Shown piece by piece: positions 1 to 64,000 of a DNA stretch of 64,000 nt. Below the pieces are notes generated by a model that made no database searches, was not told the DNA's origin, and saw only the letters and a program-made list of their open reading frames with translations. Source of the stretch: Oscillospiraceae bacterium (GTDB taxonomy: Bacteria > Bacillota > Clostridia > Oscillospirales > Oscillospiraceae); the NCBI GenBank assembly GCA_022801715.1, contig JAAWSV010000006.1:1-64000 (forward strand), in the 5' to 3' direction. The translations under genes and the position numbers were made by a program. The first letter of the stretch is position 1; each line of letters begins with the position of its first letter.

Positions 1-594
1 GTCGATCTCGTCGGGATCGCAGTTGGTGTCGGCGATGGCCACCACGGGGATGCCCAGCTTGTGGGCCTCGGCGATGGCGTTGCGCTCCTTGCGGGTGTCC
101 ACGATGAACAGGGCGCCGGGCAGCTTGCGCATCTCCTTCACGCCGCCGAGGTACTTCTCCAGCTTCTCGATCTCGCCTAAGTGCTTGATGACCTCCTTCT
201 TGGGCAGCATGTCAAAGGTGCCGTCCTCCTGCATCCGCTTGAGCTGATTGAGGCGGTCCACGCGGGTGCGCATGGTCTTGAAGTTGGTCATCATGCCGCC
301 CAGCCAGCGGGCGTTGACATAGAACATGTTGCAGCGCTGGGACTCCTCCCGGATGGCCTCCTGGGCCTGCTTCTTGGTGCCCACGAACAGCAGGGACTGG
401 CCGTTCTCCGCCAGAGAGCGGACGAAGTTATAGGCCTCCTCCAGCTTCTTGACGGTCTTCTGCAGATCAATGATGTAGATCCCGTTGCGCTCGGTGTAGA
501 TATAGGGAGCCATCTTGGGGTTCCACCGGCGGGTCTGGTGTCCGAAGTGGACGCCGGCCTCCAGCAGCTGCTTCATGGATACGACACTTGCCAT
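1..594 (-). CDS. rpsB: 30S ribosomal protein S2 (5' part, cut by window edge)
   Basis: Ribosomal protein S2 of the small subunit. The 198 visible residues begin [20 protein letters not shown] and include the family segments [17 protein letters not shown]-like ([14 protein letters not shown]) and the late stretch [14 protein letters not shown]. The family is about 235-250 residues, so roughly 40 C-terminal residues lie to the left of the window. The ATG at 592-594 follows a GGAGG site at good distance. A promoter and a foldable leader lie upstream, so this gene starts its own transcript; in Clostridia tsf usually follows, outside this window. Confidence 0.97.
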
Positions 595-709
595 TGATTT
601 TTCCTCCAAAAGATTTAGTTTTGTCCTCCGGGGCCATCATTTTTTCAGCTAACTCACCGAAAAAATTGTCAGTGAGCACCAACCGAGCATCCGGCCCCGT
701 GTGGAATGC
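595..709 (-). promoter_or_regulatory. rpsB 5' leader with two nested stems
   Basis: About 115 nt lie between the predicted start of transcription and the rpsB start codon. Read on the minus strand, GGGGCC near the 5' end can pair with GGCCCC just before the ribosome binding site. Inside it, CTCACTGA pairs with TCGGTGAG through one G-U pair. A structured S2 leader that binds S2 for autoregulation is known from other bacteria; that this is such a leader is inferred from position and folding only. Confidence 0.5.
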
Positions 710-715
710 TGAGAT

Positions 716-744
716 ATAATACCATAGTTTATCCATAAATGCAA
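716..744 (-). promoter_or_regulatory. promoter of rpsB
   Basis: On the minus strand a -35 box TTGCAT (739-744) and a -10 box TATTAT (716-721) are separated by exactly 17 bases, a near-consensus vegetative sigma-factor promoter. Confidence 0.75.
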
Positions 745-878
745 GAAAAAAATTGAAATCCGCCAAAGAAAACAGGAAACCGTCCCCCCTTTTTGCCGCC
801 GCCCCCCTTCCCCATTGCAAAATCCTTTCAGCTGTGCTATCATCAGCCTGACAAATCCCCACAAAGGAGGACACCACC

Positions 879-1703
879 ATGTCAAACCTCGACTCCTACA
901 TCACCCTGTGCCAAACCTACTACCAAACAGGCGTCGCCCACATGGACGCCGGCCGGCCGGCGGAGGCCATGCTCTTCCTCAGCCGGGCCGACACCATCTA
1001 CAGCGCCAGGGACGAGATCTGCGAGGCCGTCGGCAGCGACCTGATGGACGACTGCTCCGAGCGCATCGGCACGCTGGAGGAGGAGCCCACCCTCCACAAC
1101 GACTTCCCCCAGGCGGTGGAGGAACTGGCGGAGCGTCTGGACGAGGACCTGATCCGCGTCTGGGGCCTTTTCACCCTGTGCCGCCTGGTAAAGCTGGGGG
1201 AGCGCCTTGCCGCCCTCCCCGGCTGCGCGCTGTTCGGAGAGCTGCGCTGGGCGGCGGAATTTGTCCTGCGCTCCTTCCAGAAGGAGGTCACCGGCGCCCA
1301 GCTCCAGCGGCTGCAGGACATAGGGAACGCCCTCTACGAGTTCACCGGCGACCCGGCCTACTTTGCCGGCGGCTCCATCGCCGTCCCCGGCGGACCGGAC
1401 TTCGAGGTATTCGACCTCAACTGCTTCATGGCGCCCGAGGAGCTGATGATGTACCTCACCGCCCACGTGGACCGCATCACCGGCGAGGCGTCCGACGTGG
1501 TCACGGAGATCATCCCCTGCGCCCTGCCCCTTGACTACTGCCTGCGCACCGCCGGCCAGGCGGAGGACCACCCCCTGATCCAGCGGGAGATCGCCCGGAT
1601 ACAGAGCGACCTCGACTTTCTCCGCACTGGTCCCACCTGGGCGGCGGTGAACCAGCGGGCGGCGGCGTACATGGACTTGGACATCCTCAGCGGCGAGGTG
1701 TAA
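879..1703 (+). CDS. conserved hypothetical protein, 274 aa
   Basis: I do not recognise the family. The 274-residue product is soluble, acidic and predicted mostly helical, with an N-terminal part that resembles a short repeat-type helical bundle (QTYYQTGVAHMDAGRPAEAM, TPR-like in character). There is no signal peptide or membrane segment. The ATG at 879 has a strong AAAGGAGG site (from about 865). The next gene starts two bases after the stop, so the two are probably co-translated. The composition matches the surrounding high-GC chromosome. Confidence 0.8.
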   Translation: MSNLDSYITLCQTYYQTGVAHMDAGRPAEAMLFLSRADTIYSARDEICEAVGSDLMDDCSERIGTLEEEPTLHNDFPQAVEELAERLDEDLIRVWGLFTLCRLVKLGERLAALPGCALFGELRWAAEFVLRSFQKEVTGAQLQRLQDIGNALYEFTGDPAYFAGGSIAVPGGPDFEVFDLNCFMAPEELMMYLTAHVDRITGEASDVVTEIIPCALPLDYCLRTAGQAEDHPLIQREIARIQSDLDFLRTGPTWAAVNQRAAAYMDLDILSGEV

Positions 1704-1705
1704 CG

Positions 1706-2092
1706 ATGGTCCAAAAATCCGACTGGAAAACCTTGGAAATGCCATCCCAAACCGCCTCCTTCACCCTCTCCTACCCCCTCGCCGACAGCGATCTCGCCGC
1801 CATCCGGGAGGGCCACCGCCCGGAGGAGATGGAGGACAAGTGGTTCATGTACTGCGAGGGGGACACCCTGTACATCCACCGGAGCTGGACCGGCTATTGC
1901 ATCTACGCCGTAGCCCTCTCCCAAACCGGCTCTCTCGCCGTGACGGCAAACCGGGACCCCGCCCAGCACAAGGAGACCGTTGTCGAGGCGGACCGGAACA
2001 TGGTGGAACTCCTCCTCAACCGCCTCACCGGCCGGAACGACCGGAGCGCCGCGCTGATGCAGGCATACCTGTCCCGCAAGAGCCGCCCCTAG
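1706..2092 (+). CDS. conserved hypothetical protein, 128 aa
   Basis: Small soluble protein with no assigned function. Its core, DKWFMYCEGDTLYIHRSWTG followed by CIYAV, is an aromatic-rich beta-type motif that looks like a conserved family signature, though I cannot name the family. It starts two bases after the stop of the 274-residue gene and is followed by a terminator-like hairpin, so these two genes form a closed unit. The start ATG at 1706 is the only sensible one; it relies on coupling, since no strong ribosome binding site is visible. Confidence 0.75.
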   Translation: MVQKSDWKTLEMPSQTASFTLSYPLADSDLAAIREGHRPEEMEDKWFMYCEGDTLYIHRSWTGYCIYAVALSQTGSLAVTANRDPAQHKETVVEADRNMVELLLNRLTGRNDRSAALMQAYLSRKSRP

Positions 2093-2117
2093 CCCTGAAA
2101 CCCCGTCTCCGGACCAT

Positions 2118-2161
2118 CCCCGGCAGACCCGAGGCGTCCCCGCTTCGGTAATCTGCCGGGG
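2118..2161 (+). terminator. terminator-like hairpin after the two-gene unit
   Basis: CCCCGGCAGA (2118-2127) pairs perfectly with TCTGCCGGGG (2152-2161). The tail (ATTTGCCCTATTTT) is only moderately T-rich, so termination may be incomplete. Confidence 0.5.
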
Positions 2162-2200
2162 ATTTGCCCTATTTTCCTGCAAGAATTCATATTTGATTCA

Positions 2201-2230
2201 TTGACTACGGGGGAAGATGTGGTATATAAT
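2201..2230 (+). promoter_or_regulatory. promoter upstream of the methyltransferase-ecf operon
   Basis: TTGACT (2201-2206) and TATAAT (2225-2230) with an 18-base spacer. The stretch TTGACTACGGGGGAAGATGT is nearly repeated at the promoter at 21071, which is unusual for unrelated genes. Confidence 0.7.
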
Positions 2231-2300
2231 ACCTTGAATTGCCGTGAGCACCTGCGTCAATGGGTGTTCACACAACAGTACGGCATAGGAGGCGAAGCAT

Positions 2301-3167
2301 ATGTGGATGGCGGACAGCTGGCGGGACTACGAGCTCCTCGACTGCGGCGGCGGGGAGAAGCTGGAGCGGTGGGGCGGTCAGGTGCTGCTGCGCCCGGACC
2401 CGCAGGCCATCTGGAGCACCCCCCGCCTCCACAGCCGCTGGCGGAACCCCGACGGGCGGTACTTCCGCTCCAGCACCGGCGGAGGCCGCTGGGACAAGGG
2501 CAGACTCCCGGAGCAGTGGCAGGTCAGCTACAGGGAGCTGACCTTTCAGGTGAAGCCCATGAACTTCAAGCACACCGGCCTCTTCCCTGAGCAGGCGGTA
2601 AACTGGGACTTCGCCATGGAGCGGATCCGCTCCGCCGGGCGGCACATCAACGTCTTAAACCTCTTTGCCTACACCGGCGCCGCCAGCGTGGCCTGTGCCG
2701 CCGCCGGGGCCAGCGTGTGCCACGTGGACGCGGCCAAGGGCATGGTGGCCTGGGCCAAGGAGAACGCCAGGGCCTCCGGCCTGGCCGACGCCCCCATCCG
2801 CTACATTGTGGACGACTGCGCCAAGTTCGTGGAGCGGGAGATCCGCCGGGGCCGGCGATACGACGCCATCATCATGGACCCCCCCAGCTACGGACGGGGC
2901 CCCACCGGGGAGGTCTGGAAGCTGGAGGAGAACCTGTACCCCTTCATAGAGCTCTGCGAGAAGGTGCTCTCGGAGAACCCCCTGTTTGTCATTGTGAACT
3001 CCTACACCACCGGCTTGGCCCCCAGCGTGCTGACCTACCTGATGGAGCTGATTTTCTCCCGCCGCCACGGGGGCCATACCGTCAGCGGCGAGCTGGGCCT
3101 CCCGGTGACGGAGACCGGCCTGGTCCTCCCCTGCGGGTCCACCGGCCGCTGGACGGCTGACTGCTGA
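2301..3167 (+). CDS. class I SAM-dependent methyltransferase (RlmI/RlmK-like)
   Basis: Predicted SAM-dependent methyltransferase of 288 residues, similar in layout to the 23S rRNA cytosine methyltransferases of the RlmI/RlmK type (Methyltrans_SAM family). The SAM-binding motif NLFAYTGAASVACAAAGA lies at about 120-137, the acidic ribose-binding residue in VDAAKG at 142-147, and the catalytic-type motif DPPSYGRG at 193-200. The RNA target is not known. ATG 2301 has a TAGGAGGC site 8 bases upstream. The stop TGA overlaps the ATG of the VanZ-like gene (TGATG), so translation is coupled. Confidence 0.88.
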   Translation: MWMADSWRDYELLDCGGGEKLERWGGQVLLRPDPQAIWSTPRLHSRWRNPDGRYFRSSTGGGRWDKGRLPEQWQVSYRELTFQVKPMNFKHTGLFPEQAVNWDFAMERIRSAGRHINVLNLFAYTGAASVACAAAGASVCHVDAAKGMVAWAKENARASGLADAPIRYIVDDCAKFVEREIRRGRRYDAIIMDPPSYGRGPTGEVWKLEENLYPFIELCEKVLSENPLFVIVNSYTTGLAPSVLTYLMELIFSRRHGGHTVSGELGLPVTETGLVLPCGSTGRWTADC

Positions 3168-3784
3168 TGCCGCAGATCCTGCGTTACCTGCTGACCATGC
3201 TGTGGGGCGCCGTGGCGGCACTGGCGGCGTACCTCTGCCTGCGCCCATGGCGGCGAAAGCGGCTGACGGATCGGGGTCTGGTCAGCCCCGCCCTCCGGGA
3301 GGCGGCGCTGTGCCTCTTCTGGATGTTCTGTGGCGGGATGGCCCTGCTGACGCTGACCCCCCGCTGGACCGTCTCCTCCTTTGTAGACATGCTCCACGGC
3401 TACCCTTGGAACGCCGGCCAGCAGCCCTTTTTCAGATGGGGGAGCTATAACCTGTCCCCCCTGCGCACCTTTCGGCAGGATAAACTCATTCTGCTGGGCA
3501 ATCTCGCCATGTTCATCCCCTTCGGCTTCTTCACAGCCCTCCTCTGGCGGGGCTGGAGCCGGCGCAGGGCACTGCTGACCGGGTTTTCCATCACCGCTTT
3601 TGTGGAGTGCTGGCAGCTGCTGGTGGGCCGGGCCTTTGACATTGACGATCTCCTACTCAACACCCTCGGCGTATGCTGCGGCCACCTCCTCTGGCGGCTG
3701 CTGCGGCGAATCCGCCCCAAGCTGACCGAGAAATTCCACTGCCAAGGGCAGGAATACGATAAAAGCGAGTACAGCCATGACTGA
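3167..3784 (+). CDS. VanZ-like family membrane protein
   Basis: Integral membrane protein of 205 residues with about five hydrophobic segments. It carries the VanZ-like signature: GNLAMFIPFGFFTALLW (about 110-126), then E..Q (ECWQLLVGRAFDIDDLLLNT) and a GxxxG-like last helix. VanZ itself gives low-level teicoplanin resistance, but most VanZ-like proteins have no known role, so no resistance is claimed. It overlaps the previous gene by one base and the next gene (ecfA1) by 8 bases, which makes it part of the same operon although it is functionally unrelated to the ECF genes. Confidence 0.85.
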   Translation: MPQILRYLLTMLWGAVAALAAYLCLRPWRRKRLTDRGLVSPALREAALCLFWMFCGGMALLTLTPRWTVSSFVDMLHGYPWNAGQQPFFRWGSYNLSPLRTFRQDKLILLGNLAMFIPFGFFTALLWRGWSRRRALLTGFSITAFVECWQLLVGRAFDIDDLLLNTLGVCCGHLLWRLLRRIRPKLTEKFHCQGQEYDKSEYSHD

Positions 3785-4625
3785 CATCATCCGAACCGAA
3801 AACCTATCCTACGCCTATCCCCCCGACGAGGGGAAGGAGCCCATCCCCGCCCTCGCCGGCGTGGACCTGACCATTGAGCCGGGGAGCTTCGTGGTGGTCC
3901 TGGGGCACAACGGCTCCGGCAAGTCCACCCTGGCCAAGCACATGAACGCGGTACTCCTCCCCACGGGAGGCCGGGTCTTGGTGGACGGCATCGACACCGC
4001 CGAGGAGGAATCCCTCTTTGAGATCCGCCGCCGTGTGGGCATGGTGTTCCAGAACCCGGACAACCAGATTGTGGCCAACGTGGTGGAGGAGGACGTGGCC
4101 TTCGGCCCGGAGAACATCGGCGTCCCCACCGAGGAGATCCGCCGCCGTGTGGACGAGTCCCTGAAGGCGGTGGGGATGGAGGATTTTCTCCTCCACGCCC
4201 CCCACATGCTCTCCGGCGGCCAGAAGCAGCGCATCGCCATCGCCGGCGTCATCGCCATGGCCCCCCAGTGCATCGTCCTGGACGAGTCCACCGCCATGCT
4301 GGACCCCTCCGGCCGGCAGGAGGTGCTGCGCACCGTCAGCTGGCTGAACCGGGAGCGGGGCATCACCATTGTCCTGATCACCCACCACATGAACGAGGCG
4401 GCCTACGCCAACCGGGTCATCGTCATGGACCACGGCCGCGTGGCCATGGACGGCCCCCCCAGGGAGGTCCTCACCCGCTCGGAGGACCTGCGCCGCCTGG
4501 GCCTGACCCCCCCGCCCACGGTGGAGCTCCTGGACGCCCTCCGGGAGGCGGGCTGGGATGTGCCCTTGGACGCCATTGAGCCGGAGGAGTGCGCCGCCGC
4601 TATCAGCCAGTACCTCGGCGCGTGA
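3777..4625 (+). CDS. ecfA1: energy-coupling factor transporter ATPase EcfA1
   Basis: ATP-binding subunit of an energy-coupling factor (ECF) vitamin or metal transporter, working as a heterodimer with EcfA2 on the membrane subunit EcfT. Visible motifs are Walker A GHNGSGKST (43-51), Q-loop FQNPDNQ (91-97), signature LSGGQ (145-149), Walker B CIVLDE (165-170) and switch His in ITHHMNEA. The Walker B region reads DESTAMLD rather than DEPTAGLD, a known EcfA1 feature. It overlaps the VanZ-like gene. No substrate-binding S subunit is visible nearby, so this is probably a group II ECF module shared by several S subunits. Confidence 0.95.
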   Translation: MTDIIRTENLSYAYPPDEGKEPIPALAGVDLTIEPGSFVVVLGHNGSGKSTLAKHMNAVLLPTGGRVLVDGIDTAEEESLFEIRRRVGMVFQNPDNQIVANVVEEDVAFGPENIGVPTEEIRRRVDESLKAVGMEDFLLHAPHMLSGGQKQRIAIAGVIAMAPQCIVLDESTAMLDPSGRQEVLRTVSWLNRERGITIVLITHHMNEAAYANRVIVMDHGRVAMDGPPREVLTRSEDLRRLGLTPPPTVELLDALREAGWDVPLDAIEPEECAAAISQYLGA

Positions 4626-4676
4626 CCTTAACGGAAAACACACCTTACAGGCCTCTGCGGCCCGGACCTTTCTCCC

Positions 4677-4702
4677 TCAAAAAAGTGCCTGCGCTTTTTT
4701 GA
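4677..4702 (+). terminator. A/T-armed hairpin between ecfA1 and ecfA2
   Basis: TCAAAAAAG (4677-4685) pairs with CTTTTTTGA (4694-4702), extended by a G-U and a G-C pair around a CCTG loop. It has the form of an intrinsic terminator working in both directions, but it lies inside the ecf operon, about 25 bases before the ecfA2 start. It may act as a partial terminator that lowers ecfA2-ecfT expression. Confidence 0.45.
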
Positions 4703-4726
4703 AATATAAACTTAGAGGGTAAGCAT

Positions 4727-5593
4727 TTGGAACCGATCATTCAAGTAGAAAACCTGACACACACCTACGGCGCGGGAACCCCCTTCCAGCGTTCCGCCAT
4801 CGACGGCGTCAGCTTCCAGCTCCAACAGGGGGAGTTCTTGGGCGTCATCGGCCACACCGGCTCCGGAAAGTCCACCCTGATCCAGCACCTGAACGGTCTT
4901 TTGAAGCCCACCGCCGGCCGGGTCCTCTTCCACGGCCGGGACATCTGGGCCGACCCCAAGAAGATCCGGGAGGTCCGCTTCCGGGTGGGTCTGGTATTCC
5001 AGTACCCGGAGTACCAGCTCTTTGAGGAGACCGCCGCCAGGGATATTGCCTTCGGCCCTAAGAACATGGGCCTTGACGACGCGGAGATCCAGAGGCGCGT
5101 GGAGGAGGCGGCGGCCTTCGCCGGCCTCTCCCCCGACCTCTTGGACAAGTCCCCCTTCGACCTCTCCGGCGGCCAGAAGCGCCGGGTGGCCATCGCCGGC
5201 GTCATCGCCATGCGCCCGGAGGTGCTGATCCTGGACGAGCCCTCCGCCGGCCTGGACCCGGCGGGCCGCAGCGAGCTGCTGCAAAACATCCGGGACTACC
5301 ACGCCCGCACCGGCGGCACCGTGGTCCTGGTGAGCCACAGCATGGACGAGATCGCGGAGAACGTCCAGCGCATCCTGGTCCTCTCCCGCTCCGGCGTGGT
5401 GATGTCCGGGACGCCCCACGAGGTGTTCAGCCGCGCCGAGGAGCTAAAGGCCGTGGGCCTCGACCTGCCCCAGATCACCAAGGTGGCCATGGAGCTCCGC
5501 CGCCGCGGCGTGGAGATCGACCCAGCGGTGTACACCGTGGAGGACCTCCGCCGCTCCCTGCTGCTTCTGAGAGGAGGTGGCACGGGTGCTTAA
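4727..5593 (+). CDS. ecfA2: energy-coupling factor transporter ATPase EcfA2
   Basis: Second ATPase of the ECF module, 288 residues. Walker A GHTGSGKST is at 42-50, signature LSGGQ at 146-150 and Walker B VLILDEPSAGLD at about 166-177. The start is a TTG (4727) preceded by AGAGGG; the conserved opening IIQVENLTHTYG begins right after it, so no later start is possible. About 100 bases with a hairpin separate it from ecfA1. It overlaps the start of ecfT, which suggests tight stoichiometric coupling of EcfA2 and EcfT. Confidence 0.95.
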   Translation: MEPIIQVENLTHTYGAGTPFQRSAIDGVSFQLQQGEFLGVIGHTGSGKSTLIQHLNGLLKPTAGRVLFHGRDIWADPKKIREVRFRVGLVFQYPEYQLFEETAARDIAFGPKNMGLDDAEIQRRVEEAAAFAGLSPDLLDKSPFDLSGGQKRRVAIAGVIAMRPEVLILDEPSAGLDPAGRSELLQNIRDYHARTGGTVVLVSHSMDEIAENVQRILVLSRSGVVMSGTPHEVFSRAEELKAVGLDLPQITKVAMELRRRGVEIDPAVYTVEDLRRSLLLLRGGGTGA

Positions 5594-6389
5594 AGACATC
5601 ACCCTGGGCCAGTACTTCCCCGGCACCACCGTGGCCCACCGCTTGGACCCCCGTACCAAGCTCATCTTGGTGGTCCTCTATATCATCGCCCTCTTCGCCG
5701 CCGAGTCCTTCCTGTCCTACGGTCTGATGGCCCTGACCCTCTGCCTCTGCGTAGCGGTGTCCAGGGTCCCCCCCAAGTCCCTGATAAAGGGCCTGAAGCC
5801 GGTGCTCTTCATCCTGATCTTCACCGCCCTTTTGAACGTGTTCTACACCCCCGGCCGCATCCTCTGGCAGTGGTGGATCTTCCGCGTTACCATAGAGGGC
5901 ATTTTCACCGCCTTCTTCATGGCCCTGCGGATCTCCCTTCTGATCATGGGCACCTTCCTGATGACCTACACCACCAGCCCCATCATGCTCACCGACGGCA
6001 TGGAGAGCCTGATGAACCCCCTGAAAAAGCTCCATGTCCCAGTCCACGAGCTGGCCATGATGATGTCCATCGCCCTGCGCTTCATCCCCACCCTGATTGA
6101 GGAGACGGACAAGATCATGTCCGCCCAGAAGGCCCGGGGCGCGGACTTCGAGACCGGCAGCCTCTTTCAGCGGGCCAGGGCCATGGTGCCGCTGCTGGTG
6201 CCCCTGTTCATCTCCGCCTTCCGCCGGGCCGACGAGCTGGCGGTGGCCATGGAGTGCCGTTGCTACCACGGCGGCGAGGGCCGGACCAAGCTGAAGGTCC
6301 TGCGCTACCGCGGCATCGACTACGCGGCCTTTTTCCTGGGTGCGCTGATCCTCGCGGGCGTAATCGTACTGGCGCGGTTCGGACTTTAG
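5586..6389 (+). CDS. ecfT: energy-coupling factor transporter transmembrane protein EcfT
   Basis: Membrane scaffold of the ECF transporter. It has several hydrophobic helices, the family opening LDPRTKLI, and two coupling-helix segments: AQKARGADF (the Ala-Arg-Gly motif) and ECRCYHGG, where the second Ala-Arg-Gly is replaced by Cys-Arg-Cys. An upstream GTG at 5577 is also possible, but AGGAGG (5572-5577) sits at ideal distance from the GTG at 5586, so I chose the latter (267 residues). Its coding region overlaps ecfA2 by 8 bases. Confidence 0.93.
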   Translation: MLKDITLGQYFPGTTVAHRLDPRTKLILVVLYIIALFAAESFLSYGLMALTLCLCVAVSRVPPKSLIKGLKPVLFILIFTALLNVFYTPGRILWQWWIFRVTIEGIFTAFFMALRISLLIMGTFLMTYTTSPIMLTDGMESLMNPLKKLHVPVHELAMMMSIALRFIPTLIEETDKIMSAQKARGADFETGSLFQRARAMVPLLVPLFISAFRRADELAVAMECRCYHGGEGRTKLKVLRYRGIDYAAFFLGALILAGVIVLARFGL

Positions 6390-6421
6390 CTGAATGAGGA
6401 ATGAGGCGTTAGGAATGAGGA

Positions 6422-7252
6422 ATGGCCGGCGGGGGAGTATGGGAAAAAATCGGAAAAAAATATGTCGCAGCAGCCACCTTGGCGGCCTTGGCCTTGGTGG
6501 GCGTGGCCTTGGATACTCGGCTGAGGGTACCCTTTTACACGGTGGAGACAGAGGAGCTGTCTATTCCCGTGGACATGGTGCTGCTGGCGGATCTGCACAG
6601 CTGCGCCTACGGGGAGGGACAGATCGACATTGTGGGCCGGGTGCGGCGGCTCTCGCCGAAGGCGGTGCTGCTGGCGGGGGATATTGTGGACGACAAGCTG
6701 CCCGAGGAGAACGCTTGGATCACGGTGAGCGCCTTGGCGGCGGAGTTCCCCTGCTTCTATGTCACCGGCAACCACGAGTGGTGGTCCGGCGAGGCGGAGC
6801 GCATCTGCGCCCGGATGGAGCAGTGCGGCGTCACCGTCCTCCGGGGGGAGAGCGCGGAGCTGGCCTTGGACAGCGGGGAGGTCGTGCGGCTCTACGGCAT
6901 CGACGACCCGGAAAGCGGCCTCAGTGAGCGCCAGCTCTCATCGCTAAACGTGCCGGAGGAGGACTTCACCCTCCTCTTGGCCCACCGGCCCGAGGGGATC
7001 ACGGACTACTTGGCCCACCCCTTTGATATGGTTGTCTCCGGCCACGCCCACGGCGGGCAGTGGCGGTTTCCCGGCCTTGTAAACGGCCTCTACGCCCCCC
7101 ATCAGGGCCTCCTCCCCCGGTACGCCGGCGGGCAGTACCAAGTGGACGGCGCCGACCTCATTGTCAGTCGCGGCCTCAGCCGGGAGAGCACCCGGATTCC
7201 CCGCCTTTTCAACCGGCCCGAACTGGTGGTCATTCAGATCACGCCGAAGTAA
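6422..7252 (+). CDS. membrane-anchored metallophosphoesterase (YkuE/YaeI-like)
   Basis: Calcineurin-like phosphoesterase, 276 residues, with an N-terminal hydrophobic anchor (about 14-31). Metal-binding motifs are DLH (57-59), GDIVD (86-90), GNHEW (116-120), AHRPE (187-191) and GHAHGGQ (207-213). Relatives act on phospholipid or lipid A intermediates at the membrane; the substrate here is unknown. The short tandem GAATGAGG repeats just before the start (6392-6420) supply the ribosome binding site. It lies between ecfT and truA, two genes that are usually adjacent in Firmicutes, so it may be a later insertion. Confidence 0.88.
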   Translation: MAGGGVWEKIGKKYVAAATLAALALVGVALDTRLRVPFYTVETEELSIPVDMVLLADLHSCAYGEGQIDIVGRVRRLSPKAVLLAGDIVDDKLPEENAWITVSALAAEFPCFYVTGNHEWWSGEAERICARMEQCGVTVLRGESAELALDSGEVVRLYGIDDPESGLSERQLSSLNVPEEDFTLLLAHRPEGITDYLAHPFDMVVSGHAHGGQWRFPGLVNGLYAPHQGLLPRYAGGQYQVDGADLIVSRGLSRESTRIPRLFNRPELVVIQITPK

Positions 7253-7271
7253 CCCCCATAGGAGAAACACC

Positions 7272-8027
7272 ATGCGCAACATCGCATTGCAATTGATGTA
7301 CAACGGCACCGCCTACCACGGCTGGCAGGTGCAGAAGACCCTGCCCACCGTGGCGGAGACCCTGGAGCGGGCTCTCACCGCCGTCTGCTGCGAGCCCATC
7401 AAGGCGGTGGGCTGCGGACGCACCGACGCCGGCGTCCACGCCCGGCGGTACGTGGCCAATTTCCGCACCCGCTCCACCATCCCCTGCGACCGCTTCCCCC
7501 TGGCGGTGAACACCCGCCTCCCCGAGGACATCGTGGTCCGCGCCGCCTTCGAGGTGGCGGAGGACTTCAACGCCATCGGCTCCTGCCTGAAGAAGGAGTA
7601 CACCTACCGGATCTACAACTCCCGCATCCGGGACCCCTTCTATGTCAACCGGGTCTACTTCTACCCCCGTCCCCTCAACGAGGGGGTGATGGACCAGGCG
7701 GCCCGGGCCTTTGAGGGGACCCACGACTTCCGGGCGGTGCGCTCGGTGGGGACGGAGACCCGCACCACCGTGCGGACGATACACTACTGCCGCGTGGCCC
7801 GGGAGGGGTCCCTGATTGAATTGAAGGTCTGCGCCGACGGCTTTTTGTATAACATGGTACGGGCCATCACAGGTACCGTGCTCTACGCCGCCGAGGGCAA
7901 GCTGCGCCCGGAGGACATCCCGGACATTTTGGCCTCGGGCAACCGGACGCTGGCGGGTCCCACCGTGCCGCCGGGGGGGCTGTACCTGACAAGACTTTGG
8001 TATGAGGATGAGCGATTGAATGGCTGA
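7272..8027 (+). CDS. truA: tRNA pseudouridine(38-40) synthase TruA
   Basis: Converts uridines 38-40 of tRNA anticodon arms to pseudouridine. The 251-residue protein has the catalytic Asp in GRTDAGVH (49-56, D52) and the family end-part GFLYNMVRAI. I chose ATG 7272 because TAGGAG lies just upstream and because the conserved N-terminus (LQLMYNGTAYHGWQ) begins there; the open frame upstream overlaps the phosphoesterase gene and is not coding. The end overlaps the next gene by 8 bases. The ecfA1-ecfA2-ecfT-truA order is the usual Firmicute arrangement. Confidence 0.95.
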   Translation: MRNIALQLMYNGTAYHGWQVQKTLPTVAETLERALTAVCCEPIKAVGCGRTDAGVHARRYVANFRTRSTIPCDRFPLAVNTRLPEDIVVRAAFEVAEDFNAIGSCLKKEYTYRIYNSRIRDPFYVNRVYFYPRPLNEGVMDQAARAFEGTHDFRAVRSVGTETRTTVRTIHYCRVAREGSLIELKVCADGFLYNMVRAITGTVLYAAEGKLRPEDIPDILASGNRTLAGPTVPPGGLYLTRLWYEDERLNG

Positions 8028-9168
8028 CGAGAAAAGACAGGAGAGCGGCGGGCGAAGCCTTTTTGTCCGGGTGGCCGCCCTGATTCTGGCCCTTCTGGTG
8101 GTATTCGGCGCGGTGTCGGTGGCCCTTCTGGCCGACAGTAAATACCTGGACCGGGTTCGCCGCTGGCTGATCTATGGTGACAGCACCGAGGAAAATCTGT
8201 ACACCTTCGCCGCCGACAGCCGCAACCGCTACGGCCAGTCGGGGGAGTACCTAGTGGTGCTGAGCCAGAACACCATCCAGTTTTTGGAGAACGACGGCAC
8301 CGCCTACCTGTCCAAGCAGGTTCAGCTGAGCCAGCCCGCCCTCAGCGTCGGCGGAAACCTGGCGGCGGCCTACGACGTGGGCGGACAGAATCTGTACCTG
8401 TTCTCCCGGGATGGGGAGCGCCTCCATCTGACCCTGGAGGAGGGCTGCGGCTTCATCTCCGCCCGGCTCAACGAAAGCGGTTACTTGGCGGTGGTCTACG
8501 AGGGGGGGGGCTACAAGGGCATCGTGGACATCTACAACGCCCGGCAGGAGAAGGTGTTCACCTACAACTCCTCCTCCCGCTTCCTCATTGACGCGGCGGT
8601 TTCCCGCAGCGGCGCCGCAGCGGCGGTGGTGGCCCTGGGGGAGGAGGCCGGCAGCTTCTGCAGCGAGGTGATTTTCTACCCCTTGGACCAGCAGGAGCCC
8701 TACGCCCGCACCCCCCTCGCCGGCCATCTGACCATGGACCTTGGCGTTACCGGCGGCGTGCTGGCCTCGGTGTCCCAGGGGGACGTGTCCTTCGTGGACA
8801 GCGAGGGCAAGCTCACCGGCGTGTTCTCCTACAACAATCTGTACCTCCGGGACTACAGTTTCGGCGGCGAGGGATACCTCTCCCTCCTCCTCAACCGCTA
8901 CCGCTCCGGCAGCATTGGCTCACTGATGACCGTGAACACCGACGGCACGGTGATTGCCGCCAAGGACATCACCGAGGAGGTGCTGGACATCTCCGCCTCC
9001 GGGAACTACGTAGCCGTCCTATACGGTGACGCCCTTATCATCTACACAAAGGAATTAGAGGAGTACGCCCGCCTGAGCAACACCGGCTACGCCAGCCACG
9101 TACTTATGCAGAGCGACGGCTCGGCCCTGATCATAGGAGGAAACACCGCTTGGCGCTACCTGCCATAG
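8020..9168 (+). CDS. DUF5711-like membrane-anchored protein
   Basis: 382 residues with a short cytoplasmic N-terminus, one transmembrane helix (about 16-35) and a large extracellular part made of repeated beta-strand units (GNLAAAYDVGGQNLYLF, GYLAVVYEGG, GNYVAVLYGDALIIY) that suggest a beta-propeller. This layout fits the DUF5711 family, whose role is unknown. It overlaps truA by 8 bases and so belongs to the same operon. No catalytic motif is visible. Confidence 0.8.
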   Translation: MADEKRQESGGRSLFVRVAALILALLVVFGAVSVALLADSKYLDRVRRWLIYGDSTEENLYTFAADSRNRYGQSGEYLVVLSQNTIQFLENDGTAYLSKQVQLSQPALSVGGNLAAAYDVGGQNLYLFSRDGERLHLTLEEGCGFISARLNESGYLAVVYEGGGYKGIVDIYNARQEKVFTYNSSSRFLIDAAVSRSGAAAAVVALGEEAGSFCSEVIFYPLDQQEPYARTPLAGHLTMDLGVTGGVLASVSQGDVSFVDSEGKLTGVFSYNNLYLRDYSFGGEGYLSLLLNRYRSGSIGSLMTVNTDGTVIAAKDITEEVLDISASGNYVAVLYGDALIIYTKELEEYARLSNTGYASHVLMQSDGSALIIGGNTAWRYLP

Positions 9169-9236
9169 GCGGCCTGCAGCCGCCCACCCCCGCACCATGC
9201 CCCCCTATAAAACGCCCTCCCATTCGCACCCCCCAT

Positions 9237-9260
9237 GTAGGGGCGGACATTGTCCGCCCG
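9237..9260. repeat. short dispersed palindromic repeat (GTAGGGGCG type)
   Basis: The core GGGCGGACATTGTCCGCCC (9241-9259) is a perfect palindrome around one base, preceded by GTAG. Related palindromes occur at 29810 and 30005. The 233-base gap 9169-9401 also holds two copies of AAACGCCCTCCCA (about 9210 and 9270) and no gene. Confidence 0.55.
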
Positions 9261-9401
9261 CCCCCCCGCAAACGCCCTCCCAACACTAATCACCGGGAAA
9301 AAGTACCGCGCGGCGGTATTTGCCGTAACTGGGAAAAAACCAGCGGAAAAGGGCCCTTCCTCCCAGCCCTTGACGAAGGTTCCAAAGAAAGGCGGTAGTC
9401 T

Positions 9402-10001
9402 ATGTTGACATCATCTGTTATAGTTGATATAGTGATTTGCGCAGTAGTGGCCCTCTCCCTCCTCATCGGGGCCAGGCGGGGCCTGTTCCGCTCCCTGGCG
9501 GAGCTGGTGTCCTGCATCGCGGCCTATGTGATCACCTCCCTCTTGGCCGGCGGCTTGGCCTCGGCGGCGGCGGAGTGGCTGCGGCCCATGGCGGAGGAAC
9601 GGGTAAGCGCACTGGTGGAGGCGTACCTCTCCGGCGCGCTGGAGAACGCCCCGGCCTTCCTCACCGCCGGCTTTCTGGAGGAGCTGCTGGAGCAGGCCCT
9701 GCCGGAGGCCATCGTGGAGCAGGGGCTTTACAACATCGCCTACGCGGCGGTATTCGTGGTGCTCTTCTTTGTTGTGATCTTCGCCCTCCGTCTTTTGATC
9801 CGGGCGGTGGACACCGTCTTAAAACTTCCCCTTCTCCATGAGCTCAACACCTTCGGCGGAGCGGCGGTGGGCGCCCTGAAGGGGGCGGTGCTCGTCGGCC
9901 TCCTCCTCTGGCTTGCCCGGCGGACCGGCCTGCTGGTCAGTCAGGAGGCGCTGACCGGCTCCCTGCTGGTCCCCTTTTGGCAGCGGTTTTTGCCGCTGTA
10001 G
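9402..10001 (+). CDS. CvpA family membrane protein
   Basis: 199 residues with four hydrophobic helices in the CvpA/colicin V production layout: an N-terminal helix ending in GARRGLFRSL (the conserved Arg-Gly step), a second helix, a long polar loop, then two C-terminal helices with LNTFGGAAVGALKGAVL. Members often sit in cell-envelope or stress loci and have no defined biochemical role. The start at 9402 has AAAGGCGG upstream. A weak tandem GCGTGCAACA pair follows the stop, and no clear terminator is present before clpE. Confidence 0.8.
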   Translation: MLTSSVIVDIVICAVVALSLLIGARRGLFRSLAELVSCIAAYVITSLLAGGLASAAAEWLRPMAEERVSALVEAYLSGALENAPAFLTAGFLEELLEQALPEAIVEQGLYNIAYAAVFVVLFFVVIFALRLLIRAVDTVLKLPLLHELNTFGGAAVGALKGAVLVGLLLWLARRTGLLVSQEALTGSLLVPFWQRFLPL

Positions 10002-10193
10002 CGGGATAAGCGTGCAACAAAGCGTGCAACACCCCCCTTAAAAATTGAGAAAAAACGAGAAAAATTGCGTTAAAAACACGTTTTTTCCGCGAGTTTTCGC
10101 GCCTCATATAGCGGCTTTTTGTCGCATTTCCCCCGCAAATACCAGCCCAGCCCACCCCACCGGGCCCGGGCGCAGCGAAAGGAATGTCAAACA

Positions 10194-12536
10194 ATGCAAC
10201 CGACTTTATGCTCAAAATGCAAGAAAAATGTAGCCGTAGTGTTCATTTCCAAGCTAGAAAACGGCAAAACCGTCAACGAGGGACTCTGCCTAAAATGCGC
10301 CAAAGAAATCGGCCTCCCCCAAGTCAACGACCTAATGAACCGAATGGGCATCACAGACGAAGATTTAGACACAATTACCTCCGAAATGATGCAGGCTTTT
10401 GGCGGTGCGGAGAACTTAGAGGGCCTGATGGAGGCCAGCAGCGACGACAGTGACGACGAGGAGGACGAGGAGGGCAAGACCGCCACCTTCCCCTTCTTAA
10501 ACCGCCTCTTCAGCAGCGATTCCAGCTCCTCCTCCCCCGCTCCCGCCCCGGCTGCCGACCGGGAGGAGAAGGAGAAAGAGAAGGACAAAGGTGGCCGTCC
10601 AAAGGACCGGAAACAGGAGAAAAAGCGCAAATTTTTAGATAATTACTGCATAAATCTTACCGATAGAGCCCGGGAGGGCAAGCTGGACGCGGTGATCGGC
10701 CGGGAGCAGGAGATCGAGCGGGTGGTCCAAATTCTGAACCGCCGGCAGAAAAATAACCCCTGCCTCATCGGTGAGCCCGGTGTGGGCAAGACCGCCATCG
10801 CCGAGGGCCTGTCCCAGCGGATCAGCAAGGGCGAGGTGCCCTTCAAGCTCCGGGAGAAGGAGGTCTTTCTCTTGGACCTCACCGCCTTGGTGGCGGGCAC
10901 CCAGTTCAGAGGCCAGTTCGAGAGCCGGATGAAGGGCCTCATCGAGGAGATCCGCAAGTGCGGCAACGTGATCTTGGTCATCGACGAGGTCCACAACATC
11001 GTGGGCGCCGGCGACGCCGAGGGCTCCATGAACGCCGCCAACATCCTAAAGCCCGCCCTCAGCCGGGGGGAGATCCAGGTCATCGGCGCCACCACCTTCT
11101 CCGAGTACCGCAAGCACATCGAGAAGGACACCGCCTTGGAGCGCCGCTTCCAGCCGGTGACGGTGAATGAACCCAACATGGAGGACACGCTGGAGATTCT
11201 CAAGGGCATCGCCCACTACTACGAGGAGCACCACGGCGTGAAGGTCCCCGACGGCATCCTCCGTCAGGCGGTGACCCTCAGCGAGAGGTACATCACCGAC
11301 CGCTTCCTCCCAGACAAGGCCATCGACCTCATTGACGAGGCCTGCTCCGACCTGAATCTGAAGGACCCCAGCATCTCCCGCCGGATGGAGATCGAGCGGG
11401 AGCTGGCGGACTACACCAAGGAGCGGGAGCTCATCGAGAGCCAGACCGAGGAGGAGCCCAATTTTGAGCGTCTGGCCGAGATCAAGAGCCGGGAGCTCCA
11501 GCTTCAGACGGAGCTGGACGCCATCAAAGAGAAGGGCGAACCCCAGCTCACCATGGACAATCTGGCCCGTGTCATCGAGCTGTGGACCAAAATCCCCGCC
11601 AGCAAGATCCGGGAGGAGGAGTTCAAGCGCCTCAGCGAGCTGGGCGAGCGGCTGAAGAAGAAGGTGGTGGGTCAAGACGAGGCCATCGCCGCCGTCGCCG
11701 CCGCCATCCGCCGGAACCGGGTGGGCATCAGCCCCAAGCACAAGCCGGTGAGCTTCATCTTCGTGGGCAGCACCGGCGTGGGCAAGACAGAGCTGGTGAA
11801 GCAGCTGGCCGACGACCTGTTCAACTCCCCGGAGAGCCTGATCCGCTTGGACATGTCCGAGTTCATGGAGAAGCACTCTGTGTCCCGGATTATCGGCTCC
11901 CCTCCGGGCTATGTGGGCTATGACGAGGCGGGGCAGCTGACGGAGAAGATCCGCCGGAAGCCCTACAGTGTGATCCTCTTCGACGAGATTGAGAAGGCCC
12001 ACCCGGACGTGCTGAATGTGCTGCTGCAAATCTTAGACGACGGCCAGATCACCGACGCCCACGGCCGGAAGGTGAACTTTGAGAACACAGTGATCGTCAT
12101 GACCTCCAACGCCGGCAGTGAGCGGAAAGGCGGGAGCTTGGGCTTCAACAAGAGCGTGGATGAGCAGGACGAGGAGAAGGCCATGAAGGCCCTCCAGCAG
12201 TTCCTGCGCCCGGAGTTCATCAACCGGGTGGACGAGATCATCTGCTTCCACAAGCTCAGTGAGGAGAACTTCGGCGCCATCGCCCGGATCATGCTGGATG
12301 AACTGCAAAACAGCCTGAAGGACAAGGGCTTCACCTTCAACTACGACGACGCCATTGTGAACTACTTGGTGAAGAAGTCCTACTCCGCCGCCTACGGCGC
12401 CCGGAACCTCCGCCGCACCATCCAGAAGGAGGTGGAGGACGAGCTGGCCACCCGGATTATCGACAGCTACGACAACCCCATCACCCAGATCAAGGCCACC
12501 GCCGAGAATGAAAAGGTTGCGCTGTACACACTATAA
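10194..12536 (+). CDS. clpE: ClpE-type AAA+ ATPase, Clp protease ATP-binding subunit
   Basis: Unfoldase that feeds substrates to the ClpP protease in the cytoplasm. The 780 residues comprise an N-terminal zinc finger (LCSKC at 5-9, LCLKC at 31-35) of the ClpE/McsA kind, a Ser/Glu/Lys-rich linker (about 82-145), AAA1 (Walker A GEPGVGKT 193-200, Walker B VILVIDE), a coiled middle domain (about 395-445) and AAA2 (Walker A GSTGVGKT 525-532, Walker B VILFDE, pore motif GYVGYD). A LGF tripeptide (649-651) marks the ClpP-docking loop. ATG 10194 has AAAGGA upstream; the zinc finger begins at once, which excludes the longer frame. ClpE is usually under CtsR control in Firmicutes, but I see no clear CtsR heptad repeat here. 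Confidence 0.93.
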   Translation: MQPTLCSKCKKNVAVVFISKLENGKTVNEGLCLKCAKEIGLPQVNDLMNRMGITDEDLDTITSEMMQAFGGAENLEGLMEASSDDSDDEEDEEGKTATFPFLNRLFSSDSSSSSPAPAPAADREEKEKEKDKGGRPKDRKQEKKRKFLDNYCINLTDRAREGKLDAVIGREQEIERVVQILNRRQKNNPCLIGEPGVGKTAIAEGLSQRISKGEVPFKLREKEVFLLDLTALVAGTQFRGQFESRMKGLIEEIRKCGNVILVIDEVHNIVGAGDAEGSMNAANILKPALSRGEIQVIGATTFSEYRKHIEKDTALERRFQPVTVNEPNMEDTLEILKGIAHYYEEHHGVKVPDGILRQAVTLSERYITDRFLPDKAIDLIDEACSDLNLKDPSISRRMEIERELADYTKERELIESQTEEEPNFERLAEIKSRELQLQTELDAIKEKGEPQLTMDNLARVIELWTKIPASKIREEEFKRLSELGERLKKKVVGQDEAIAAVAAAIRRNRVGISPKHKPVSFIFVGSTGVGKTELVKQLADDLFNSPESLIRLDMSEFMEKHSVSRIIGSPPGYVGYDEAGQLTEKIRRKPYSVILFDEIEKAHPDVLNVLLQILDDGQITDAHGRKVNFENTVIVMTSNAGSERKGGSLGFNKSVDEQDEEKAMKALQQFLRPEFINRVDEIICFHKLSEENFGAIARIMLDELQNSLKDKGFTFNYDDAIVNYLVKKSYSAAYGARNLRRTIQKEVEDELATRIIDSYDNPITQIKATAENEKVALYTL

Positions 12537-12553
12537 AAGGAGGAAAGCGGCCC

Positions 12554-12763
12554 ATGCTGTTCCGCAAGGATATAGAGCCCCGCTGCGCCTACTGCAAGAA
12601 GGGCAACGCGCTCAGTGACCGGGAGGTCATCTGCGTCAAGCGGGGGATCGTGGCGGCGGAGGACAGCTGCCGCGCCTTCCGCTACGACCCCTTGAAGCGG
12701 GTGCCCCCCCGGCCGGTGAAGCTGAACACGGAGAAGCTCAGTGCCGAGGATTTTATGATTTGA
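12554..12763 (+). CDS. small Cys-rich conserved protein, 69 aa
   Basis: Short basic protein with the cysteines CAYCKKG, VICVKRG and DSCRAF; the first pair is a CxxC motif, so metal binding or redox activity is possible. I do not know a function. A strong AAAAGGAGGAAAG site lies 10 bases before the ATG. It follows clpE by 17 bases and is closed by a hairpin, so it is co-transcribed with clpE. Confidence 0.82.
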   Translation: MLFRKDIEPRCAYCKKGNALSDREVICVKRGIVAAEDSCRAFRYDPLKRVPPRPVKLNTEKLSAEDFMI

Positions 12764-12771
12764 TTGATAAG

Positions 12772-12800
12772 AACGGGAGATGAAGAATTCATCTCCCGTT
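12772..12800 (+). terminator. terminator of the clpE unit
   Basis: AACGGGAGATGAA (12772-12784) and TTCATCTCCCGTT (12788-12800) form a perfect 13-bp stem with a 3-base loop. The T-run is short (CGTTTCC). Confidence 0.65.
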
Positions 12801-12805
12801 TCCTA

Positions 12806-12838
12806 ATGTGTCACAAATCCCTCTTGCGCTTGACACAT
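12806..12838. repeat. inverted repeat ATGTGTCA / TGACACAT at island edge
   Basis: ATGTGTCA (12806-12813) and TGACACAT (12831-12838) are perfect inverted arms 17 bases apart. It lies between the clpE terminator and the end of the AT-richer cassette, close to where base composition changes. It may be a boundary or a binding site; the function is not known. Confidence 0.4.
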
Positions 12839-12860
12839 GGCAGCATATATTTATGTAAGT

Positions 12861-13385
12861 CTATTTTTTACTTTTTTCCATCTGCTCCTTAAAGGATTTC
12901 TTGAGCATATCCAGCCCCGCCTTCTTCGTCAAATCGTTCTGATCCAGTTTCCCCATTTTAACTGCTTTGCAGACCTCAATATAGGCTTTACCTAAGGCCA
13001 GTGTGATCACTCCCGCCGTGCCGGCAGAAATGACACAGCCAGCTCCTGTGCCAACTCCCGGAATTAGCTTTAAGAGATTGGACACAACTGTTTTTCCGAT
13101 CACAGTTGCACCGCCAACACCGATTACAGCTGTAACCAAGGAGGCAAGCGCGTCGCGCTCAATGTTAAACGTAAAAACGTTATTGATCGCGACCATCATC
13201 GCTACCTGCTGTCCAACCAGCAATGGCGCATCAGCAAATGGAATGGGAACCGCACCAGTTGCAGCCGTACTCGCCACAAAACCCAGTACAATGTTGTTGG
13301 CCTTTTCAAACATTTCTTGGTACTCATACTCTTGGATGTCCTCTAAGAGATCGTCTTCATAGTTTGGCTTATCTGTAGCTGTCAT
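12861..13385 (-). CDS. DUF697-like hydrophobic protein (third gene of cassette)
   Basis: 174 residues. The N-terminus is acidic (NYEDDLLEDIQEYEYQEM). The core, GAVPIPFADAPLLVGQQVAM followed by LIPGVGTGAGCVISAGTAGV, resembles the DUF697 domain that is often fused to small GTPases of the YcjX/YcjF kind. Here it stands alone without a GTPase. Two or three glycine-rich hydrophobic helices suggest membrane insertion. The start ATG at 13385 has a GGGGGAAGAG site and lies 12 bases after the stop of the preceding gene. Codon use is clearly more AT-rich than in neighbours such as clpE. The assignment is by pattern and needs a profile search. Confidence 0.72.
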   Translation of the reverse strand: MTATDKPNYEDDLLEDIQEYEYQEMFEKANNIVLGFVASTAATGAVPIPFADAPLLVGQQVAMMVAINNVFTFNIERDALASLVTAVIGVGGATVIGKTVVSNLLKLIPGVGTGAGCVISAGTAGVITLALGKAYIEVCKAVKMGKLDQNDLTKKAGLDMLKKSFKEQMEKSKK

Positions 13386-13397
13386 TTTCTCTTCCCC

Positions 13398-14837
13398 CTA
13401 ATTCAAAAAGTAATTGTCGATATCCGATTTGCCGCGCAACACCCTGCCGCGGGCAACTCCGATATCGTCAGCCAACGCGATGGAACCATCAAAAGCGATG
13501 TTCACATCTCGGTCAAAAGCAAGTTCCAACATGGATGTATGCTTCGCAATTTCTTTCTTGAGTTGGGCTATTAGCTGCTGGTATCGCTCCTCCAACACTT
13601 CGTTTAGGGCAGCAAAGCTCTCACAGTAATTGGCAATCAGTGCTCGCTCCTTCGCAGAAAGATAGTCCTTTGCAATCTGATACATGAACATACCCGCCAT
13701 GTTGCCAATAACCGCGCCAAGAACAGGAACCGGAATCAGCGTCTGACCAAGCAGAGAAGCAACTGCGCCTACAGAAACATCAAGACAAAGAACCTCTGCG
13801 TTAACAATGAAATCTTCCTGCGTGATATTTCCCTGCTGAAGCTGATAAGCCTGTGCCGCTACGCCGAAGGACGCTGTTACCAGAGCGTTTGCGACTGCGG
13901 CAGGCGTTGCAGTGAAATTCGTCATTGCATAAATCGCCGTACCCCTGATGCCGCCTTGGACTGTTCCCTTTGCGGTGTCGATACCGACTTCCTGCCAATC
14001 CTCTTGGGAAAATTCCGCCAGATGTTTTCCCTGTTTTCGCTTTTTCAAGATGCCCAAGCAGAAGGCCATGCCGCCCTCCGCTGCCGCACCAACCGCCGCC
14101 GCTCGCGCCCCCTGTTTCAGTGTAGGCTTGCTGGCCTCATAGGCTGTGTCCCGGCGGCGCTGGTCCTCATCATGGATGTTTTGCTCCTCGCTTTTAACGG
14201 TCTCTTCAATTTTCCCCTTTTGGGCCGCCGAGTAGTCTATCACTGCCGGTTCCAAATCATCCGGTGTAATTCCGCTTTCGGCGAAAAACTCCTGCACCCA
14301 CTTCCAAAGCCGGTAAGTACTGGCAGATTCTTTTGCCGCCTCCTCTTGGGACATTGCCAGCAATCGCTTGAGTTCCTGATAGAAATCTTTCGGGAGTTGA
14401 TACTTTCCGCCCTTCTTGATAAAGTCTGGGTATTTTTCCAAGTGTTCTTTGACGGCCTCAAGGCCGAAGTGACCCCCTGCCCGCACGAATTTCTGCTGAA
14501 TTGCCATACCATCGCGGAGAAGATCTGCAGGACCATTGTCATTAATCCATTGACAGGCCGGCTCCAGCCCCTTAACGATATTCCTCGCATTTTCAATTCC
14601 GGTCTCGGCTGCTTCTGCGAGAAAACCATGTATTCCCTTTTCGCCGCCCCGATTGCTGGCAATTAAGGCGGCAATGTCCATCTTCATTTTCTGAAGCTCT
14701 GCCAGTGCCTGCTCCAAATTGATATCCTGTGCGGCCAGTTTTGCCAATAATTCATTCAACCGCAGTTGATTCAGATAATCAACCCATGCGGCAAAGCCTT
14801 GCTCCTGTGTACTTTTTACGATTTGTGCAACATCCAC
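13398..14837 (-). CDS. large helical protein with glycine-zipper core (second gene of cassette)
   Basis: 479 residues, family not recognised. The N-terminal ~230 residues are charged and helical, with a leucine-rich start (LRLNELLAKLAAQDINLEQA). The middle (about 235-400) holds hydrophobic glycine-rich stretches such as ARAAAVGAAAEGGMAFCLGI and LIPVPVLGAVIGNMAGMFMY, with small-residue spacing typical of membrane-inserting glycine zippers. The C-terminal tail is polar (FDRDVNIAFDGSIALADDIG). The start is GTG 14837 with GGGAGG 7 bases upstream. This site lies at the stop of the upstream gene, so the two are translationally coupled. Confidence 0.75.
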   Translation of the reverse strand: MDVAQIVKSTQEQGFAAWVDYLNQLRLNELLAKLAAQDINLEQALAELQKMKMDIAALIASNRGGEKGIHGFLAEAAETGIENARNIVKGLEPACQWINDNGPADLLRDGMAIQQKFVRAGGHFGLEAVKEHLEKYPDFIKKGGKYQLPKDFYQELKRLLAMSQEEAAKESASTYRLWKWVQEFFAESGITPDDLEPAVIDYSAAQKGKIEETVKSEEQNIHDEDQRRRDTAYEASKPTLKQGARAAAVGAAAEGGMAFCLGILKKRKQGKHLAEFSQEDWQEVGIDTAKGTVQGGIRGTAIYAMTNFTATPAAVANALVTASFGVAAQAYQLQQGNITQEDFIVNAEVLCLDVSVGAVASLLGQTLIPVPVLGAVIGNMAGMFMYQIAKDYLSAKERALIANYCESFAALNEVLEERYQQLIAQLKKEIAKHTSMLELAFDRDVNIAFDGSIALADDIGVARGRVLRGKSDIDNYFLN

Positions 14838-14849
14838 AACGGATCCTCC

Positions 14850-15689
14850 CTAAATCGTTTTGTTCAGCAGCTCTGCCAGTGTCAAAGTATTGTTTACCAT
14901 CGTTCCAAGCCGGTACTGCTGATCCTCAGAAAGCTCCAAGTAGTTTGCTCCCTTTAGCACTCTATTGGCTTGAGCCATGTCCCGCAAAGCATCCATCAGC
15001 ATTACAGTTTCATCCATCAAATACTGAATTTTTGTGCTGGCTTCCTTCAGCGCCGCGCCTGCAATGGTAATCTTTTTGGCCTCAGCAATTGCCGCATCCG
15101 CAATCTGTTTATTTTTATGTCCAAGCATAGCTACAGAAGCCACAGTCGTTACCCCAGTAATTCCCCAGCCAATGGGGCCGGCTAAGGCAAGCAATGCCTT
15201 TCCGCCTGCAATTCCCAGACCGCCCTTCGCTATCGCTCCTCCGCCCAGCCAAGCCAAGGCCGCCTTTGTGGCTGCGGCTCCTGTTAGAGAAGATATTGCG
15301 GTTCCGGTGGAGGCCGTTCCAAAGGTTGTCGCAACCCACATGGCCGCCGTTGGTGCCATGCTGGCCACCGCAGCCCCTCCGGCAACTCCGGCTGCAACAG
15401 CAGCTCCGGACTTGACGGCGGCCTCCATCGCCTCTGCGGCATAGGCCTCAGTCCCCCGGAATTTCTCCCGTGCCGTCTGAATATCCGAAATCTTTTTCTC
15501 AAATTCTTTAGGCCGGTTGGCAATACTGTTCACTAAGAGCTCGATTTCGTGGATCAAAGTAATGCTGTCTTGCCGCCGTTCATAGAGCTGACTACCCAGC
15601 TTTTCCATCTCTTGATATTGAACATTGTACTTGCTTACCGCCCGCTCATGAATGGCAAGTGCTTCCTTTTTGGGTTTTGCATAGAGCAT
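14850..15689 (-). CDS. coiled-coil / glycine-zipper protein (first gene of cassette)
   Basis: 279 residues, family not recognised. There is a charged coiled-coil-like N-terminus (about 5-90), then long Ala/Gly-rich hydrophobic segments (AAVAAGVAGGAAVASMAPTA and GGGAIAKGGLGIAGGKALLA), then a helical tail. The pattern is like pore-forming or membrane-remodelling proteins, but that is inference. I use the ATG at 15689 because GGAGG lies 7 bases before it; a longer TTG start would include the ribosome binding site itself. The stop at 14850 leaves 12 bases before the next gene. Codon use is AT-richer than in the flanks. Confidence 0.74.
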   Translation of the reverse strand: MLYAKPKKEALAIHERAVSKYNVQYQEMEKLGSQLYERRQDSITLIHEIELLVNSIANRPKEFEKKISDIQTAREKFRGTEAYAAEAMEAAVKSGAAVAAGVAGGAAVASMAPTAAMWVATTFGTASTGTAISSLTGAAATKAALAWLGGGAIAKGGLGIAGGKALLALAGPIGWGITGVTTVASVAMLGHKNKQIADAAIAEAKKITIAGAALKEASTKIQYLMDETVMLMDALRDMAQANRVLKGANYLELSEDQQYRLGTMVNNTLTLAELLNKTI

Positions 15690-15738
15690 AAAACAATCCT
15701 CCAAATCTATTTTACTCTATAATCTCCTTGGCTTCTCA

Positions 15739-15777
15739 GCCACATTTTATATAGGACCTTAAAAGAACAAATGTGGC
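15739..15777 (-). promoter_or_regulatory. inverted repeat upstream of the three-gene cassette
   Basis: GCCACATTT (15739-15747) and AAATGTGGC (15769-15777) are perfect arms separated by 21 bases, about 50 bases before the first cassette gene. The AT-rich centre (TATATAGG) could hold a promoter. It looks like an operator. A related TGTGCCACA lies near 15821. Confidence 0.45.
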
Positions 15778-16720
15778 AGATTGAATAAGAGCGTAGTTTA
15801 AGCGAGCTTTTTAAAGGTCATGTGCCACACCAAAAGGGACGCTGCGGCTTTTGCTTCATTCCTCCTACCCCAAGATGGTTTGTAACAGTCTGCAACCACA
15901 TCCCCTTGCAGTTTTGTTGATTCGATAGATACCGCCAGACGGTTGATATAGAACAAGATTAAACTCAGGCCCTACACAAATACAGCATACCACAATGAGG
16001 AGCCAAAGTCACCCACAAGATAGAGATTTGACGCGCTACTCGCCTCATCTGGGTGCTGGACATCGAGATAACTAACACGGAAGCTCTATCCAGTCTATTA
16101 TGAAAAAGCCGCCCTCTATCCAATCTCTAAAGCAGGAGCGTGCCGCGTTGCAGGCAGAGAGCAAAAACGGTACCCCAAATACAAACAATGCGCCGGTATA
16201 TATCGGCGCATTGTTTGTCGCTGCCCGTCATCGGTACGGCAGAGTCCCATAACAGCACAACCAATTCTTCGTCTTTGTATCACCCAAAAGCTCCTCCAGT
16301 GTACGGGGGCGGAAGCTTGGAGCACCGTTCGAGAGAGGCCCACAGAACGCCAAACTGCCTCGCAAAACAGCTCTTCAATAACTGCGGTATCGTTCTCATC
16401 TATCTTGTGCAACACTTCACTCAGTTTCACCACATAAGTGTCAAAATTACAACAATCCTTGCAAAAATCCGGATGGTATGATAGACTACTATATCATCCC
16501 AGCAAGGAGGCGGGGCCCGTGGGCTATCCAGCTGGTTGTGGGTGTTTTTCTTAGAGACACCCTTGCTGGCACATGGCGTCCTCCGACTGCTGGCTGCACG
16601 GGAACCGCACGGACAGATCAGCCCACAACTGCATCCGGTACTTGGGCCTACTTTTACGCAGAAGGGAGGCAGCGGGGATTCCTCCCCTGCCTATAGAGCT
16701 GGGAGAGGAATTTTCCAGAT
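15778..16720. other. gene-poor, decayed stretch
   Basis: No convincing intact gene. On the minus strand, fragments around 16230-16430 (KLSEVLHKIDENDTAVIEEL in one frame, LEELLGDTKTKNWLCCYG in another) read like one short protein broken by a frame change. Around 16500-16700 a GC-rich patch with no clean frame follows. A strong hairpin at 16182-16217 is listed separately. Confidence 0.4.
16182..16217. terminator. 14-bp perfect hairpin
   Basis: CAAACAATGCGCCG (16182-16195) pairs fully with CGGCGCATTGTTTG (16204-16217) over an 8-base loop. No intact gene ends here, so it may be the leftover terminator of the decayed frame on the minus strand. Confidence 0.45.
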
Positions 16721-16957
16721 TTGATGAAAATTTTTGGCTTAATGCAGCTCATCGTTATATTCCTGTGTTATCTTGGAAGAAACTACACATTGGGAGGAAT
16801 TTCTAAGGCACTTCTTCCCACTGCCATATGGCTGTTTTGGTTTCTTGGAGCGTTCTCACTGAACCGTGCGTGGAAAGAAGGAAAAATCCAGCATAGCAGC
16901 CTCATGATATGTTCTCATTCGTCGCTGCTTTATGTTGCATATATGTCACACTTTTAG
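16721..16957 (+). CDS. possible small membrane protein, 78 aa
   Basis: Short frame with two hydrophobic segments (LMQLIVIFLCYL and ALLPTAIWLFWFLGAF) and a basic connector. GGGAGAGGA lies upstream of the ATG at 16721. It is followed after about 35 bases by a good terminator. No family is recognised. Its position in a decayed region makes it doubtful. Confidence 0.35.
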   Translation: MMKIFGLMQLIVIFLCYLGRNYTLGGISKALLPTAIWLFWFLGAFSLNRAWKEGKIQHSSLMICSHSSLLYVAYMSHF

Positions 16958-16992
16958 CGTGATCAATCCGGCTGCAAACAGTCGAACTCTTT

Positions 16993-17016
16993 GACCGCCT
17001 CGGTGATGAGGCGGTC
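16993..17016 (+). terminator. intrinsic terminator
   Basis: GACCGCCTC (16993-17001) and GAGGCGGTC (17008-17016) form a 9-bp stem followed by CAGTTTTTATT. On the opposite strand the same bases can be read as LDRLITEAVKEFDCLQPD followed by a stop, which may be the end of an otherwise lost gene. Confidence 0.55.
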
Positions 17017-17029
17017 CAGTTTTTATTAA

Positions 17030-17067
17030 GAAGCGCCGCAGGGGATCCAAATCCTCTGCGGCGCTTC
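17030..17067. terminator. 17-bp hairpin downstream of the broken cyclase gene
   Basis: GAAGCGCCGCAGGGGAT (17030-17046) pairs with ATCCTCTGCGGCGCTTC (17051-17067) with one G-U pair and loop CCAA. It lies about 50 bases past the minus-strand pseudogene end. Confidence 0.5.
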
Positions 17068-17114
17068 CTCCTTGTCATTTTACGAACAGCAGCCCGCTTA
17101 TGCCAGCGGGATCT

Positions 17115-18402
17115 CTAATCGAGCGCCTCCCAGCATCGGTTCTGCGTGAACGCCTGTACCAGTCCAGCGTCCAGCTTGCCCTCTTTCTCCGCCATATCTC
17201 TCAGGATTGCCAGCGCCCGCTCCATGGGCATTCCAGGCTTATAGGGCCTGTCGTCGGCGGTCAGCGGGTCAAAAATATCCAATATCGTCAAAATACGGGC
17301 CTCTATCGGGATATCTTCGCCAGAAAAGTGCTTCGGATAACCTGTGCCATTCAAAAACTCATGGTGGCTGGCCGCCCAATCCTATACATGGGACAGCTCC
17401 GGGGAGAACTGAATCTGCGCGAGCAGCCTATCCGTCATGACAACGTGAGACTGCATGGTATCCCGCTCCTCGTCAGACAGCGTCCCCCTGCGGATGGACA
17501 GCATGGCATACTCGCCCAGCGTCAGCCAGAGCTGTCTTTGCCCATTCCGATCAAGATACGTCTGTTTGGATAGGCGCTCCAGTGCTGTCAGCTTGTCATC
17601 CGGGATAAATCCGGCGGTATTCACTGCGTCCACCAGAGCCTCAGCCTCGCGGGTCTCCCGTATCAGCTCTTGAGCCGGAGCGGCTCCTGTAACGGTGTGG
17701 CCTTGATCCGCCCGTCCAGCGCGTCAGCCACGGCGCGGCAGGCCAGCAGGACATAGTTCTTCTGAGGCAGGGGGCATTCCAGAAGTCCATGGTGCAGTCC
17801 CCCACAAACTTATCCAATGTGCCGTGATCGTCCATGACACACCTTATGATCAATGTCAGGTACTGGCTCAAAATCTCCACTACCCGCTCCGGCTCCAAGC
17901 TCTCCGACATGGCGGTAATCCCCCGTATGTCCGCCAGCTGGGGAGCGGTCCCGATCTCCCGCTTATAGCTCCCCTCCAGCATAGCCTGTACCGCGTTGGC
18001 CTGATATTCCACGCCGTACATCTGCCGGGCATGGTCGATGGCCATAACATAGCTGTCCTGCAAGCCCGCCGCGCAGAGGCCGATGTGGACGATTTTCCCC
18101 GCGAAATACGCCGCCGGGTCCTCCCTCTCCAAGACATCGGTTATCGAGCGGGTCTCAAAGCCGCCCGGTGCTTTGTACCAGAAGCCCCGCGCGCTGACAG
18201 GCGGAAGCTCCAGACCATCCTGATACCGCTGGGCCAGTGCCATGGATGGGACACGCGTCCCGTTGGGCCGGTCAAAATACAGCAGATGATGCCGCAGAAT
18301 GCCGTCACTGTCCATCATAGCGTTGATGTGGCCTTGGGGGGATTTCCACACAGCTTGGCCATCCAAGCCGCGCCCTCTATAGCAAAAGCAACACGGCCCC
18401 AT
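17115..18402 (-). pseudogene. broken CHASE2 - cyclase - HD-GYP signalling gene
   Basis: Remains of a membrane signalling protein. The first part (from about 18370 down) matches a CHASE2 sensor end: GHINAMMDSDGILRHHLLYF and AAYFAGKIVHIGLCAAGLQD. It then jumps at QLADIRGITAMSESLEPERV into a class III nucleotide-cyclase start, without the transmembrane segments that should lie between, which points to a deletion. After TLDKFVGDCTMDFWNAP the frame shifts near 17770. The next frame holds an HD-GYP domain with SHHEFLNGTGYP, interrupted by an in-frame TAG at 17382-17384. The N-terminus and most of the cyclase are missing. A functional product is unlikely. Confidence 0.75.
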
Positions 18403-18477
18403 ACGGGGAGAGCTGCCGGCCCATTTTCACTCCCCTATTCCAAACGCAAGCCCCCTCACTGCCTCAGAAAAAACAAA

Positions 18478-18512
18478 AACCCGGAGCAATTCGCAATGAA
18501 CTGCTCCGGGTT
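18478..18512 (-). terminator. terminator of the rplJ-rplL operon
   Basis: AACCCGGAGCA (18478-18488) pairs with TGCTCCGGGTT (18502-18512). On the minus strand the tail is GTTTTTGTTTTTT, a strong U-run. The plus strand tail TTCTTTTTG also allows termination from the other side. Confidence 0.8.
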
Positions 18513-18615
18513 CTTTTTGACGCAGCACCCGATGTCAGTGCCGCCCTGACAGGGACAAAATGGGGGGACAGCACCAAGACAGCCTCGGGCGGGGTCAGCG
18601 CAGCCTTGGAAGCTC

Positions 18616-18990
18616 TTACTTCAGCTCCACCTTGGCGCCGGACTCCTCCAGCTTCTTCTTCAGCTCCTCGGCCTCGTCCTTGGAGACAGCCTCCTTGATG
18701 GCCTTGGGGGCGCCCTCAACGAAGGCCTTGGCCTCGCCCAGACCCAGACCGGTGATCTCGCGGACAGCCTTGATCACCTTGATCTTGGCGGCGGCGTCGA
18801 AGCCGGCCAGAATCACGTCAAACTCGGTCTTCTCCTCAGCGGCGGGGGCGGCGGCGCCAGCGGCGGGAGCGGCCATGGCGGCGGCGGATACGCCGAACTC
18901 CTCCTCCAGAGCGTGGACCAGCTCACTCAGCTCTAAAACAGTCAGGGCCTTGATCTCCTCGATCATAGCGGTTACCTTCTCACTTGCCAT
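18616..18990 (-). CDS. rplL: 50S ribosomal protein L7/L12
   Basis: Stalk protein that recruits translation factors to the ribosome. The 124 residues have an N-terminal dimerisation domain ([20 protein letters not shown]), an Ala-rich hinge ([14 protein letters not shown]) and the C-terminal domain with [20 protein letters not shown] and [13 protein letters not shown]. The length is typical. It is co-transcribed with rplJ, about 60 bases downstream of it. rpoB, which usually follows, is absent here; a terminator and decayed accessory DNA take its place. Confidence 0.97.
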
Positions 18991-19049
18991 TGTAAGTTAC
19001 CTCCTAATTAAAGATAAGATGTCAGATTCTTAGTAGTGATTGCGCCGAA

Positions 19050-19589
19050 TTACTCGGCGGCGGGAGCCTCCTCGGCGGGGGCATCCACAGTGCCGCCCTG
19101 CTTCTCAGCGATCTGCTTGAGTACACAGGCCAAACCGGAGATGGGGGCCAGCATGGTGCCCAGCACCTGGGCCTGCAGCACGGGCAGAGCGGGGATCGAG
19201 GCCAAGGCATTGATGGTGTCCATAGAGACCACGGCGCCCTCCATGAAGCCGCCCTTGATCTCGAACTTGTCCTGCAGCTTCTTGGCGAACTCGGCGATGA
19301 CACGGGCGGGGGCGACAGGGTCGTCGTTACAGGTGGCCAAGGCGGTTGTGCCGTTGAGCAGGCCATCCAGCTCGTTCATGCCGACGTTGTCCACGGCGAA
19401 GCGCAGAAGGGTGTTCTTTACCACGGCGTATTCCACGTTATTCTTGCGCAGCTCAGCGCGCAGAGCGGTGTCCTCCGCCACAGTAATGCCCTTGTAGTCC
19501 ACCAGCACACCGGCGGCGCTGCCCTTCAGCTTCTCTGTCAGGGACGCCACGATGGCCTGCTTCTCGCCCAGAACTTTTGCGTTAGGCAT
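19050..19589 (-). CDS. rplJ: 50S ribosomal protein L10
   Basis: Base of the L7/L12 stalk and autogenous regulator of this operon. 179 residues counted from ATG 19589 (MPNAKVLGEKQAIVASLTEK); the open frame extends 14 codons further up, but GGAGG sits 9 bases before this ATG. Family features are GVLVDYKGITVAEDTALRAE and VKNTLLRFAV, with an Ala/Glu-rich tail (APAEEAPAAE). It lies downstream of a textbook L10 leader. Confidence 0.97.
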   Translation of the reverse strand: MPNAKVLGEKQAIVASLTEKLKGSAAGVLVDYKGITVAEDTALRAELRKNNVEYAVVKNTLLRFAVDNVGMNELDGLLNGTTALATCNDDPVAPARVIAEFAKKLQDKFEIKGGFMEGAVVSMDTINALASIPALPVLQAQVLGTMLAPISGLACVLKQIAEKQGGTVDAPAEEAPAAE

Positions 19590-19599
19590 TCTTGTTTTC

Positions 19600-19755
19600 A
19601 CCTCCATTAAAATTTGCGCGGGAAATCGCATGGGAAGGTGCGTCCAAAAGAAAAACGGCCCCTGCGTCAGGACGCAAAGACCGTGCCAATCAAAACAATC
19701 AGCAATCCTCGGCAGGATTTACGGCTTACGCCACCTGCTGTCTTTGGAACGCGAC
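19600..19755 (-). ncRNA. L10 leader (ribosomal protein L10 autoregulatory RNA)
   Basis: On the minus strand the leader carries the conserved core AAAGACAGCAGGTGGC ... AATCCTGCCGAGG, the L10(L12)4 binding structure known from Firmicutes. It is followed by a terminator-type hairpin at about 19647-19684 (CGGTCTTTGCGTC ... GACGCAGGGGCCG then TTTTTCTTTT). This fits the known model in which excess L10 causes early termination of rplJ-rplL. Confidence 0.88.
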
Positions 19756-19759
19756 TATT

Positions 19760-19787
19760 ATTATAGCAGTATTCCATCAAAAGTCAA
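19760..19787 (-). promoter_or_regulatory. promoter of the L10 leader / rplJL
   Basis: On the minus strand TTGACT (19782-19787) and TATAAT (19760-19765) are separated by 16 bases, directly upstream of the leader. Confidence 0.75.
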
Positions 19788-19800
19788 CTGTTTTTTTCAA

Positions 19801-20343
19801 TTATTCCCCCAAATTTTGCAATTCCTCCGCATAGAGCTGCTGGATCAGGCCGTAGTCCTTCTCTCCGCCGCTGGGCGAGAGGATCCGATTCATGTTGTAG
19901 TTGAAGGTCTGGTCAAAGGGCAGCAGATTGACCTCCGCCTTGGTAAGGCACAGGAAGTCCCTCAGCCCCCTTAGCCAGTCCTGATACGGGAACTCCGTCA
20001 AAAAGCCTTTCTCCACGGTGATCTCACAGTATCCCTGCCGTCGCAGGGACAGGCCCAGATACACCCAGAAGTCAAAGACCGCTTGGCAGAACTTCTCCGG
20101 CAGCAGATAGAACTCTAAACTCTCCATCCCCTCATTTTGGGCTATGGCCGCCTCCACCTTGCTGAGGTACCGCCTTCTGGTGCGTATCCCCTCGGGGTGC
20201 AGGCTATCCGAGGCGACGCCCAAATGGGTGAAAGACACGCCATACCGCCGCTCCCAGTCCATGCAGAACCGATACCAGCTCACCCAGACGGTAGCGGCAC
20301 AGACCGGCTCACAGAGCGCAAACAAGCTCACCATCTCCCGCAT
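19801..20343 (-). CDS. hypothetical protein, 180 aa
   Basis: No family recognised. The product is soluble and rich in aromatic residues (FYLLPEKFCQAVFDFWVYLG, EITVEKGFLTEFPYQDWLRG), with no signal or membrane segment despite a Cys-rich start. The ATG at 20343 has GGAGGAGG upstream and lies 15 bases after the stop of the DUF2716-like gene, so the two form a small operon. It sits inside the ribosomal protein cluster between rplA and rplJ. An immunity or toxin-associated role is a guess from the neighbours only. Confidence 0.72.
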   Translation of the reverse strand: MREMVSLFALCEPVCAATVWVSWYRFCMDWERRYGVSFTHLGVASDSLHPEGIRTRRRYLSKVEAAIAQNEGMESLEFYLLPEKFCQAVFDFWVYLGLSLRRQGYCEITVEKGFLTEFPYQDWLRGLRDFLCLTKAEVNLLPFDQTFNYNMNRILSPSGGEKDYGLIQQLYAEELQNLGE

Positions 20344-20358
20344 GGCAATACCTCCTCC

Positions 20359-20874
20359 CTATCGCAGCCTGCGCCACCCCATCCTCTGATGCACCTGCTC
20401 AAACCGGGGCAGCAAAGCCTCCCCAAAGATCCAGACCTCCCGCCGCCAAGGGTGGCCTAAATAGCCGAATCGAAACTGCTCGTCAATAAAAAAGTAGTAG
20501 TCCCCATCGGGGTAAAAGGAGGGAAAATAGGCAAAATACCCTCCGCCCATATACCGCTGATCTTCCACAAAAAAACTCTGCTGTTCCTCCAAATTTCTGG
20601 GATCATAGAGAAACGTGCTGTGATGCCAGTCCAAGGCATAGACCCGCTCCCCCACCCCGGCGGCCTCCGCGAAAATCCCCCAGGCCAGCTCTTCCAGCAG
20701 ATCAAGCTGCTCCACGGTCATATCCTCAATCCCGTAGACCGCATAGGCCCCCGGCAGGTCAAAGGGGAGCTGTCCGGAAAAGTCGTGCATCCGCACCACC
20801 CCCGGCCGAAACCCCAGCTCCCGCTCCACCCGCTCCCAGACCTCATTGTAGAGCGGCGTGTGGTCAATCAGCAT
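20359..20874 (-). CDS. DUF2716-like protein, 171 aa
   Basis: The layout fits the DUF2716 family: VYALDWHHSTFLYDP in the middle, then PSFYPDGDYYFFIDEQFRFG and LGHPWRREVWIFGEALL at the end. The role is unknown; members are scattered accessory genes in Firmicutes, and I suspect links to toxin-immunity loci. ATG 20874 has GGAGGGG upstream and its own promoter at 20909-20937. It is first in a two-gene unit with the 180-residue gene. Confidence 0.75.
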   Translation of the reverse strand: MLIDHTPLYNEVWERVERELGFRPGVVRMHDFSGQLPFDLPGAYAVYGIEDMTVEQLDLLEELAWGIFAEAAGVGERVYALDWHHSTFLYDPRNLEEQQSFFVEDQRYMGGGYFAYFPSFYPDGDYYFFIDEQFRFGYLGHPWRREVWIFGEALLPRFEQVHQRMGWRRLR

Positions 20875-20908
20875 AGAGCACCCCTCCTACTTCTCTTTCC
20901 TCGCTATC

Positions 20909-20937
20909 ATTATAAATTCATGCCCCTCCTTTTGCAA
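20909..20937 (-). promoter_or_regulatory. promoter of the DUF2716-like gene
   Basis: On the minus strand TTGCAA (20932-20937) and TATAAT (20909-20914) with a 17-base spacer. This is a near-consensus promoter; the leader is only about 30 bases. Confidence 0.75.
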
Positions 20938-20946
20938 GCCCTCAAG

Positions 20947-20998
20947 AATAAGAGCCGATCTCCTACCGGAGATCGGCTCACAGGGTGCCCAAGGGCTG
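20947..20998. repeat. partial copy of the multi-hairpin repeat (hairpin 0 only)
   Basis: GAGCCGATCTCC (20952-20963) pairs with GGAGATCGGCTC (20968-20979). The same hairpin, with AAGAACCGATCTCC / GGAGATCGGTTCT, precedes the full repeat copy at 22425-22453, and both are followed by a GGGTRYCCAARGG stretch. The rest of the 305-base gap 20875-21179 holds the two promoters of the flanking divergent genes. Confidence 0.5.
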
Positions 20999-21070
20999 CA
21001 CGCTCTGCGCGGGCAAATACTGTCCGGCTCTTGGCGGTCTGGGCAGCCGAAATGGACATAGGACAGAGGA

Positions 21071-21099
21071 TTGTCTACGGGGGGAAGATGTGCTATACT
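21071..21099 (+). promoter_or_regulatory. promoter of the SUKH-like gene
   Basis: TTGTCT (21071-21076) and TATACT (21094-21099), spacer 17. The block is nearly the same as the promoter at 2201 (ATTG.CTACGGGGG and GAAGATGTG followed by TATA). Confidence 0.65.
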
Positions 21100-21179
21100 T
21101 GGAAAAAAGTGCAGATTAGGCGGCACGGGGGATGTTTTGTAACAAAGAACTCTGTAATATACATATGGAGGAATCACCT

Positions 21180-22367
21180 ATGGAAAACTATCAATTCAGC
21201 ATTGGCGAAACTATGCAATATACTCTTTCTGCTGTTGAAATGTTGAGAATATTGGGCTATACCCAACCTTTAAACGGGGAATGGCTTGAAAAATTAAAGC
21301 AGGATCATCCCATAAACCTACCCAAAACCTACACGGAATTTATGGAACTGATGGCGGACTGTCCCCTTTTGGCAACCTCCAACCTCTGGGTGGGGAAGAT
21401 GGAACGCAGGGCTGCTCCACGTATCCCTCATACGTATTATGACGAACTCTTAGAAATGATCAACGACCGCAAGGACCGCTGGTCAAAGCGCCCCGGTAGA
21501 TATGAACGGGCCTTGTATGAGTTGTCCCAACTCCCAGCAGAGCAATGGCAAGAAAAGGTCAGCAACTACTTTTTGATCGGCAGCGATTATGCAAATGGAA
21601 TGGGTGAGTTTGGCATTCGTATAGAGGATACGGAAAAGGACGACCCACCAGTATATTGGCACAAGGATGGGGACGATTTTTCCACATGGAAATTGGAAAG
21701 TGAAACGCTATCTGACTTTTTGCTCAACGTTTTAATTGAGGCACTTGCTTGTATTGACTACCAAACCGCGGAATACGAATTGGAAACAAAGGGCTGGCGA
21801 TGCCAAGAATACTACAACCTAAAAAAAGATGACTGGGTTGCAAGCAAATCCGTTTTGAAACGGTACGGGATCGACTATTCCGCTGTCAAAAAATACAAAG
21901 CCAACAGCGGGAAAGTTTTTTGCTGCTATAATTGTGAAAAAAACACTTTTTTTGTTGGTGCTACCGCGGAGGGGGATCTATCCCTTACCGCCATCAACCG
22001 TAGCGAGGCGGAACCTATCTTCTTGGACACAGACAGTCTGGAATTTTTGATAGAGGAAGCCAAACTATTTATCAAGACCAAAGACAAAAGCGAACGGGAT
22101 GACCTGACACAGTACATGCTCTACACCAAAGAACCCAAAACAGAGATACACCTGTCTGATCACTGCTTCATGTACACGCCCCTGCAACCTGAAGGAGATG
22201 AAAACTTACTTTTCCTGCCTTTTGGGGAGAAAAAACCGGTCTTTGTCCTATGCAGCGGCGCCACCTTCGTTGAAGTGCTGAGCAAGGCATTAAAGGAAAA
22301 GCCCAAGTCCACAAATGAGGAATTAGCGGCAGCTTTGAACCTTTATTTACAGACTGAAAATCACTGA
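21180..22367 (+). CDS. SMI1/KNR4 (SUKH)-like protein, 395 aa
   Basis: The N-terminal half resembles the SUKH fold (SMI1/KNR4), which includes many immunity proteins of polymorphic toxins: HPINLPKTYTEFMELMADCP (about 40-60), YFLIGSDYANGMGEFGIRIE and the PPVYWHKDGDDFSTWKLESE strand pair. The C-terminal half is of unknown kind and may be a second related domain (KVFCCYNCEKNTFFVGATAE). ATG 21180 has TGGAGGA upstream; the longer frame begins before this site. Codon use is AT-richer than in the ribosomal genes around it. The gene stands alone on the plus strand, with no toxin beside it. Confidence 0.7.
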   Translation: MENYQFSIGETMQYTLSAVEMLRILGYTQPLNGEWLEKLKQDHPINLPKTYTEFMELMADCPLLATSNLWVGKMERRAAPRIPHTYYDELLEMINDRKDRWSKRPGRYERALYELSQLPAEQWQEKVSNYFLIGSDYANGMGEFGIRIEDTEKDDPPVYWHKDGDDFSTWKLESETLSDFLLNVLIEALACIDYQTAEYELETKGWRCQEYYNLKKDDWVASKSVLKRYGIDYSAVKKYKANSGKVFCCYNCEKNTFFVGATAEGDLSLTAINRSEAEPIFLDTDSLEFLIEEAKLFIKTKDKSERDDLTQYMLYTKEPKTEIHLSDHCFMYTPLQPEGDENLLFLPFGEKKPVFVLCSGATFVEVLSKALKEKPKSTNEELAAALNLYLQTENH

Positions 22368-22455
22368 CCATGGCATCAGTGACAGGCATAGACACCCCCG
22401 CCCTCCTCCCTTCCCAAAAATAAGAACCGATCTCCCAAAGGAGATCGGTTCTCGG

Positions 22456-22759
22456 GGGTATCCAAAGGGGCCGCGGCCCCCTTTGGTTTGTTCGCTGCGC
22501 GAACAAAAAAATTAAAATCATTTTTCCGGAAACCGCGCTTTTCGGAAAAATACCTCGACCCCAGCCACCTTGGGCGCGCACACCAGTGACCGACGTCACT
22601 GGCCGCGCCGAGTGGCGCGTACAAGCGTTTTGGCCGTTGGCCAAAACCTTGGCGCAAAGGCGGATTCATTCCGCCTGCGCAAGTCAAATCAAAAAGGGGT
22701 CCCCACTGGGCCATGCCCAGTGGGGATGAATCTAAAGGGGGGACGTAAGTCCCCCCTTT
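22456..22759. repeat. multi-hairpin dispersed repeat, copy 1 (long form, 304 bp)
   Basis: Starts GGGTATCCAAAG and ends in the hairpin AAAGGGGGGAC (22734-22744) / GTCCCCCCTTT (22749-22759), 5 bases beyond the stop codon of rplA. It shares hairpins 1, 2, 3, 5 and 6 with the copies at 41830 and 42923. This copy has three extra hairpins (GTTTTGGCC/GGCCAAAAC, AGGCGGA/TCCGCCT, CCCCACTGGGC/GCCCAGTGGGG). A further hairpin at 22425-22453 precedes it. No gene lies in this 397-base gap; open frames through it carry the peptide SRYFSEKRGFRKNDFNF and are not believed. Confidence 0.8.
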
Positions 22760-22764
22760 AAGCT

Positions 22765-23457
22765 TTACATGAGCTTCGCAGTAGAAACCTTGACGCCGGG
22801 GCCCATGGTGGCGGCGGCGACGCAGCTCTTGACGTACTGACCCTTGGCGGCGGCGGGCTTGGCCTTGATGATGGCGCCCATGAGAGCGGCGAAGTTGTCG
22901 CCCAGCTTCTCCGCGCCGAAGGAGACCTTGCCGATGGGGCAGTGGATGATGTTGGTCTTGTCCAAGCGGTACTCAATCTTACCGGCCTTGACCTCCTGCA
23001 CGGCCTTGGCCACGTCGGGGGTCACAGTGCCGGCCTTGGGGGAGGGCATCAGGCCCTTGGGGCCCAGCAGCTTACCAAGACGGCCCACCACGCCCATCAT
23101 GTCGGGGCTGGCGACCACCACGTCGAAGTCAAACCAGTTCTCCTTCTGGATCTTCTCCACCATGTCCATCTCGCCCACGAAGTCAGCGCCAGCGGCCTTG
23201 GCGGCCTCGGCCTTGTCACCCTTGGCGAACACCAGCACACGGGCAGTCTTGCCGGTGCCGTGGGGCAGGACGATGGCACCGCGGACCTGCTGGTCAGCGT
23301 GGCGGGAGTCGACACCTAACTTCACATGGAGCTCCACAGTCTCGTCAAACTTGGCGGAGGCGGTCTTGCAGATCAAAGCAAAGGCCTCGGCGGGATCGTA
23401 CTGCACGCTGCGGTCGATCTGCTTGGCGCTCTCTTTATACTTCTTACCTCTAAACAT
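22765..23457 (-). CDS. rplA: 50S ribosomal protein L1
   Basis: Binds the L1 stalk of 23S rRNA near the E site. 230 residues with the family features [55 protein letters not shown] and [16 protein letters not shown]. Typical length; the start has GGAGGG upstream. It is 14 bases after rplK. Unlike the common Firmicute order, rplJ does not follow within the next few hundred bases; a repeat and three accessory genes intervene. Confidence 0.97.
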
Positions 23458-23471
23458 CTCTTACACCCTCC

Positions 23472-23897
23472 TTATTCGCCCACGACGACGCCCATGCTGC
23501 GGGCGGTACCGGCGATCATGCTCATAGCGGCCTCTACGCTGGCGGCGTTCAGATCGGGCATCTTGGTCTCGGCGATCTTCTGCAGGTCAGCCTTGCTGAT
23601 GGTGGCCACCTTGGTCTTGTTGGGCACGCCGGAGCCGGACTCGATATTGCAGTACTTCTTGATGAGCACGGCGGCGGGAGGGGTCTTGGTAATAAAGGAG
23701 AAGGAGCGGTCGGCATAGACGGTAATGACCACGGGGATGATCATGCCCATGTCGTTCTTGGTCCGCTCGTTAAACTCCTTGGTGAAGGCGGCGATATTCA
23801 CACCGTGCTGGCCCAGAGCCGGGCCAACAGGGGGCGCAGGGGTTGCCTTCCCCGCGGGAATCTGCAGTTTGACGTATCCTACTACTTTCTGTGCCAT
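23472..23897 (-). CDS. rplK: 50S ribosomal protein L11
   Basis: Part of the GTPase-associated centre with 23S rRNA. 141 residues, the usual length, with [40 protein letters not shown] and the C-terminal RNA-binding part ending in [13 protein letters not shown]. The start ATG has GGAGGTG upstream. First gene of rplK-rplA after a 132-base gap that can fold. Confidence 0.97.
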
Positions 23898-24029
23898 AAA
23901 TAGGCACCTCCTTGCTATAATGTGGTGGTGACGGGAGCCTTGACCGTCCTATCGGACAAGCCGCTCCCTCCCACGGTGCCGCACTGCGGCGAAACTTGCT
24001 GTTTGGGACGGCGCTTTTCCAAGTGGCTC
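23898..24029 (-). promoter_or_regulatory. structured gap between nusG and rplK
   Basis: On the minus strand, GGGAGC pairs with GCTCCC around an inner GTCC-GATA-GGAC hairpin, and GCCGCA pairs with TGCGGC before it. TATAAT-like bases (ATTATAG) lie just before the ribosome binding site. This could be the control site where L1 represses the rplK-rplA message, as known in other bacteria, but I cannot match a defined L1 motif with certainty. Confidence 0.4.
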
Positions 24030-24557
24030 TCAACCCTCTAAAACTTCCACTTGGTCCAGCTCCAGCTCCACGGGAATCTCCCGGCCGAACATGGTGACCA
24101 CCACGGTGACCTTGTTCTTGTCCGGCTCAATATCCTCCACCACGCCGGTGAAGGTGGCCATGGAGCCCTCGGTGATGCGGACGTGGTCGCCCACTTGGTA
24201 GCGCACCACGATCTCCCGCTTCTCCATCCCCAAGGCCAAGACCTCATCCTCCGTGAGGGGGATGGCCTTATTGGCGCTGCCCACAAAGCCGGTGACGCCC
24301 CGGACGTTGCGCACCACGTGCCACGTCTCGTCGTTCATCACCATCTTAATGAGGACATAGCCGGGGAAGACCTTCCGCTCGACCTCCTTCATGGACCCCG
24401 CGTCAGTGACCTCGGTGACCTTCTCCATGGGGATCTGGATGTCGAGAATCATATCCTGAAGATTGCGGTGAGCCACAAACTTCTCAATGGTGGTCTTTAC
24501 GGCATTCTCATAGCCGGAATAGGTATGGGCTACATACCACTTTGCACTATCTGACAT
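24030..24557 (-). CDS. nusG: transcription termination/antitermination protein NusG
   Basis: Elongation factor that binds RNA polymerase. 175 residues: NGN domain (KWYVAHTYSGYENAVKTTIE to GFVGSANKAIPLT) and C-terminal KOW domain (VGDHVRITEGSMATFTGVVE). Typical length for Firmicutes. Follows secE by about 10 bases in the standard rpmG-secE-nusG order. Confidence 0.97.
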   Translation of the reverse strand: MSDSAKWYVAHTYSGYENAVKTTIEKFVAHRNLQDMILDIQIPMEKVTEVTDAGSMKEVERKVFPGYVLIKMVMNDETWHVVRNVRGVTGFVGSANKAIPLTEDEVLALGMEKREIVVRYQVGDHVRITEGSMATFTGVVEDIEPDKNKVTVVVTMFGREIPVELELDQVEVLEG

Positions 24558-24567
24558 CTCTGATCCC

Positions 24568-24783
24568 TCAGCCGCCGAAGAAGCCGAGCAGTGTCTTGAT
24601 GCCCAAACCGGCCACGCCGTCGAAGATCCAGATGCAGGCCCCGATGGCCAAGCTGCAAAGAACCACCGTGGCGGTGTTCTTGGCGACCTTGCCGGGAGTG
24701 GGCCACACGACCTTCTTCAGCTCGCTTTTCATCTCGCGGAACCAGCGTCCCCGATCCTTTTTGACTTTCTTATCTTCAGCCAT
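24568..24783 (-). CDS. secE: preprotein translocase subunit SecE
   Basis: Small essential subunit of the SecYEG channel. 71 residues: a charged amphipathic N-terminus ending in REMKSELKKVVWPTPGKVAK, the family signature, then a single transmembrane helix (TATVVLCSLAIGACIWIFDG). Start ATG 24783 has AAGGAAG upstream. Lies between rpmG and nusG. Confidence 0.96.
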   Translation of the reverse strand: MAEDKKVKKDRGRWFREMKSELKKVVWPTPGKVAKNTATVVLCSLAIGACIWIFDGVAGLGIKTLLGFFGG

Positions 24784-24800
24784 ATCGTTCTTCCTTTCCC

Positions 24801-24950
24801 TTACTTGGTCTCACTGTGGACAGTGTGCTTACGGCAGAAGGGGCAGTACTTGTTCATCTCCAAGCGGTCGGGATCGTTCTTCTTGTTCTTCACAGTATTG
24901 TAGTTTCTCTGCTTGCACTCGTTGCATCTGAGCGTGATTTTAACGCGCAT
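24801..24950 (-). CDS. rpmG: 50S ribosomal protein L33
   Basis: 49-residue zinc-type L33: [20 protein letters not shown], then C..C again in [16 protein letters not shown], so all four zinc cysteines are present. The start is the ATG at 24950 with GGAGGTG upstream; the long open frame above it is not coding. First gene of the rpmG-secE-nusG-rplK-rplA transcript. Confidence 0.96.
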
Positions 24951-25087
24951 CTTAGCGGCACCTCCTTTTTTCCGGCGGGGATTGTTTCCCCGCTCTGATT
25001 TGCCTCCCTGTTGGGAAGGGGATCGTCCTGTGGCCAAAAGCGAAAAATGCGCACAAAAAGAAAGCCCCATTTCCACAGGTAATGTGT

Positions 25088-25116
25088 AGTTTACCACTAT
25101 AGTCAAAAAAATGCAA
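25088..25116 (-). promoter_or_regulatory. promoter of rpmG-secE-nusG
   Basis: On the minus strand TTGCAT (25111-25116) and TAAACT (25088-25093) with a 17-base spacer. The leader of about 130 bases includes a GCGGGG/CCCCGC stem before the L33 start. Confidence 0.55.
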
Positions 25117-25169
25117 GCATTATTTTTTAATTTCGCAGTAAATCCGCGGATTTTATGCGAGGAGAATAG

Positions 25170-25345
25170 GGATGTCGTTTGAAATCTTGGATTTCAAACG
25201 AGGCTTTGAATGACGGAGGGGCTTTTTTTCGGGAATCGGTGGAACCGATTCCTGAAAAAAGGTCCGGGCTGAGCGCGGCCCGCGCGGCCTTGGCCGCAAA
25301 GACGGTTGGAGGCAGAGCGGGGATCAGACTGAGGAAGAAGGTGCC
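25170..25345. repeat. second type of multi-hairpin element
   Basis: A run of hairpins with no gene: CGTTTGAAATC (25176-25186)/GATTTCAAACG; TTTCGGGAATCGG/CCGATTCCTGAAA with TGGAA loop (about 25227-25258); and GCGGCC-rich stems after it. It lies between the rpmG promoter and the end of the XRE gene. It has the look of a dispersed structured repeat, but only one copy is in this window. Confidence 0.45.
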
Positions 25346-25355
25346 GCGGAGGGTA

Positions 25356-25874
25356 CTACCGCTTCTCCCGGAGGTGGCGGAGGAGGCGGAGCTTGGCGGC
25401 TTTGATTTTGGCCATATAGCGGCTGGAGTAGAGCGCGCCCACCAGGAGACCACCGAGAACCAAGCCCAAGAGAAAGCCCGAAATGGCGTCGTAGGGCGGG
25501 GTGGCGGCTAACCCCAAGGCGTCGATGGTCAGATAGAGGGCCATGGCGAGGATTCCCACTAAAAAAAAGTAGAAGAGCTTTTTCGTATAGGTGATTTTTT
25601 CCGTATTCTGATAGTCCACCGCCTTGATTAAGGTCTCCTTGGAATCCCTCTGGCTGCCGCCGTTCTTTCTCTCCCCGTCCAAGAGCTCCCCCACCTCTAT
25701 GTTATAGCAGTCTGAGAGCTGCATAAGGAGGTCGAAGTCCGGCATGGTGGTACCGTTCTCCCAGCGGGAGACACTGCGGTTGGAGACATTCAGACGCTCC
25801 GCCACCTGCGCCTGTGTCAGGCCCTGCTCGTTTCGCAGCTCCCGGAGAAATCGGCCGATCTTCTGTTGATCCAT
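25356..25874 (-). CDS. XRE-family regulator with C-terminal membrane helices
   Basis: 172 residues. An N-terminal Cro/C1-type helix-turn-helix (about 6-60; QAQVAERLNVSNRSVSRWEN is the recognition part) is followed by a polar linker and two hydrophobic helices (KKLFYFFLVGILAMALYLTI and ISGFLLGLVLGGLLVGALYS). The protein is probably a membrane-tethered DNA-binding regulator; the signal sensed is unknown. The gene is divergent from ruvX with about 180 bases between, so both may be affected by a site there. Confidence 0.88.
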   Translation of the reverse strand: MDQQKIGRFLRELRNEQGLTQAQVAERLNVSNRSVSRWENGTTMPDFDLLMQLSDCYNIEVGELLDGERKNGGSQRDSKETLIKAVDYQNTEKITYTKKLFYFFLVGILAMALYLTIDALGLAATPPYDAISGFLLGLVLGGLLVGALYSSRYMAKIKAAKLRLLRHLREKR

Positions 25875-25979
25875 AGGCGTAAAGCCCCCTTTCGTGCTCT
25901 CAGTGTAGCCTCCGCCGCCGGAAAAGTACAGGACATAGGGTGAGAATTCCCCTTTTCTGCTCCGGTGGGAAGATTTCCT

Positions 25980-26008
25980 TTTACTTTTGGGGGCACTCGT
26001 ATTATACT
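25980..26008 (+). promoter_or_regulatory. promoter of ruvX
   Basis: TTTACT (25980-25985) and TATACT (26003-26008), spacer 17; leader of about 45 bases to the ruvX start. Confidence 0.6.
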
Positions 26009-26057
26009 GTCCCTATACAATAGACAGCGGCGCTGCCGCCGCGGAGGGAGGCGCACA

Positions 26058-26489
26058 ATGCGCATTATGGCTATCGACTACGGCGACGCCCACACCGGGG
26101 CCGCCATCTCCGATCTCACCGGCTTTCTCGCCGGCTACACCACCACCATCCACAGCCGCCGGCAGCCGGAGGTCATCCAGGCCCTCGGGAAGCTGATAAA
26201 GGAGTACGGCGTCACGGAGCTGGTGCTGGGCTACCCCAAGAACATGGACGGCACCTTGGGCCTCCGGGCGGAGAAGGCGGAGCAGCTGAAAGCGGCGCTG
26301 GAGGATACCTTCGGCCTCCCTGTGGCCCTCTGGGACGAGCGGCGCACCACCATTGACGCCCACAATATTCTATTCAGCCAAGGGAAGAACGGAAAGAAGC
26401 GCAAGGGCACCGTAGACGCGGTGGCAGCGGCACTGATCTTGGAGGGCTACCTCACCCGCCGCCGACAGAACAGGGAGAGCCCCCGATAA
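26058..26489 (+). CDS. ruvX: Holliday junction resolvase RuvX / pre-16S rRNA nuclease YqgF
   Basis: RNase H-fold nuclease, 143 residues. Motifs: MAIDYGDAHTGAA (first catalytic Asp), ELVLGYPKNMDGT, WDERRTT and the C-terminal Asp in GTVDAVAAALILEGYL. The usual consensus DxGxxRxG reads DYGDAHTG, so the Arg is replaced by His. ATG 26058 has GGAGGGA upstream; the longer frame is rejected because the family starts here. The usual neighbours alaS and yrzL are absent. Confidence 0.93.
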   Translation: MRIMAIDYGDAHTGAAISDLTGFLAGYTTTIHSRRQPEVIQALGKLIKEYGVTELVLGYPKNMDGTLGLRAEKAEQLKAALEDTFGLPVALWDERRTTIDAHNILFSQGKNGKKRKGTVDAVAAALILEGYLTRRRQNRESPR

Positions 26490-26517
26490 ACCCGCCAAAC
26501 CAAAAATCCCCGCCCTC

Positions 26518-27213
26518 CTACAGCTCCCCCCAAGCCTCACCGGCCAAAATCGCCGCCCATGCCGCGGGCAGCTCATACCGCTCTCTGTCCGCGCCAAAGA
26601 AGCAGGCCCAGCCGGTACTGCCGCTCCACCGCCCCCTGATCTCCGCTGTCAAAAACGGGTAATCCCTGTGGTACAGCGTCAGCGTAAAGTCCGCCGTCTC
26701 TCCGCTTCCGGGCTCCGCCTGCTCTGCCCCGCCGGCATAGGCCTTTAAGAGCGCGGCAATCAGGTCCTTGTCGTTGATCTCCTCCTCCCAACCTTCCATA
26801 GTCAGCACCACCCGGGAGACCGTCTCCGCCTCCGGCGGCGCCAGCGGCATATCCTCCCGTACAAAGAAATACTGCACATAGGGGCCGAATACAAACCGGT
26901 TTGGCCGCGCAAAGAGGAACCGGTGCGCCTCATCCCCCACAACCTCGCAGACATCCCAGCCGCCGTTCTCTCCCGGTTCCACATCCCGGCCGCACGTACC
27001 AATCACCTCTCCGATCTCCCCGGCAAACCGCCACCTTCCCAGGGTGTCCCCCGTCGTCAAAACCACGTCCTTATCCGCAATATACCGCACCCCCTCCACT
27101 GTCAAAGACGTAACCGCCCCCATCTCCAGCGGATAGCAGACCGCCGGGGAAGTCGCCGCGCACCCCGCCAGCAGCATCCCCAAAACCATCAAGCCGCCAA
27201 GCACCCTCCGCAT
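26518..27213 (-). CDS. hypothetical lipoprotein, 231 aa
   Basis: A lipoprotein signal peptide with lipobox LLAGC (Cys18) is followed by a mature part with no recognised family; it is rich in beta-type strands (FTLTLYHRDYPFLTAEIRGR, GWACFFGADRERYELPAAWA). ATG 27213 lies two bases after the HxlR stop, so the two are co-transcribed. The longer open frame above is an HxlR shadow. The role is unknown. Confidence 0.82.
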   Translation of the reverse strand: MRRVLGGLMVLGMLLAGCAATSPAVCYPLEMGAVTSLTVEGVRYIADKDVVLTTGDTLGRWRFAGEIGEVIGTCGRDVEPGENGGWDVCEVVGDEAHRFLFARPNRFVFGPYVQYFFVREDMPLAPPEAETVSRVVLTMEGWEEEINDKDLIAALLKAYAGGAEQAEPGSGETADFTLTLYHRDYPFLTAEIRGRWSGSTGWACFFGADRERYELPAAWAAILAGEAWGEL

Positions 27214-27215
27214 AC

Positions 27216-27593
27216 TCACTCTCCGCTCTCCCCATAGGGGCTCACATAGTCCGCCGGACACAAATGCGCCTCGCTCCAGCGCATCATCGCCTCCAAAACC
27301 GGCACAAAGCTCTCCCCCAGCGCCGTCAGGGTATACTCCACACGGGGCGGAACCTCCCCGTAGACCTGCCGGTGGAGGAAGCCGTCCCGTTCCAGCTCCC
27401 GGAGCTGCTTGGTCAGGGAGGACTGGGTGATTCCGTCCAAGCGCCGCATCAGCTGACCAAACCGCTGGACCTTGTAGAAGGCCACATACCATAAAATGAG
27501 GATCTTCCACTTGCCGCCCAACACCGCTTGGATGCTGGCCATGGGGACACAGCGCCGCACCATGTCCTCCGTCTGAAACTTATTCCCCGCCAA
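27216..27593 (-). CDS. HxlR-family transcriptional regulator
   Basis: 125-residue winged-helix regulator. Family core: LGGKWKILILWYVAFYKVQRFGQL (read in two parts), LDGITQSSLTKQLRELERDG and the wing VPPRVEYTLTALG. Only one Cys (C15) is near the position used by redox-sensing HxlR members. The start is a TTG at 27593 with GGGAGG 7 bases upstream. It is divergent from the radical SAM gene and likely controls both directions. Confidence 0.92.
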   Translation of the reverse strand: MAGNKFQTEDMVRRCVPMASIQAVLGGKWKILILWYVAFYKVQRFGQLMRRLDGITQSSLTKQLRELERDGFLHRQVYGEVPPRVEYTLTALGESFVPVLEAMMRWSEAHLCPADYVSPYGESGE

Positions 27594-27611
27594 ATCATCC
27601 GCCTCCCGCCT

Positions 27612-27640
27612 CGGGACTGCCGACGCCGCCGGCAGTCCCG
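27612..27640 (+). terminator. hairpin with T-run in the HxlR 5' region
   Basis: CGGGACTGCCG (27612-27622) pairs with CGGCAGTCCCG (27630-27640), followed on the plus strand by CTGTTTTTTC. No plus-strand gene ends here, so it may block antisense transcription, or act as a leader hairpin on the HxlR transcript. Confidence 0.45.
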
Positions 27641-27652
27641 CTGTTTTTTCTG

Positions 27653-27763
27653 ATTATATCCCCCTTGGCGAAAAAAAGCAATCTGTACCCCCAATCGTAC
27701 AAAAAAAGGTACTGTCACCAAAAAAATTGCGTACTTGCCTTTCTCCGCCGCAGGCCGTATGAT
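27653..27763. promoter_or_regulatory. divergent promoters with GTAC-type operator
   Basis: Minus promoter for hxlR: TTGCTT (27676-27681) and TATAAT (27653-27658), spacer 17. Plus promoter for the radical SAM gene: TTGCCT (27735-27740) and TATGAT (27758-27763), spacer 17. Between and overlapping them are four GTAC cores, two of them in the inverted form GTACC ... GGTAC. These are plausible HxlR binding sites. Confidence 0.6.
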
Positions 27764-27807
27764 GGCGAAAACAGGGAACCCTGCCCAACTAAAAAGGAGA
27801 ATGCGCT

Positions 27808-28743
27808 ATGCACTACACAGGCACCATCTGGCGTCCCCCCTACGAGGCCTCCTCCCTGCTGCTGGAGGTCACAGCGGGCTGTACCCACCACCGCTGCAAA
27901 TTCTGCACCCTCTATCAGGACCTGCCCTTTTCCTTCCGACTGTCGCCTATGGCGGACATCGAGAGCGACCTCCAAGAGGCCCAGCTCTGGGGCACGGACC
28001 CCCTCGGTATGCTGTCCATCCGGCTCCAAGGAATCCATAGGCCGGCGCCTGTCCGCCGGGTCTTTCTGGTGGGGGCCAACCCCTTTGTCCTCCACTTCCG
28101 CAAGCTGCGGACCATCGCGGAGCTGATTCACCGCTATCTGCCCTCGGTGGAGAGCATCGGATGCTTCGCCCGTGTGACGGATGTCACGCCCAAGAGCGGC
28201 GGAGAGCTGCGGGAGCTTCGCCGCTTAGGCTTTGACGGCCTCACCATCGGCGTGGAGACCGGGGACGACGAGGCCCTGTCCTTCATGAACAAAGGCTACC
28301 CGGCGCAGGCCATCGTGGAGCAGGCCGCCCGGCTGGACGAGGCGGGAATCGGCTACCACTTCTTCTACTTGGCGGGCATCTCCGGCGCAGGCCGGGGGAT
28401 CGAGGGGGCGGAGCGGAGCGCAGACATCTTCAACCGGACCCATCCAAGGATCATCGGCTCCTCCATGCTGACAATCTTCCCGGAGTCGGCGCTGTACCAA
28501 GAGATTCAACAGGGAAACTGGCGGGAGGAGAGCGAGCTCGAAAAGCTCTGTGAGCTGCGCGCGCTGATTCGAAATCTCACCATTCCCACCCGCTTCGTCA
28601 CCGATGGGGCCTCCAACCTGATACAGGTCCGGGGAGAGCTGCCACGGGACCAAGAAAAGCTGTCGCAATACCTGACGGAGCTGATAGAAACCGCCGACGA
28701 GGAGGCGCTGCGGACCTACCGAAAGAATTTGCAGCACCTGTAG
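27808..28743 (+). CDS. radical SAM protein
   Basis: 311-residue radical SAM enzyme. The [4Fe-4S] cysteines are in AGCTHHRCKFCTLY (C25, C30, C33), a CX4CX2C variant seen in a family of uncharacterised B12-independent members. GFDGLTIGVETGDDEAL is the SAM-side motif. The substrate is unknown. ATG 27808 has AAAGGAG upstream. It is divergent from the hxlR regulator, which may respond to the substrate of this enzyme. Confidence 0.88.
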   Translation: MHYTGTIWRPPYEASSLLLEVTAGCTHHRCKFCTLYQDLPFSFRLSPMADIESDLQEAQLWGTDPLGMLSIRLQGIHRPAPVRRVFLVGANPFVLHFRKLRTIAELIHRYLPSVESIGCFARVTDVTPKSGGELRELRRLGFDGLTIGVETGDDEALSFMNKGYPAQAIVEQAARLDEAGIGYHFFYLAGISGAGRGIEGAERSADIFNRTHPRIIGSSMLTIFPESALYQEIQQGNWREESELEKLCELRALIRNLTIPTRFVTDGASNLIQVRGELPRDQEKLSQYLTELIETADEEALRTYRKNLQHL

Positions 28744-28813
28744 CGCCGCATAAAATCCATAGAAATCCGCAACACTACCTCCAGCGATTACTTCATCTGA
28801 GAGGAGCGGATCT

Positions 28814-29761
28814 ATGGACATCAATCTGCGCAAGGCAGCCATTGTGGGCTGCGGCTTTGTGGGGGCCTCCATCGCCTTCCGGTTTTTACAGCAGGGTACC
28901 TTCTCCCACCTGGTGCTCATCGACGCCAATACCGCCAAGGCGGAGGGGGAGGCCTTTGACCTCAGCGACGGCCTCCCCTACGGCGCCGCCATGGAGATTA
29001 CCGCCGGCGGCTATGACGACATCACCGACTGCGCTCTGGTGGTGATCACCGCCGGGGTGAACCAGAAGCCCGGCGAGACCCGCTTGGAGCTGATCGGCCG
29101 GAATGCGGCCATCCTGCGGAGCATCATGGCCGAGATCACCGCGCGGGATTTCAAGGGGACCCTGCTGGTGGTCTCCAACCCGGTGGACGTACTGACCTAC
29201 ACCGCCTATAAGCTCTCCGGCTACCCCCGGGAGCGGGTCATCGGCTCCGGCACGGTGCTGGACACCGCCCGCTTCAAGCAGCTCTTGGGCCGGGAGCTGG
29301 GGGTGGACAGCCGGAACGTCCACGCCTTCATCATGGGTGAGCACGGGGACAGCGAGTTCGCGGTATGGAGCGGGGCCAACGTCTCCGGCCTGAACCTGGA
29401 CGACTTCTGTCACCTGCAGAGGATGTCCCTGACATCGGCGCGGCGGGAGGCGCTGTACCAGCGCATCCGGGGCAGCGCCAACGAGATCATCTGCCGCAAG
29501 GGTGCCACCTACTACGGCATCGCCATGGCGGTGGGCCGGATCGCCTCCTGCATCATGAAGGACGAGCGGTCTGTACTGCCCATCTCCGTGGTCTTAGAGG
29601 GGGAGTACGGCCTCAGCGGACTGGCACTGAGCATCCCCTCCATCGTGGGGCGGAACGGGCTGGAAAAGACGCTGGAAATCCCCCTGAGCCCCGACGAGGA
29701 GCGGGCCATGCGCTCCTCCGCGGAGCAGCTCCTGTCCGTCGTGGCGGAGCTGAAGCTGTAG
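28814..29761 (+). CDS. ldh: L-lactate dehydrogenase
   Basis: Interconverts pyruvate and L-lactate with NAD(H). 315 residues. NAD motif GCGFVGAS (12-19), the substrate loop AGVNQKPGETR with Gln84 (lactate rather than malate specificity) and Arg90, active-site Asp150/Arg153 in GTVLDTARF, and catalytic His177 in GEHGDSE. It has GAGAGGAGC upstream of the ATG. It follows the radical SAM gene by 70 bases and may share its transcript. Confidence 0.95.
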   Translation: MDINLRKAAIVGCGFVGASIAFRFLQQGTFSHLVLIDANTAKAEGEAFDLSDGLPYGAAMEITAGGYDDITDCALVVITAGVNQKPGETRLELIGRNAAILRSIMAEITARDFKGTLLVVSNPVDVLTYTAYKLSGYPRERVIGSGTVLDTARFKQLLGRELGVDSRNVHAFIMGEHGDSEFAVWSGANVSGLNLDDFCHLQRMSLTSARREALYQRIRGSANEIICRKGATYYGIAMAVGRIASCIMKDERSVLPISVVLEGEYGLSGLALSIPSIVGRNGLEKTLEIPLSPDEERAMRSSAEQLLSVVAELKL

Positions 29762-29809
29762 GCGGAGAGGACCGCCCCTTGGCGTGTTCTCACCGGCACT
29801 TTCAAAGGT

Positions 29810-30027
29810 AGGGGCGCACAGTGTGCACCCCTCAGCTTGTCAAAAAACCTTTTGGTTTTTTGACAAGCTGAGGGCAAATTTCAGCCGCGGCCGAAATTTG
29901 TCGCCGCGGCGGGTTGATTTGACGCGAAAGGAACCCTTCTTGGGTTCCTTTCACACTATCCTCCTTACCGCCAGCACACCCAGCCGCCTTTTTTTGACAG
30001 TCTGAGGGGCGCACAGTGTGCGCCCCT
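29810..30027. repeat. composite hairpin repeat flanked by two palindromes
   Basis: The two ends are nearly identical palindromes of the form AGGGGCGCACAGTGTGC(A/G)CCCCT (29810-29832 and 30005-30027). Between them are CAGCTTGTCAAAAAACC paired with GGTTTTTTGACAAGCTG, CAAATTTC/GAAATTTG, and GAAAGGAACCC/GGGTTCCTTTC. The phrase TTTTTTGACA.GCTGAGGG-like occurs twice. This fills most of the 380-base gap after ldh and looks like a nested mobile repeat; no gene is present. Confidence 0.6.
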
Positions 30028-30072
30028 TACATCCTATAAAAACGCCCCGCAGGGACAGTCCCGTCCCCCCCC

Positions 30073-30101
30073 TTGACATCCGCCGTCCCGCCCCGTATAC
30101 T
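30073..30101 (+). promoter_or_regulatory. promoter of the GNAT-YoaP gene
   Basis: TTGACA (30073-30078) and TATACT (30096-30101) with a 17-base spacer, 40 bases before the start codon. Confidence 0.75.
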
Positions 30102-30141
30102 ACAGGTGTTCCATCCACTCACCTGTAAGGAGACACACATC

Positions 30142-30894
30142 ATGAGCGGGAATCTCTTCAACCTGACGCCGGAAAATCTGGCCGACGAACACCTCTGCTG
30201 CATCATTCGCAGCCACAAGCGCCACCCGGGGGTGGAGGCCAAGCGGCAGTGGCTCTCGGAGCGCCTGCCGGAGGGCCACGTGTTCCGAAAACTGGACCAG
30301 CGGGCCACCGTGTTCATTGAGTATGCCCCCTTGGAAACCGCCTGGGTACCTGTGGTCGGGGACAAATACCTCTACATATACTGTCTGTGGGTCCTGCGGG
30401 ACCAGCGAAACCGCGGCTACGGCCGCGCACTGATGGAACACTGCGTTGCCGACGCGCTGACCCAAGGCCGGTCCGGCGTGTGTATGCTGGGAGCGGTAAA
30501 ACAGCGGGCGTGGCTCTCGGACCAGTCCTTCGCCAGACATTTTGGCTTCGAGACCGTAGACACCGCCGGGGACTATGAGCTGCTGGCCCTCTCCTTCGAC
30601 GGCACCAAGCCCCACTTCACAGAGGCCGCCAAGCGGCAGACCATCGACAGCCAGGACCTCACCGTGTTCTACAGTCCCCAGTGTCCGTACATCCACCAGA
30701 CTGTAGAGACCATCCGGCAGTACTGCGCAGAGCGGGCCATCCCGCTGTCCGTCATACCGGTGGACTCTCTGGAGAAGGCCAAGGCCCTGCCCTGCCCGTT
30801 CAACAACTTCGCCCTGTTCTACCGGGGGAAGTTCCAGACCGTCAACCTCATCGACACCAGCCCGCTGGGACGCATTCTGGCCAAAAACGACTGA
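30142..30894 (+). CDS. GNAT acetyltransferase with C-terminal YoaP domain
   Basis: 250 residues. The N-terminal GNAT fold has the acetyl-CoA loop RDQRNRGYGRAL (about 86-97) and the C-terminal part (about 170-250) looks like the YoaP domain, with TVFYSPQCPYIHQTVETIRQ and CPFNNFALFYRGKF. YoaP-type proteins are uncharacterised acetyltransferases; the substrate is unknown. ATG 30142 with AAGGAGA upstream is preferred over the longer frame, which would include the promoter. Confidence 0.88.
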   Translation: MSGNLFNLTPENLADEHLCCIIRSHKRHPGVEAKRQWLSERLPEGHVFRKLDQRATVFIEYAPLETAWVPVVGDKYLYIYCLWVLRDQRNRGYGRALMEHCVADALTQGRSGVCMLGAVKQRAWLSDQSFARHFGFETVDTAGDYELLALSFDGTKPHFTEAAKRQTIDSQDLTVFYSPQCPYIHQTVETIRQYCAERAIPLSVIPVDSLEKAKALPCPFNNFALFYRGKFQTVNLIDTSPLGRILAKND

Positions 30895-30916
30895 GCGCCG
30901 CAAAAGCGCCCTTCCC

Positions 30917-30961
30917 GATAAAGGAGGCCCCCCGCACGATGTGCGGGGGGCCTCCTTTATC
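30917..30961. terminator. bidirectional terminator between GNAT gene and livF
   Basis: A perfect 21-bp stem (30917-30937 with 30941-30961), GATAAAGGAGG ... CCTCCTTTATC, GC-rich at the tip. It serves the two convergent genes. Confidence 0.85.
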
Positions 30962-30980
30962 AATCCAAGTACCGCACCGG

Positions 30981-31697
30981 TTACTCTGCGGACTTGCCCA
31001 AGTACGCCTCGGCAATGGAGGGGTCCTTCAGCAGCTCCTTGCCGGGACCGCTCATGGTGATGCAGCCCTGCTCCAGCACGTAGGCCTTGTCGGCCACGGA
31101 CAGCGCCTTCAGGGCGTTCTGCTCCACCAGCAGGATGGTCTTGCCCATGGACTTGATCTCCTGAATGGTGTCGAAAATCGTATTCACCAGCAGGGGGGCC
31201 AGACCCAAGGAGGGCTCATCCAACATGATCAGATCCGGCGCGGACATGATGCCCCGGCCCATGGCCAGCATCTGCTGCTCGCCGCCGGAGAGGGTGCCGG
31301 CGATCTGGTTCTTGCGCTCCTCCAGACGGGGGAAGATCTCATACACCCGCTTCATATCCCGCTCAATGCCGCTCTTGTCGCTGCGCAGGTAGGCGCCCAC
31401 ACGGAGATTGTCGTAGACAGAGAGGTTGGCGAAGATGAGACGGCCCTCGGGCACCTGACAGACGCCCGCCTTCACCACCTTGTTGGCGGTGGTAGACAGA
31501 GGTTCCCCTTTGAAGCGGATCTCGCCGGACTGATACTTCACCAAGCCCGAGATGGCGTTCATCATGGAGGACTTGCCCGCGCCGTTGGAGCCGATCATAG
31601 ACACGACCTGCCCCTCCTCCACGTCAAGAGAGATGCCCCGCAGGGCGTGGATGCCGCCGTAGTAGACGTTCAGATCACGGATTTCAAGCATCGCCAT
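30981..31697 (-). CDS. livF: branched-chain amino acid ABC transporter ATPase LivF
   Basis: Second ATPase of a HAAT-type importer. 238 residues from ATG 31697; the longer TTG frame would include the AGGAGG site itself. Walker A GSNGAGKS (36-43), signature LSGGE (136-140), Walker B LIMLDEPSLGL (from 156). It overlaps the end of livG by 14 bases, so translation is coupled. Last gene of the operon, followed by a strong terminator. Confidence 0.94.
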   Translation of the reverse strand: MAMLEIRDLNVYYGGIHALRGISLDVEEGQVVSMIGSNGAGKSSMMNAISGLVKYQSGEIRFKGEPLSTTANKVVKAGVCQVPEGRLIFANLSVYDNLRVGAYLRSDKSGIERDMKRVYEIFPRLEERKNQIAGTLSGGEQQMLAMGRGIMSAPDLIMLDEPSLGLAPLLVNTIFDTIQEIKSMGKTILLVEQNALKALSVADKAYVLEQGCITMSGPGKELLKDPSIAEAYLGKSAE

Positions 31698-32580
31698 CGA
31701 CGTCATCCTCCTTTCCAAGATAGGCCTCGATTACCTCGGGGTTCTTCTGGATCTCCGCCGGAGTCCCCTCCGCCAGAGGCTTGCCGAAGTTCAGCACAAA
31801 GATCCGGTCGGAGACGTTCATCACCAAATCCATGTGGTGCTCAATAATCAGCACGCTGAGATCGAACTTGTTCCGGATCTCCCGGATCATCTCCATCAGC
31901 GCCAAGGTCTCCTCCGGGTTCATGCCGGCGGCGGGCTCATCCAAGAGCAGCAGCTTGGGATTGGTGGCCAGCGCCCGGGCGATCTCCAGACGGCGCTGCT
32001 GGCCGTAGGGCAGGTTCACAGCCACCATATCCTTGTACTGCCAGATGCCCATCAGCTTCAAGAGCTCCTCGGTGCGCGCGCGCAACTCCTCCTCCTGGTG
32101 GGCGTACTTCGTCAGCCACTTGGGCCCCGCCTTGAAGCGCCAGAGGGACTGGAAGATGTTGTAGTCCGCCATGGCGTGGCAGGCGGTGAGCACGTTGTTG
32201 TAGACGGTCTCGCTCTTAAAGAGACGGATATTCTGGAAGGTACGGGCCATCCCCTGGGACATGATGGCGTGGGGCTTCAGCTGGAAGGGCGTCACGTCGG
32301 TCTCCCGGGCGTCGTCCTTGATGATGTCGCTGCCCTGCCCGATGCACCTTCCGTCAAAGATGATGCGGCCCTCGGTGATGGCGTAGACGCCGGTGATCAG
32401 GTTAAAGATCGTGGTCTTGCCCGCGCCGTTGGGGCCAATGAGGGCGTAGATCTCGCCCTTCTTGATCTGGAAGGAGACGTCGCCCACGGCGGTGAGGCCG
32501 CCGAAGCGCTTGGTCACATGCCAGAGCTCTAAAATCACATTGGGGTCGTGGTTCTTGAATACCATTTGCTCTTTGCTCAT
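31684..32580 (-). CDS. livG: branched-chain amino acid ABC transporter ATPase LivG
   Basis: First ATPase of the importer, 298 residues. Walker A GPNGAGKT (49-56), LivG signature LPYGQQRRLEIARAL (from 190), Walker B LLLLDEPAAGMNPEE. It has a short insertion after DGRCIGQGSD compared with common LivG. Good GAGAGGAGG site upstream. It follows livM by 15 bases. Confidence 0.94.
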   Translation of the reverse strand: MSKEQMVFKNHDPNVILELWHVTKRFGGLTAVGDVSFQIKKGEIYALIGPNGAGKTTIFNLITGVYAITEGRIIFDGRCIGQGSDIIKDDARETDVTPFQLKPHAIMSQGMARTFQNIRLFKSETVYNNVLTACHAMADYNIFQSLWRFKAGPKWLTKYAHQEEELRARTEELLKLMGIWQYKDMVAVNLPYGQQRRLEIARALATNPKLLLLDEPAAGMNPEETLALMEMIREIRNKFDLSVLIIEHHMDLVMNVSDRIFVLNFGKPLAEGTPAEIQKNPEVIEAYLGKEDDVDGDA

Positions 32581-32595
32581 ACCTTGCGCCTCCTC

Positions 32596-33585
32596 TCAGC
32601 TATCCGCGCCGCCGCCGTCCTCGGCGGGCAGCGTGGGCTTCTTCTTTGTGGCGAAAAGCGCACGGAAGATCTTCAGATCCGTGATCTCCTTGCCGCCCAT
32701 AAGGCCTCTGGGCCGGACGATCATGATGATAATGACGGCCAGACCGTACATGACCAAGCGCCAGTCACCCACCGCACGCAGCAGCTCCGGCAGGGCGCAC
32801 AGCAGCACCGTGCCCAAGACGGCGCCGGTGATGGAACCCATGCCGCCGAAGATGACCATGATGGTATACTCGGTGGACTTGACCATCATAAACATCTTGG
32901 GCTGGAGATAGCCAAAGTAGTGGGCCAGCATGCCACCGGCGATGCCGGCATACAGCGCGGACATGCACATGGCCAGCATCTTGCTGCGGAAGGTGTTGAT
33001 GCCGCTCATCTGGGCGGCCAGCTCGTCCTCCCGGACAGCCAGCATGCTGCGCCCGTGCTTGGAGTTCATCAGCAGCGCTGTAGCGGCGACGAAGATGATG
33101 ACAATCAGCAGAGAGGAGGAGAAGAACGAGGAGAAGAAGGTGCCGATTTCCCCTCTGAAGAGGGCCCTCCAATCCCCCCAGAGGGTGGTCTTCAGAGGGA
33201 TGCTGGCGATGCCCTTGGCACCGTCCAGCACGAACTCCTTGCCGTTGACCGTCCAGCTCAGCTGGAGGTTGTTGAAAATCAGCCGTATTGCCTCGCCCAC
33301 GCCCAAGGTGGCGATACAAAAGTAGTCGCCCTTCAGATTCAAGGTGATCTTACCTAACAGCGCGCCTAAGGCCATGGCCACCAGCCCCGCAATCAGCAGA
33401 GCCGCCAGATAAGGCAGGCCAAAGGACATGGTGCAGATGACCGCTATGTAGGCGCCGATGCACACAAAGCCCGCGTGGCCGAAGGAGAACATGCCCGTGT
33501 AGCCGGTGAGGATGGACAGCCCCAGCACGATCAGCAGGGTATAGCAGGATTGGATCAGAATACCTTCGATGTAATACCAACTCAT
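32596..33585 (-). CDS. livM: branched-chain amino acid ABC transporter permease LivM
   Basis: Permease with 8-10 transmembrane helices, 329 residues. Family parts: LSILTGYTGMFSFGHAGFVC, GDYFCIATLGVGEAIRLIFN and the coupling segment MSGINTFRSKMLAMCMSALY. An inserted loop (about 130-175) after VNGKEFVLDGAKGI is unusually long. Start ATG 33585 has AGGGAG upstream. Confidence 0.94.
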   Translation of the reverse strand: MSWYYIEGILIQSCYTLLIVLGLSILTGYTGMFSFGHAGFVCIGAYIAVICTMSFGLPYLAALLIAGLVAMALGALLGKITLNLKGDYFCIATLGVGEAIRLIFNNLQLSWTVNGKEFVLDGAKGIASIPLKTTLWGDWRALFRGEIGTFFSSFFSSSLLIVIIFVAATALLMNSKHGRSMLAVREDELAAQMSGINTFRSKMLAMCMSALYAGIAGGMLAHYFGYLQPKMFMMVKSTEYTIMVIFGGMGSITGAVLGTVLLCALPELLRAVGDWRLVMYGLAVIIIMIVRPRGLMGGKEITDLKIFRALFATKKKPTLPAEDGGGADS

Positions 33586-33599
33586 ATCTGTCTCCCTCC

Positions 33600-34472
33600 T
33601 TACGCCTTATCTTCCACGACCTTGCCCATCAAGCCCGAGGGCTTGACAACTAAGACAAGGATCAGGAGCCCGTACACGAACAGGTCGCGCAGATTGGAGT
33701 TGAAGGACGCCACAAAGATCTCCATGACGCCCAGCAGAACGGAGCCCACAATGGCGCCGGGGAGGCTGCCCAGTCCGCCGAACACCGCCGCCACAAAGGA
33801 CTTGTTGGTCACCTGGCCAATGGTGGGACGGACGATGAAGCGCATCCCGTAGAGCATACCGGCGAAGCCCGCCAGCACGCCGCCCATCAGGAAGATGGTG
33901 AAAATAACCAAATCACCGTTGATGCCCATAAGGGTGGAGGCCTTCTCACTGTAGGAGCAGGCCCGGATCGCCAGGCCCACCTTGGTTTTCTGGATGATAA
34001 ACATCAGAATCAACAGCGCCACCACAGAGACCACGATCATCATCAAGCTGTCCACCCCCAAGGAGATGCCGCCGATGTTGATGCTGTTGGAAAAGAGGGT
34101 GGGGAAGTTCCGGGGCGTACCATCGATGGCGGCGATGACGAAGTTTTCAAGGAAGATCGACGCGCCCATGGCGGAGATGATGAAGTACAGCGAGGGCGCG
34201 TGGCGCTTGCGCAGGGGGGAATAGACCAGCCGCTCAATGATGACGGCCAGCAGTCCGCTGCCCACGCCGCAGAGCAGGAACGAGACAAAGAAGGGGCAGC
34301 CCAAGGCGGTCAGGGTGAAGTAGCCCACATAGGCGCCCACCATAATCACGCCGCCGTGGGCGAAGTTGGAGAAGTTCATAATGCTGTAGACCAGCGAGTA
34401 TCCCACCGACATCAGCGCGTACATGCCGCCGAGGCAGATCCCGTTGACCAGCTGCTGGAGAAAATATTGCAT
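33600..34472 (-). CDS. livH: branched-chain amino acid ABC transporter permease LivH
   Basis: Permease of 290 residues with about 8 helices. Typical LivH start (GICLGGMYALMSVGYSLVYS), RACSYSEKASTLMGINGDLV coupling segment and C-terminal SGLMGKVVEDKA. AAAGGAGG lies upstream of ATG 34472. A mini inverted-repeat element and a terminator-like hairpin lie between livK and this gene, which should lower its level relative to livK. Confidence 0.95.
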   Translation of the reverse strand: MQYFLQQLVNGICLGGMYALMSVGYSLVYSIMNFSNFAHGGVIMVGAYVGYFTLTALGCPFFVSFLLCGVGSGLLAVIIERLVYSPLRKRHAPSLYFIISAMGASIFLENFVIAAIDGTPRNFPTLFSNSINIGGISLGVDSLMMIVVSVVALLILMFIIQKTKVGLAIRACSYSEKASTLMGINGDLVIFTIFLMGGVLAGFAGMLYGMRFIVRPTIGQVTNKSFVAAVFGGLGSLPGAIVGSVLLGVMEIFVASFNSNLRDLFVYGLLILVLVVKPSGLMGKVVEDKA

Positions 34473-34495
34473 GTATTAGCCTCCTTTGGTCCTGT

Positions 34496-34583
34496 TAGAA
34501 CCTGCATTCATAGCCGAAAATGCCCTTCAGCGGTGTCTTGACCGCCGCAAGTGACATTTTCGAGTTGTGAATACAGGTTCTTA
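34496..34583. repeat. mini inverted-repeat element between livK and livH
   Basis: Outer arms TAGAACCTGCATTCA (34496-34510) and TGAATACAGGTTCTTA (34568-34583), then CGAAAATG / CATTTTCG inside, around a 30-base centre. The two arms pair over about 25 positions with few mismatches. Size and form fit a MITE-like element; no gene fits inside. Confidence 0.6.
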
Positions 34584-34585
34584 GC

Positions 34586-34617
34586 CTCGGGCGCCCCAGT
34601 GAAATGGGGCGCCCGAG
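34586..34617 (-). terminator. hairpin after livK (attenuator or stabiliser)
   Basis: CTCGGGCGCCCC (34586-34597) pairs with GGGGCGCCCGAG (34606-34617). On the minus strand no U-run follows, so it more likely protects livK mRNA or slows read-through into livH than stops transcription. Confidence 0.55.
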
Positions 34618-34669
34618 TGTCAGAAAGGGGTTTTTTATTTAGCTTACTGGAACCATGGAAATAGCGGAA

Positions 34670-35851
34670 TTACTCGGCGGCAATGTAGGTCTCAAAGACA
34701 TAGGTCTTGTTCTTCCCGTCGATCCGCTCCACGCAGCCGCTCTTGCCCACGGGGTTGTGATCCTCCGGGGAGATCTTGATGTGGCCGGCCATGCCGTCCA
34801 CCTCTACCTCGCAGTAGGCCTTGGCGATAGCCTGAGGATCGTCGCTGCCAGCCTTCTCAACAGCGGCGCACCACAGCAGGAAGGCGTCGTGGGCCATGTA
34901 GCCGTTCAGCTCCATCTTGGCGCCGCCCCAGCGCTCGGAGTAACGGGCGCGGTAGGCATCGGCGGAGGGGTCAACCAGAGAGACGTGGTTGATAACGTAG
35001 GAGCCATCCAGCTCATCGGCGGCGTCGAAGAGAACCTCGGAGGCGCAGCCGTCGCCGCCCAGGAAGGGCAGCTCAATGCCCAGAGTACGGGCCTGCTTGT
35101 GCATCATGATGTAATCCTGATAGAAGATGGGGGCAAAGATGATCTGGGGGTTGGCCTCCTTGATCTTGGTCAGCTGAGCGGTGAAGTCGGTATCACCGTT
35201 GGTGTAGCCCTCCTGGGCCACCACGGTGCCGCCCTTCTCCTCAAACACGCGGATGAAGTTGTCCTTCAGACCCAGCGCGTAGTCGTCGTTCACGTCGTAG
35301 AGCACGGCGGCCTTGTCAAACTTCAGGTAGTCCTTCACGAAGGTACCGGCGATGTTGCCCTGCTGGGGATCCAAGAAGCAGACGCGGAAGTTGTACTCCT
35401 TGAGCACGCCGTCCTGCACAGTGACCTTCTCATTGGTGGCCACGGTGGACATATCGGAGATCTTGTACTCGTCCAGAACGGACTGAATGGCGATGCACTG
35501 GCCGGAGGCGTTGGGCCCGATGATGGCGCAGACCTTATCCTGCGCGCACAGGCGCTTGGCCACGTTCACGGCCTCCTGGGCGTCACCCTTTGTATCGTAG
35601 TAGACCAGCTCAATCTGCTTGCCGAGAATACCGCCCTCGGCGTTCTTCTCCTCAATCAGCATGATCAGGGTCTGGCTCTCGCACTTGCCGTAGGCCGCCT
35701 GATCGCCGGTGAGGGAGCCCATCCACCCCAGCTTGATCGTGTCTCCACCGCCGGAGCCGCCGTCGCCGCCCTTCTCTCCGCAGGCCATCAGACCCAGGAG
35801 CATCAAACAGGTAAGAGTGAGTGCAAGCAGCTTTTTCATAGATTTGCGCAT
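34670..35851 (-). CDS. livK: branched-chain amino acid ABC transporter substrate-binding lipoprotein
   Basis: Extracellular binding protein of the importer, 393 residues, type I periplasmic-binding fold. Lipoprotein signal with lipobox GLMAC, a Gly/Ser linker (GEKGGDGGSGGGDT), then IKLGWMGSLTGDQAAYGK and IIGPNASGQCIAIQSVLDEY, the family core. I chose ATG 35851, 7 bases after GAAGGAGG; the upstream ATG lies before that site. First gene of livK-livH-livM-livG-livF. Confidence 0.94.
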   Translation of the reverse strand: MRKSMKKLLALTLTCLMLLGLMACGEKGGDGGSGGGDTIKLGWMGSLTGDQAAYGKCESQTLIMLIEEKNAEGGILGKQIELVYYDTKGDAQEAVNVAKRLCAQDKVCAIIGPNASGQCIAIQSVLDEYKISDMSTVATNEKVTVQDGVLKEYNFRVCFLDPQQGNIAGTFVKDYLKFDKAAVLYDVNDDYALGLKDNFIRVFEEKGGTVVAQEGYTNGDTDFTAQLTKIKEANPQIIFAPIFYQDYIMMHKQARTLGIELPFLGGDGCASEVLFDAADELDGSYVINHVSLVDPSADAYRARYSERWGGAKMELNGYMAHDAFLLWCAAVEKAGSDDPQAIAKAYCEVEVDGMAGHIKISPEDHNPVGKSGCVERIDGKNKTYVFETYIAAE

Positions 35852-36287
35852 GATTGTTTCCTCCTTCATTTTCTATCGACCGCCCAAGGGCAGTCAGGTC
35901 ACTTGGGGAAGCGCAACGCTGCGCCGAGTTGATATGCTGCGCGCATTTTGGTATGCGTATGTCCAACCGAAACATCTGATACCCGGCGGCCGCAGCCTGC
36001 CGCCGGAGACATTTCAATCCGGAGGAAGGAATCCGCCCTCTTGTATTATGACAGCCGATTCGCCGGTCCAAGGCAATCAAAACCCATTCTGTGCGAGTAC
36101 GCACAGAAACCAAGGCCATGGCCTTGCCTTTGAAACCGATTTATCCGACGCGCCCTCAACATACCTCCCTTCCGCAAAGACGCGCCGCATTCCATCCGTC
36201 TGCCATGGGGATTCACCCCCGTTGTCCGCTGTTCTCTTGGCCATTCGGGCAATCAGCCCGCGGTCCTACACTTGCTGGATTTGTTAT
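35852..36287 (-). promoter_or_regulatory. long structured leader of livK (about 430 nt)
   Basis: Between the promoter at 36288 and the livK start no gene is visible. Strong stems on the transcript: CGGGCTGATTGCCCG near the 5' end, GGGGGTGAATCCCC, AAGGCCATGGCCTT, TTCTGTGCG/CGCACAGAA with a 4-base loop, and CCGGCGG/CCGCCGG with an internal helix. I do not recognise a T-box or known riboswitch, and no terminator hairpin with a U-run is clear. Confidence 0.5.
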
Positions 36288-36316
36288 ATTGTATCATAGT
36301 AAGCCTCTTGATGCAA
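36288..36316 (-). promoter_or_regulatory. promoter of the first liv operon
   Basis: On the minus strand TTGCAT (36311-36316) and TACAAT (36288-36293), spacer 17. It is the only good promoter in the 927-base gap and makes a leader of more than 400 bases. Confidence 0.7.
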
Positions 36317-36690
36317 GGTTTTTTGTTGATTTTAACTTTTTAGTTAGTATGACAATACGGAACAATAAACATGCAAAATAGGAAATAAACTCTGAACATA
36401 TTGCGCCGCAAAGGATTCAGCTCCAAAACATTTTTGAAAACAGCGGAAATTTTCGTTTACAAATTCCAAAAATTTGTGTAAAAAATAACAAAAAAATTGA
36501 GTCTGCATCCATGAAACCGGCCCTCAGGAGGGTATCCTCCCTCTCTTTTCTTTATGTCAGAATGTGATTCTGCTTGCTCTATCATCCGGCAGTACCACAT
36601 AGATTTGAATATCTCAGAACACATCTACACATAAACTCAACCGCATATTTGAGTACACAGCACCCCCTCTCCGCCGCCGCTGAGCAATAA
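36317..36690. other. AT-rich intergenic stretch
   Basis: No gene. It holds several A/T-rich runs and a small palindrome CAAATTCCAAAAATTTG, plus AGGAGG.TATCCTCC near 36527. It may carry upstream binding sites for the liv promoter. Confidence 0.4.
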
Positions 36691-36692
36691 AG

Positions 36693-36720
36693 CTGGGGGA
36701 CAGCTCCCGCTGTCCCCCAG
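36693..36720 (-). terminator. terminator after rsfS
   Basis: CTGGGGGACAGC (36693-36704) pairs with GCTGTCCCCCAG (36709-36720); the minus-strand tail is CTTTATTG and the plus-strand tail TTTTATT. Confidence 0.7.
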
Positions 36721-36778
36721 TTTTATTCTTCCTCAAATGACCGCTGGTCATCTGCACAGACAAAGCACCGCCTGTTGC

Positions 36779-37120
36779 CTACAGAACCTCCAGCTCCTTG
36801 CCGTCCTGCCACAGGCGCTCCAAGGCGTAAAACTCCCGGGCCTCGTTGTTGAACACGTGGACCACCACACAGCCGTAGTCCAGCAGTACCCAAGTGCCGC
36901 CCCGGTGTCCCTCCCGGTGGAGGGCCTTCTCGCCCTGCGCCTCCAAGTCCTTCTCCACTGCGTCGCACAGGGCATTGATCTGGGTATTGCTGGAGCCGGT
37001 GCAGATCACAAAGTAGTCCGCCAAGGTGGTCTGCTCCGTCACCTCAATTACCTTGATATCCACGCCCTTCTTGCTGTCCAGCGCCTTAGCCGCTGCCTGC
37101 GCCATCTCCTTAGGTGTCAT
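36779..37120 (-). CDS. rsfS: ribosomal silencing factor RsfS
   Basis: Binds ribosomal protein L14 and blocks subunit joining under starvation. 113 residues with the family core TLADYFVICTGSSNTQINAL and RGGTWVLLDYGCVVVHVFNN (W and D positions conserved), and the ending YALERLW. ATG 37120 has AAAGGAG upstream. Last gene of the yhbY-nadD-LCP-rsfS group, as often found in Firmicutes. Confidence 0.95.
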   Translation of the reverse strand: MTPKEMAQAAAKALDSKKGVDIKVIEVTEQTTLADYFVICTGSSNTQINALCDAVEKDLEAQGEKALHREGHRGGTWVLLDYGCVVVHVFNNEAREFYALERLWQDGKELEVL

Positions 37121-37187
37121 AGCCGTCTCCTTTCAAATCACAAATTTCCTATGTTCTGCCGTGCCTCCGCCCGGCTGCCAGTCAATC

Positions 37188-38864
37188 CTACGCCGCGTTC
37201 TCCTCCCGCTCCGTGGCCCAGGGGTCCGGGTCATAGTTGGGGTCCAAATCGGGATCGTACTCCCCCTGATCCGGCTCCGGATCTGGCTCAGGGTCAGTGT
37301 CAGGGTCCGGATCCACCGGAGGCGTAACCGGTCCCTCCGTCTGGCCGGGATCGCCGCCGGGATCGGTGGTACCTCCCGTGCCGGGCTGATCGCCGCCGGG
37401 TTCATCGCCCTCATTGGGGTCCTCCCCGTCAACAGGCTCACCGCCCTCAATCGGGTTGCCGTTCTCGTCCAATACCTGGTTGTTGGGATCGTCCTCCGGG
37501 TTCTCATAGACCAAGTCCCAATTCTCATCAAAGTGGGCCAGGCCCGCTTTGACCGGCTCCAAATTCAGCACCACCTTGTTGTGATACACGTCCGCCAGAG
37601 CCCCGGTGGAGGAGCTGATGGTGCCGTCGGCATTGATGCTCATCAGGTCCAGATCCCCCAAGGAGATGCGCCGGTTATAAGGGTTGAGGTTGTCATTGAT
37701 CAGCGTCAAAAGCTGGTTGGGATAGAGGGTCACATAGGACTGCATATTCTTGATGCTCCGGCTGTAGGCCGTCTTGGAGTAGTCCCCGGGCAGGGAGTGG
37801 AAGGTGAGCTTGTTCACACTGTCCTTCTCCAGCGCCTTCTGGGCAAACCACACCAGATTCCCCAAGGACAGATCCGTGTCCACATTCTCCTTAAAAATCG
37901 TGGCAAAGGCCCCGATCTTGGTGATATTCTTGGGTCTCAGGAACTGGTAGGCCATCTCCCGGATAAACTGCTGCTGAAGCTTCATCCGGGCGCTGTCGCC
38001 GGGGGCGTAGGTGCCGCCCACGTTGTTCTTGCGCCAGCGGATCACCTGCATGGCCTGGTCGCCGTTCAGGTGCTGCCACCCCTCCTGCAGGTCGATGGTA
38101 AAGCCCACCTCCGGCGTGGGGTCCACATAGTGCATCCGGAAGGGCACGTTGTAGTCCACACCGCCCACAGCGTCCACCATGTCACCCACCGCCTGCCAGT
38201 CCACCATCACATAGAAGTTGGGCTGGATGCCCAGCGTCTTGCGCACCCACTGCTTCATCCGGCTCACATTGCCGCCGCCGCTGGCGGAGTTGATGCGCTT
38301 GATGTCCACGGACAGGTTCACCATGGTATCCCGGGGGATACTGGCGGCATTGACCACGCCGGTGTTGGTGTCAAAGACCACCAGCATGATCATATCCGTA
38401 TAGTTGTCCTCGTCGCTGCGCCCCAAGATCAGGAAGGTGTACACCCCCTCCTTCTGGTCGGAGATGTAGTCAGGCAGTTCCTCGTTGATGTCCAGATCCG
38501 GCAGGGCATCCAAGGGGTCGTTCTCCCCTGGCTCTGTATTCCCCGAGCTGGACTGACCGGGGTTCTTGTCGGGATTTCCGCCGCTGGGATCGGGCAGATC
38601 CGGCGGCTTCACCAAGCTGTTCCACACGGCGGAGAACACCAGCACACCGCAGCAGATCAGGCCCACCACGACCCCCAGGACGATGAGTCCCACATGGCGC
38701 CGGGGCGGCTTCTTCCCCTGCCCCGTCCGGGGAGCGGCGGATCGCTGGGGCGGACGGCCGGACGCCGCCGGCCGGAAGCCTCCGGCGGATGAAGCGGCCC
38801 GCTGAGGCGCCCTATAACGCTCTGGCGCCGGCTGTTCTCTTCTTCCTCTGTCTCTACTGTTCAT
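37188..38864 (-). CDS. LytR-CpsA-Psr (LCP) family cell-wall glycopolymer transferase
   Basis: LCP proteins attach teichoic acids or other glycopolymers to peptidoglycan on the outer face of the membrane. 558 residues: basic N-terminus, one transmembrane helix (about 58-80), a polar Pro/Gly/Ser stalk, the LCP domain from YTFLILGRSDEDNYTDMIML through NAASIPRDTMVNL, and an Asp/Pro-rich low-complexity tail (PDPDTDPEPDPEPDQGEYDP). The conserved acid and Arg residues of the active site are present. The start overlaps the nadD stop. The acidic tail is longer than usual and may bind cations or the wall. Confidence 0.92.
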   Translation of the reverse strand: MNSRDRGRREQPAPERYRAPQRAASSAGGFRPAASGRPPQRSAAPRTGQGKKPPRRHVGLIVLGVVVGLICCGVLVFSAVWNSLVKPPDLPDPSGGNPDKNPGQSSSGNTEPGENDPLDALPDLDINEELPDYISDQKEGVYTFLILGRSDEDNYTDMIMLVVFDTNTGVVNAASIPRDTMVNLSVDIKRINSASGGGNVSRMKQWVRKTLGIQPNFYVMVDWQAVGDMVDAVGGVDYNVPFRMHYVDPTPEVGFTIDLQEGWQHLNGDQAMQVIRWRKNNVGGTYAPGDSARMKLQQQFIREMAYQFLRPKNITKIGAFATIFKENVDTDLSLGNLVWFAQKALEKDSVNKLTFHSLPGDYSKTAYSRSIKNMQSYVTLYPNQLLTLINDNLNPYNRRISLGDLDLMSINADGTISSSTGALADVYHNKVVLNLEPVKAGLAHFDENWDLVYENPEDDPNNQVLDENGNPIEGGEPVDGEDPNEGDEPGGDQPGTGGTTDPGGDPGQTEGPVTPPVDPDPDTDPEPDPEPDQGEYDPDLDPNYDPDPWATEREENAA

Positions 38865-40060
38865 GGAAACATCCCCTTCAAATAGTCCCTCGCGTACACA
38901 CTATTGGGATGGAGAGCCATCCCCTGATCACTTAAATCCTCCACCGCCATGGTGAACCCCAGAAGCAGAGCCCGGTCCAAGTCCTCAAAGGCCAGCCGCC
39001 GCAGCTCCCGCAGATCGCAGAAATCCCGGGAGGGCTCCATATAGTCGGCCAAATAGAGGATCTTCTCCAGCAGCGTCATATCCGCCTTGCCGGTGGTGTG
39101 CCACCAGATGGCGTGATACACCGCCTCGCTGACGCCGAACACGTCCCGGGCCACCGCGGCCCCGGTCTTGGCGTGGAGGAGCTTCCCCTCCCGCCGCTCA
39201 TATTCATCCAATTCTATATGATAGTGCCGGCACAGGGCCAGCTGCTCCTCCTGGGTCAGCCGCTTGGTGCAGTCGTGAAGCAGAGCGGCCCGCCGGGCCT
39301 CCTCCTCATCCGCCCCGTAGCGCCGGGCCAGCTTGGCGGCGGTCTCCTCGGTCCCCAGCACATGGGGAACCCGCCGGGCCTTGAGATAACTCATGGCCAC
39401 CGGCCGCAGCTGCCGGATGGACAGGTGCTTCAAATCCGCCTTGGTTCCATAGAGCCCATGGCGCAGGATATAGCCGTAGACGGCGGGGAGCAGGAACTCT
39501 CCCCCCTCCCCCGCCCGCAGCCGCTTGCGGATGGCCGTGGAGGAGATATCCACCAGCTTGGGCAGGACCACCGTGGTGGCGGAGACGCCGTAACGCTCCT
39601 TCAAATAGTCCCGCTGGATGGCGAACAGCTCCTCTGTGTCCTTCTCACTGCGTCCAAAGGCGCAGATCCGACAGAGCTGCAGAAGCTCCTCCACGTGGTA
39701 CCAGGTCTGTATGGTGAGGAACATGTCCGTCCCCATCAGCAGCCACAGCTCCTCCTCCGGGTACCTCTCCCGGAAGGCGCGGAGCGTGTTGACGGTGTAG
39801 CTCTTCCCCTCCTGCCTGAGCTCCTCACCCCAGACCTCCACCGGGCACTCCGTCCGGGATAAGGCGTCAGCGGCCAGCTCGGTCATATGGAGGCGGTGCT
39901 CCGGGGCTGGTGTGCTGTCCGCCAGATGCTTGTGGGGCGGCAGTCCGGCGGGGATCAGGTAGAGCCGGTCCAAGTGCAAAAGCTCCGCCGCGTACTGCGC
40001 CGCGCACATATGACCTAAATGGATGGGGTCAAAGGTACCCCCGTAGATGCCGATTCTCAT
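38861..40060 (-). CDS. nadD: fused nicotinate-nucleotide adenylyltransferase and YqeK HD hydrolase
   Basis: The N-terminal ~200 residues are NadD, which makes deamido-NAD: GGTFDPIHLGH (7-17) and ISSTAIRKRLR (from 172). The C-terminal ~190 residues are an HD domain of the YqeK type (Ap4A hydrolase, symmetrical) with H233 and the HD pair LLHDCTK (H262, D263), then HAKTGAAVARDVFG and HAIWWHTTG. In many Firmicutes these are two adjacent genes; here they are one frame without any stop. The gene overlaps the LCP gene by 4 bases. Confidence 0.94.
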   Translation of the reverse strand: MRIGIYGGTFDPIHLGHMCAAQYAAELLHLDRLYLIPAGLPPHKHLADSTPAPEHRLHMTELAADALSRTECPVEVWGEELRQEGKSYTVNTLRAFRERYPEEELWLLMGTDMFLTIQTWYHVEELLQLCRICAFGRSEKDTEELFAIQRDYLKERYGVSATTVVLPKLVDISSTAIRKRLRAGEGGEFLLPAVYGYILRHGLYGTKADLKHLSIRQLRPVAMSYLKARRVPHVLGTEETAAKLARRYGADEEEARRAALLHDCTKRLTQEEQLALCRHYHIELDEYERREGKLLHAKTGAAVARDVFGVSEAVYHAIWWHTTGKADMTLLEKILYLADYMEPSRDFCDLRELRRLAFEDLDRALLLGFTMAVEDLSDQGMALHPNSVYARDYLKGMFP

Positions 40061-40137
40061 GCCCTGCCCCCCTGCTTACTGATATTGACGAAATCCTCCG
40101 GCGGTTGTTCCCCTCCAAGGGATCTTTTCCGCCTCCA

Positions 40138-40464
40138 TTACGCCTGTGCCTCCCGCTTCTTGTCCTTCACCAGCTGGATTTTCCGACGGCTCTTGTCGTA
40201 GTGCTGCCGGTAGAGGACAAAGCGGGTGCCGATCACCTGCACCGGCTCACTGCGTGTCAGACGGCCCAGCTCCTCACAGGCCTCCCGGGCGGTGAGCATG
40301 GCACTCTCCAGCACCCGGCACTTGATCAGCTCCCGGGCCTCCAGGGCGTCGTTGGCCTGCTTGACAAGGTTCTCCGTAATGCCGTCCTTGCCGATGTGTA
40401 CAATGGTGTCGATGCTGTTGGCCAGCCCCCGCAGCTGGGCCCGCTGTTTGCTTGTCAGTTCCAT
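40138..40464 (-). CDS. yhbY: YhbY-type RNA-binding (CRM domain) ribosome assembly protein
   Basis: Small CRM-domain protein that associates with pre-50S particles. 108 residues: LTSKQRAQLRGLANSIDTIV, HIGKDGITENLVKQANDALE (GxxG-like loop) and GTRFVLYRQ. The C-terminus is extended by a basic tail (KKREAQA). AGGAGCG upstream of ATG 40464. It sits between rdgB and nadD, as usual in Firmicutes. Confidence 0.94.
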   Translation of the reverse strand: MELTSKQRAQLRGLANSIDTIVHIGKDGITENLVKQANDALEARELIKCRVLESAMLTAREACEELGRLTRSEPVQVIGTRFVLYRQHYDKSRRKIQLVKDKKREAQA

Positions 40465-40483
40465 AAAACGCTCCTAAACGCTG

Positions 40484-41074
40484 TTATTTACGCAAATATT
40501 CCTTCAATTTCTCCTCGAACACCGCCAGTGCCTTCCCCCTGTGGGACACCGCCGCCTTCTCCTCAGGCGTCAGCTGGGCATAGGTCTTTTTCAGCTGGGG
40601 CAGGAAGAACACCGGATCGTAGCCAAAGCCACCATCCCCCATGGGGGCGAAAGCGATACTCCCCGGACACTCCCCCTCAGCCTCGATGGTATCCCCGTTG
40701 GGAAAGACGCAGGCGATGGCGCTGGTAAAGCGGGCCGCCCGATTGGTCTGCCCCTGCATCACATTCAAAAGCAGCCGGTAACGCCCCACATCATCCAGCT
40801 CCGGCCCGCCGTACCGGGCGGAGTAGACCCCCGGCGCCCCCTGAAGAGCGTCCACACAGACGCCGGAGTCGTCGGCGATGGCCGGGAGGCCGCTGGCGGC
40901 CATTACCGCCCTGGCCTTCAGCATGGCATTCTCCGCGAAGGTGCTCCCCGTCTCCTCCACCTCCACATGGAGGCCCAGCTCGCTCTGGAGCACCACCTCC
41001 ACGCCGTGGGCGGAGAGGATCAGATTCATCTCCGCCAGCTTGTGCTGATTCTGGGAGGCCAATACAAATTTCAT
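40484..41074 (-). CDS. rdgB: XTP/dITP diphosphatase (RdgB/HAM1)
   Basis: House-cleaning enzyme that hydrolyses non-canonical purine nucleoside triphosphates. 196 residues: LASQNQHKLAEMN (substrate loop), LPAIADDSGVCVDALQGAPG (catalytic Asp region), GGFGYDPVFFLPQ and FSHRGKA-like VSHRGKAL. It begins one base after the rph stop (TGAGATG), so the two are coupled. Confidence 0.95.
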   Translation of the reverse strand: MKFVLASQNQHKLAEMNLILSAHGVEVVLQSELGLHVEVEETGSTFAENAMLKARAVMAASGLPAIADDSGVCVDALQGAPGVYSARYGGPELDDVGRYRLLLNVMQGQTNRAARFTSAIACVFPNGDTIEAEGECPGSIAFAPMGDGGFGYDPVFFLPQLKKTYAQLTPEEKAAVSHRGKALAVFEEKLKEYLRK

Positions 41075-41075
41075 C

Positions 41076-41798
41076 TCACTCTACCCCCTTCAAAATATCC
41101 CTCTGGAGGACCAGCAGCTCCTTGATCCCCTTGGAGCAGAGCTGCACCAGCTCCTGCTGCTCGGCGATGGTGAAGCCGCGCCCCTCGCCGGTCCCCTGGA
41201 TCTCGATCAGCTCCCCCGAGTCGTTCATCACGCAGTTGAGGTCCACCTGCGCATGGCTGTCCTCCTCGTAGCACAGATCCAGCAGCGCCTGATCATCCAC
41301 AATCCCGGCGGACACCGCCGCCACGGCGCGGCGAATCGGACTCTGTCCCAAAAAACCGTCCTTCACCAGCCGCTTGCAGGCAATCGCCAAGGCGATATAC
41401 CCCCCGGTCACCGAGGCCGTCCGGGTGCCGCCGTCCCCCTGGAGCACGTCGCAGTCCACGGTGATGGTCCGCTCCCCCAAGGCCTTCAGATCCACCGCCG
41501 CCCGGAGGCTGCGGCCGATAAGCCGCTGGATCTCCGCGCTGCGGGGACTGAGCTTGAGCTTGCTCACATCCCGCCGGCTCCGCTCCCGGTTGGCCCGGGG
41601 CAGCATGGAGTACTCCGCCGTGACCCACCCGGAGCCGTAGGGCACATGATGGGGCGCCCCCTCCTCCACACTGGCGCAGCAGAGCACCTTGGTATTGCCG
41701 CAGGTGATGAGCACGCTCCCCTCGGGAAATTTCACGAAGTCGGTGACGATCTCGATCTTCCGCAGCTCATTATATTCACGTCCGTCAATTCGTTCCAT
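41076..41798 (-). CDS. rph: ribonuclease PH
   Basis: 3'-5' phosphorolytic exonuclease that trims tRNA 3' ends. 240 residues: YGSGWVTAEYSMLPRAN, SRRDVSK, EIQRLIGRSLRAAVDL, VDCDVLQGDGGTRTASVTGG and DLCYEEDSHAQVDLNCVMND. All phosphate-binding positions are there. The ribosome binding site (GGTAGAGAG) is weaker than for neighbours. It lies downstream of repeat copy 2 on the transcript from ftsY. Confidence 0.96.
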   Translation of the reverse strand: MERIDGREYNELRKIEIVTDFVKFPEGSVLITCGNTKVLCCASVEEGAPHHVPYGSGWVTAEYSMLPRANRERSRRDVSKLKLSPRSAEIQRLIGRSLRAAVDLKALGERTITVDCDVLQGDGGTRTASVTGGYIALAIACKRLVKDGFLGQSPIRRAVAAVSAGIVDDQALLDLCYEEDSHAQVDLNCVMNDSGELIEIQGTGEGRGFTIAEQQELVQLCSKGIKELLVLQRDILKGVE

Positions 41799-41829
41799 AT
41801 CTCTCTACCTTTCCACGATCTTCCCCAAG

Positions 41830-42010
41830 GGGGGATCCCAAAGGGGGCGGCCCCCTTTGGTTTCGTTTGCACCGCAAACGAAATAAATTGAAATCATTTT
41901 TCCGGGGACCGCGCTCCTCGGAAAAATACCTCGACCCGCGCGCCTTGGGCGCGCACTCCAGTGCGCACACTGGAGGGGGGAATCTAAAGGGGGGACGAAG
42001 TCCCCTCTTT
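41830..42010. repeat. multi-hairpin dispersed repeat, copy 2 (181 bp)
   Basis: Hairpins in plus-strand order: CCAAAGGGGG/CCCCCTTTGG; CGTTTGC/GCAAACG; TTTTTCCG ... CGGAAAAA with GGGGA/TCCTC inside; GCGCGC/GCGCGC; CTCCAGTG/CACTGGAG; AAAGGGGGGAC/GTCCCCTCTTT, which ends 2 bases before the ftsY stop codon. It lies between ftsY and rph. Confidence 0.85.
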
Positions 42011-42012
42011 AA

Positions 42013-42891
42013 TTAAATAATCGCATTCACATACTCCTTCGCATCAAAGGGCTGCAGATCGTCGATGCCCTCGCCCAAGCCCACGAACTTCACCGGCACG
42101 CCTAACTCCTGCGCAATGGCGATTACAATCCCGCCCTTCGCCGTACCGTCCAGCTTGGTGAGCACGATCCCGGTACACCCAGCGGTCTCCTTGAACTGCT
42201 TGGCCTGGATCAGCCCATTCTGCCCGGTGGTGGCGTCCAGCACCAGCAACGTCTCCAGCGCCGCCTCCGGCGCCTCCCGGTCGATGATCTTCCGGAGCTT
42301 TGCCAGCTCCGCCATGAGATTGGCCTTGTTGTGCAGCCGTCCGGCGGTGTCGCAGATCACCACGTCCACATTCCGGGCCTTGGCGGCCTGAAGGGCGTCA
42401 AAGAGCACCGCCCCCGGGTCGGCCCCCTCGTGCTGGCGGACAATCTCACAGCCGGCCCGCCCCGCCCAGATCTCCAGCTGATCGGCAGCGGCGGCCCGGA
42501 AGGTATCCCCGGCGCAGAGGAGCACCCGCTTCCCCCGCTTCCTCAGTCTCGCCGCCAGCTTGCCGATGGAGGTGGTCTTCCCCACCCCATTGACGCCGAT
42601 GACCAGCACCACCGAGGGCCGGGTGGAGAGATCCAGCTCCTGCCCCTCCATGGTCAGCGCCTCCGCCAAAATCTCCCGCAAAGCGGCTTTCACCGGCTCC
42701 TGTCCGGCGATCTTGTCCTCAATCATCCGCTTCCGGAGCTTCTCCACCGCCTCCGCGGCGGTGGTCATTCCCACGTCAGCGAGAATCAGCATCTCCTCCA
42801 GATCCTCAAAAAACGCCTCATCCGCCTCACTGATCGCCGAACCGAACACATCGCCCATATAGAGCTTCTTCAGCTTCTGCCAAAACCCCAT
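42013..42891 (-). CDS. ftsY: signal recognition particle receptor FtsY
   Basis: SRP receptor GTPase that docks ribosome-SRP complexes at the membrane. 292 residues from ATG 42891 (MGFWQKLKKLYMGDVFG). NG domain with G1 GVNGVGKT (99-106), DTAGRLHN and TKLDGTAKGG. It lacks the long acidic A domain, as is common in Clostridia. The open frame continues 54 codons upstream through repeat copy 3 (reading ARGSRYFSEERGPRKNDFNL); I reject this extension because the FtsY family start is at 42891. Confidence 0.95.
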   Translation of the reverse strand: MGFWQKLKKLYMGDVFGSAISEADEAFFEDLEEMLILADVGMTTAAEAVEKLRKRMIEDKIAGQEPVKAALREILAEALTMEGQELDLSTRPSVVLVIGVNGVGKTTSIGKLAARLRKRGKRVLLCAGDTFRAAAADQLEIWAGRAGCEIVRQHEGADPGAVLFDALQAAKARNVDVVICDTAGRLHNKANLMAELAKLRKIIDREAPEAALETLLVLDATTGQNGLIQAKQFKETAGCTGIVLTKLDGTAKGGIVIAIAQELGVPVKFVGLGEGIDDLQPFDAKEYVNAII

Positions 42892-42922
42892 CGCAATCTC
42901 CTCTCCCGCCCCGCAGGGCGCA

Positions 42923-43106
42923 GGGGTATCCAAAGGGGGCGCGGCCCCCTTTGGTTTCGTCCGCCAAAGCGGACGAAATAAATTGAAATCATTTTTCCGG
43001 GGACCGCGCTCCTCGGAAAAATACCTTGACCCGCGCGCCGTGGGCGCGCACACCAGTCCGCAGACTGGTGAGGGGGAATCTAAAGGGGGGACGAAGTCCC
43101 CTCTTT
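42923..43106. repeat. multi-hairpin dispersed repeat, copy 3 (184 bp)
   Basis: Same order of hairpins as copy 2. Stem 2 is CGTCCGC/GCGGACG, stem 5 CACCAGTC/GACTGGTG, stem 6 AAAGGGGGGAC/GTCCCCTCTTT. The last bases of stem 6 (TTT at 43104-43106) run into the smc stop codon (TAA on the minus strand, 43105-43107), so the element provides part of the stop. Confidence 0.87.
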
Positions 43107-46100
43107 AAGAGAGCCTTAGCTCCCTCGCCATATCATTCATGTTAATCGTGAGTATCTTACTGACACCCTTCTCCTGCATGGTGACGCCATACAGCACATC
43201 CGCCTCCTCCATGGTACCCCGGCGGTGGGTAATCACAATAAACTGCGTCCTCCCGGTAATCGTCCGCATATACCGTGCATAACGCACCACGTTGGCCTCA
43301 TCCAAGGCCGCCTCGATCTCATCCATCACCACAAAGGGCGTGGGATGGATCTTCAAAATGGCGAAGTACAGCGCAATGGCCACAAAGGCCTTCTCCCCTC
43401 CCGAGAGGAGTGTAATGGTCTTCAGCGCCTTCCCCGGAGGCTGCACCTTGATCTCGATGCCGCAGTTCAGGATGTCCTCCTGATTCTCCAGCTCCAGCGT
43501 GGCCTTCCCGCCGCCGAAGAGCTCGGTGAAGGTGGTCTGAAAGCACTCGTTGATCAGGGCAAACTGCTCGGCGAAGATGGCGGTCATCTCCTTTGTAATG
43601 TCCTCGATCACACCCACCAGCTCGCTTTTCGCCTTCTCCACATCGTCCCGCTGCTCGGTGAGGTAGGTGTAGCGGGTGTTCACCCGCTCAAAGTCCTCGA
43701 TAGCCCCCACGTTCACCGCGCCCAGGCCGCTGATCTCCCGCTTCAGCTCCCCAATGCGCCGGTTGGCCTTGGGGACGCTCTCCAGTTCCATCCGCTGCTC
43801 CAGAGCGGCGGAATGGCTCAGCTCGTAGTGCTCCCAGAGCTTGTCTAAAATCTGGTTCTCCTCCATGGCGGTGGTGGCCTTCCTCTGCTCCAGGCGGGCC
43901 ACCTCCCGCTCCATATTCAAAAGGTTGTCGTTTAAGTCCTTCAGCTCCCGGTCAGAGGCGGTGCGCTCGGCCTCGATACTGAGCTTTTCCATCCCCAGCC
44001 GCTCCAGCTCCCGGCGGCACCGGGCCTCCTGCTCCCGCAGGGCCTCCGCCTGGGCGGTCCGCCCGCTAATCTCACCGGAGAGGGCCTCGCCGTCAGTCTG
44101 GTACTGCCGGATCAGGGCCTCCCGGTCGGCCTTGTCCCCCATCATCTGTCCGCTGAGGGCCTGGAGGTCGGTTAAGCGAAGGCCGGCGGCCTCCCCCTCC
44201 GCGCGGAGGGCGGCCAAATCCGCCTTGCAGGCGCTGACCCGCTGGCCGATGGAGGCGGTGAGTTCCTGAAGGCCCGCCCCGCCGGACCGCTTCTCCTCCG
44301 CCTCCCTCCGGTACCGCTCCGCCTCCGCCTCACTGCGGCGGATATCCTCCTCACAGCGGGCCGCGCGGGCCTCCGCGTCGGCCATCCGGCCGCCAAGGGC
44401 CTCCGCCTCCGCCTGCAGATTCTCCAAGCCGGTCTCCAGCGTGGCAAGGACCATGTCATACTGACCCTTCTCCCCCTGGAGCTTCAGCACGGTATCCTCG
44501 GCGGCGCGCTGCTGGGCCTCGGCCACCTCCATCTCGTAGGCGGCGGCGGCGAGGTCCCGCTGGGCCTCCTCCGCCTCCCGGGATGCCTCCTCAAGACGGC
44601 CGGCCATGCCGTCAAGCTGCCCTCTCAGCCGGTCCAGCTCATTGCTCCGGGTGAGGATGCCGGCACTGCGGCTGACGCTGCCGCCGGTCATGGCGCCGCC
44701 CCGGTTGATCACCTGACCATCCAGCGTGACGATGCGGAAGCGGTTCTGGTACTTCCGGGCCATGGCGATGCCGCAGTCCAGGTCCTCCGCCACTACCGTC
44801 CGGCCCAGCAGGTTCTGAAAGATGCTCTCATAGGTCCTGTCATACCGGACCAGCTCCGAGGCGATGCCCACAAAGCCCAGCTCACCCTCCACACCCCGCT
44901 CCCGGAGGACATCCCCCCGGATGGCGGTGAGGGGCAGGAAAGTGGCCCGGCCGCCCTCCCGCTGCTTCAGGTACTGGATGGCGCTTTTGGCGTGCTCCTC
45001 CCGGTCCACCACAATATTCTGCATCCCGGCGCCCAGGGCGATCTCAATGGCCACAGAGCACCGCTCGTCCACCTGGATCAAGCTGGCCACCGGTCCGTGG
45101 ACGCCTCTCAGTGTATTCTTCTCCGCCGCCTGCATCACCATACGCACGGCCTTGTGGAAGCCCTCGTACTCCTTCTCCATCTCCGTCAGGAGGGCAATGC
45201 GGTCGGCCATCGCCTTGTGGTTCATGGTCAGCTGGAGCTTCTTCTCCTCCGCCTCCCTGACCCGGCGCTGGCGGCCCTCCATCTTCATCCGATGCCCGGC
45301 GATGACGTTGGCCGCGGCGGCGGCCTCCTCCTCCGCGTCCTCCAGCGCCCGGCGGCACCGCTTGGCCTCCAGCCGCTTGGCCTCCAGGGTCTCCTCCGTC
45401 CCGGCGGTCTCCCCGGCAACGCTCCCCTGCCGCTCCGTCATCTGCTCCAAGGCGGAGCGCAGGGCGGACAGCTCCGCGCGGCTGTCGGCGGCGGCGGCGG
45501 CGGACAGGGCCTCCCGGCCCCTCAGGCTCTCCGCCTCGGCGGCGGCACTGCCCGCGGAATCCGCGGCCTCCTGCGCCTTCTGCAGCAGCTCCCGCAGCTC
45601 CGCCTCCAGCGCCTCGCTCTTCGATTGGATCTCCTCCAGCCGGCACCGCTGCTGGTCCATCTGAACCCGCAGCCCCTCCCGACGGCTGTCCTGGTCAGAG
45701 AGCTCCTCCCGGAGCCTCTGGATGCTCTCCTCATGGTGCGCCAGCTTGGTCTGGAGCACCGCCACGGCACTCTCCTGCTCCGACACCTGCCCGCTTAAAT
45801 CGGCGGCCTGCCGGCGGATCTCCTCCTGCTTCAAATCGTTATCCCGGGTCCGCTGGGAGAACTGCTCGCTCTTCTGATAGAGCGCCTCCAGCGCCTCCTT
45901 GGCCAAGGCGTGCTGCTCCTGCGCGGCGGAGAGTTCCGTCTGGAGCTTCCGGGCGTTGGCCTTCAGCGTCTCGATATTCTCCAGCCATACGGAGATCTCC
46001 AGCACACGCAGCTCATCCCGAAGGATCAGAAACCGCTTGGCCTTCTCCGCCTGCTCCCGCAGGGGCTCCACCTGCAATTCCAGCTCAGCGGCCTTGTCGT

Positions 46101-46677
46101 TGATGCGCACCAAATTCTCCTCGGTGCGCTGGAGCTTACGCTCGGCCTCCTCCTTCCGGTGGCGGAATTTGGAGATACCGGCGGCCTCCTCAAAGATCTC
46201 CCGCCGGTCTGTGCTCTTGAGGGACAGGATCTCGGCGATCTGCCCTTGGCCGATGATGGAGTACCCCTCCTTGCCCAAGCCCGTATCCATGAACAGCTCG
46301 TTCACGTCCCGCAGACGGACGGACTGCTTGTTGACATAGTATTCGCTCTCCCCGCTGCGGTAGTAGCGTCGGGTGACCATGACCTCGCTGCTGTCGATCT
46401 GGGGGAAGATGTGCTCGCTGTTGTCCAGCACCAGCGTTACCTGCGCAAACCCCACAGCGGCGCGCTTCTCCGTGCCGCCGAAGATCACATCCTCCATCTT
46501 GGCCCCCCGGAGGTTTCTGGAGCTCTGTTCCCCCATAACCCAGCGGATGGCATCTGATATATTGGACTTCCCGCTGCCATTAGGCCCCACAATGGCGGTA
46601 ATATCCTCGCCAAAGTTCAGGACCGTCTTATCCGGGAAGGACTTAAACCCTTGAATTTCCAGCGCCTTTAGGTACAC
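43105..46677 (-). CDS. smc: chromosome partition protein SMC
   Basis: Condensin ATPase, 1190 residues. N-terminal head with VGPNGSGKSNISDAIRWVMG (Walker A about 32-39), two long coiled coils broken by a hinge (about 510-640; LRGVHGPVASLIQVDERCSV and RGGAMTGGSV), and the C-terminal head with LLSGGEKAFVAIALYFAIL and Walker B FVVMDEIEAALDEANV. The start is a GTG at 46677, preceded by AGGCAGGTG. In Firmicutes smc is normally followed by ftsY, as here. Confidence 0.97.
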   Translation of the reverse strand: MYLKALEIQGFKSFPDKTVLNFGEDITAIVGPNGSGKSNISDAIRWVMGEQSSRNLRGAKMEDVIFGGTEKRAAVGFAQVTLVLDNSEHIFPQIDSSEVMVTRRYYRSGESEYYVNKQSVRLRDVNELFMDTGLGKEGYSIIGQGQIAEILSLKSTDRREIFEEAAGISKFRHRKEEAERKLQRTEENLVRINDKAAELELQVEPLREQAEKAKRFLILRDELRVLEISVWLENIETLKANARKLQTELSAAQEQHALAKEALEALYQKSEQFSQRTRDNDLKQEEIRRQAADLSGQVSEQESAVAVLQTKLAHHEESIQRLREELSDQDSRREGLRVQMDQQRCRLEEIQSKSEALEAELRELLQKAQEAADSAGSAAAEAESLRGREALSAAAAADSRAELSALRSALEQMTERQGSVAGETAGTEETLEAKRLEAKRCRRALEDAEEEAAAAANVIAGHRMKMEGRQRRVREAEEKKLQLTMNHKAMADRIALLTEMEKEYEGFHKAVRMVMQAAEKNTLRGVHGPVASLIQVDERCSVAIEIALGAGMQNIVVDREEHAKSAIQYLKQREGGRATFLPLTAIRGDVLRERGVEGELGFVGIASELVRYDRTYESIFQNLLGRTVVAEDLDCGIAMARKYQNRFRIVTLDGQVINRGGAMTGGSVSRSAGILTRSNELDRLRGQLDGMAGRLEEASREAEEAQRDLAAAAYEMEVAEAQQRAAEDTVLKLQGEKGQYDMVLATLETGLENLQAEAEALGGRMADAEARAARCEEDIRRSEAEAERYRREAEEKRSGGAGLQELTASIGQRVSACKADLAALRAEGEAAGLRLTDLQALSGQMMGDKADREALIRQYQTDGEALSGEISGRTAQAEALREQEARCRRELERLGMEKLSIEAERTASDRELKDLNDNLLNMEREVARLEQRKATTAMEENQILDKLWEHYELSHSAALEQRMELESVPKANRRIGELKREISGLGAVNVGAIEDFERVNTRYTYLTEQRDDVEKAKSELVGVIEDITKEMTAIFAEQFALINECFQTTFTELFGGGKATLELENQEDILNCGIEIKVQPPGKALKTITLLSGGEKAFVAIALYFAILKIHPTPFVVMDEIEAALDEANVVRYARYMRTITGRTQFIVITHRRGTMEEADVLYGVTMQEKGVSKILTINMNDMARELRLS

Positions 46678-47264
46678 GCTTTCACCTGCCTCTCTACATA
46701 AGCCGTTAAATCCTTACGGCTCAAGGGATTCCGGGATTTGCTTCTTCACAAATCTCTACAAAACTTCTTATAAGTCTACGGTCAAGTGGTATATATTTTG
46801 GTATAAAACGAGCGTCCTTTCATTTTATACCACAAAAATCCGAAACCCCTTGCTGTGCAAGGGCTGCGAGATTTTGAACGCTCTATTGAGAGCCTTCATA
46901 ACCTCAACCGTCCTCAAAATTACAATCAAAGACTTGGTGCACTTCCTGCATGTATTCATTGTAGCATCATCGGGAGCTTTCAGGCAGGCCCTCTCAGATA
47001 TCCACAAATTGCATAAACAGATCATCCTCTGTCATATGTTCGGAATCTTCGCTATAGCGAAACATATACTTACCATCTGGCCTTGGCTCTGCGCATTTCC
47101 GACATAATGATACCTTTTCTGGAAAAAAAGAAATCTGACATAGTATTTTATTTTACCACATCAAATTCCCTTTTGCAAGTTGTAAGCCGCTAAGACCCAT
47201 CGACATTTTTTGATCAGACACTTCCGCTTCAATTAATGTATCATTTGAACAGTTCCAACAGAAT
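46678..47264. other. AT-rich gap upstream of smc, with inverted repeat and decayed frame
   Basis: No intact gene is supported. TGGTATAAAA (46799-46808) and TTTTATACCA (46823-46832) are perfect inverted arms with a 14-base spacer; TGGTATATA precedes them as a half-site. A minus-strand frame of 66 codons (46825-47025) with IVILRTVEVMKALNRAFKIS could be the remains of a mobile-element gene. GCCGT/ACGGC stem near 46703. Confidence 0.4.
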
Positions 47265-47304
47265 AAGATAGGAGCTGCCCAAAATTTTGGACAGCTCCTA
47301 TCTT
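47265..47304 (-). terminator. terminator of the ten-gene catabolic operon
   Basis: AAGATAGGAGCTG (47265-47277) pairs with CAGCTCCTATCTT (47292-47304), with CCAAAATTTTGG also able to pair in the loop. It lies 31 bases past the last gene, and the minus-strand tail is ATTCTG. Confidence 0.75.
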
Positions 47305-47334
47305 TCCGCCCCGTCAAATTGGAGGCGCTCCTGT

Positions 47335-48495
47335 TCAGTTTTCGATTTTGACCCACAGACCCTCCGCCGCCGACCGTGCAGCGCACTCCATCACATGCTG
47401 GATGTAGGCACCATCGTCAATGGATGGACAGCCGGGTCGGCCGTTATATACATTATCACAGAAGACATACAGGCTGTGAACATGTCCCCGGAGCCATCCG
47501 ATGCTGGAGCGAGCGTGAGGGAAACCACCGCCGGGAGCCTTGAAGTGTTGCACGCACTCAATCTCCTGCCAGCCCCGGTCCGCCCCTAAAGAGCGAAAGG
47601 AGTCCGGAGTGGTGGCGTCGTAGAAACGGAGATAGTTCGGGCTCATACTGTTGTAGCTGAGCGCACCCTTGGACCCGTGGATTTCAAAGCGCAGCTCATC
47701 GCTGGTACCGGTGGCAATCTTGGAGCACTCAATGGTACCCACAGCTCCGTTCTTCAGCCGCATAATCATATAGGTGGCATCATCCACCGTGATGTCAACC
47801 ATGGACTTCCCATCCATAGACGGACGCCGGGGAAACTCAATCTGGGACGCAGCGAGTACACTGTCATACTCTTGACCCAGCAGGCTGACCAGCAGATCCA
47901 GAACATGAGAGCCGGCGTCAAACAGTGTCCCCATACCGGTCATCTCTGGCAGGAAGCGCCAAGTGGCGGGACGGGAGCCAACGGAGGAACCAGGATGCAG
48001 ATACGCGGCACGGAAAGAGAAGACCTTTCCGATCCGCCCCTCATCAATGAGCTCCTTGGCACGGAGGGACGTAGGAAAATAGCGGTTGTGAAATACCACT
48101 TGGGCCGTCTTGTCATAGTGGTACTCCTCCATGGCAGCCCTGATCTCCCCCACCTCCTCCATGCTCAACACCATGGGCTTTTCGCAATACACATGCTTGC
48201 CGGCCTTGATGCACTTAATAAGGGCATCTTTGTGCATGCTGTTGGGAGTGCATATGTCGATGATATCAATCGCAGGGTCATTGATAATCCGGTCCTCGTC
48301 GGCGGTATAGTAACCGAAGCCAAACTCCTCCATCAGTGCCCGGCCCTTCTCCTCATCCCGGGTACAGACCGCGCCCAGCTTCATCAAAAACGGCAGTCCG
48401 TCGTAGTACAGCTGCATAGTCTGGTAACCAAAAGTGTGCGCCTTACCCATGAACCCAAAACCAAGGATTCCCACTCGATACTGTTTTTTCATCAT
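47335..48495 (-). CDS. Gfo/Idh/MocA family oxidoreductase
   Basis: NAD(P)-dependent oxidoreductase for sugars, inositols or related compounds. 386 residues: Rossmann motif VGILGFGFMGKAH (about 8-20), the catalytic-Lys motif HVYCEKPMVLS, and the C-terminal alpha/beta domain with TGMGTLFDAGSHVLDLL (the H of the active site). ATG or the second ATG (M2) could start it. It lies 8 bases after the TIM-barrel isomerase gene, a common pairing in cyclitol and C-glycoside breakdown loci. The substrate is unknown. Confidence 0.92.
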   Translation of the reverse strand: MMKKQYRVGILGFGFMGKAHTFGYQTMQLYYDGLPFLMKLGAVCTRDEEKGRALMEEFGFGYYTADEDRIINDPAIDIIDICTPNSMHKDALIKCIKAGKHVYCEKPMVLSMEEVGEIRAAMEEYHYDKTAQVVFHNRYFPTSLRAKELIDEGRIGKVFSFRAAYLHPGSSVGSRPATWRFLPEMTGMGTLFDAGSHVLDLLVSLLGQEYDSVLAASQIEFPRRPSMDGKSMVDITVDDATYMIMRLKNGAVGTIECSKIATGTSDELRFEIHGSKGALSYNSMSPNYLRFYDATTPDSFRSLGADRGWQEIECVQHFKAPGGGFPHARSSIGWLRGHVHSLYVFCDNVYNGRPGCPSIDDGAYIQHVMECAARSAAEGLWVKIEN

Positions 48496-48503
48496 CTCAC
48501 CGC

Positions 48504-49505
48504 CTACTTCCTGTCACTGTTGATGGTAACAGCGTCAAAGGCAATGTCGGAGGGCGCATAGTTGAGAGATTTCAGATAGACGAAGGCGTCCCGCGCACCA
48601 AAGCGTTTCTCCATACCGTTGTCCTCCCACTCCACCGCCAAGGGTCCCCGATAGTCCATGGTGTTGATCTGACGGATGATGTCATCGAAATTGACACTGC
48701 CGTGGCCCAAGGAGCGGAAGTTCCACGCCCGGCGCAAATCACCGAAGCGCTGATAGGAGCCCAAGATACCATTTTTACCATCCATCTTCACGTAGACATC
48801 CTTCATATGCGTGTTGCAGATGTAGGGAGCGAAATCCCGCAGGAACACCACTGGGTCCACCCCCTGCCAGACCAAGTGGCTGGGATCGAAGTTGATGCCA
48901 AACCCTTCATGGTAGTGCAGGCGCTCCAGCAGCTCTTGGGTGGTATAGTAGTCGTAGGCCATCTCCGTAGGGTGGACCTCCAAGGCGAATTTCACACCGT
49001 TCTTCTTATACTCATCCAAAATGGGCACCCAGAGGTCCAAAAATTCCGCCCACTTCTCCTCCACAAAGTCAGGGAAGGTCTGGGGATAGAAATAGAAGTA
49101 CCTCCACAGCGTGGAGCCCATGAACCCAGTCACCACCGGAATTCCCAAGTTTTTTGCTGCCGGGACCGTCAGCATCATCTGCTCGCAGGCCCATCTGCGG
49201 ATTTCATCGGGCTTTCCCCGATACTCTTGGGGACAAAGGTTGTCCAACCGGGGATCGTCATAGTCACCCACGCACTGGCCGTACATGTGGGCGGACACCG
49301 CCCATGCCTTTAGGCCGTACCGCCCCAGCAGACCATTGATCTCATCACAGTAAGCCGGATCGGCGGCAGCCCGGGGCAAATTGATGATGCTGCTGCGGAA
49401 GGACATCTCCAGACCGTCATAGCCGATCTCACTGGCCATCTTACAGATTTCCTCCAAGGGCATCTCAGAAAACTGACCCACGCACAGGGAAATTGGTCTT
49501 GCCAT
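48504..49505 (-). CDS. sugar phosphate isomerase/epimerase (xylose isomerase-like TIM barrel)
   Basis: 333 residues from ATG 49505, which has AAAGGAGAG upstream; the longer frame contains this site. TIM-barrel parts: KMASEIGYDGLEMSFRS, FALEVHPTEMAYDY, GINFDPSHLVWQGVDP (metal-binding E, D, H) and PLAVEWEDNG (late Glu). Family members isomerise, epimerise or cleave keto-sugars, often together with a Gfo/Idh/MocA partner, which is the next gene. Confidence 0.9.
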   Translation of the reverse strand: MARPISLCVGQFSEMPLEEICKMASEIGYDGLEMSFRSSIINLPRAAADPAYCDEINGLLGRYGLKAWAVSAHMYGQCVGDYDDPRLDNLCPQEYRGKPDEIRRWACEQMMLTVPAAKNLGIPVVTGFMGSTLWRYFYFYPQTFPDFVEEKWAEFLDLWVPILDEYKKNGVKFALEVHPTEMAYDYYTTQELLERLHYHEGFGINFDPSHLVWQGVDPVVFLRDFAPYICNTHMKDVYVKMDGKNGILGSYQRFGDLRRAWNFRSLGHGSVNFDDIIRQINTMDYRGPLAVEWEDNGMEKRFGARDAFVYLKSLNYAPSDIAFDAVTINSDRK

Positions 49506-49522
49506 ACTATGCTCTCCTTTCC

Positions 49523-49840
49523 TCATTTCCGCTCCATCAGCTCCACCACCACATCCTCAATCTTCACATAGGAGATTGTCAGGGTGGGACTGACCTCAAT
49601 CTTCGGATGCAGTACGCGGCAGTTCAGCTGGGCAATTGTGTCGTCGATGCTGTCCACAGTGAAGGCCAAGTGGCGGACGCCGGTAATCTCATCAGAGAAG
49701 ATGCAGTCCTTCTCAAATTTCAGATACTCAATGCGGAACAGCGGGTTGATGGAGGAGGAGTAGTGCAGACGGAGTACCGGATGGAAGCCGGCACCCTCCC
49801 GATCTTCGGTGGTAGGGACGCCGTAGTGATCAAATTTCAT
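49523..49840 (-). CDS. VOC-superfamily protein, 105 aa
   Basis: Short vicinal-oxygen-chelate fold protein: MKFDHYGVPTTEDREGAGFH at the start, GVRHLAFTVDSIDDTIAQLN as the second half-module, and VVELMERK at the end. One metal ligand (H5) and the Glu near the end are visible. ATG 49840 with GGGAGG upstream is chosen over an upstream ATG. It lies directly after livF2 in the operon; probably an epimerase, isomerase or lyase on the pathway. A second VOC gene is at 59264. Confidence 0.82.
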   Translation of the reverse strand: MKFDHYGVPTTEDREGAGFHPVLRLHYSSSINPLFRIEYLKFEKDCIFSDEITGVRHLAFTVDSIDDTIAQLNCRVLHPKIEVSPTLTISYVKIEDVVVELMERK

Positions 49841-49863
49841 AATAAAACCTCCCAAAAATCTGT

Positions 49864-50562
49864 TTAACCCAAGTAGGAATTAACAATATCGGAGCTGGCC
49901 AGCAGCTTTTCACCGGTACCGCTGGCGGAGATGCGGCCATTCTGCAGAGCGTAAGCCCGCTCGGCAATGGACAGAGCCATCACAGCGTTCTGCTCCACTA
50001 AAATAATGGTGTAACCCTGCCGCCGAATCTCTAAAATCAGCTCAAAAATCTTTTCAGTGAGCACCGGAGACAGCCCCAGAGATGGCTCGTCCAACATCAG
50101 GAGGTTGGGGTTGCTCATCATGGCTCTGGCAATGGCCAGCATCTGCTGCTCACCGCCGGAGAGCGTCCCCGCCGCTTGGCGGCTGCGCTCACGGAGGATG
50201 GGAAAGAGCTCATACACCCTTGTAAAGCTCTCCTCCATCTCTCTTGCAGGCCGTGTGTAGGCACCCAAGCGCAGGTTCTCCCAGACGCTCAGGGCTGGGA
50301 ACACCTTGCGTCCCTCTGGGCACAGGGTAATGCCCCCCCGAACGGACCGGTTGGCCGGCCACGCGGTGATGTCAGTACCATTATAGAGGATTGTCCCGCT
50401 CTTCGGCCGCAGCAGTCCCGCCACGGTTTTGAGAAACGTGCTTTTCCCCGCGCCGTTGCTGCCGATGATTGCCACAATCTCTCCTTGACTCACCTCGACA
50501 GACACATCCCACAGCGCCTGATGGCGCCCATAGAATGTGTTGATGTGTTCAACCCTCAGCAA
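49864..50562 (-). CDS. livF: HAAT ABC transporter ATPase, second set (LivF-like)
   Basis: 232 residues if started at the TTG 50562, which follows AAAGGAGG by about 10 bases; an upstream ATG (50604) has no such site. LRVEHINTFYGRHQALWDVS at the start, Walker A GSNGAGKS, signature LSGGEQQMLAIARAM, Walker B LLMLDEPSLGL. It overlaps livG2 by 14 bases, exactly as in the first operon. It probably imports the substrate of this locus rather than a branched-chain amino acid. Confidence 0.92.
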   Translation of the reverse strand: MLRVEHINTFYGRHQALWDVSVEVSQGEIVAIIGSNGAGKSTFLKTVAGLLRPKSGTILYNGTDITAWPANRSVRGGITLCPEGRKVFPALSVWENLRLGAYTRPAREMEESFTRVYELFPILRERSRQAAGTLSGGEQQMLAIARAMMSNPNLLMLDEPSLGLSPVLTEKIFELILEIRRQGYTIILVEQNAVMALSIAERAYALQNGRISASGTGEKLLASSDIVNSYLG

Positions 50563-51331
50563 ACCGCCTGACACCTCCTTTGCCGATATATGCGTCAATG
50601 ACATCTTGGTTGCGCTTCACCGTCTCTGGCAGGCCCTCAGCCAGCTGCTCCCCCTGATTGACCACATAGATATAGTCCGATATATTCATAACCATGCTCA
50701 TATCGTGCTCAATCAGCAGTACCGACAGCTCATCGCTGGGGAGGGTGCAGATGAAGGCACTGAGCTCCTGGGTCTCTTGGGGATTCAGGCCTGCGGCGGG
50801 CTCATCCAACAGCAGCAGCTTGGGGCGGCTGGCCAAGGCACGGGCAATCTCCAGCTTCTTTTGTTTGCCGTAAGCCAGATTCCCACAGACAGTATCTCGG
50901 TCCTCCAAAAGACCGATCTGCTCCAAGATCCCGCAGCACTCCTCCCGCGCCTGTGCCTCCGCCGTCCTCCATGCCCTATTGTGCAGAAGACCGCTGAGAA
51001 CACTATAGCGGATATGGCGGCGGTGGCCGATCAGCACATTTTCCAGCACCGTCATCTGACGGAATATCCGGACATTCTGGAAGGTCCGCGCCATTCCCAA
51101 GGAGATCCGCTTCTCCGGACTTACATGGTTGATGATCTTGCCGGAGAGCTCCACAGAACCGGAGTCCGCTTGATAAAACCCGGTGATAATGTTAAACACC
51201 GTGGTCTTGCCGGCACCGTTAGGGCCGATCAGGCTGACAATCTTATGCTGAGGCACCCTAAAAGAGACATTCTTCACCGCGGCCAGTCCCCCGAAGGAGA
51301 TGCACAGCTTTTCCGCTCTCAAAATATCCAT
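50549..51331 (-). CDS. livG: HAAT ABC transporter ATPase, second set (LivG-like)
   Basis: 260 residues from ATG 51331 (MDILRAEKLCISFGGLAAVK). Walker A GPNGAGKT (36-43), LivG-type signature LAYGKQKKLEIARALASRPK, Walker B LLLLDEPAAGLNPQE. The upstream frame belongs to livM2 in another frame and is not used. GCGAGG site upstream; 2 bases after livM2. Confidence 0.93.
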   Translation of the reverse strand: MDILRAEKLCISFGGLAAVKNVSFRVPQHKIVSLIGPNGAGKTTVFNIITGFYQADSGSVELSGKIINHVSPEKRISLGMARTFQNVRIFRQMTVLENVLIGHRRHIRYSVLSGLLHNRAWRTAEAQAREECCGILEQIGLLEDRDTVCGNLAYGKQKKLEIARALASRPKLLLLDEPAAGLNPQETQELSAFICTLPSDELSVLLIEHDMSMVMNISDYIYVVNQGEQLAEGLPETVKRNQDVIDAYIGKGGVRRFAEG

Positions 51332-51333
51332 CT

Positions 51334-52317
51334 TCACACCTCGCTGCCGTCCACGGTCCGCCGAGGAGACAGAGCTCGCCGGACCGGCGCTGTCCACCGT
51401 CTGACGGTCTCAGGACGGATGATCCGCAGCAGCATCATGATAATCAGGGCAAGACCATAGAACAGCATTCTGAAGTCATCGAAACCCCGCAGCAGCTCCG
51501 GCAGAATGGTCAGCACCACCGCCGCCGTGATGGAGCCCGCGATGCTGCCCATGCCGCCGAGCACCACCATGCTCAACACCAGAAACGAGACATCGGTCTT
51601 AAAGGAGGAAGGATCAATAAAGCGCATACAGTGTGCATAGACCGACCCAGCCAGCCCGGCCACCAAGGCCGCGCAGGAAAACACTGTCACCTTGTTCCAG
51701 TAACAGTTGATCCCCATGGCTTCAGCGGCAATCTCGTCGTCTCGAATCGCCCGCAGATCCCGGCCAAAGGAGCTGTTGATGATGTGGCGCATCAGGATCA
51801 CCACAAGGATGCAGAACACCAGCATGAAAAAGTAGTAAGGAATATTGCTGGCAAACCGGATGCCGAAGAGGGTGATGGGCGGGATACTTGGCAGGCCCAT
51901 AGGCCCCCGGGTAAAGCTAACCCAGTTAAGGATGACCAGCCGGATAATCTCCGAAAAACTGAGGGTGATGATCGCCAAGTAGCCGCCGGAGAGCCGCAGC
52001 GCTGGAATGCCGATAAGGAATGCCGCCAAGCCGGCCAAGAGACCAGCGAACAGAAAACATACAACGAAAGGTGCCCCCAGCCGCAACGCCATCAGCGCCG
52101 ACGTGTACGCGCCGATGCAGAAGAAGCCGATGTGTCCCAGAGAGATCTGGCCGCAGATGCCGCTGAACATATTCAGCGACAGCGCCAGCACAGAGTATAG
52201 CAGGCAGTTCACCAGCACGCGGATCATATAGTTGGACAGTCCCGCAAAGGGCAGCGCGATCAGTCCGAGCAGCAGCAGGATGAGAAACACCCGCTTTCGA
52301 TTCAGTATCATTCTCAT
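51334..52317 (-). CDS. livM: HAAT ABC transporter permease, second set (LivM-like)
   Basis: 327 residues, about 9-10 helices. LSLNMFSGICGQISLGHIGF, GGYLAIITLSFSEIIRLVIL and AAEAMGINCYWNKVTVFSCA are the LivM signatures. The C-terminus ends in an Arg-rich tail (VRRWTAPVRRALSPRRTV). It begins a few bases after the livH2 stop (TGATGCCATG). Confidence 0.93.
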   Translation of the reverse strand: MRMILNRKRVFLILLLLGLIALPFAGLSNYMIRVLVNCLLYSVLALSLNMFSGICGQISLGHIGFFCIGAYTSALMALRLGAPFVVCFLFAGLLAGLAAFLIGIPALRLSGGYLAIITLSFSEIIRLVILNWVSFTRGPMGLPSIPPITLFGIRFASNIPYYFFMLVFCILVVILMRHIINSSFGRDLRAIRDDEIAAEAMGINCYWNKVTVFSCAALVAGLAGSVYAHCMRFIDPSSFKTDVSFLVLSMVVLGGMGSIAGSITAAVVLTILPELLRGFDDFRMLFYGLALIIMMLLRIIRPETVRRWTAPVRRALSPRRTVDGSEV

Positions 52318-52321
52318 GGCA

Positions 52322-53206
52322 TCACACCTTTTTCTGCACGGATCTGCCCATCAGTCCGTTGGGACGAAACAGCAGAACAAGAATCAGGATAATAAACGAG
52401 GAGATGCTGCGGATATTAGAGCTGATATACCCCGCGGTGAGCACTTCGGCGATGGCGATGGCAAAGGCACCGATCACCGCACCGGGCAAATTCCCCACGC
52501 CGCCCAGCACCGTGGCTGCAAAGGCCTTGATGGTAATAGCCGTACCCACGGAGATGTCGATACTGCGGTAGCTCATACAGGAGAGGATGCCGCTAATAGC
52601 CGCTAAGGCGGAGCCGATGAAGAAAGTCACGGACACAATCCGGTTGGTGGATATCCCCATGCACTCCGCAGCCTCCGCGCTCTGTGCCACCGCACGCATC
52701 GCCATTCCCACCTTGGTCTTATTGATGAAGAAAGTCAAAAGCAGCAAGAAGCCGGTGGAGACAGCCACGATCACCACGTAGATATAGTTGATGGAGAGGG
52801 AGCCGATCCGCAGCAGCCGCCCTTCAAAAAATGTGGGATACAGCTTAGTCTCCGCGCCCAAGAGAAGGAAAAACACGTTATAGATAACAGTGGACACGCC
52901 AATGGAGCTGATAAGGCCAGTGAATTTGGGCAATCCGGCCTTCCGCAGCGGCCGCAGGGTAGCGGCATCGTAGAGCACACCAAAAAACCCCATAATAACC
53001 ACCGCCAGCACAAAGGAAAGCCACCACGGTAGCAACAGTGTAACCGCCAACAGATAGTATACAAACGCACCCGCCATGTATACGTTGCCGTGGGCAAAAT
53101 TGACCAGCTCAAGAACACCATACACCATGGAGTAGCCAATGGCGGTCAGGGCGTAGACGCTCCCCAGCGCTATGCCATTGATGATCTGTTGTAAAAAAAG
53201 CGTCAT
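52322..53206 (-). CDS. livH: HAAT ABC transporter permease, second set (LivH-like)
   Basis: 294 residues, about 8 helices; opening FLQQIINGIALGSVYALTAI, coupling segment VAQSAEAAECMGISTNRIVS, ending PNGLMGRSVQKKV. It resembles the first livH only in family features, so this is a different paralogue and not a recent copy. The start has a GAGAGAGG site. Confidence 0.94.
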   Translation of the reverse strand: MTLFLQQIINGIALGSVYALTAIGYSMVYGVLELVNFAHGNVYMAGAFVYYLLAVTLLLPWWLSFVLAVVIMGFFGVLYDAATLRPLRKAGLPKFTGLISSIGVSTVIYNVFFLLLGAETKLYPTFFEGRLLRIGSLSINYIYVVIVAVSTGFLLLLTFFINKTKVGMAMRAVAQSAEAAECMGISTNRIVSVTFFIGSALAAISGILSCMSYRSIDISVGTAITIKAFAATVLGGVGNLPGAVIGAFAIAIAEVLTAGYISSNIRSISSFIILILVLLFRPNGLMGRSVQKKV

Positions 53207-53254
53207 AGTCAGCCTCTCTCAGATAAAGTCCCTGCAGACCGCGCCGCCGGCCCC

Positions 53255-54439
53255 TTACGCATGGTCGGCAAAGGCCCAAGCATTGTCCATCACCTGCAGC
53301 AGCGTCAGTGAGCTGCGCTCCAAGCTGCCGTTTTCACGGAAGGTGGCGGTGATGGTAGGACCGTTCCAGTCAGTCCAACTCTTCAGCGTATCATACAGGC
53401 TGGCCCGGTCGTCGGCCCCCTCCTGCAGAGCCTTCACCAGCATACACCCCTGCTCATAGGGCTGCTGGGCGAAGGAGGTGGGCATGGCATTTCCGGTCTT
53501 CTCCTCAAAGCCCTGTACAAAGTGCTGCACACCCTCGCTGGTATCCAGATAGGAGAAGGTGGCCACAGTATAGCAGCCCTCGGCATACTCCCCGGCCGCT
53601 TCAATGAACTCCTTGCAGTTGGCGGGAGAGGCAAACATAACCGGCGTCTCCACACCCACACTGCGCAGCTGCACTAGAAAGCTGGCCTGTTCGGCGTAGG
53701 TGGCGTTCATACAGATGAGATCCAAGTCCGCGTCCTTCAGCTTGGTGACGATGGCGGTGAAGTCACGGACCTCCCCCTCGTTGTAACTGTCAGTAAAGGT
53801 CACCTCCGCACCGTACTTGGGGATGGACTCGCTGACTACCTGCACAGAGGCAATTCCGTTGTCATTGGTCTGATGGATATAACCCACTCGACCATCCTTC
53901 CCCGCCAAACTGGCCGCCAACTTGGCGAACAGGTCAAACTCGTACTTCTCTCCCATGGCCATAGTAAAGGTGTAAGGGTACTCAGGCAGATCCATGCTAC
54001 CGGCTGTGGGACAGAAGTTGACAATTTGGTACTCGCTGTAGATCGGTGCGACGGCCAAAGAGCAGGTAGAGGTGTAACTGCCCACTACAGCAATATACTT
54101 GTCGTTCTCGGCAATCTTGGTGGCGATGGTGCTGGCCTCCGCACTGTCGCTCTTGTCGTCAAAGATATCTACCACGATCTTTCTGCCATTAATCCCGCCA
54201 TTGGCGTTGCACTCGTCAATGGCAACCATAAAGCCGTTGGAGATATAGCCGCCGTACTGGGCTGCGTCTCCGGTGAGGGGAATGTGCATAGCCACATAGA
54301 TGGGATCCCCGTCCCCGGAGGCCACATCGCCTTGCCCGCCGCCGCTGTCGCCGGTACCGTTACTGTTCAACTGCTGACAGCCGGTGAACAGGGTCAGCAC
54401 CATAGCCGCTGTCAAGAGGAGTGACAATAGCTTTTTCAT
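53255..54439 (-). CDS. HAAT ABC transporter substrate-binding lipoprotein, second set
   Basis: 394 residues; lipobox LFTGC after MKKLLSLLLTAAMVLT, a Gly/Ser/Asp linker, then type I binding fold: YVAMHIPLTGDAAQYGGYIS, VVGSYTSTCSLAVAPIYSEY, VMFASPANCKEFIEAAGEYA. I use ATG 54439; a second ATG two codons before it abuts the GAAAGGAAGG site. The ligand pocket is unlike the first LivK; the substrate is likely the compound degraded by the locus. Confidence 0.92.
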   Translation of the reverse strand: MKKLLSLLLTAAMVLTLFTGCQQLNSNGTGDSGGGQGDVASGDGDPIYVAMHIPLTGDAAQYGGYISNGFMVAIDECNANGGINGRKIVVDIFDDKSDSAEASTIATKIAENDKYIAVVGSYTSTCSLAVAPIYSEYQIVNFCPTAGSMDLPEYPYTFTMAMGEKYEFDLFAKLAASLAGKDGRVGYIHQTNDNGIASVQVVSESIPKYGAEVTFTDSYNEGEVRDFTAIVTKLKDADLDLICMNATYAEQASFLVQLRSVGVETPVMFASPANCKEFIEAAGEYAEGCYTVATFSYLDTSEGVQHFVQGFEEKTGNAMPTSFAQQPYEQGCMLVKALQEGADDRASLYDTLKSWTDWNGPTITATFRENGSLERSSLTLLQVMDNAWAFADHA

Positions 54440-54525
54440 TTCCATCCTTCCTTTCTGTATCGGTCCCTTCTGTCTGTTGTGTTGGTCATATGTCCACTGC
54501 GCAGCCGCAGGCAAACCCGACACTG

Positions 54526-55557
54526 TCACGCCCGGACCTCCCCCTCCGCCCAAGGGTGGAAGAGGATCTTGCCGGAGTTCCCGCCGATAAAGGTATCGAA
54601 AGCCTCCTGCGCCTGATCCAAAGAGTAGACATGTGTGATGATCTTTGCCGCTGCCGGCGAACGCCGGATGATGTCGTAGAGCTTGGTAGGAATGTCGTTG
54701 AGATTCACGTGCCAAGAGCCGTAGATGGTCAGGCCCTTGAAGATGATCTGATTGGGGACGACGGCAATCTCCCCAGCGTTATGCCCCACAAACCCGAAAT
54801 GTCCGCGGACCGCCGCCATCTTGATACCAAACTGCTGAAGCGAGGCAGTCCCGGAGGTGTCGATGACCTTGTTGGGCCGACGGCCGCGGGTCATCTCCAA
54901 GATTCTCTGCTCCAAATCCTCCCCACCGCCGTCCGCCACCATGTCCGCGCCCAGCTCCTTGGCCAAGTTCTTCCGGTAGGGGGAGATCTCCACTGCAATG
55001 ACCTGTGCGTTATAGTGCTTGGCAATCGCGACGGCACCCAGCCCCACCGGCCCACAACCCAAGACCATGACCAAATCCGACGGACCCACCTGCATCTTCT
55101 GGAGGGTCTGGAATGCCGGAGCCAGCACACAGCCCGCCAAGGTACCCATGTCGAAGGAGATATCCTCCGGCAGAGGGATGCAGAGAAAATCCTGCAAAAC
55201 CGTATACTGACAGAAATGGGACGCCATTTGGTCCATGGGCAGCTTGTTCTCGCAGTAGACGTAATTCCCGGAGCGGCAGTGCTCACAGATACCGCAGCCA
55301 GACAGGCAATTCGTCAACACCCGGTCACCCACCTTCACCAAGTTGGACCGGTCTGTCTCCACCACCACGCCCGTCCCCTCATGGCCGGAATAGCGGATGG
55401 TCTGCTCCGGGTTCAAAAAGTGCTTCTTGTCGCTGCCGCAGATCGGTGTGGCCTCCAAACGGACCACCACGTTCTCCCCTTGGGCTCGAGGGACCGGCGC
55501 CTGCTCCACCCAAGCTTTCCGATTATGCAGAGCCAGACGCTTCATCATCTTCTCCAT
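54526..55557 (-). CDS. zinc-dependent medium-chain alcohol dehydrogenase
   Basis: 343 residues, MDR family. Catalytic zinc ligands in PICGSDKKHF and SGHEGTGVVV; structural zinc cysteines in LSGCGICEHCRSGNYVYCEN; NAD motif VLGCGPVGLGAVAIAKHY with the acidic residue in IAVEISP (NAD rather than NADP). It resembles sorbitol/threonine/galactitol-phosphate dehydrogenases. It sits between the UroD-like gene and the binding protein. Confidence 0.93.
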   Translation of the reverse strand: MEKMMKRLALHNRKAWVEQAPVPRAQGENVVVRLEATPICGSDKKHFLNPEQTIRYSGHEGTGVVVETDRSNLVKVGDRVLTNCLSGCGICEHCRSGNYVYCENKLPMDQMASHFCQYTVLQDFLCIPLPEDISFDMGTLAGCVLAPAFQTLQKMQVGPSDLVMVLGCGPVGLGAVAIAKHYNAQVIAVEISPYRKNLAKELGADMVADGGGEDLEQRILEMTRGRRPNKVIDTSGTASLQQFGIKMAAVRGHFGFVGHNAGEIAVVPNQIIFKGLTIYGSWHVNLNDIPTKLYDIIRRSPAAAKIITHVYSLDQAQEAFDTFIGGNSGKILFHPWAEGEVRA

Positions 55558-55567
55558 CGTTTTCTGT

Positions 55568-56521
55568 TCACCTCCCTGTTCCGCAATAATCCTTCACCGC
55601 CTCCACGGCCATCCGAATCCGTCCCTCGCAGTCCTTCGACTCAATGGAGCAGTCCGCACCCAAGGCGTAGTTCTCCGTACCATAGCGGTCCAGCAGTTCA
55701 TATACCGCCTGCCGAACCTCTTGCTCTGAGCCGCGGGCCATCACCCCGTGGTTGTCCAGCCCTCCTAAAATAGGACGGTCAAACAGATCCCGGCCTCGCT
55801 CGATCTCATAGTGATTGGGGTAGACCGCCCAGTTGACCATGGCCCCCGGATAGGCGGCAAACCGGTCGATATGGACCTTGTACCCATACTCTGGCTCGCC
55901 GCAGAGGTGGAGCACATTGTACTTCCCTCCGGTCTCCTCCGCCACAGAGAGGACTTTCAGGTCCCAAGGCTTCACCAAGCCCTCCCAAGTCTCCTTGTCA
56001 AACCGTCCCACCTCGCCGAACTGAGCAGAGTAGAAGATACCGTCGGCCCCCTCGCTCAGATAGCCGTCAGCCCACTGGCAGAGACCGTCAGCAATGGCAG
56101 ACACCCCCGCGCAAAGCGCTTTGGGGTCCTCCGCCGCATGGGCCATGACCATGGCATCGCTGGTGGCCATTACCGCAAGCTTGAACGCGCCGAACATGGT
56201 CATCCAGATGGGATACTCCCCCTCCCCCCGTTTCGCCAAGGACCGGAGAATGTCCCTCTGTTTCCGGTAGAAAGGCGAAGCCGTCCCCAGCGGTTTTATT
56301 TTATACCAATCACTTACCTTCTCAATCTTTTGATCCAAAAAATAGTCGGCATCGTACATGATCTTGATCATGTCCAGATCCACACGCCTGACAAACGCAA
56401 AATGCGCCTCCGCCGCCTGTTCCGCTGTGAAATCCGGCGAGTAGTGGTACCACATCCCCACCGGGACCCGGTCCGGCCTCTGCCCAGCCAGCACCGCGGC
56501 CATCCGCTCTCTGTGATTCAT
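55568..56521 (-). CDS. uroporphyrinogen decarboxylase (UroD)-family protein
   Basis: 317 residues from ATG 56521, which has AAGGAGG upstream. UroD-like TIM barrel: MNHRERMAAVLAGQRPDRVP, then DGIFYSAQFGEVGRFDKETW, YNVLHLCGEPEYGYK (His-x-Cys metal site as in corrinoid methyltransferases MtaA/MtbA) and ILGGLDNHGVMARGSEQEVR. No haem gene is near, so it is more likely a methyltransferase-type or catabolic member than true HemE. No corrinoid protein is visible in the window. First gene of the ten-gene operon. Confidence 0.9.
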   Translation of the reverse strand: MNHRERMAAVLAGQRPDRVPVGMWYHYSPDFTAEQAAEAHFAFVRRVDLDMIKIMYDADYFLDQKIEKVSDWYKIKPLGTASPFYRKQRDILRSLAKRGEGEYPIWMTMFGAFKLAVMATSDAMVMAHAAEDPKALCAGVSAIADGLCQWADGYLSEGADGIFYSAQFGEVGRFDKETWEGLVKPWDLKVLSVAEETGGKYNVLHLCGEPEYGYKVHIDRFAAYPGAMVNWAVYPNHYEIERGRDLFDRPILGGLDNHGVMARGSEQEVRQAVYELLDRYGTENYALGADCSIESKDCEGRIRMAVEAVKDYCGTGR

Positions 56522-56571
56522 AGATTTTCCGACCTCCTTGCCCTGAAATACCGCTCTGTCAGTTAACTTAG

Positions 56572-56627
56572 TTAACTTCCTTAAGTTAAACTGTACATAG
56601 CATACCACAGAACATCCGCTCCGTCAA
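56572..56627 (-). promoter_or_regulatory. promoter and ROK operator of the ten-gene operon
   Basis: On the minus strand TTGACG (56622-56627) and TATGCT (56599-56604), spacer 17. Just downstream, at the start of the transcript, lies the palindrome TTAACTTCCTTAAGTTAA (56572-56589), with an extra AGTTAACTT half-site beside it. It matches the palindrome at 58010. Binding here would block initiation. Confidence 0.8.
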
Positions 56628-56665
56628 TCCAAATTACGGCGCATTTTTTTGTGAAAAACGACGGC

Positions 56666-57880
56666 TCACGTCAAAACACCGCCCCCATCCACCACTTCCT
56701 TCAGCAGCAGCGTAGCCGCACCGATGATGGCGGCATCCGGGCCGATCTGCAGCGGTTTTACGGAAATCTTGTGGTGCCCAAAGTAGTCTCCGCGCTTTTT
56801 GTTCACTTTTTGGGAGATCTGCGCACAGAGCTCCGGATAAAGCTCAATGATTCCCCCGGTGAGCAGAACCAAATTGATATCCACCAAGTTAACAAGGTTT
56901 GTAATCCCCACCGACAGGTAGTCTGTCATTCTGTCCAATGCCTCCACAGCCAAGGTATCCCCAGCCTTGGCCGCGGTACAAATCTCGGCGGTGGAGGGCT
57001 GAGCCAAGCGGCTCAGAGCCCCCTTGTCTCCCTCCTTCAGCCGCTTTTGCAGATAGCTGTGCAGCGCGGTGACAGAGGCCATTGCCTCCAAACAGCCGTA
57101 ATTTCCACAGCGGCACAGGGAACCGTTAGGGTCAATGCTCATGTGCCCGATCTCACCGCTCATGCAATTAGTACCGCTATAAATTTCATTGCAGAAAAAA
57201 ATTGCCGATCCGATGCCGTGGCCGATACTGATGACAGAAAAGTTTTCCTCATTCACCGCCTCGCCGAACCACTTCTCCGCTAAGGCGATGGTCTTCGCCG
57301 TGTTCTCCAGAATGACAGGAAGGCCAAAAGCGGCCTTTATCGGCTCAATAATGTTGAAATTCACCAGATCCAAGTCCTTCAGAGAAATGATCTGCCCCAC
57401 TTTCCCATTGATCGGGTAGGGAACACCAATCCCCACACCAACAATCCGGGTACGATCAACTCCCGAGCGCTCAATCGTCTGACCGATCAGGTCAGTGAGC
57501 AGACGGAGCATGGTCCCCTTGCTGTCGGGATCGCTCCGCTGCAGGGCGGAGGCGTCGATGCGGTGGCGGGTCAGAAGCTCCCCACGCAGGTTCATGATGG
57601 CGCAACGGTACTCCGGCCCCCTGGCGTCAACCCCTATAAAGAAACGGGCGTTGGGGATCAGTTGCAGAATCCGAGGCGGCTTGCCGCCACTTGAAATACC
57701 TTTCCCCACCTCCGCGATTAGTCCGCTCTGGGCAAACTCGTCCGTGATTTTCATCACCGTAGGAATGCTGAGGCCTGTCATGCGGGAAATCTCCGCCCGG
57801 TAGATACTTTCATGGGTTAATAAAATCCGCATGATGCTTGTCTTATTGTAGGCCCGTAGTGTGGCTTGGTCCTGTTTCAT
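56666..57880 (-). CDS. ROK-family transcriptional repressor
   Basis: 404 residues from ATG 57880 (GGGAGG upstream). N-terminal winged helix (about 10-65; YRAEISRMTGLSIPTVMKIT), then a ROK domain with FIGVDARGPEYRCAIMN, GVGIGVPYP, ENTAKTIALAEKWFG, SGEIGHMSIDPNGSLCRCGN and the zinc cysteines C256, C258, C263. The sugar-kinase Asp normally in ENDAN is Thr here, so it should bind a ligand without phosphorylating it. It lies in the middle of the regulon and very probably binds the palindromes at 56572 and 58010. Confidence 0.93.
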   Translation of the reverse strand: MKQDQATLRAYNKTSIMRILLTHESIYRAEISRMTGLSIPTVMKITDEFAQSGLIAEVGKGISSGGKPPRILQLIPNARFFIGVDARGPEYRCAIMNLRGELLTRHRIDASALQRSDPDSKGTMLRLLTDLIGQTIERSGVDRTRIVGVGIGVPYPINGKVGQIISLKDLDLVNFNIIEPIKAAFGLPVILENTAKTIALAEKWFGEAVNEENFSVISIGHGIGSAIFFCNEIYSGTNCMSGEIGHMSIDPNGSLCRCGNYGCLEAMASVTALHSYLQKRLKEGDKGALSRLAQPSTAEICTAAKAGDTLAVEALDRMTDYLSVGITNLVNLVDINLVLLTGGIIELYPELCAQISQKVNKKRGDYFGHHKISVKPLQIGPDAAIIGAATLLLKEVVDGGGVLT

Positions 57881-57905
57881 AAGAAGTCCTCCCTTCTCCC
57901 ATTCA

Positions 57906-57934
57906 TTTGTACCACATATTCCGTGTTTTCGCAA
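57906..57934 (-). promoter_or_regulatory. promoter of the ROK gene
   Basis: On the minus strand TTGCGA (57929-57934) and TACAAA (57906-57911), spacer 17; the -10 box is weak. The operator at 58010 lies about 75 bases upstream of it, so autoregulation is possible but not obvious. Confidence 0.45.
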
Positions 57935-57970
57935 CAGAAAAATAGAGCAGATCAACAAAAAAATTTCTGG

Positions 57971-58027
57971 TTGACAAACGAATGCGGCCCGTGTATACTA
58001 AAAACTAACTTAACTTCCCTAAGTTAG
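57971..58027 (+). promoter_or_regulatory. promoter and ROK operator of the three-gene plus operon
   Basis: TTGACA (57971-57976) and TATACT (57994-57999), spacer 17, followed directly by TTAACTTCCCTAAGTTAG (58010-58027). Operator spacing to the -10 box is the same as at the divergent operon, so both are likely repressed by one protein. Confidence 0.82.
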
Positions 58028-58060
58028 TTGATACCATCTTATTCTAAGGAGGATTTTACC

Positions 58061-59242
58061 ATGCTCGAGTTTTCCTTCCACTGGCCCCCGCGGATGCTCT
58101 TCGGCCCCGGCAGCCGCAAAAAAATTGGCTCGGAGCTCAAAGACACATGCCACAAAGCGCTGCTCGTCTGTGCAAAGGGCCCATTCCGTGAGAACGGGCT
58201 CTATGAGGATGTCCGTGTATCTTTGGAGAGTGCCGGCATTGCCGTCTGTTCCATGGGTGACGTAGACCAGAACCCCCGCCTCTCCAGCGTGCGTGAGGGC
58301 GCCGCAGTCTGCAAGCGGGATGGTGTCGATGTGGTAGTAGCCATCGGCGGCGGGTCCGCCATGGACTGCGCAAAGCTGATTGCCGTGGCCGCACTTTACG
58401 ACTGCGACCCCTACGATTTCGTATGGGGGGCCCGGCTCCCCATCACCCGCTCCTTAAAGACGGTGCTGATCCCCACCATCGCCGCCACCGGCACGGAGAC
58501 CAACCCCTCCGCTGTCATTGTCAACGACGAGACTCGGGAGAAGTACTACTGCGACTGTCAGCACGCTTGGATGGTGATATTTGACCCCACGGTGACCCAG
58601 AGCGCCCCGCCTCATCTGGTAATCTGGGGGGCCATGGACATCCTGAGCCACACCTTTGAGTACTATTTCAACGGCTATGAAGGCTCCGAGTTCCAAAGCC
58701 GCTTCTCCGAGGCCATCATCCTATCGGTCATGCACGCGCTGAACACGCTGCGGGACACACCGGGTGATCTGACGGCGCTGGGTGAGCTGCAGTGGTGCGC
58801 CACTATGGCTTGGGGCGGGCTGACCAAACTTGGTCGCATGGAACCGGAGATGACCTGCCACTGGATTGAGGAGAGCTTCAGCGGCTACTTCGACACCCAT
58901 CACGGCGCCTGCTTGGGCGTAATGACACCTCGCTGGATGCGTCTGGTCTGCCAAGACCGCCCCTCCCTCTTTGCCCGATTCGCCCGCAACGTCATGGGTA
59001 TCTTAGAACAGAACGACACCTTGGCTGCCCAGCAAGGAGTGGAGGCCTACATCCAGTGGCTGAAATCCATCCACGCACCCAATACGTTCTATGACATCGG
59101 CAAGCGGGATTTCTCTGATGCCGAGATTGAGCACGTGGTCTCCACAGCTTGGCGCATCTACAACGGACAGATCGGAAAGCTCCGCCATATGACCTACGAC
59201 GACTGCGTGGCGCTGCTCAAGAGCGGCCGTGAGCCGATCTGA
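58061..59242 (+). CDS. iron-containing alcohol dehydrogenase
   Basis: 393 residues from ATG 58061 (AAGGAGG upstream). Family III ADH: GGGSAMD (96-102), TGTETNPSAV, and metal ligands D193, H197 (AMDILSHTFE), H267 (CHWIE) and H281 (THHGACLGV). Members reduce or oxidise diols, aldehydes or lactaldehyde; the substrate here is unknown. First gene of the plus operon. Confidence 0.93.
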   Translation: MLEFSFHWPPRMLFGPGSRKKIGSELKDTCHKALLVCAKGPFRENGLYEDVRVSLESAGIAVCSMGDVDQNPRLSSVREGAAVCKRDGVDVVVAIGGGSAMDCAKLIAVAALYDCDPYDFVWGARLPITRSLKTVLIPTIAATGTETNPSAVIVNDETREKYYCDCQHAWMVIFDPTVTQSAPPHLVIWGAMDILSHTFEYYFNGYEGSEFQSRFSEAIILSVMHALNTLRDTPGDLTALGELQWCATMAWGGLTKLGRMEPEMTCHWIEESFSGYFDTHHGACLGVMTPRWMRLVCQDRPSLFARFARNVMGILEQNDTLAAQQGVEAYIQWLKSIHAPNTFYDIGKRDFSDAEIEHVVSTAWRIYNGQIGKLRHMTYDDCVALLKSGREPI

Positions 59243-59263
59243 CAGAAGCGGGAGGAGCCTTAT

Positions 59264-59698
59264 ATGAATAACCGAATCCCCGGTGCATTCCTGCACCATA
59301 TTGCACTCTCCGTGCAGGACTACGACCGCTCCAAACACTTCTACTGCCACGTATTGGGTATGCGGTGCGTCAACGAGTGGACCTTTCAGGGAAAACAGCT
59401 GTGCTTTTTGGATATCGGCGACGGCAGCTTCTTAGAACTGCACTCCGGAGCGAAAGATGCCCCGCCGGCAAACCGGCAGTACCTGCATCTCTGCCTCCAC
59501 ACCTCCGATCTGGAGCAGGTCTACCGTAGCGCAGTCGCCCAAGGCGCAACACCAAACCGGCCCCCCTTCGACTTCCTGATCGACTCCCAACCGGCTCCCA
59601 TGCCAGTCAAGGTTGCTTGGCTGTGTGGGCCAGACGGCGAGGAACTCGAGCTGTTCCAGCATGTACTTCGGGGGCCGGAGGGGAGCAGCACTCAATAG
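59264..59698 (+). CDS. VOC-superfamily (glyoxalase-like) protein, 144 aa
   Basis: FLHHIALSVQDYDRSKHFYC and LGMRCVNEWTFQGKQLCFLD form the first module, YLHLCLHTSDLEQVYRSAVA and KVAWLCGPDGEELELFQ the second. Likely metal ligands H11, E58, H75 and E128. GGGAGGAG upstream. Probably an isomerase, epimerase or lyase of the pathway; a shorter VOC gene is at 49523. Confidence 0.9.
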   Translation: MNNRIPGAFLHHIALSVQDYDRSKHFYCHVLGMRCVNEWTFQGKQLCFLDIGDGSFLELHSGAKDAPPANRQYLHLCLHTSDLEQVYRSAVAQGATPNRPPFDFLIDSQPAPMPVKVAWLCGPDGEELELFQHVLRGPEGSSTQ

Positions 59699-59799
59699 AC
59701 GTCAAAGAAATACCACACCGATTACTTCTAAGAAAACACACACAGCCGCGCGGGCCCTTCTCCCTCTGCACCCCCGACACGGCAGAAAGGGACATACAG

Positions 59800-61131
59800 A
59801 TGCCTGTATCTGAAACAATTCAAAAGGCGTATACGGCGCTCCTGTTCCAAGAACTGATTCCCTCCCAAGGATGTACGGAGCCCGCCGCCATTGCCTACGC
59901 TGCCGCAGTCTGCCGGGAGCAGCTGGGCGGGTTTCCAGAGCACATGAAGGTCTCCTGCAGCGGAAATCTGTTCAAGAACGCCAAGAGCGCGGTCATCCCC
60001 CATACGGACGGCCTCAAAGGCATCGCCGCCGCCGCAATCTGCGGGGCAGTGGGGGGAGACACCGCCTTGAAGCTTGAGATTCTAAAGTCTCTCTCAAAAC
60101 AAGACCTACCGGAAATTCACCGACTGCTAAACGATGCCTTCTGTGAGGTGGCACTGCTGAACACGCCAGAGAACCTACATATCGTAGTGGAGGGCTATCG
60201 AAACCGAGACTACGTCCGTGTGGAGATCTGCCGCGCGCACACCCATATTGCAAAGATCGTCAAAAACGGGCAAACTGTGGTGGACGATCCGCCCGCCGAC
60301 GGCGGAGACGGCAGCGAGGCGGCCACGGCGCTGCTGAACCCTACGGATATCTACCAGTTCGCCGCCGGAGCTGATCTCTCCGGGGACTTAGGCACGCTAC
60401 TCCGCAGACAGGTGACATACAATGCGGCCATCTGTCAAGACGGAATGGAGCACACATGGGGAGCCTGTGTCGGCCGGCTTCTGGCAAAACAATCAGACAG
60501 CGTGGAGAATCTGGCCTGCGCCTTCGCCGCTGCGGGCTCCGACGCGCGAATGAGCGGCTGCGCGCTGCCTGTCGTCATCAACGCCGGAAGCGGGAATCAG
60601 GGCATCACCATCACCGCGCCGGTCTACATCTACGCACAGACCATGAAAGCAACAGAGGAACAGATGCTACGGGCTCTGCTGCTGGGAAATCTGATGTCAC
60701 TGTATCAAAAAAGTATGATCGGCAAGCTGTCCGCCTATTGCGGAGCAGTAAGCGCCGGCAGCGCGGCAGGCGCGGCTATCGCCTATCTCTGTGGCGCTTC
60801 GCCGGAGCAGGTCGCTTATACCTTCGCCAACGCAGCCGCCAGCATCTCTGGCGTCCTGTGCGACGGTGCGAAGCCCTCCTGCGCCGCAAAGATCGCCTGC
60901 GCCGTCCACATGGGGATCTTGGCCCAGAAAATGGCCATGACCGGAAACAATCTGCGCAGCGGCGACGGAATCGTAGGCAGAACACCAGAGGACACAGCGC
61001 GGCACGTGGGCGCCTTGGCAAGAAACGGCCTGACCGCCATCGACCGACAGATCTTAGACATCATGTATACCAGCACACCCGGATGTCAGCATACGGAACA
61101 AAACGCCCACCAAAAAACAACAGGGGACTGA
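59800..61131 (+). CDS. L-cysteine desulfidase / serine dehydratase alpha-like protein (UPF0597)
   Basis: 443 residues from ATG 59800 (GAAAGGG upstream). UPF0597/CyuA-type [4Fe-4S] enzyme: QGCTEPAAIAYAAA (C25), MSGCALPVVINAGSGNQG (C254), SAYCGAVSAGS (C314) and GVLCDGAKPSCAAK (C354, C361). Known members split cysteine to pyruvate, sulfide and ammonia, or act on serine. In this locus it may eliminate a group from another amino-acid-like intermediate. Its stop lies within the terminator stem. Confidence 0.9.
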   Translation: MPVSETIQKAYTALLFQELIPSQGCTEPAAIAYAAAVCREQLGGFPEHMKVSCSGNLFKNAKSAVIPHTDGLKGIAAAAICGAVGGDTALKLEILKSLSKQDLPEIHRLLNDAFCEVALLNTPENLHIVVEGYRNRDYVRVEICRAHTHIAKIVKNGQTVVDDPPADGGDGSEAATALLNPTDIYQFAAGADLSGDLGTLLRRQVTYNAAICQDGMEHTWGACVGRLLAKQSDSVENLACAFAAAGSDARMSGCALPVVINAGSGNQGITITAPVYIYAQTMKATEEQMLRALLLGNLMSLYQKSMIGKLSAYCGAVSAGSAAGAAIAYLCGASPEQVAYTFANAAASISGVLCDGAKPSCAAKIACAVHMGILAQKMAMTGNNLRSGDGIVGRTPEDTARHVGALARNGLTAIDRQILDIMYTSTPGCQHTEQNAHQKTTGD

Positions 61132-61155
61132 GAACACACCCAGTCCCCTGTTGTT
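61116..61155 (+). terminator. terminator of the three-gene plus operon
   Basis: AACAACAGGGGACTG (61116-61130) pairs with CAGTCCCCTGTTGTT (61141-61155), followed by TTTTC. Strong intrinsic terminator that includes the last codons of the desulfidase-like gene. Confidence 0.88.
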
Positions 61156-61448
61156 TTTTCGACGGCACAAGCTTTCTAACATCCCAGACAAGCAGCCACC
61201 CACCACATAGCCCCGTTGCTCTCCCACCCAATCTTTCAAATATGCCAGCCTCTCACCCAGCTGATAGTACTGGCCACCCTTAACCTCCCTATAGTGCTTG
61301 CACCAGATATCTTGGTTCCGCAGCTTTTGTCCTTTGGAGAAATGGCTGTGACCAGCCCTCTTTTTGTTATAGATTGAAAAAAATCCCGCCCCGTGCTAAA
61401 CAGACTTGGCATAAAAGTAAAATCAAGCACAAAGGTGGGATCAAATAG
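61156..61448. other. gap with a possible gene remnant
   Basis: No intact gene. On the minus strand about 60 codons read without a stop (KLRNQDIWCKHYREVKGGQY, then QLGERLAYLKDWVGEQRGYV) but lack a start and a known family. A weak plus promoter (TTGAAA ... TAAACA, near 61376-61404) may serve the broken gene that follows. Confidence 0.35.
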
Positions 61449-62445
61449 ATGGACAAAAAGAAGACTCGGCACCACTATGTCTATCAGCGGTATCTCTCCG
61501 CTTGGACTGTAAATGACCAGTTGTGGTGCAGACGGAAGGGAACGCTCTTCCCCTCCGCCACCATAAATGTCGCACAAATGCGGAATTTCTACCAGCTCCG
61601 TCCAGTAAACCGAGATGAGATCATCCTCACCCTGAAGTTGTTTGCCAAGGACTCCCCCTCCCTTCAACAGGCCATTCTAAGACACATGATCGCCTACCTT
61701 GAACCACTCAAGTGGCAAAAGACCATCCACTCGCCGAAAGAGATCCTCGAAGCAGAGTATGGCACCAATATCCCGCGCTCAATAAGTGAACAGCTTCAAA
61801 AACTAAAGGACACGGCCGATATTGCGGTAAATAACACAGAGGAGGAGCACTACTCGGATATCGAAGGAGAAAGTGTGAAATGGCTTGAGGCATTGAAAGC
61901 CGGCAGCACCAGCTTCTACTAACGCAACAGAGAGAATACTGAACGTGCGGCGTATCTCAACGACGAAGCCTATCATTTTCTCTACTTTGCCGATGAGACA
62001 TCCCGGCTGGGAACAACTGGGGCTCTCGTCGGATAATATTGACCCAGAAAATCTCACATTCCACGTGTTTTGGGTTTTCCAGAGCTTAATGGCATTCAAC
62101 CTCAAGAAACGGGATGTGCTACTGTCTCTGCTATTCAACAAAACCGACCTGCCCTTTGTTACATCGAATCAGCCAATTATCAATCTGAACGCGGACTACC
62201 AAAAGCTGGAGGCGATGGCAGAGGATCTGCTGTTCTACTATCCCATCTCTCCCCATACCGCGATCCTGCTGAACGACTACACACTGCCCCAAAAGGTACG
62301 CCTCACAGAAAACCAAGTCGAGATCTGCAACAGAGCCATCATCCGGGCCTCCCATGAATTTGTTTTCGCCAACAGCAAACCCTTCCTGACCTATTATCAG
62401 GATATCTTTCCAGACACAGCCCCAAAACATCCTGCAACAAAGTAA
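61449..62445 (+). pseudogene. DUF4238-like gene, broken by a stop and a frameshift
   Basis: The first part opens MDKKKTRHHYVYQRYLSAW, the typical DUF4238 start. It meets a TAA at 61920-61922 and reads on in the same frame (RNRENTERAAYLNDEAYHFL) to about 61995. The match then continues in another frame with WEQLGLSSDNIDPENL and DLPFVTSNQPIINL, the family's second conserved part, up to 62445. DUF4238 proteins are accessory genes of unknown role, sometimes found near defence islands. Confidence 0.75.
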
Positions 62446-62475
62446 GCCCCTTCCCCTCCAATGCAGGCGCCAAAA

Positions 62476-62517
62476 GAGAAGTGCCACAGGTCACCAGCCT
62501 CACCTATGGCACTTCTC
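62476..62517. terminator. hairpin between the DUF4238 remnant and the protease gene
   Basis: GAGAAGTGCCA (62476-62486) pairs with TGGCACTTCTC (62507-62517), extended by AGGT/ACCT. It lies 16 bases past the minus-strand stop of the protease and likely ends that transcript. Confidence 0.6.
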
Positions 62518-62532
62518 CTCCTTCCCCCTCTC

Positions 62533-64000
62533 TCACTCCGGAATCACATCACTCCAATACCGCTGCCCATACAAATCGGTAAACCGATACGTCGCCTCCG
62601 TGCGGCCATCCAGCACCACATCGCTGATCACCAGCGCCTCATCCGTAACCACCAAAGGCTCCCCCAGCAGATAGCTGTCCTGATACGCCCCATCGTAGCT
62701 GTAATAGTCGCACAAAAACTCCAGCGTATCGCCAGCCTGAAGCTCCGACTGACTCTTCGCTGCCGTATCCGTCTCCCCGTCTGAATAGACCGACTGAACA
62801 CCAGCCACAAAGCCATAGGGGTTCGCATTGTCAAACACCAGAATCAGCTCCGCCCGACTGCCGTTGTACAGCACCGGAACCCGGCCCGTGATGGTGTACT
62901 GATCCCCGTCATCCACCGTGGCGGAGTGGTAGTAGGCCACAGGCTGCTCATTGATCGCCAGCCAGGTGCCCTCGTTTTTCCCCAGCAGGCCGCCGGCCTC
63001 ATCAAACTTAAACACGTTGTCCAAGCCCAAATCAATGTAGCCCGCGCCGTCGTCATAGAACAAATTCAGCTCCAGCGCCTGCACCAATCCCCATTGCTCC
63101 TCGCTCAGATACAGCACCGGCGTCCCATCCGCCCCGGTCTGCCACACCAGCGCCTCCCCGGGGAAGCGGTGCTCCTTCAGATACTGCGCGGTGTCCTCAT
63201 CGCTCATGGCCCTCTCCTGGAGGAAATCGGTGTTGTCGCCGGTAAGGCCGGAGACGCGGCCAAAGCTGCCGCTGAGAAACTCGCCCAGCAGCGCGGCCAC
63301 CATATCCGAGCCGGCGCTCCCGCCGGCGGTCCCCAGCAGCGCGGGCAGCGGCGAGGACGGTGCGCCGGAGGCCGCCTGTCCGCTGGCGGCCATGCTGGCG
63401 TACTGCCGGATGCAGCGGGTGTACGTCTCATCCATCCCGATCTGCCGGTAGGTGGACGCCGCCCGGTCCACCATGGACATCTTCTGGCCGGGGAAATAGA
63501 TGGACAGGCCATAGGCGTTGGTCATGTCGGAGGAGGTGCGGTTGTACTTCACCGCGCTGAGCAGGATCTCCGTCAGGGCCTTCCCCTCCTTGGTCCCCAA
63601 GTTTTGGGACAGATGGACCAGGTCCACCTGATCAATCTTGCTGGACCGGGCAAACTCCCGGGCGCCGCTGCGGGCGGTGGCCACGGTCTGGAACTGCTTC
63701 CCCTGGAGGAGCTGGACCGTGGACTGGGAGAAGTCCGACAGGGCCTCCGGCAGGGTGGTCTCCAGCTCCGCCAAGTCCACCACGGACAGCGTGGTGGACT
63801 GCCCCCGGCACTTCTGCGCGCAGGTCTCCACAAAGCTGTCCACGATCCTCTGTCCAATCTGGATGGTGGGCATGGAGGGATTTTCCCCAAGGGCGGTCAG
63901 CCAGTCGGTGTAGTACCAGCCCACCCCAGGCTCCGTCTCCTCCGAGGCGATCAGATAGTCGGCATAGGGCGCCATCGTCAGGGCGGTCTCCACCGTGGCC
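62533..64000 (-). CDS. clostripain-family (C11) cysteine peptidase, C-terminal part
   Basis: The frame runs off the right edge. The first visible residues, VETALTMAPYADYLIASEET followed by EPGVGWYYTDWL, are the part that directly follows the catalytic Cys of C11 peptidases (normally C-L-M-A-x-x-E), so His and Cys lie outside the window. A peptidase body (about 490 visible residues) is followed by a beta-rich C-terminal domain (LELNLFYDDGAGYIDLGLDN, YTITGRVPVLYNGSRAELIL). These are usually secreted or surface enzymes cutting after Arg; the signal peptide is not visible here. Confidence 0.88.
   Translation of the reverse strand, partial: ATVETALTMAPYADYLIASEETEPGVGWYYTDWLTALGENPSMPTIQIGQRIVDSFVETCAQKCRGQSTTLSVVDLAELETTLPEALSDFSQSTVQLLQGKQFQTVATARSGAREFARSSKIDQVDLVHLSQNLGTKEGKALTEILLSAVKYNRTSSDMTNAYGLSIYFPGQKMSMVDRAASTYRQIGMDETYTRCIRQYASMAASGQAASGAPSSPLPALLGTAGGSAGSDMVAALLGEFLSGSFGRVSGLTGDNTDFLQERAMSDEDTAQYLKEHRFPGEALVWQTGADGTPVLYLSEEQWGLVQALELNLFYDDGAGYIDLGLDNVFKFDEAGGLLGKNEGTWLAINEQPVAYYHSATVDDGDQYTITGRVPVLYNGSRAELILVFDNANPYGFVAGVQSVYSDGETDTAAKSQSELQAGDTLEFLCDYYSYDGAYQDSYLLGEPLVVTDEALVISDVVLDGRTEATYRFTDLYGQRYWSDVIPE

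Follow-up and report, generated by a model that had tools for sequence, protein, structure and literature searches.

A horizontally acquired PDC-M09 defence candidate with a stand-alone DUF697 gene and the remnant of a WYL regulator in an Oscillospiraceae bacterium

We identified in an Oscillospiraceae bacterium a three-gene cassette in which the first two genes, A and B, match both components of a catalogued phage defence candidate over their full length, and the third, C, encodes a stand-alone DUF697 protein. The cassette is horizontally acquired. A defence role is likely and is well supported by the genomic context, and we infer a mechanism in which B could act as a nuclease held at the membrane. 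The window, i.e., the whole stretch of 64,000 nucleotides that was analysed, contains the following features.

14850..15689, minus strand: gene A, 279 aa, ATG start behind GGAGG
13398..14837, minus strand: gene B, 479 aa, GTG start
14343..14684, minus strand: predicted PD-QXK (Mrr-type) nuclease-like domain, B residues 52-165, with the motif E75, D105, Q114-x-K116
12861..13385, minus strand: gene C, 174 aa, stand-alone DUF697, third in the cassette
15707..15748, minus strand: remnant of a WYL regulator, last 13 codons KMWLRSQGDYRVK plus stop, matching the C-terminal ends of WYL proteins in relatives
15739..15777, no strand: perfect 9-bp inverted repeat GCCACATTT/AAATGTGGC, arms 15739-15747 and 15769-15777
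12772..12800, no strand: 13-bp inverted repeat AACGGGAGATGAA/TTCATCTCCCGTT where the shared backbone ends, possible terminator

The cassette and its upstream region

An earlier note on this DNA had described three tightly spaced minus-strand genes, AT-richer than their surroundings, whose products include Ala/Gly hydrophobic and glycine-zipper features and a DUF697 protein standing alone without a GTPase. Our results agree with this description. The open reading frames of A, B and C are intact and full length, each has a ribosome-binding site, and the gaps A-B and B-C measure 12 bases each. The G+C content of the cassette is 50.5%, compared with 62.8% for the block on its left; among stretches of equal size in the window, this is in the bottom 2.5%. 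GC3 is 0.50-0.54 in the three genes, whereas most of their neighbours have 0.8-0.9. All three proteins contain glycine-zipper patterns and hydrophobic stretches. Their hydropathy peaks are only moderate (at most 1.9), thus membrane insertion is not certain; attachment of the predicted hydrophobic parts of A and B to the membrane is likely.

Gene C encodes DUF697 (PF05128; Pfam E-value 1.6e-9, 38.1 bits against a cut-off of 27.7, residues 11-154). Pfam and NCBIfam scans of A, B and C returned no GTPase family, so that the cassette contains no P-loop GTPase, and Dynamin_N was absent from all three in the Pfam scan. A PDB sequence search with C gave nothing usable. The genome carries a single copy of C. 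A candidate second copy of A (C113, 2.9e-16) was set aside as an apparent chance read within a GC-rich open reading frame.

Compared with relatives, conservation is far higher at codon positions 1 and 2 than at position 3, so all three genes are under purifying selection. Between C and its counterpart in locus L002, identity at positions 1, 2 and 3 is 0.83, 0.90 and 0.48, respectively. When A, B and C are compared with both L002 and L006, positions 1 and 2 are 75-91% identical and position 3 is 37-52% identical.

Synteny with same-genus genomes stops at ~12797, beside the 13-bp inverted repeat, and based on this the cassette starts at the end of the shared block. The tblastx comparison with these genomes was too noisy past the main collinear block. 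The far boundary was not found. Near the cassette, open reading frames at 17.1-18.4 kb are broken.

Directly upstream of A, the remnant KMWLRSQGDYRVK corresponds in position and sequence to the C-terminal end of the WYL protein encoded upstream of A in L004 and in L005/L006, and to the 59-aa remnant in L002. L004 and L006 (both by Pfam), and also L140, carry an intact HTH-WYL gene immediately upstream of A. L005 encodes the same WYL gene as L006, cut by the contig end, and in L002 the WYL gene is cut to its last 59 residues. Of the E. coli strains, Z226-5 has an upstream gene annotated as a WYL protein, and PSJ-29 one annotated as a helix-turn-helix regulator. WYL genes are also found nearby in L066 and in the divergent L091 and L030; in L066 and L091, as in Z226-5, they stand directly upstream of A or B. 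The WYL proteins BrxR and CapW repress defence operons (PMC9122601, PMC9122588). The HTH-WYL genes directly upstream in several relatives resemble this arrangement; in contrast, the window holds no intact WYL regulator upstream of A. As only 13 regulator codons are left, control of the cassette is probably altered or constitutive, and the loss points to changed regulation or to incipient decay.

The repeat GCCACATTT/AAATGTGGC had been read as the cassette's own operator. The perfect repeat exists, but the operator reading is not supported and was rejected, because the repeat is absent from all eight orthologous upstream regions and its gene-proximal arm, GCCACATTT (15739-15747), falls inside the WYL remnant.

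Distribution and genomic neighbours

PADLOC-DB 2.0.0 lists phage defence candidate M09 (PDC-M09). Gene A matches PDC-M09A (E-value 1.2e-98, residues 1-279 to model positions 1-280 of 282) and gene B, which adjoins it across the 12-base gap, matches PDC-M09B (E-value 6.4e-210, residues 2-479). Given these full-length matches, A and B constitute the catalogued defence candidate. The PDC-M09 hits span two genes only, and C has no significant match to any PADLOC model. Our literature search returned no experiment on PDC-M09 and no paper naming it, nor are the PDC names explained in the paper on the PADLOC web server; PDC-M09 is a candidate anti-phage system catalogued by PADLOC.

Scanning bacterial genomes with C identified ten loci, nearly all from Bacillota judging by the titles of their records, and eight of them encode A, B and C in the same order. 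Of the other two, L007 starts inside C and L011 has a shortened B without A; L005 and L006 are nearly identical. C is the third gene in all eight intact clostridial-type A-B-C loci found, and it was not found in the viral contigs scanned. Besides this genome itself, 60 relatives (ten of the same genus) yielded one weak match to B. A strong match occurs in only two others (L024 and L025) among 398 genomes of the phylum, as A-B without C.

The A-B pair without C is present on 61 plasmid records, 46 of which are from Klebsiella. The plasmid hosts include Klebsiella, Lactococcus, Rhodococcus, Curtobacterium, Leptolyngbya and Niallia. The order of A and B is identical on these plasmids, in Bacillota, in phage contigs and in E. 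coli islands. The pair also occurs without C in five phage contigs (L060, L061, L063, L064 and L066) and in islands on E. coli chromosomes (5 of 5,426 genomes, covering at least 80% of the query). Overall, A-B was found in at least four phyla: Bacillota, Pseudomonadota, Actinomycetota and Cyanobacteriota. The co-occurrence in other genomes that the earlier note asked for is borne out. Since A-B is widespread without C, gene content indicates that A-B is the core of the system and C a lineage-specific addition. An 840-aa gene with no Pfam match takes the place of C in L066 and in the E. coli strains PSJ-29 and Z226-5.

Within the order, relatives of the DUF697 protein occur in several settings. 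They are fused to P-loop GTPases in L145-L147, form a stand-alone gene beside a metallo-beta-lactamase-type gene in L141, and in L144 provide the C-terminal part of a 1349-aa protein whose gene follows a WYL gene. Based on these relatives, stand-alone DUF697 appears to be a module reused across several cassettes.

Genes of defence type surround the A-B pair in many hosts. Klebsiella and Leptolyngbya carry McrBC-like AAA and nuclease genes beside it, and E. coli carries a SIR2 gene. In Lactococcus (L035) two dynamin-family genes flank the pair, and a dynamin gene lies near the divergent B of L026. Restriction and Abi genes are further neighbours. In total, 136 flanking open reading frames matched 110 PADLOC families (E-value 1e-10). 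By the same procedure, 104 control open reading frames from the window and four same-genus genome backbones matched 19, many of these explained by housekeeping genes; the enrichment is indicative only, as families were counted instead of open reading frames and the loci were not drawn at random. The earlier suggestion of a defence system is thus supported by the PDC-M09 assignment of A and B, the mobility of the pair, its defence neighbours, its presence in phage contigs and the WYL linkage.

Predicted domains and candidate mechanisms

B encodes an N-terminal nuclease-like domain followed by C-terminal glycine-rich hydrophobic helices (alignments A4 and A7), which lie between residues 240 and 392. 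G71, E75, D105 and K116 are invariant in 23 divergent B homologues, and Q114 is kept in at least 90% of them (alignment A8). The motif consists of a Glu on the first helix, an Asp and QxK, which is the signature of the PD-QXK group; the QXK form corresponds to a Mrr-like active site (PMC11347163). In the AlphaFold2 model of B (pLDDT 79.4), helix 65-88 is followed by three strands (95-97, 106-108 and 111-115), a second helix (126-135) and a further strand (145-148). This helix-strand-strand-strand-helix-strand order fits the PD-(D/E)XK core, although Foldseek with the whole model gave no nuclease.

We compared the domain by hhalign with a Mrr_cat profile built from domains of 61 genomes. The score was 18.0 (p 0.013 local, 0.0053 global) at a probability of only 3%, with E, D and QxK in register. 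None of 100 column shuffles scored above 13.5, and the reversed profile reached 8.9; the match to Mrr_cat is partly circular because Mrr was picked on account of the motif. Foldseek, Pfam and PDB sequence searches returned no nuclease for B, scans with Pfam, NCBIfam and PADLOC identified none of the nuclease families of known defence systems, and a PDB sequence search with the N-terminal profile gave nothing usable. It is fairly likely that the N-terminal domain has a PD-QXK-like fold, and less so that it is catalytically active. Foldseek of B against PDB and viral libraries gave no significant match. The top PDB matches are Tim17/22/23-like four-helix proteins (E-value 0.36 or worse), a weak likeness that concerns the hydrophobic part.

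A mechanism could combine these features as follows. A and B would form a complex on the inner side of the cell membrane, held there by the glycine-rich hydrophobic helices, and the PD-QXK nuclease-like domain of B could cut or disable phage DNA. Its most plausible target would be DNA on its way through the membrane. C, a predicted DUF697 membrane protein, may serve as a lineage-specific accessory for anchoring, assembly or a membrane response. In relatives, the upstream WYL regulator probably keeps the operon repressed until the cell meets infection or DNA stress. That the cassette is a horizontally acquired anti-phage system of PDC-M09 type working by such a membrane-held nuclease is a serious possibility, which we rate somewhat short of probable.

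The main rival is abortive infection by a membrane leak, which we regard as rather unlikely. In that case A, B and C would form a pore or leak on sensing phage, the infected cell would die or stop growing, and the N-terminal domain of B would be only a sensor or nucleic-acid binder. Gly/Ala-rich hydrophobic segments in all three proteins are consistent with this, and a toxic effector would suit WYL control (PMC9122588). In the AlphaFold2 model of A (pLDDT 68.6), long helices (4-55, 61-98, 186-241 and 255-275) surround a Gly/Ala-rich hydrophobic core (94-187). That this core is the most conserved part of A, nearly invariant in 14 homologues, also points in this direction. The nearest structures are the pores ClyA, SmhB and AhlB and bacterial dynamins. 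However, none is significant (Foldseek E-value 0.37 for ClyA, the best neighbour, and worse for the others), and the core of A is modelled at low confidence (pLDDT below 50). The conserved motif of B looks catalytic, and judged by gene content most lineages encode A-B without C, both of which argue against this reading.

The pair could instead be cargo that serves a mobile element (in plasmid or prophage maintenance, superinfection exclusion or competition) and not host defence. It is carried on plasmids and in phage contigs, and in L060, L061, L063 and L064 the phage genes next to it are on the other strand. We consider the cargo reading improbable, as many lineages also carry the pair in the chromosome, next to host defence genes, and as no association with partition or conjugation genes is seen across the loci. 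A phage structural module was likewise rejected: matches of A to tape-measure PHROGs are weak (E-value 0.005), and the pair in phage contigs is opposite in strand to the structural genes.

Membrane remodelling, related to bacterial dynamins or GTPase-DUF697 proteins and with the GTPase supplied by another gene, would agree with the GTPase fusions of L145-L147, with the dynamin genes in L035 and L026, and with a weak DUF3482 match of B (0.018 for B, 3e-4 for the best of its homologues). Yet the GTPase is missing from the cassette and from most A-B loci, C is kept as a stand-alone gene beside A-B without one, and the structural matches of A to BDLP and IniA are not significant; this reading is quite improbable. 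Finally, the 13 remaining regulator codons and the broken open reading frames nearby could mark a non-functional leftover after loss of the WYL regulator, which is very improbable given three full-length open reading frames with ribosome-binding sites, in which variation between lineages is far greater at codon position 3 than at positions 1 and 2.

Comparison with known systems

Like PDC-M09 as catalogued, the cassette encodes A followed by B; here, in contrast, a DUF697 gene comes after the pair, a WYL gene formerly stood before it, and we propose a nuclease-like domain in B. The A-B pair is thus already known as a PADLOC candidate. The conserved third membrane gene, the predicted nuclease domain of B and the lost upstream regulator of WYL type, a type that frequently accompanies phage-defence genes, are new. 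The earlier note mentioned neither the nuclease-like domain nor C as an addition to A-B nor the regulator loss.

C shares DUF697 with the GTPase-DUF697 proteins (YcjX/YcjF-like), but neither C nor the rest of the cassette contains the P-loop GTPase. Unlike the Mrr/BisI-type PD-QXK endonucleases (PMC11347163), to which its profile similarity is weak, the domain of B is fused to hydrophobic helices and has no known DNA-recognition domain. A resembles Leo dynamins and ClyA-type alpha-pore-forming toxins in having a helical bundle and a glycine-rich hydrophobic part; the lack of a GTPase in the cassette and the non-significant structural similarity of A set it apart.

The membrane-held nuclease proposed here would be most similar in action to SNIPE, a membrane nuclease that cuts phage DNA at injection (PMC13190303). 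Family searches showed no relation between the two: B has a PD-QXK-like domain and not the SNIPE nuclease, and SNIPE is one protein, compared with two or three in the cassette. If the proposal is true, PDC-M09 would join SNIPE in telling self from non-self by location instead of sequence, and DUF697, a domain of unknown function, would gain a possible role outside GTPases. More speculatively, PDC-M09 might represent a new mechanistic class of immunity, in which a WYL-controlled, membrane-embedded Mrr-type nuclease and a glycine-zipper partner intercept phage DNA at the membrane, with interchangeable third genes as additions to its effectors (DUF697 in clostridia, the 840-aa gene in E. coli) and stand-alone DUF697 as a reusable immune membrane module whose GTPase has been lost; we hold this only tentatively and think it doubtful.

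PDC-M09, a mere catalogued candidate, gains from this analysis a testable mechanism centred on residues E75, D105, Q114 and K116, together with a likely regulator class and a third component. As the pair occurs in at least four phyla and on conjugative Klebsiella plasmids, it may affect how susceptible bacteria of practical interest are to phages.

Third-position genes and settings of DUF697

Outside the window, the gene place that follows the candidate pair A and B (PDC-M09A/PDC-M09B), the pair itself and the DUF697 module of C were found in several further arrangements (L-numbers denote loci from other genomes, plasmids or phage contigs).

L149:11328-13850, 840-aa gene in third position, E. 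coli version of the A-B locus
L066:3471-5993, 840-aa gene in third position, phage-contig version of the A-B locus
L026:5113-9718, divergent B-like gene with a gene for a dynamin-family GTPase on its upstream side
L141:5317-5859, stand-alone DUF697 gene
L141:4140-5279, metallo-beta-lactamase/RMMBL gene, its neighbour
L144:5204-10225, WYL regulator, then a 1349-aa protein with a C-terminal DUF697

The hydrophobic part of B is weakly similar to the 840-aa gene of L149 and L066. The neighbouring genes of L141 may represent a further cassette built on the same DUF697 module. In the 1349-aa protein of L144, no Pfam domain was identified besides the C-terminal DUF697.

Reversed pairs and plasmid neighbourhoods

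At L027, L028, L029, L090 and L091 the gene order is inverted, with the B-like gene first and the A-like gene second. TerB-like genes lie close to these reversed pairs (Pfam confirmed the TerB identity at L029), WYL genes are present at some of the five loci, and L027 gave a weak match to PDC-M40B. In Klebsiella plasmids (L032, L033 and L039), a ter operon for tellurium resistance and a gene encoding a HAD hydrolase adjoin the A-B pair.

Other features of the window

Upstream of the cassette, the window carries a palindrome and, elsewhere, genes of low GC3 or interrupted reading frame.

16181-16218, nearly perfect 19-bp palindrome without a spacer
17115-18402, ORF with a CHASE2 domain and, after it, smaller fragments; together they look like a disrupted sensor gene
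21132-22367, ORF with an SMI1/KNR4 (SUKH-1) domain and low GC3, possibly another acquired gene
61449-62445, DUF4238 gene broken into two ORFs, with low GC3
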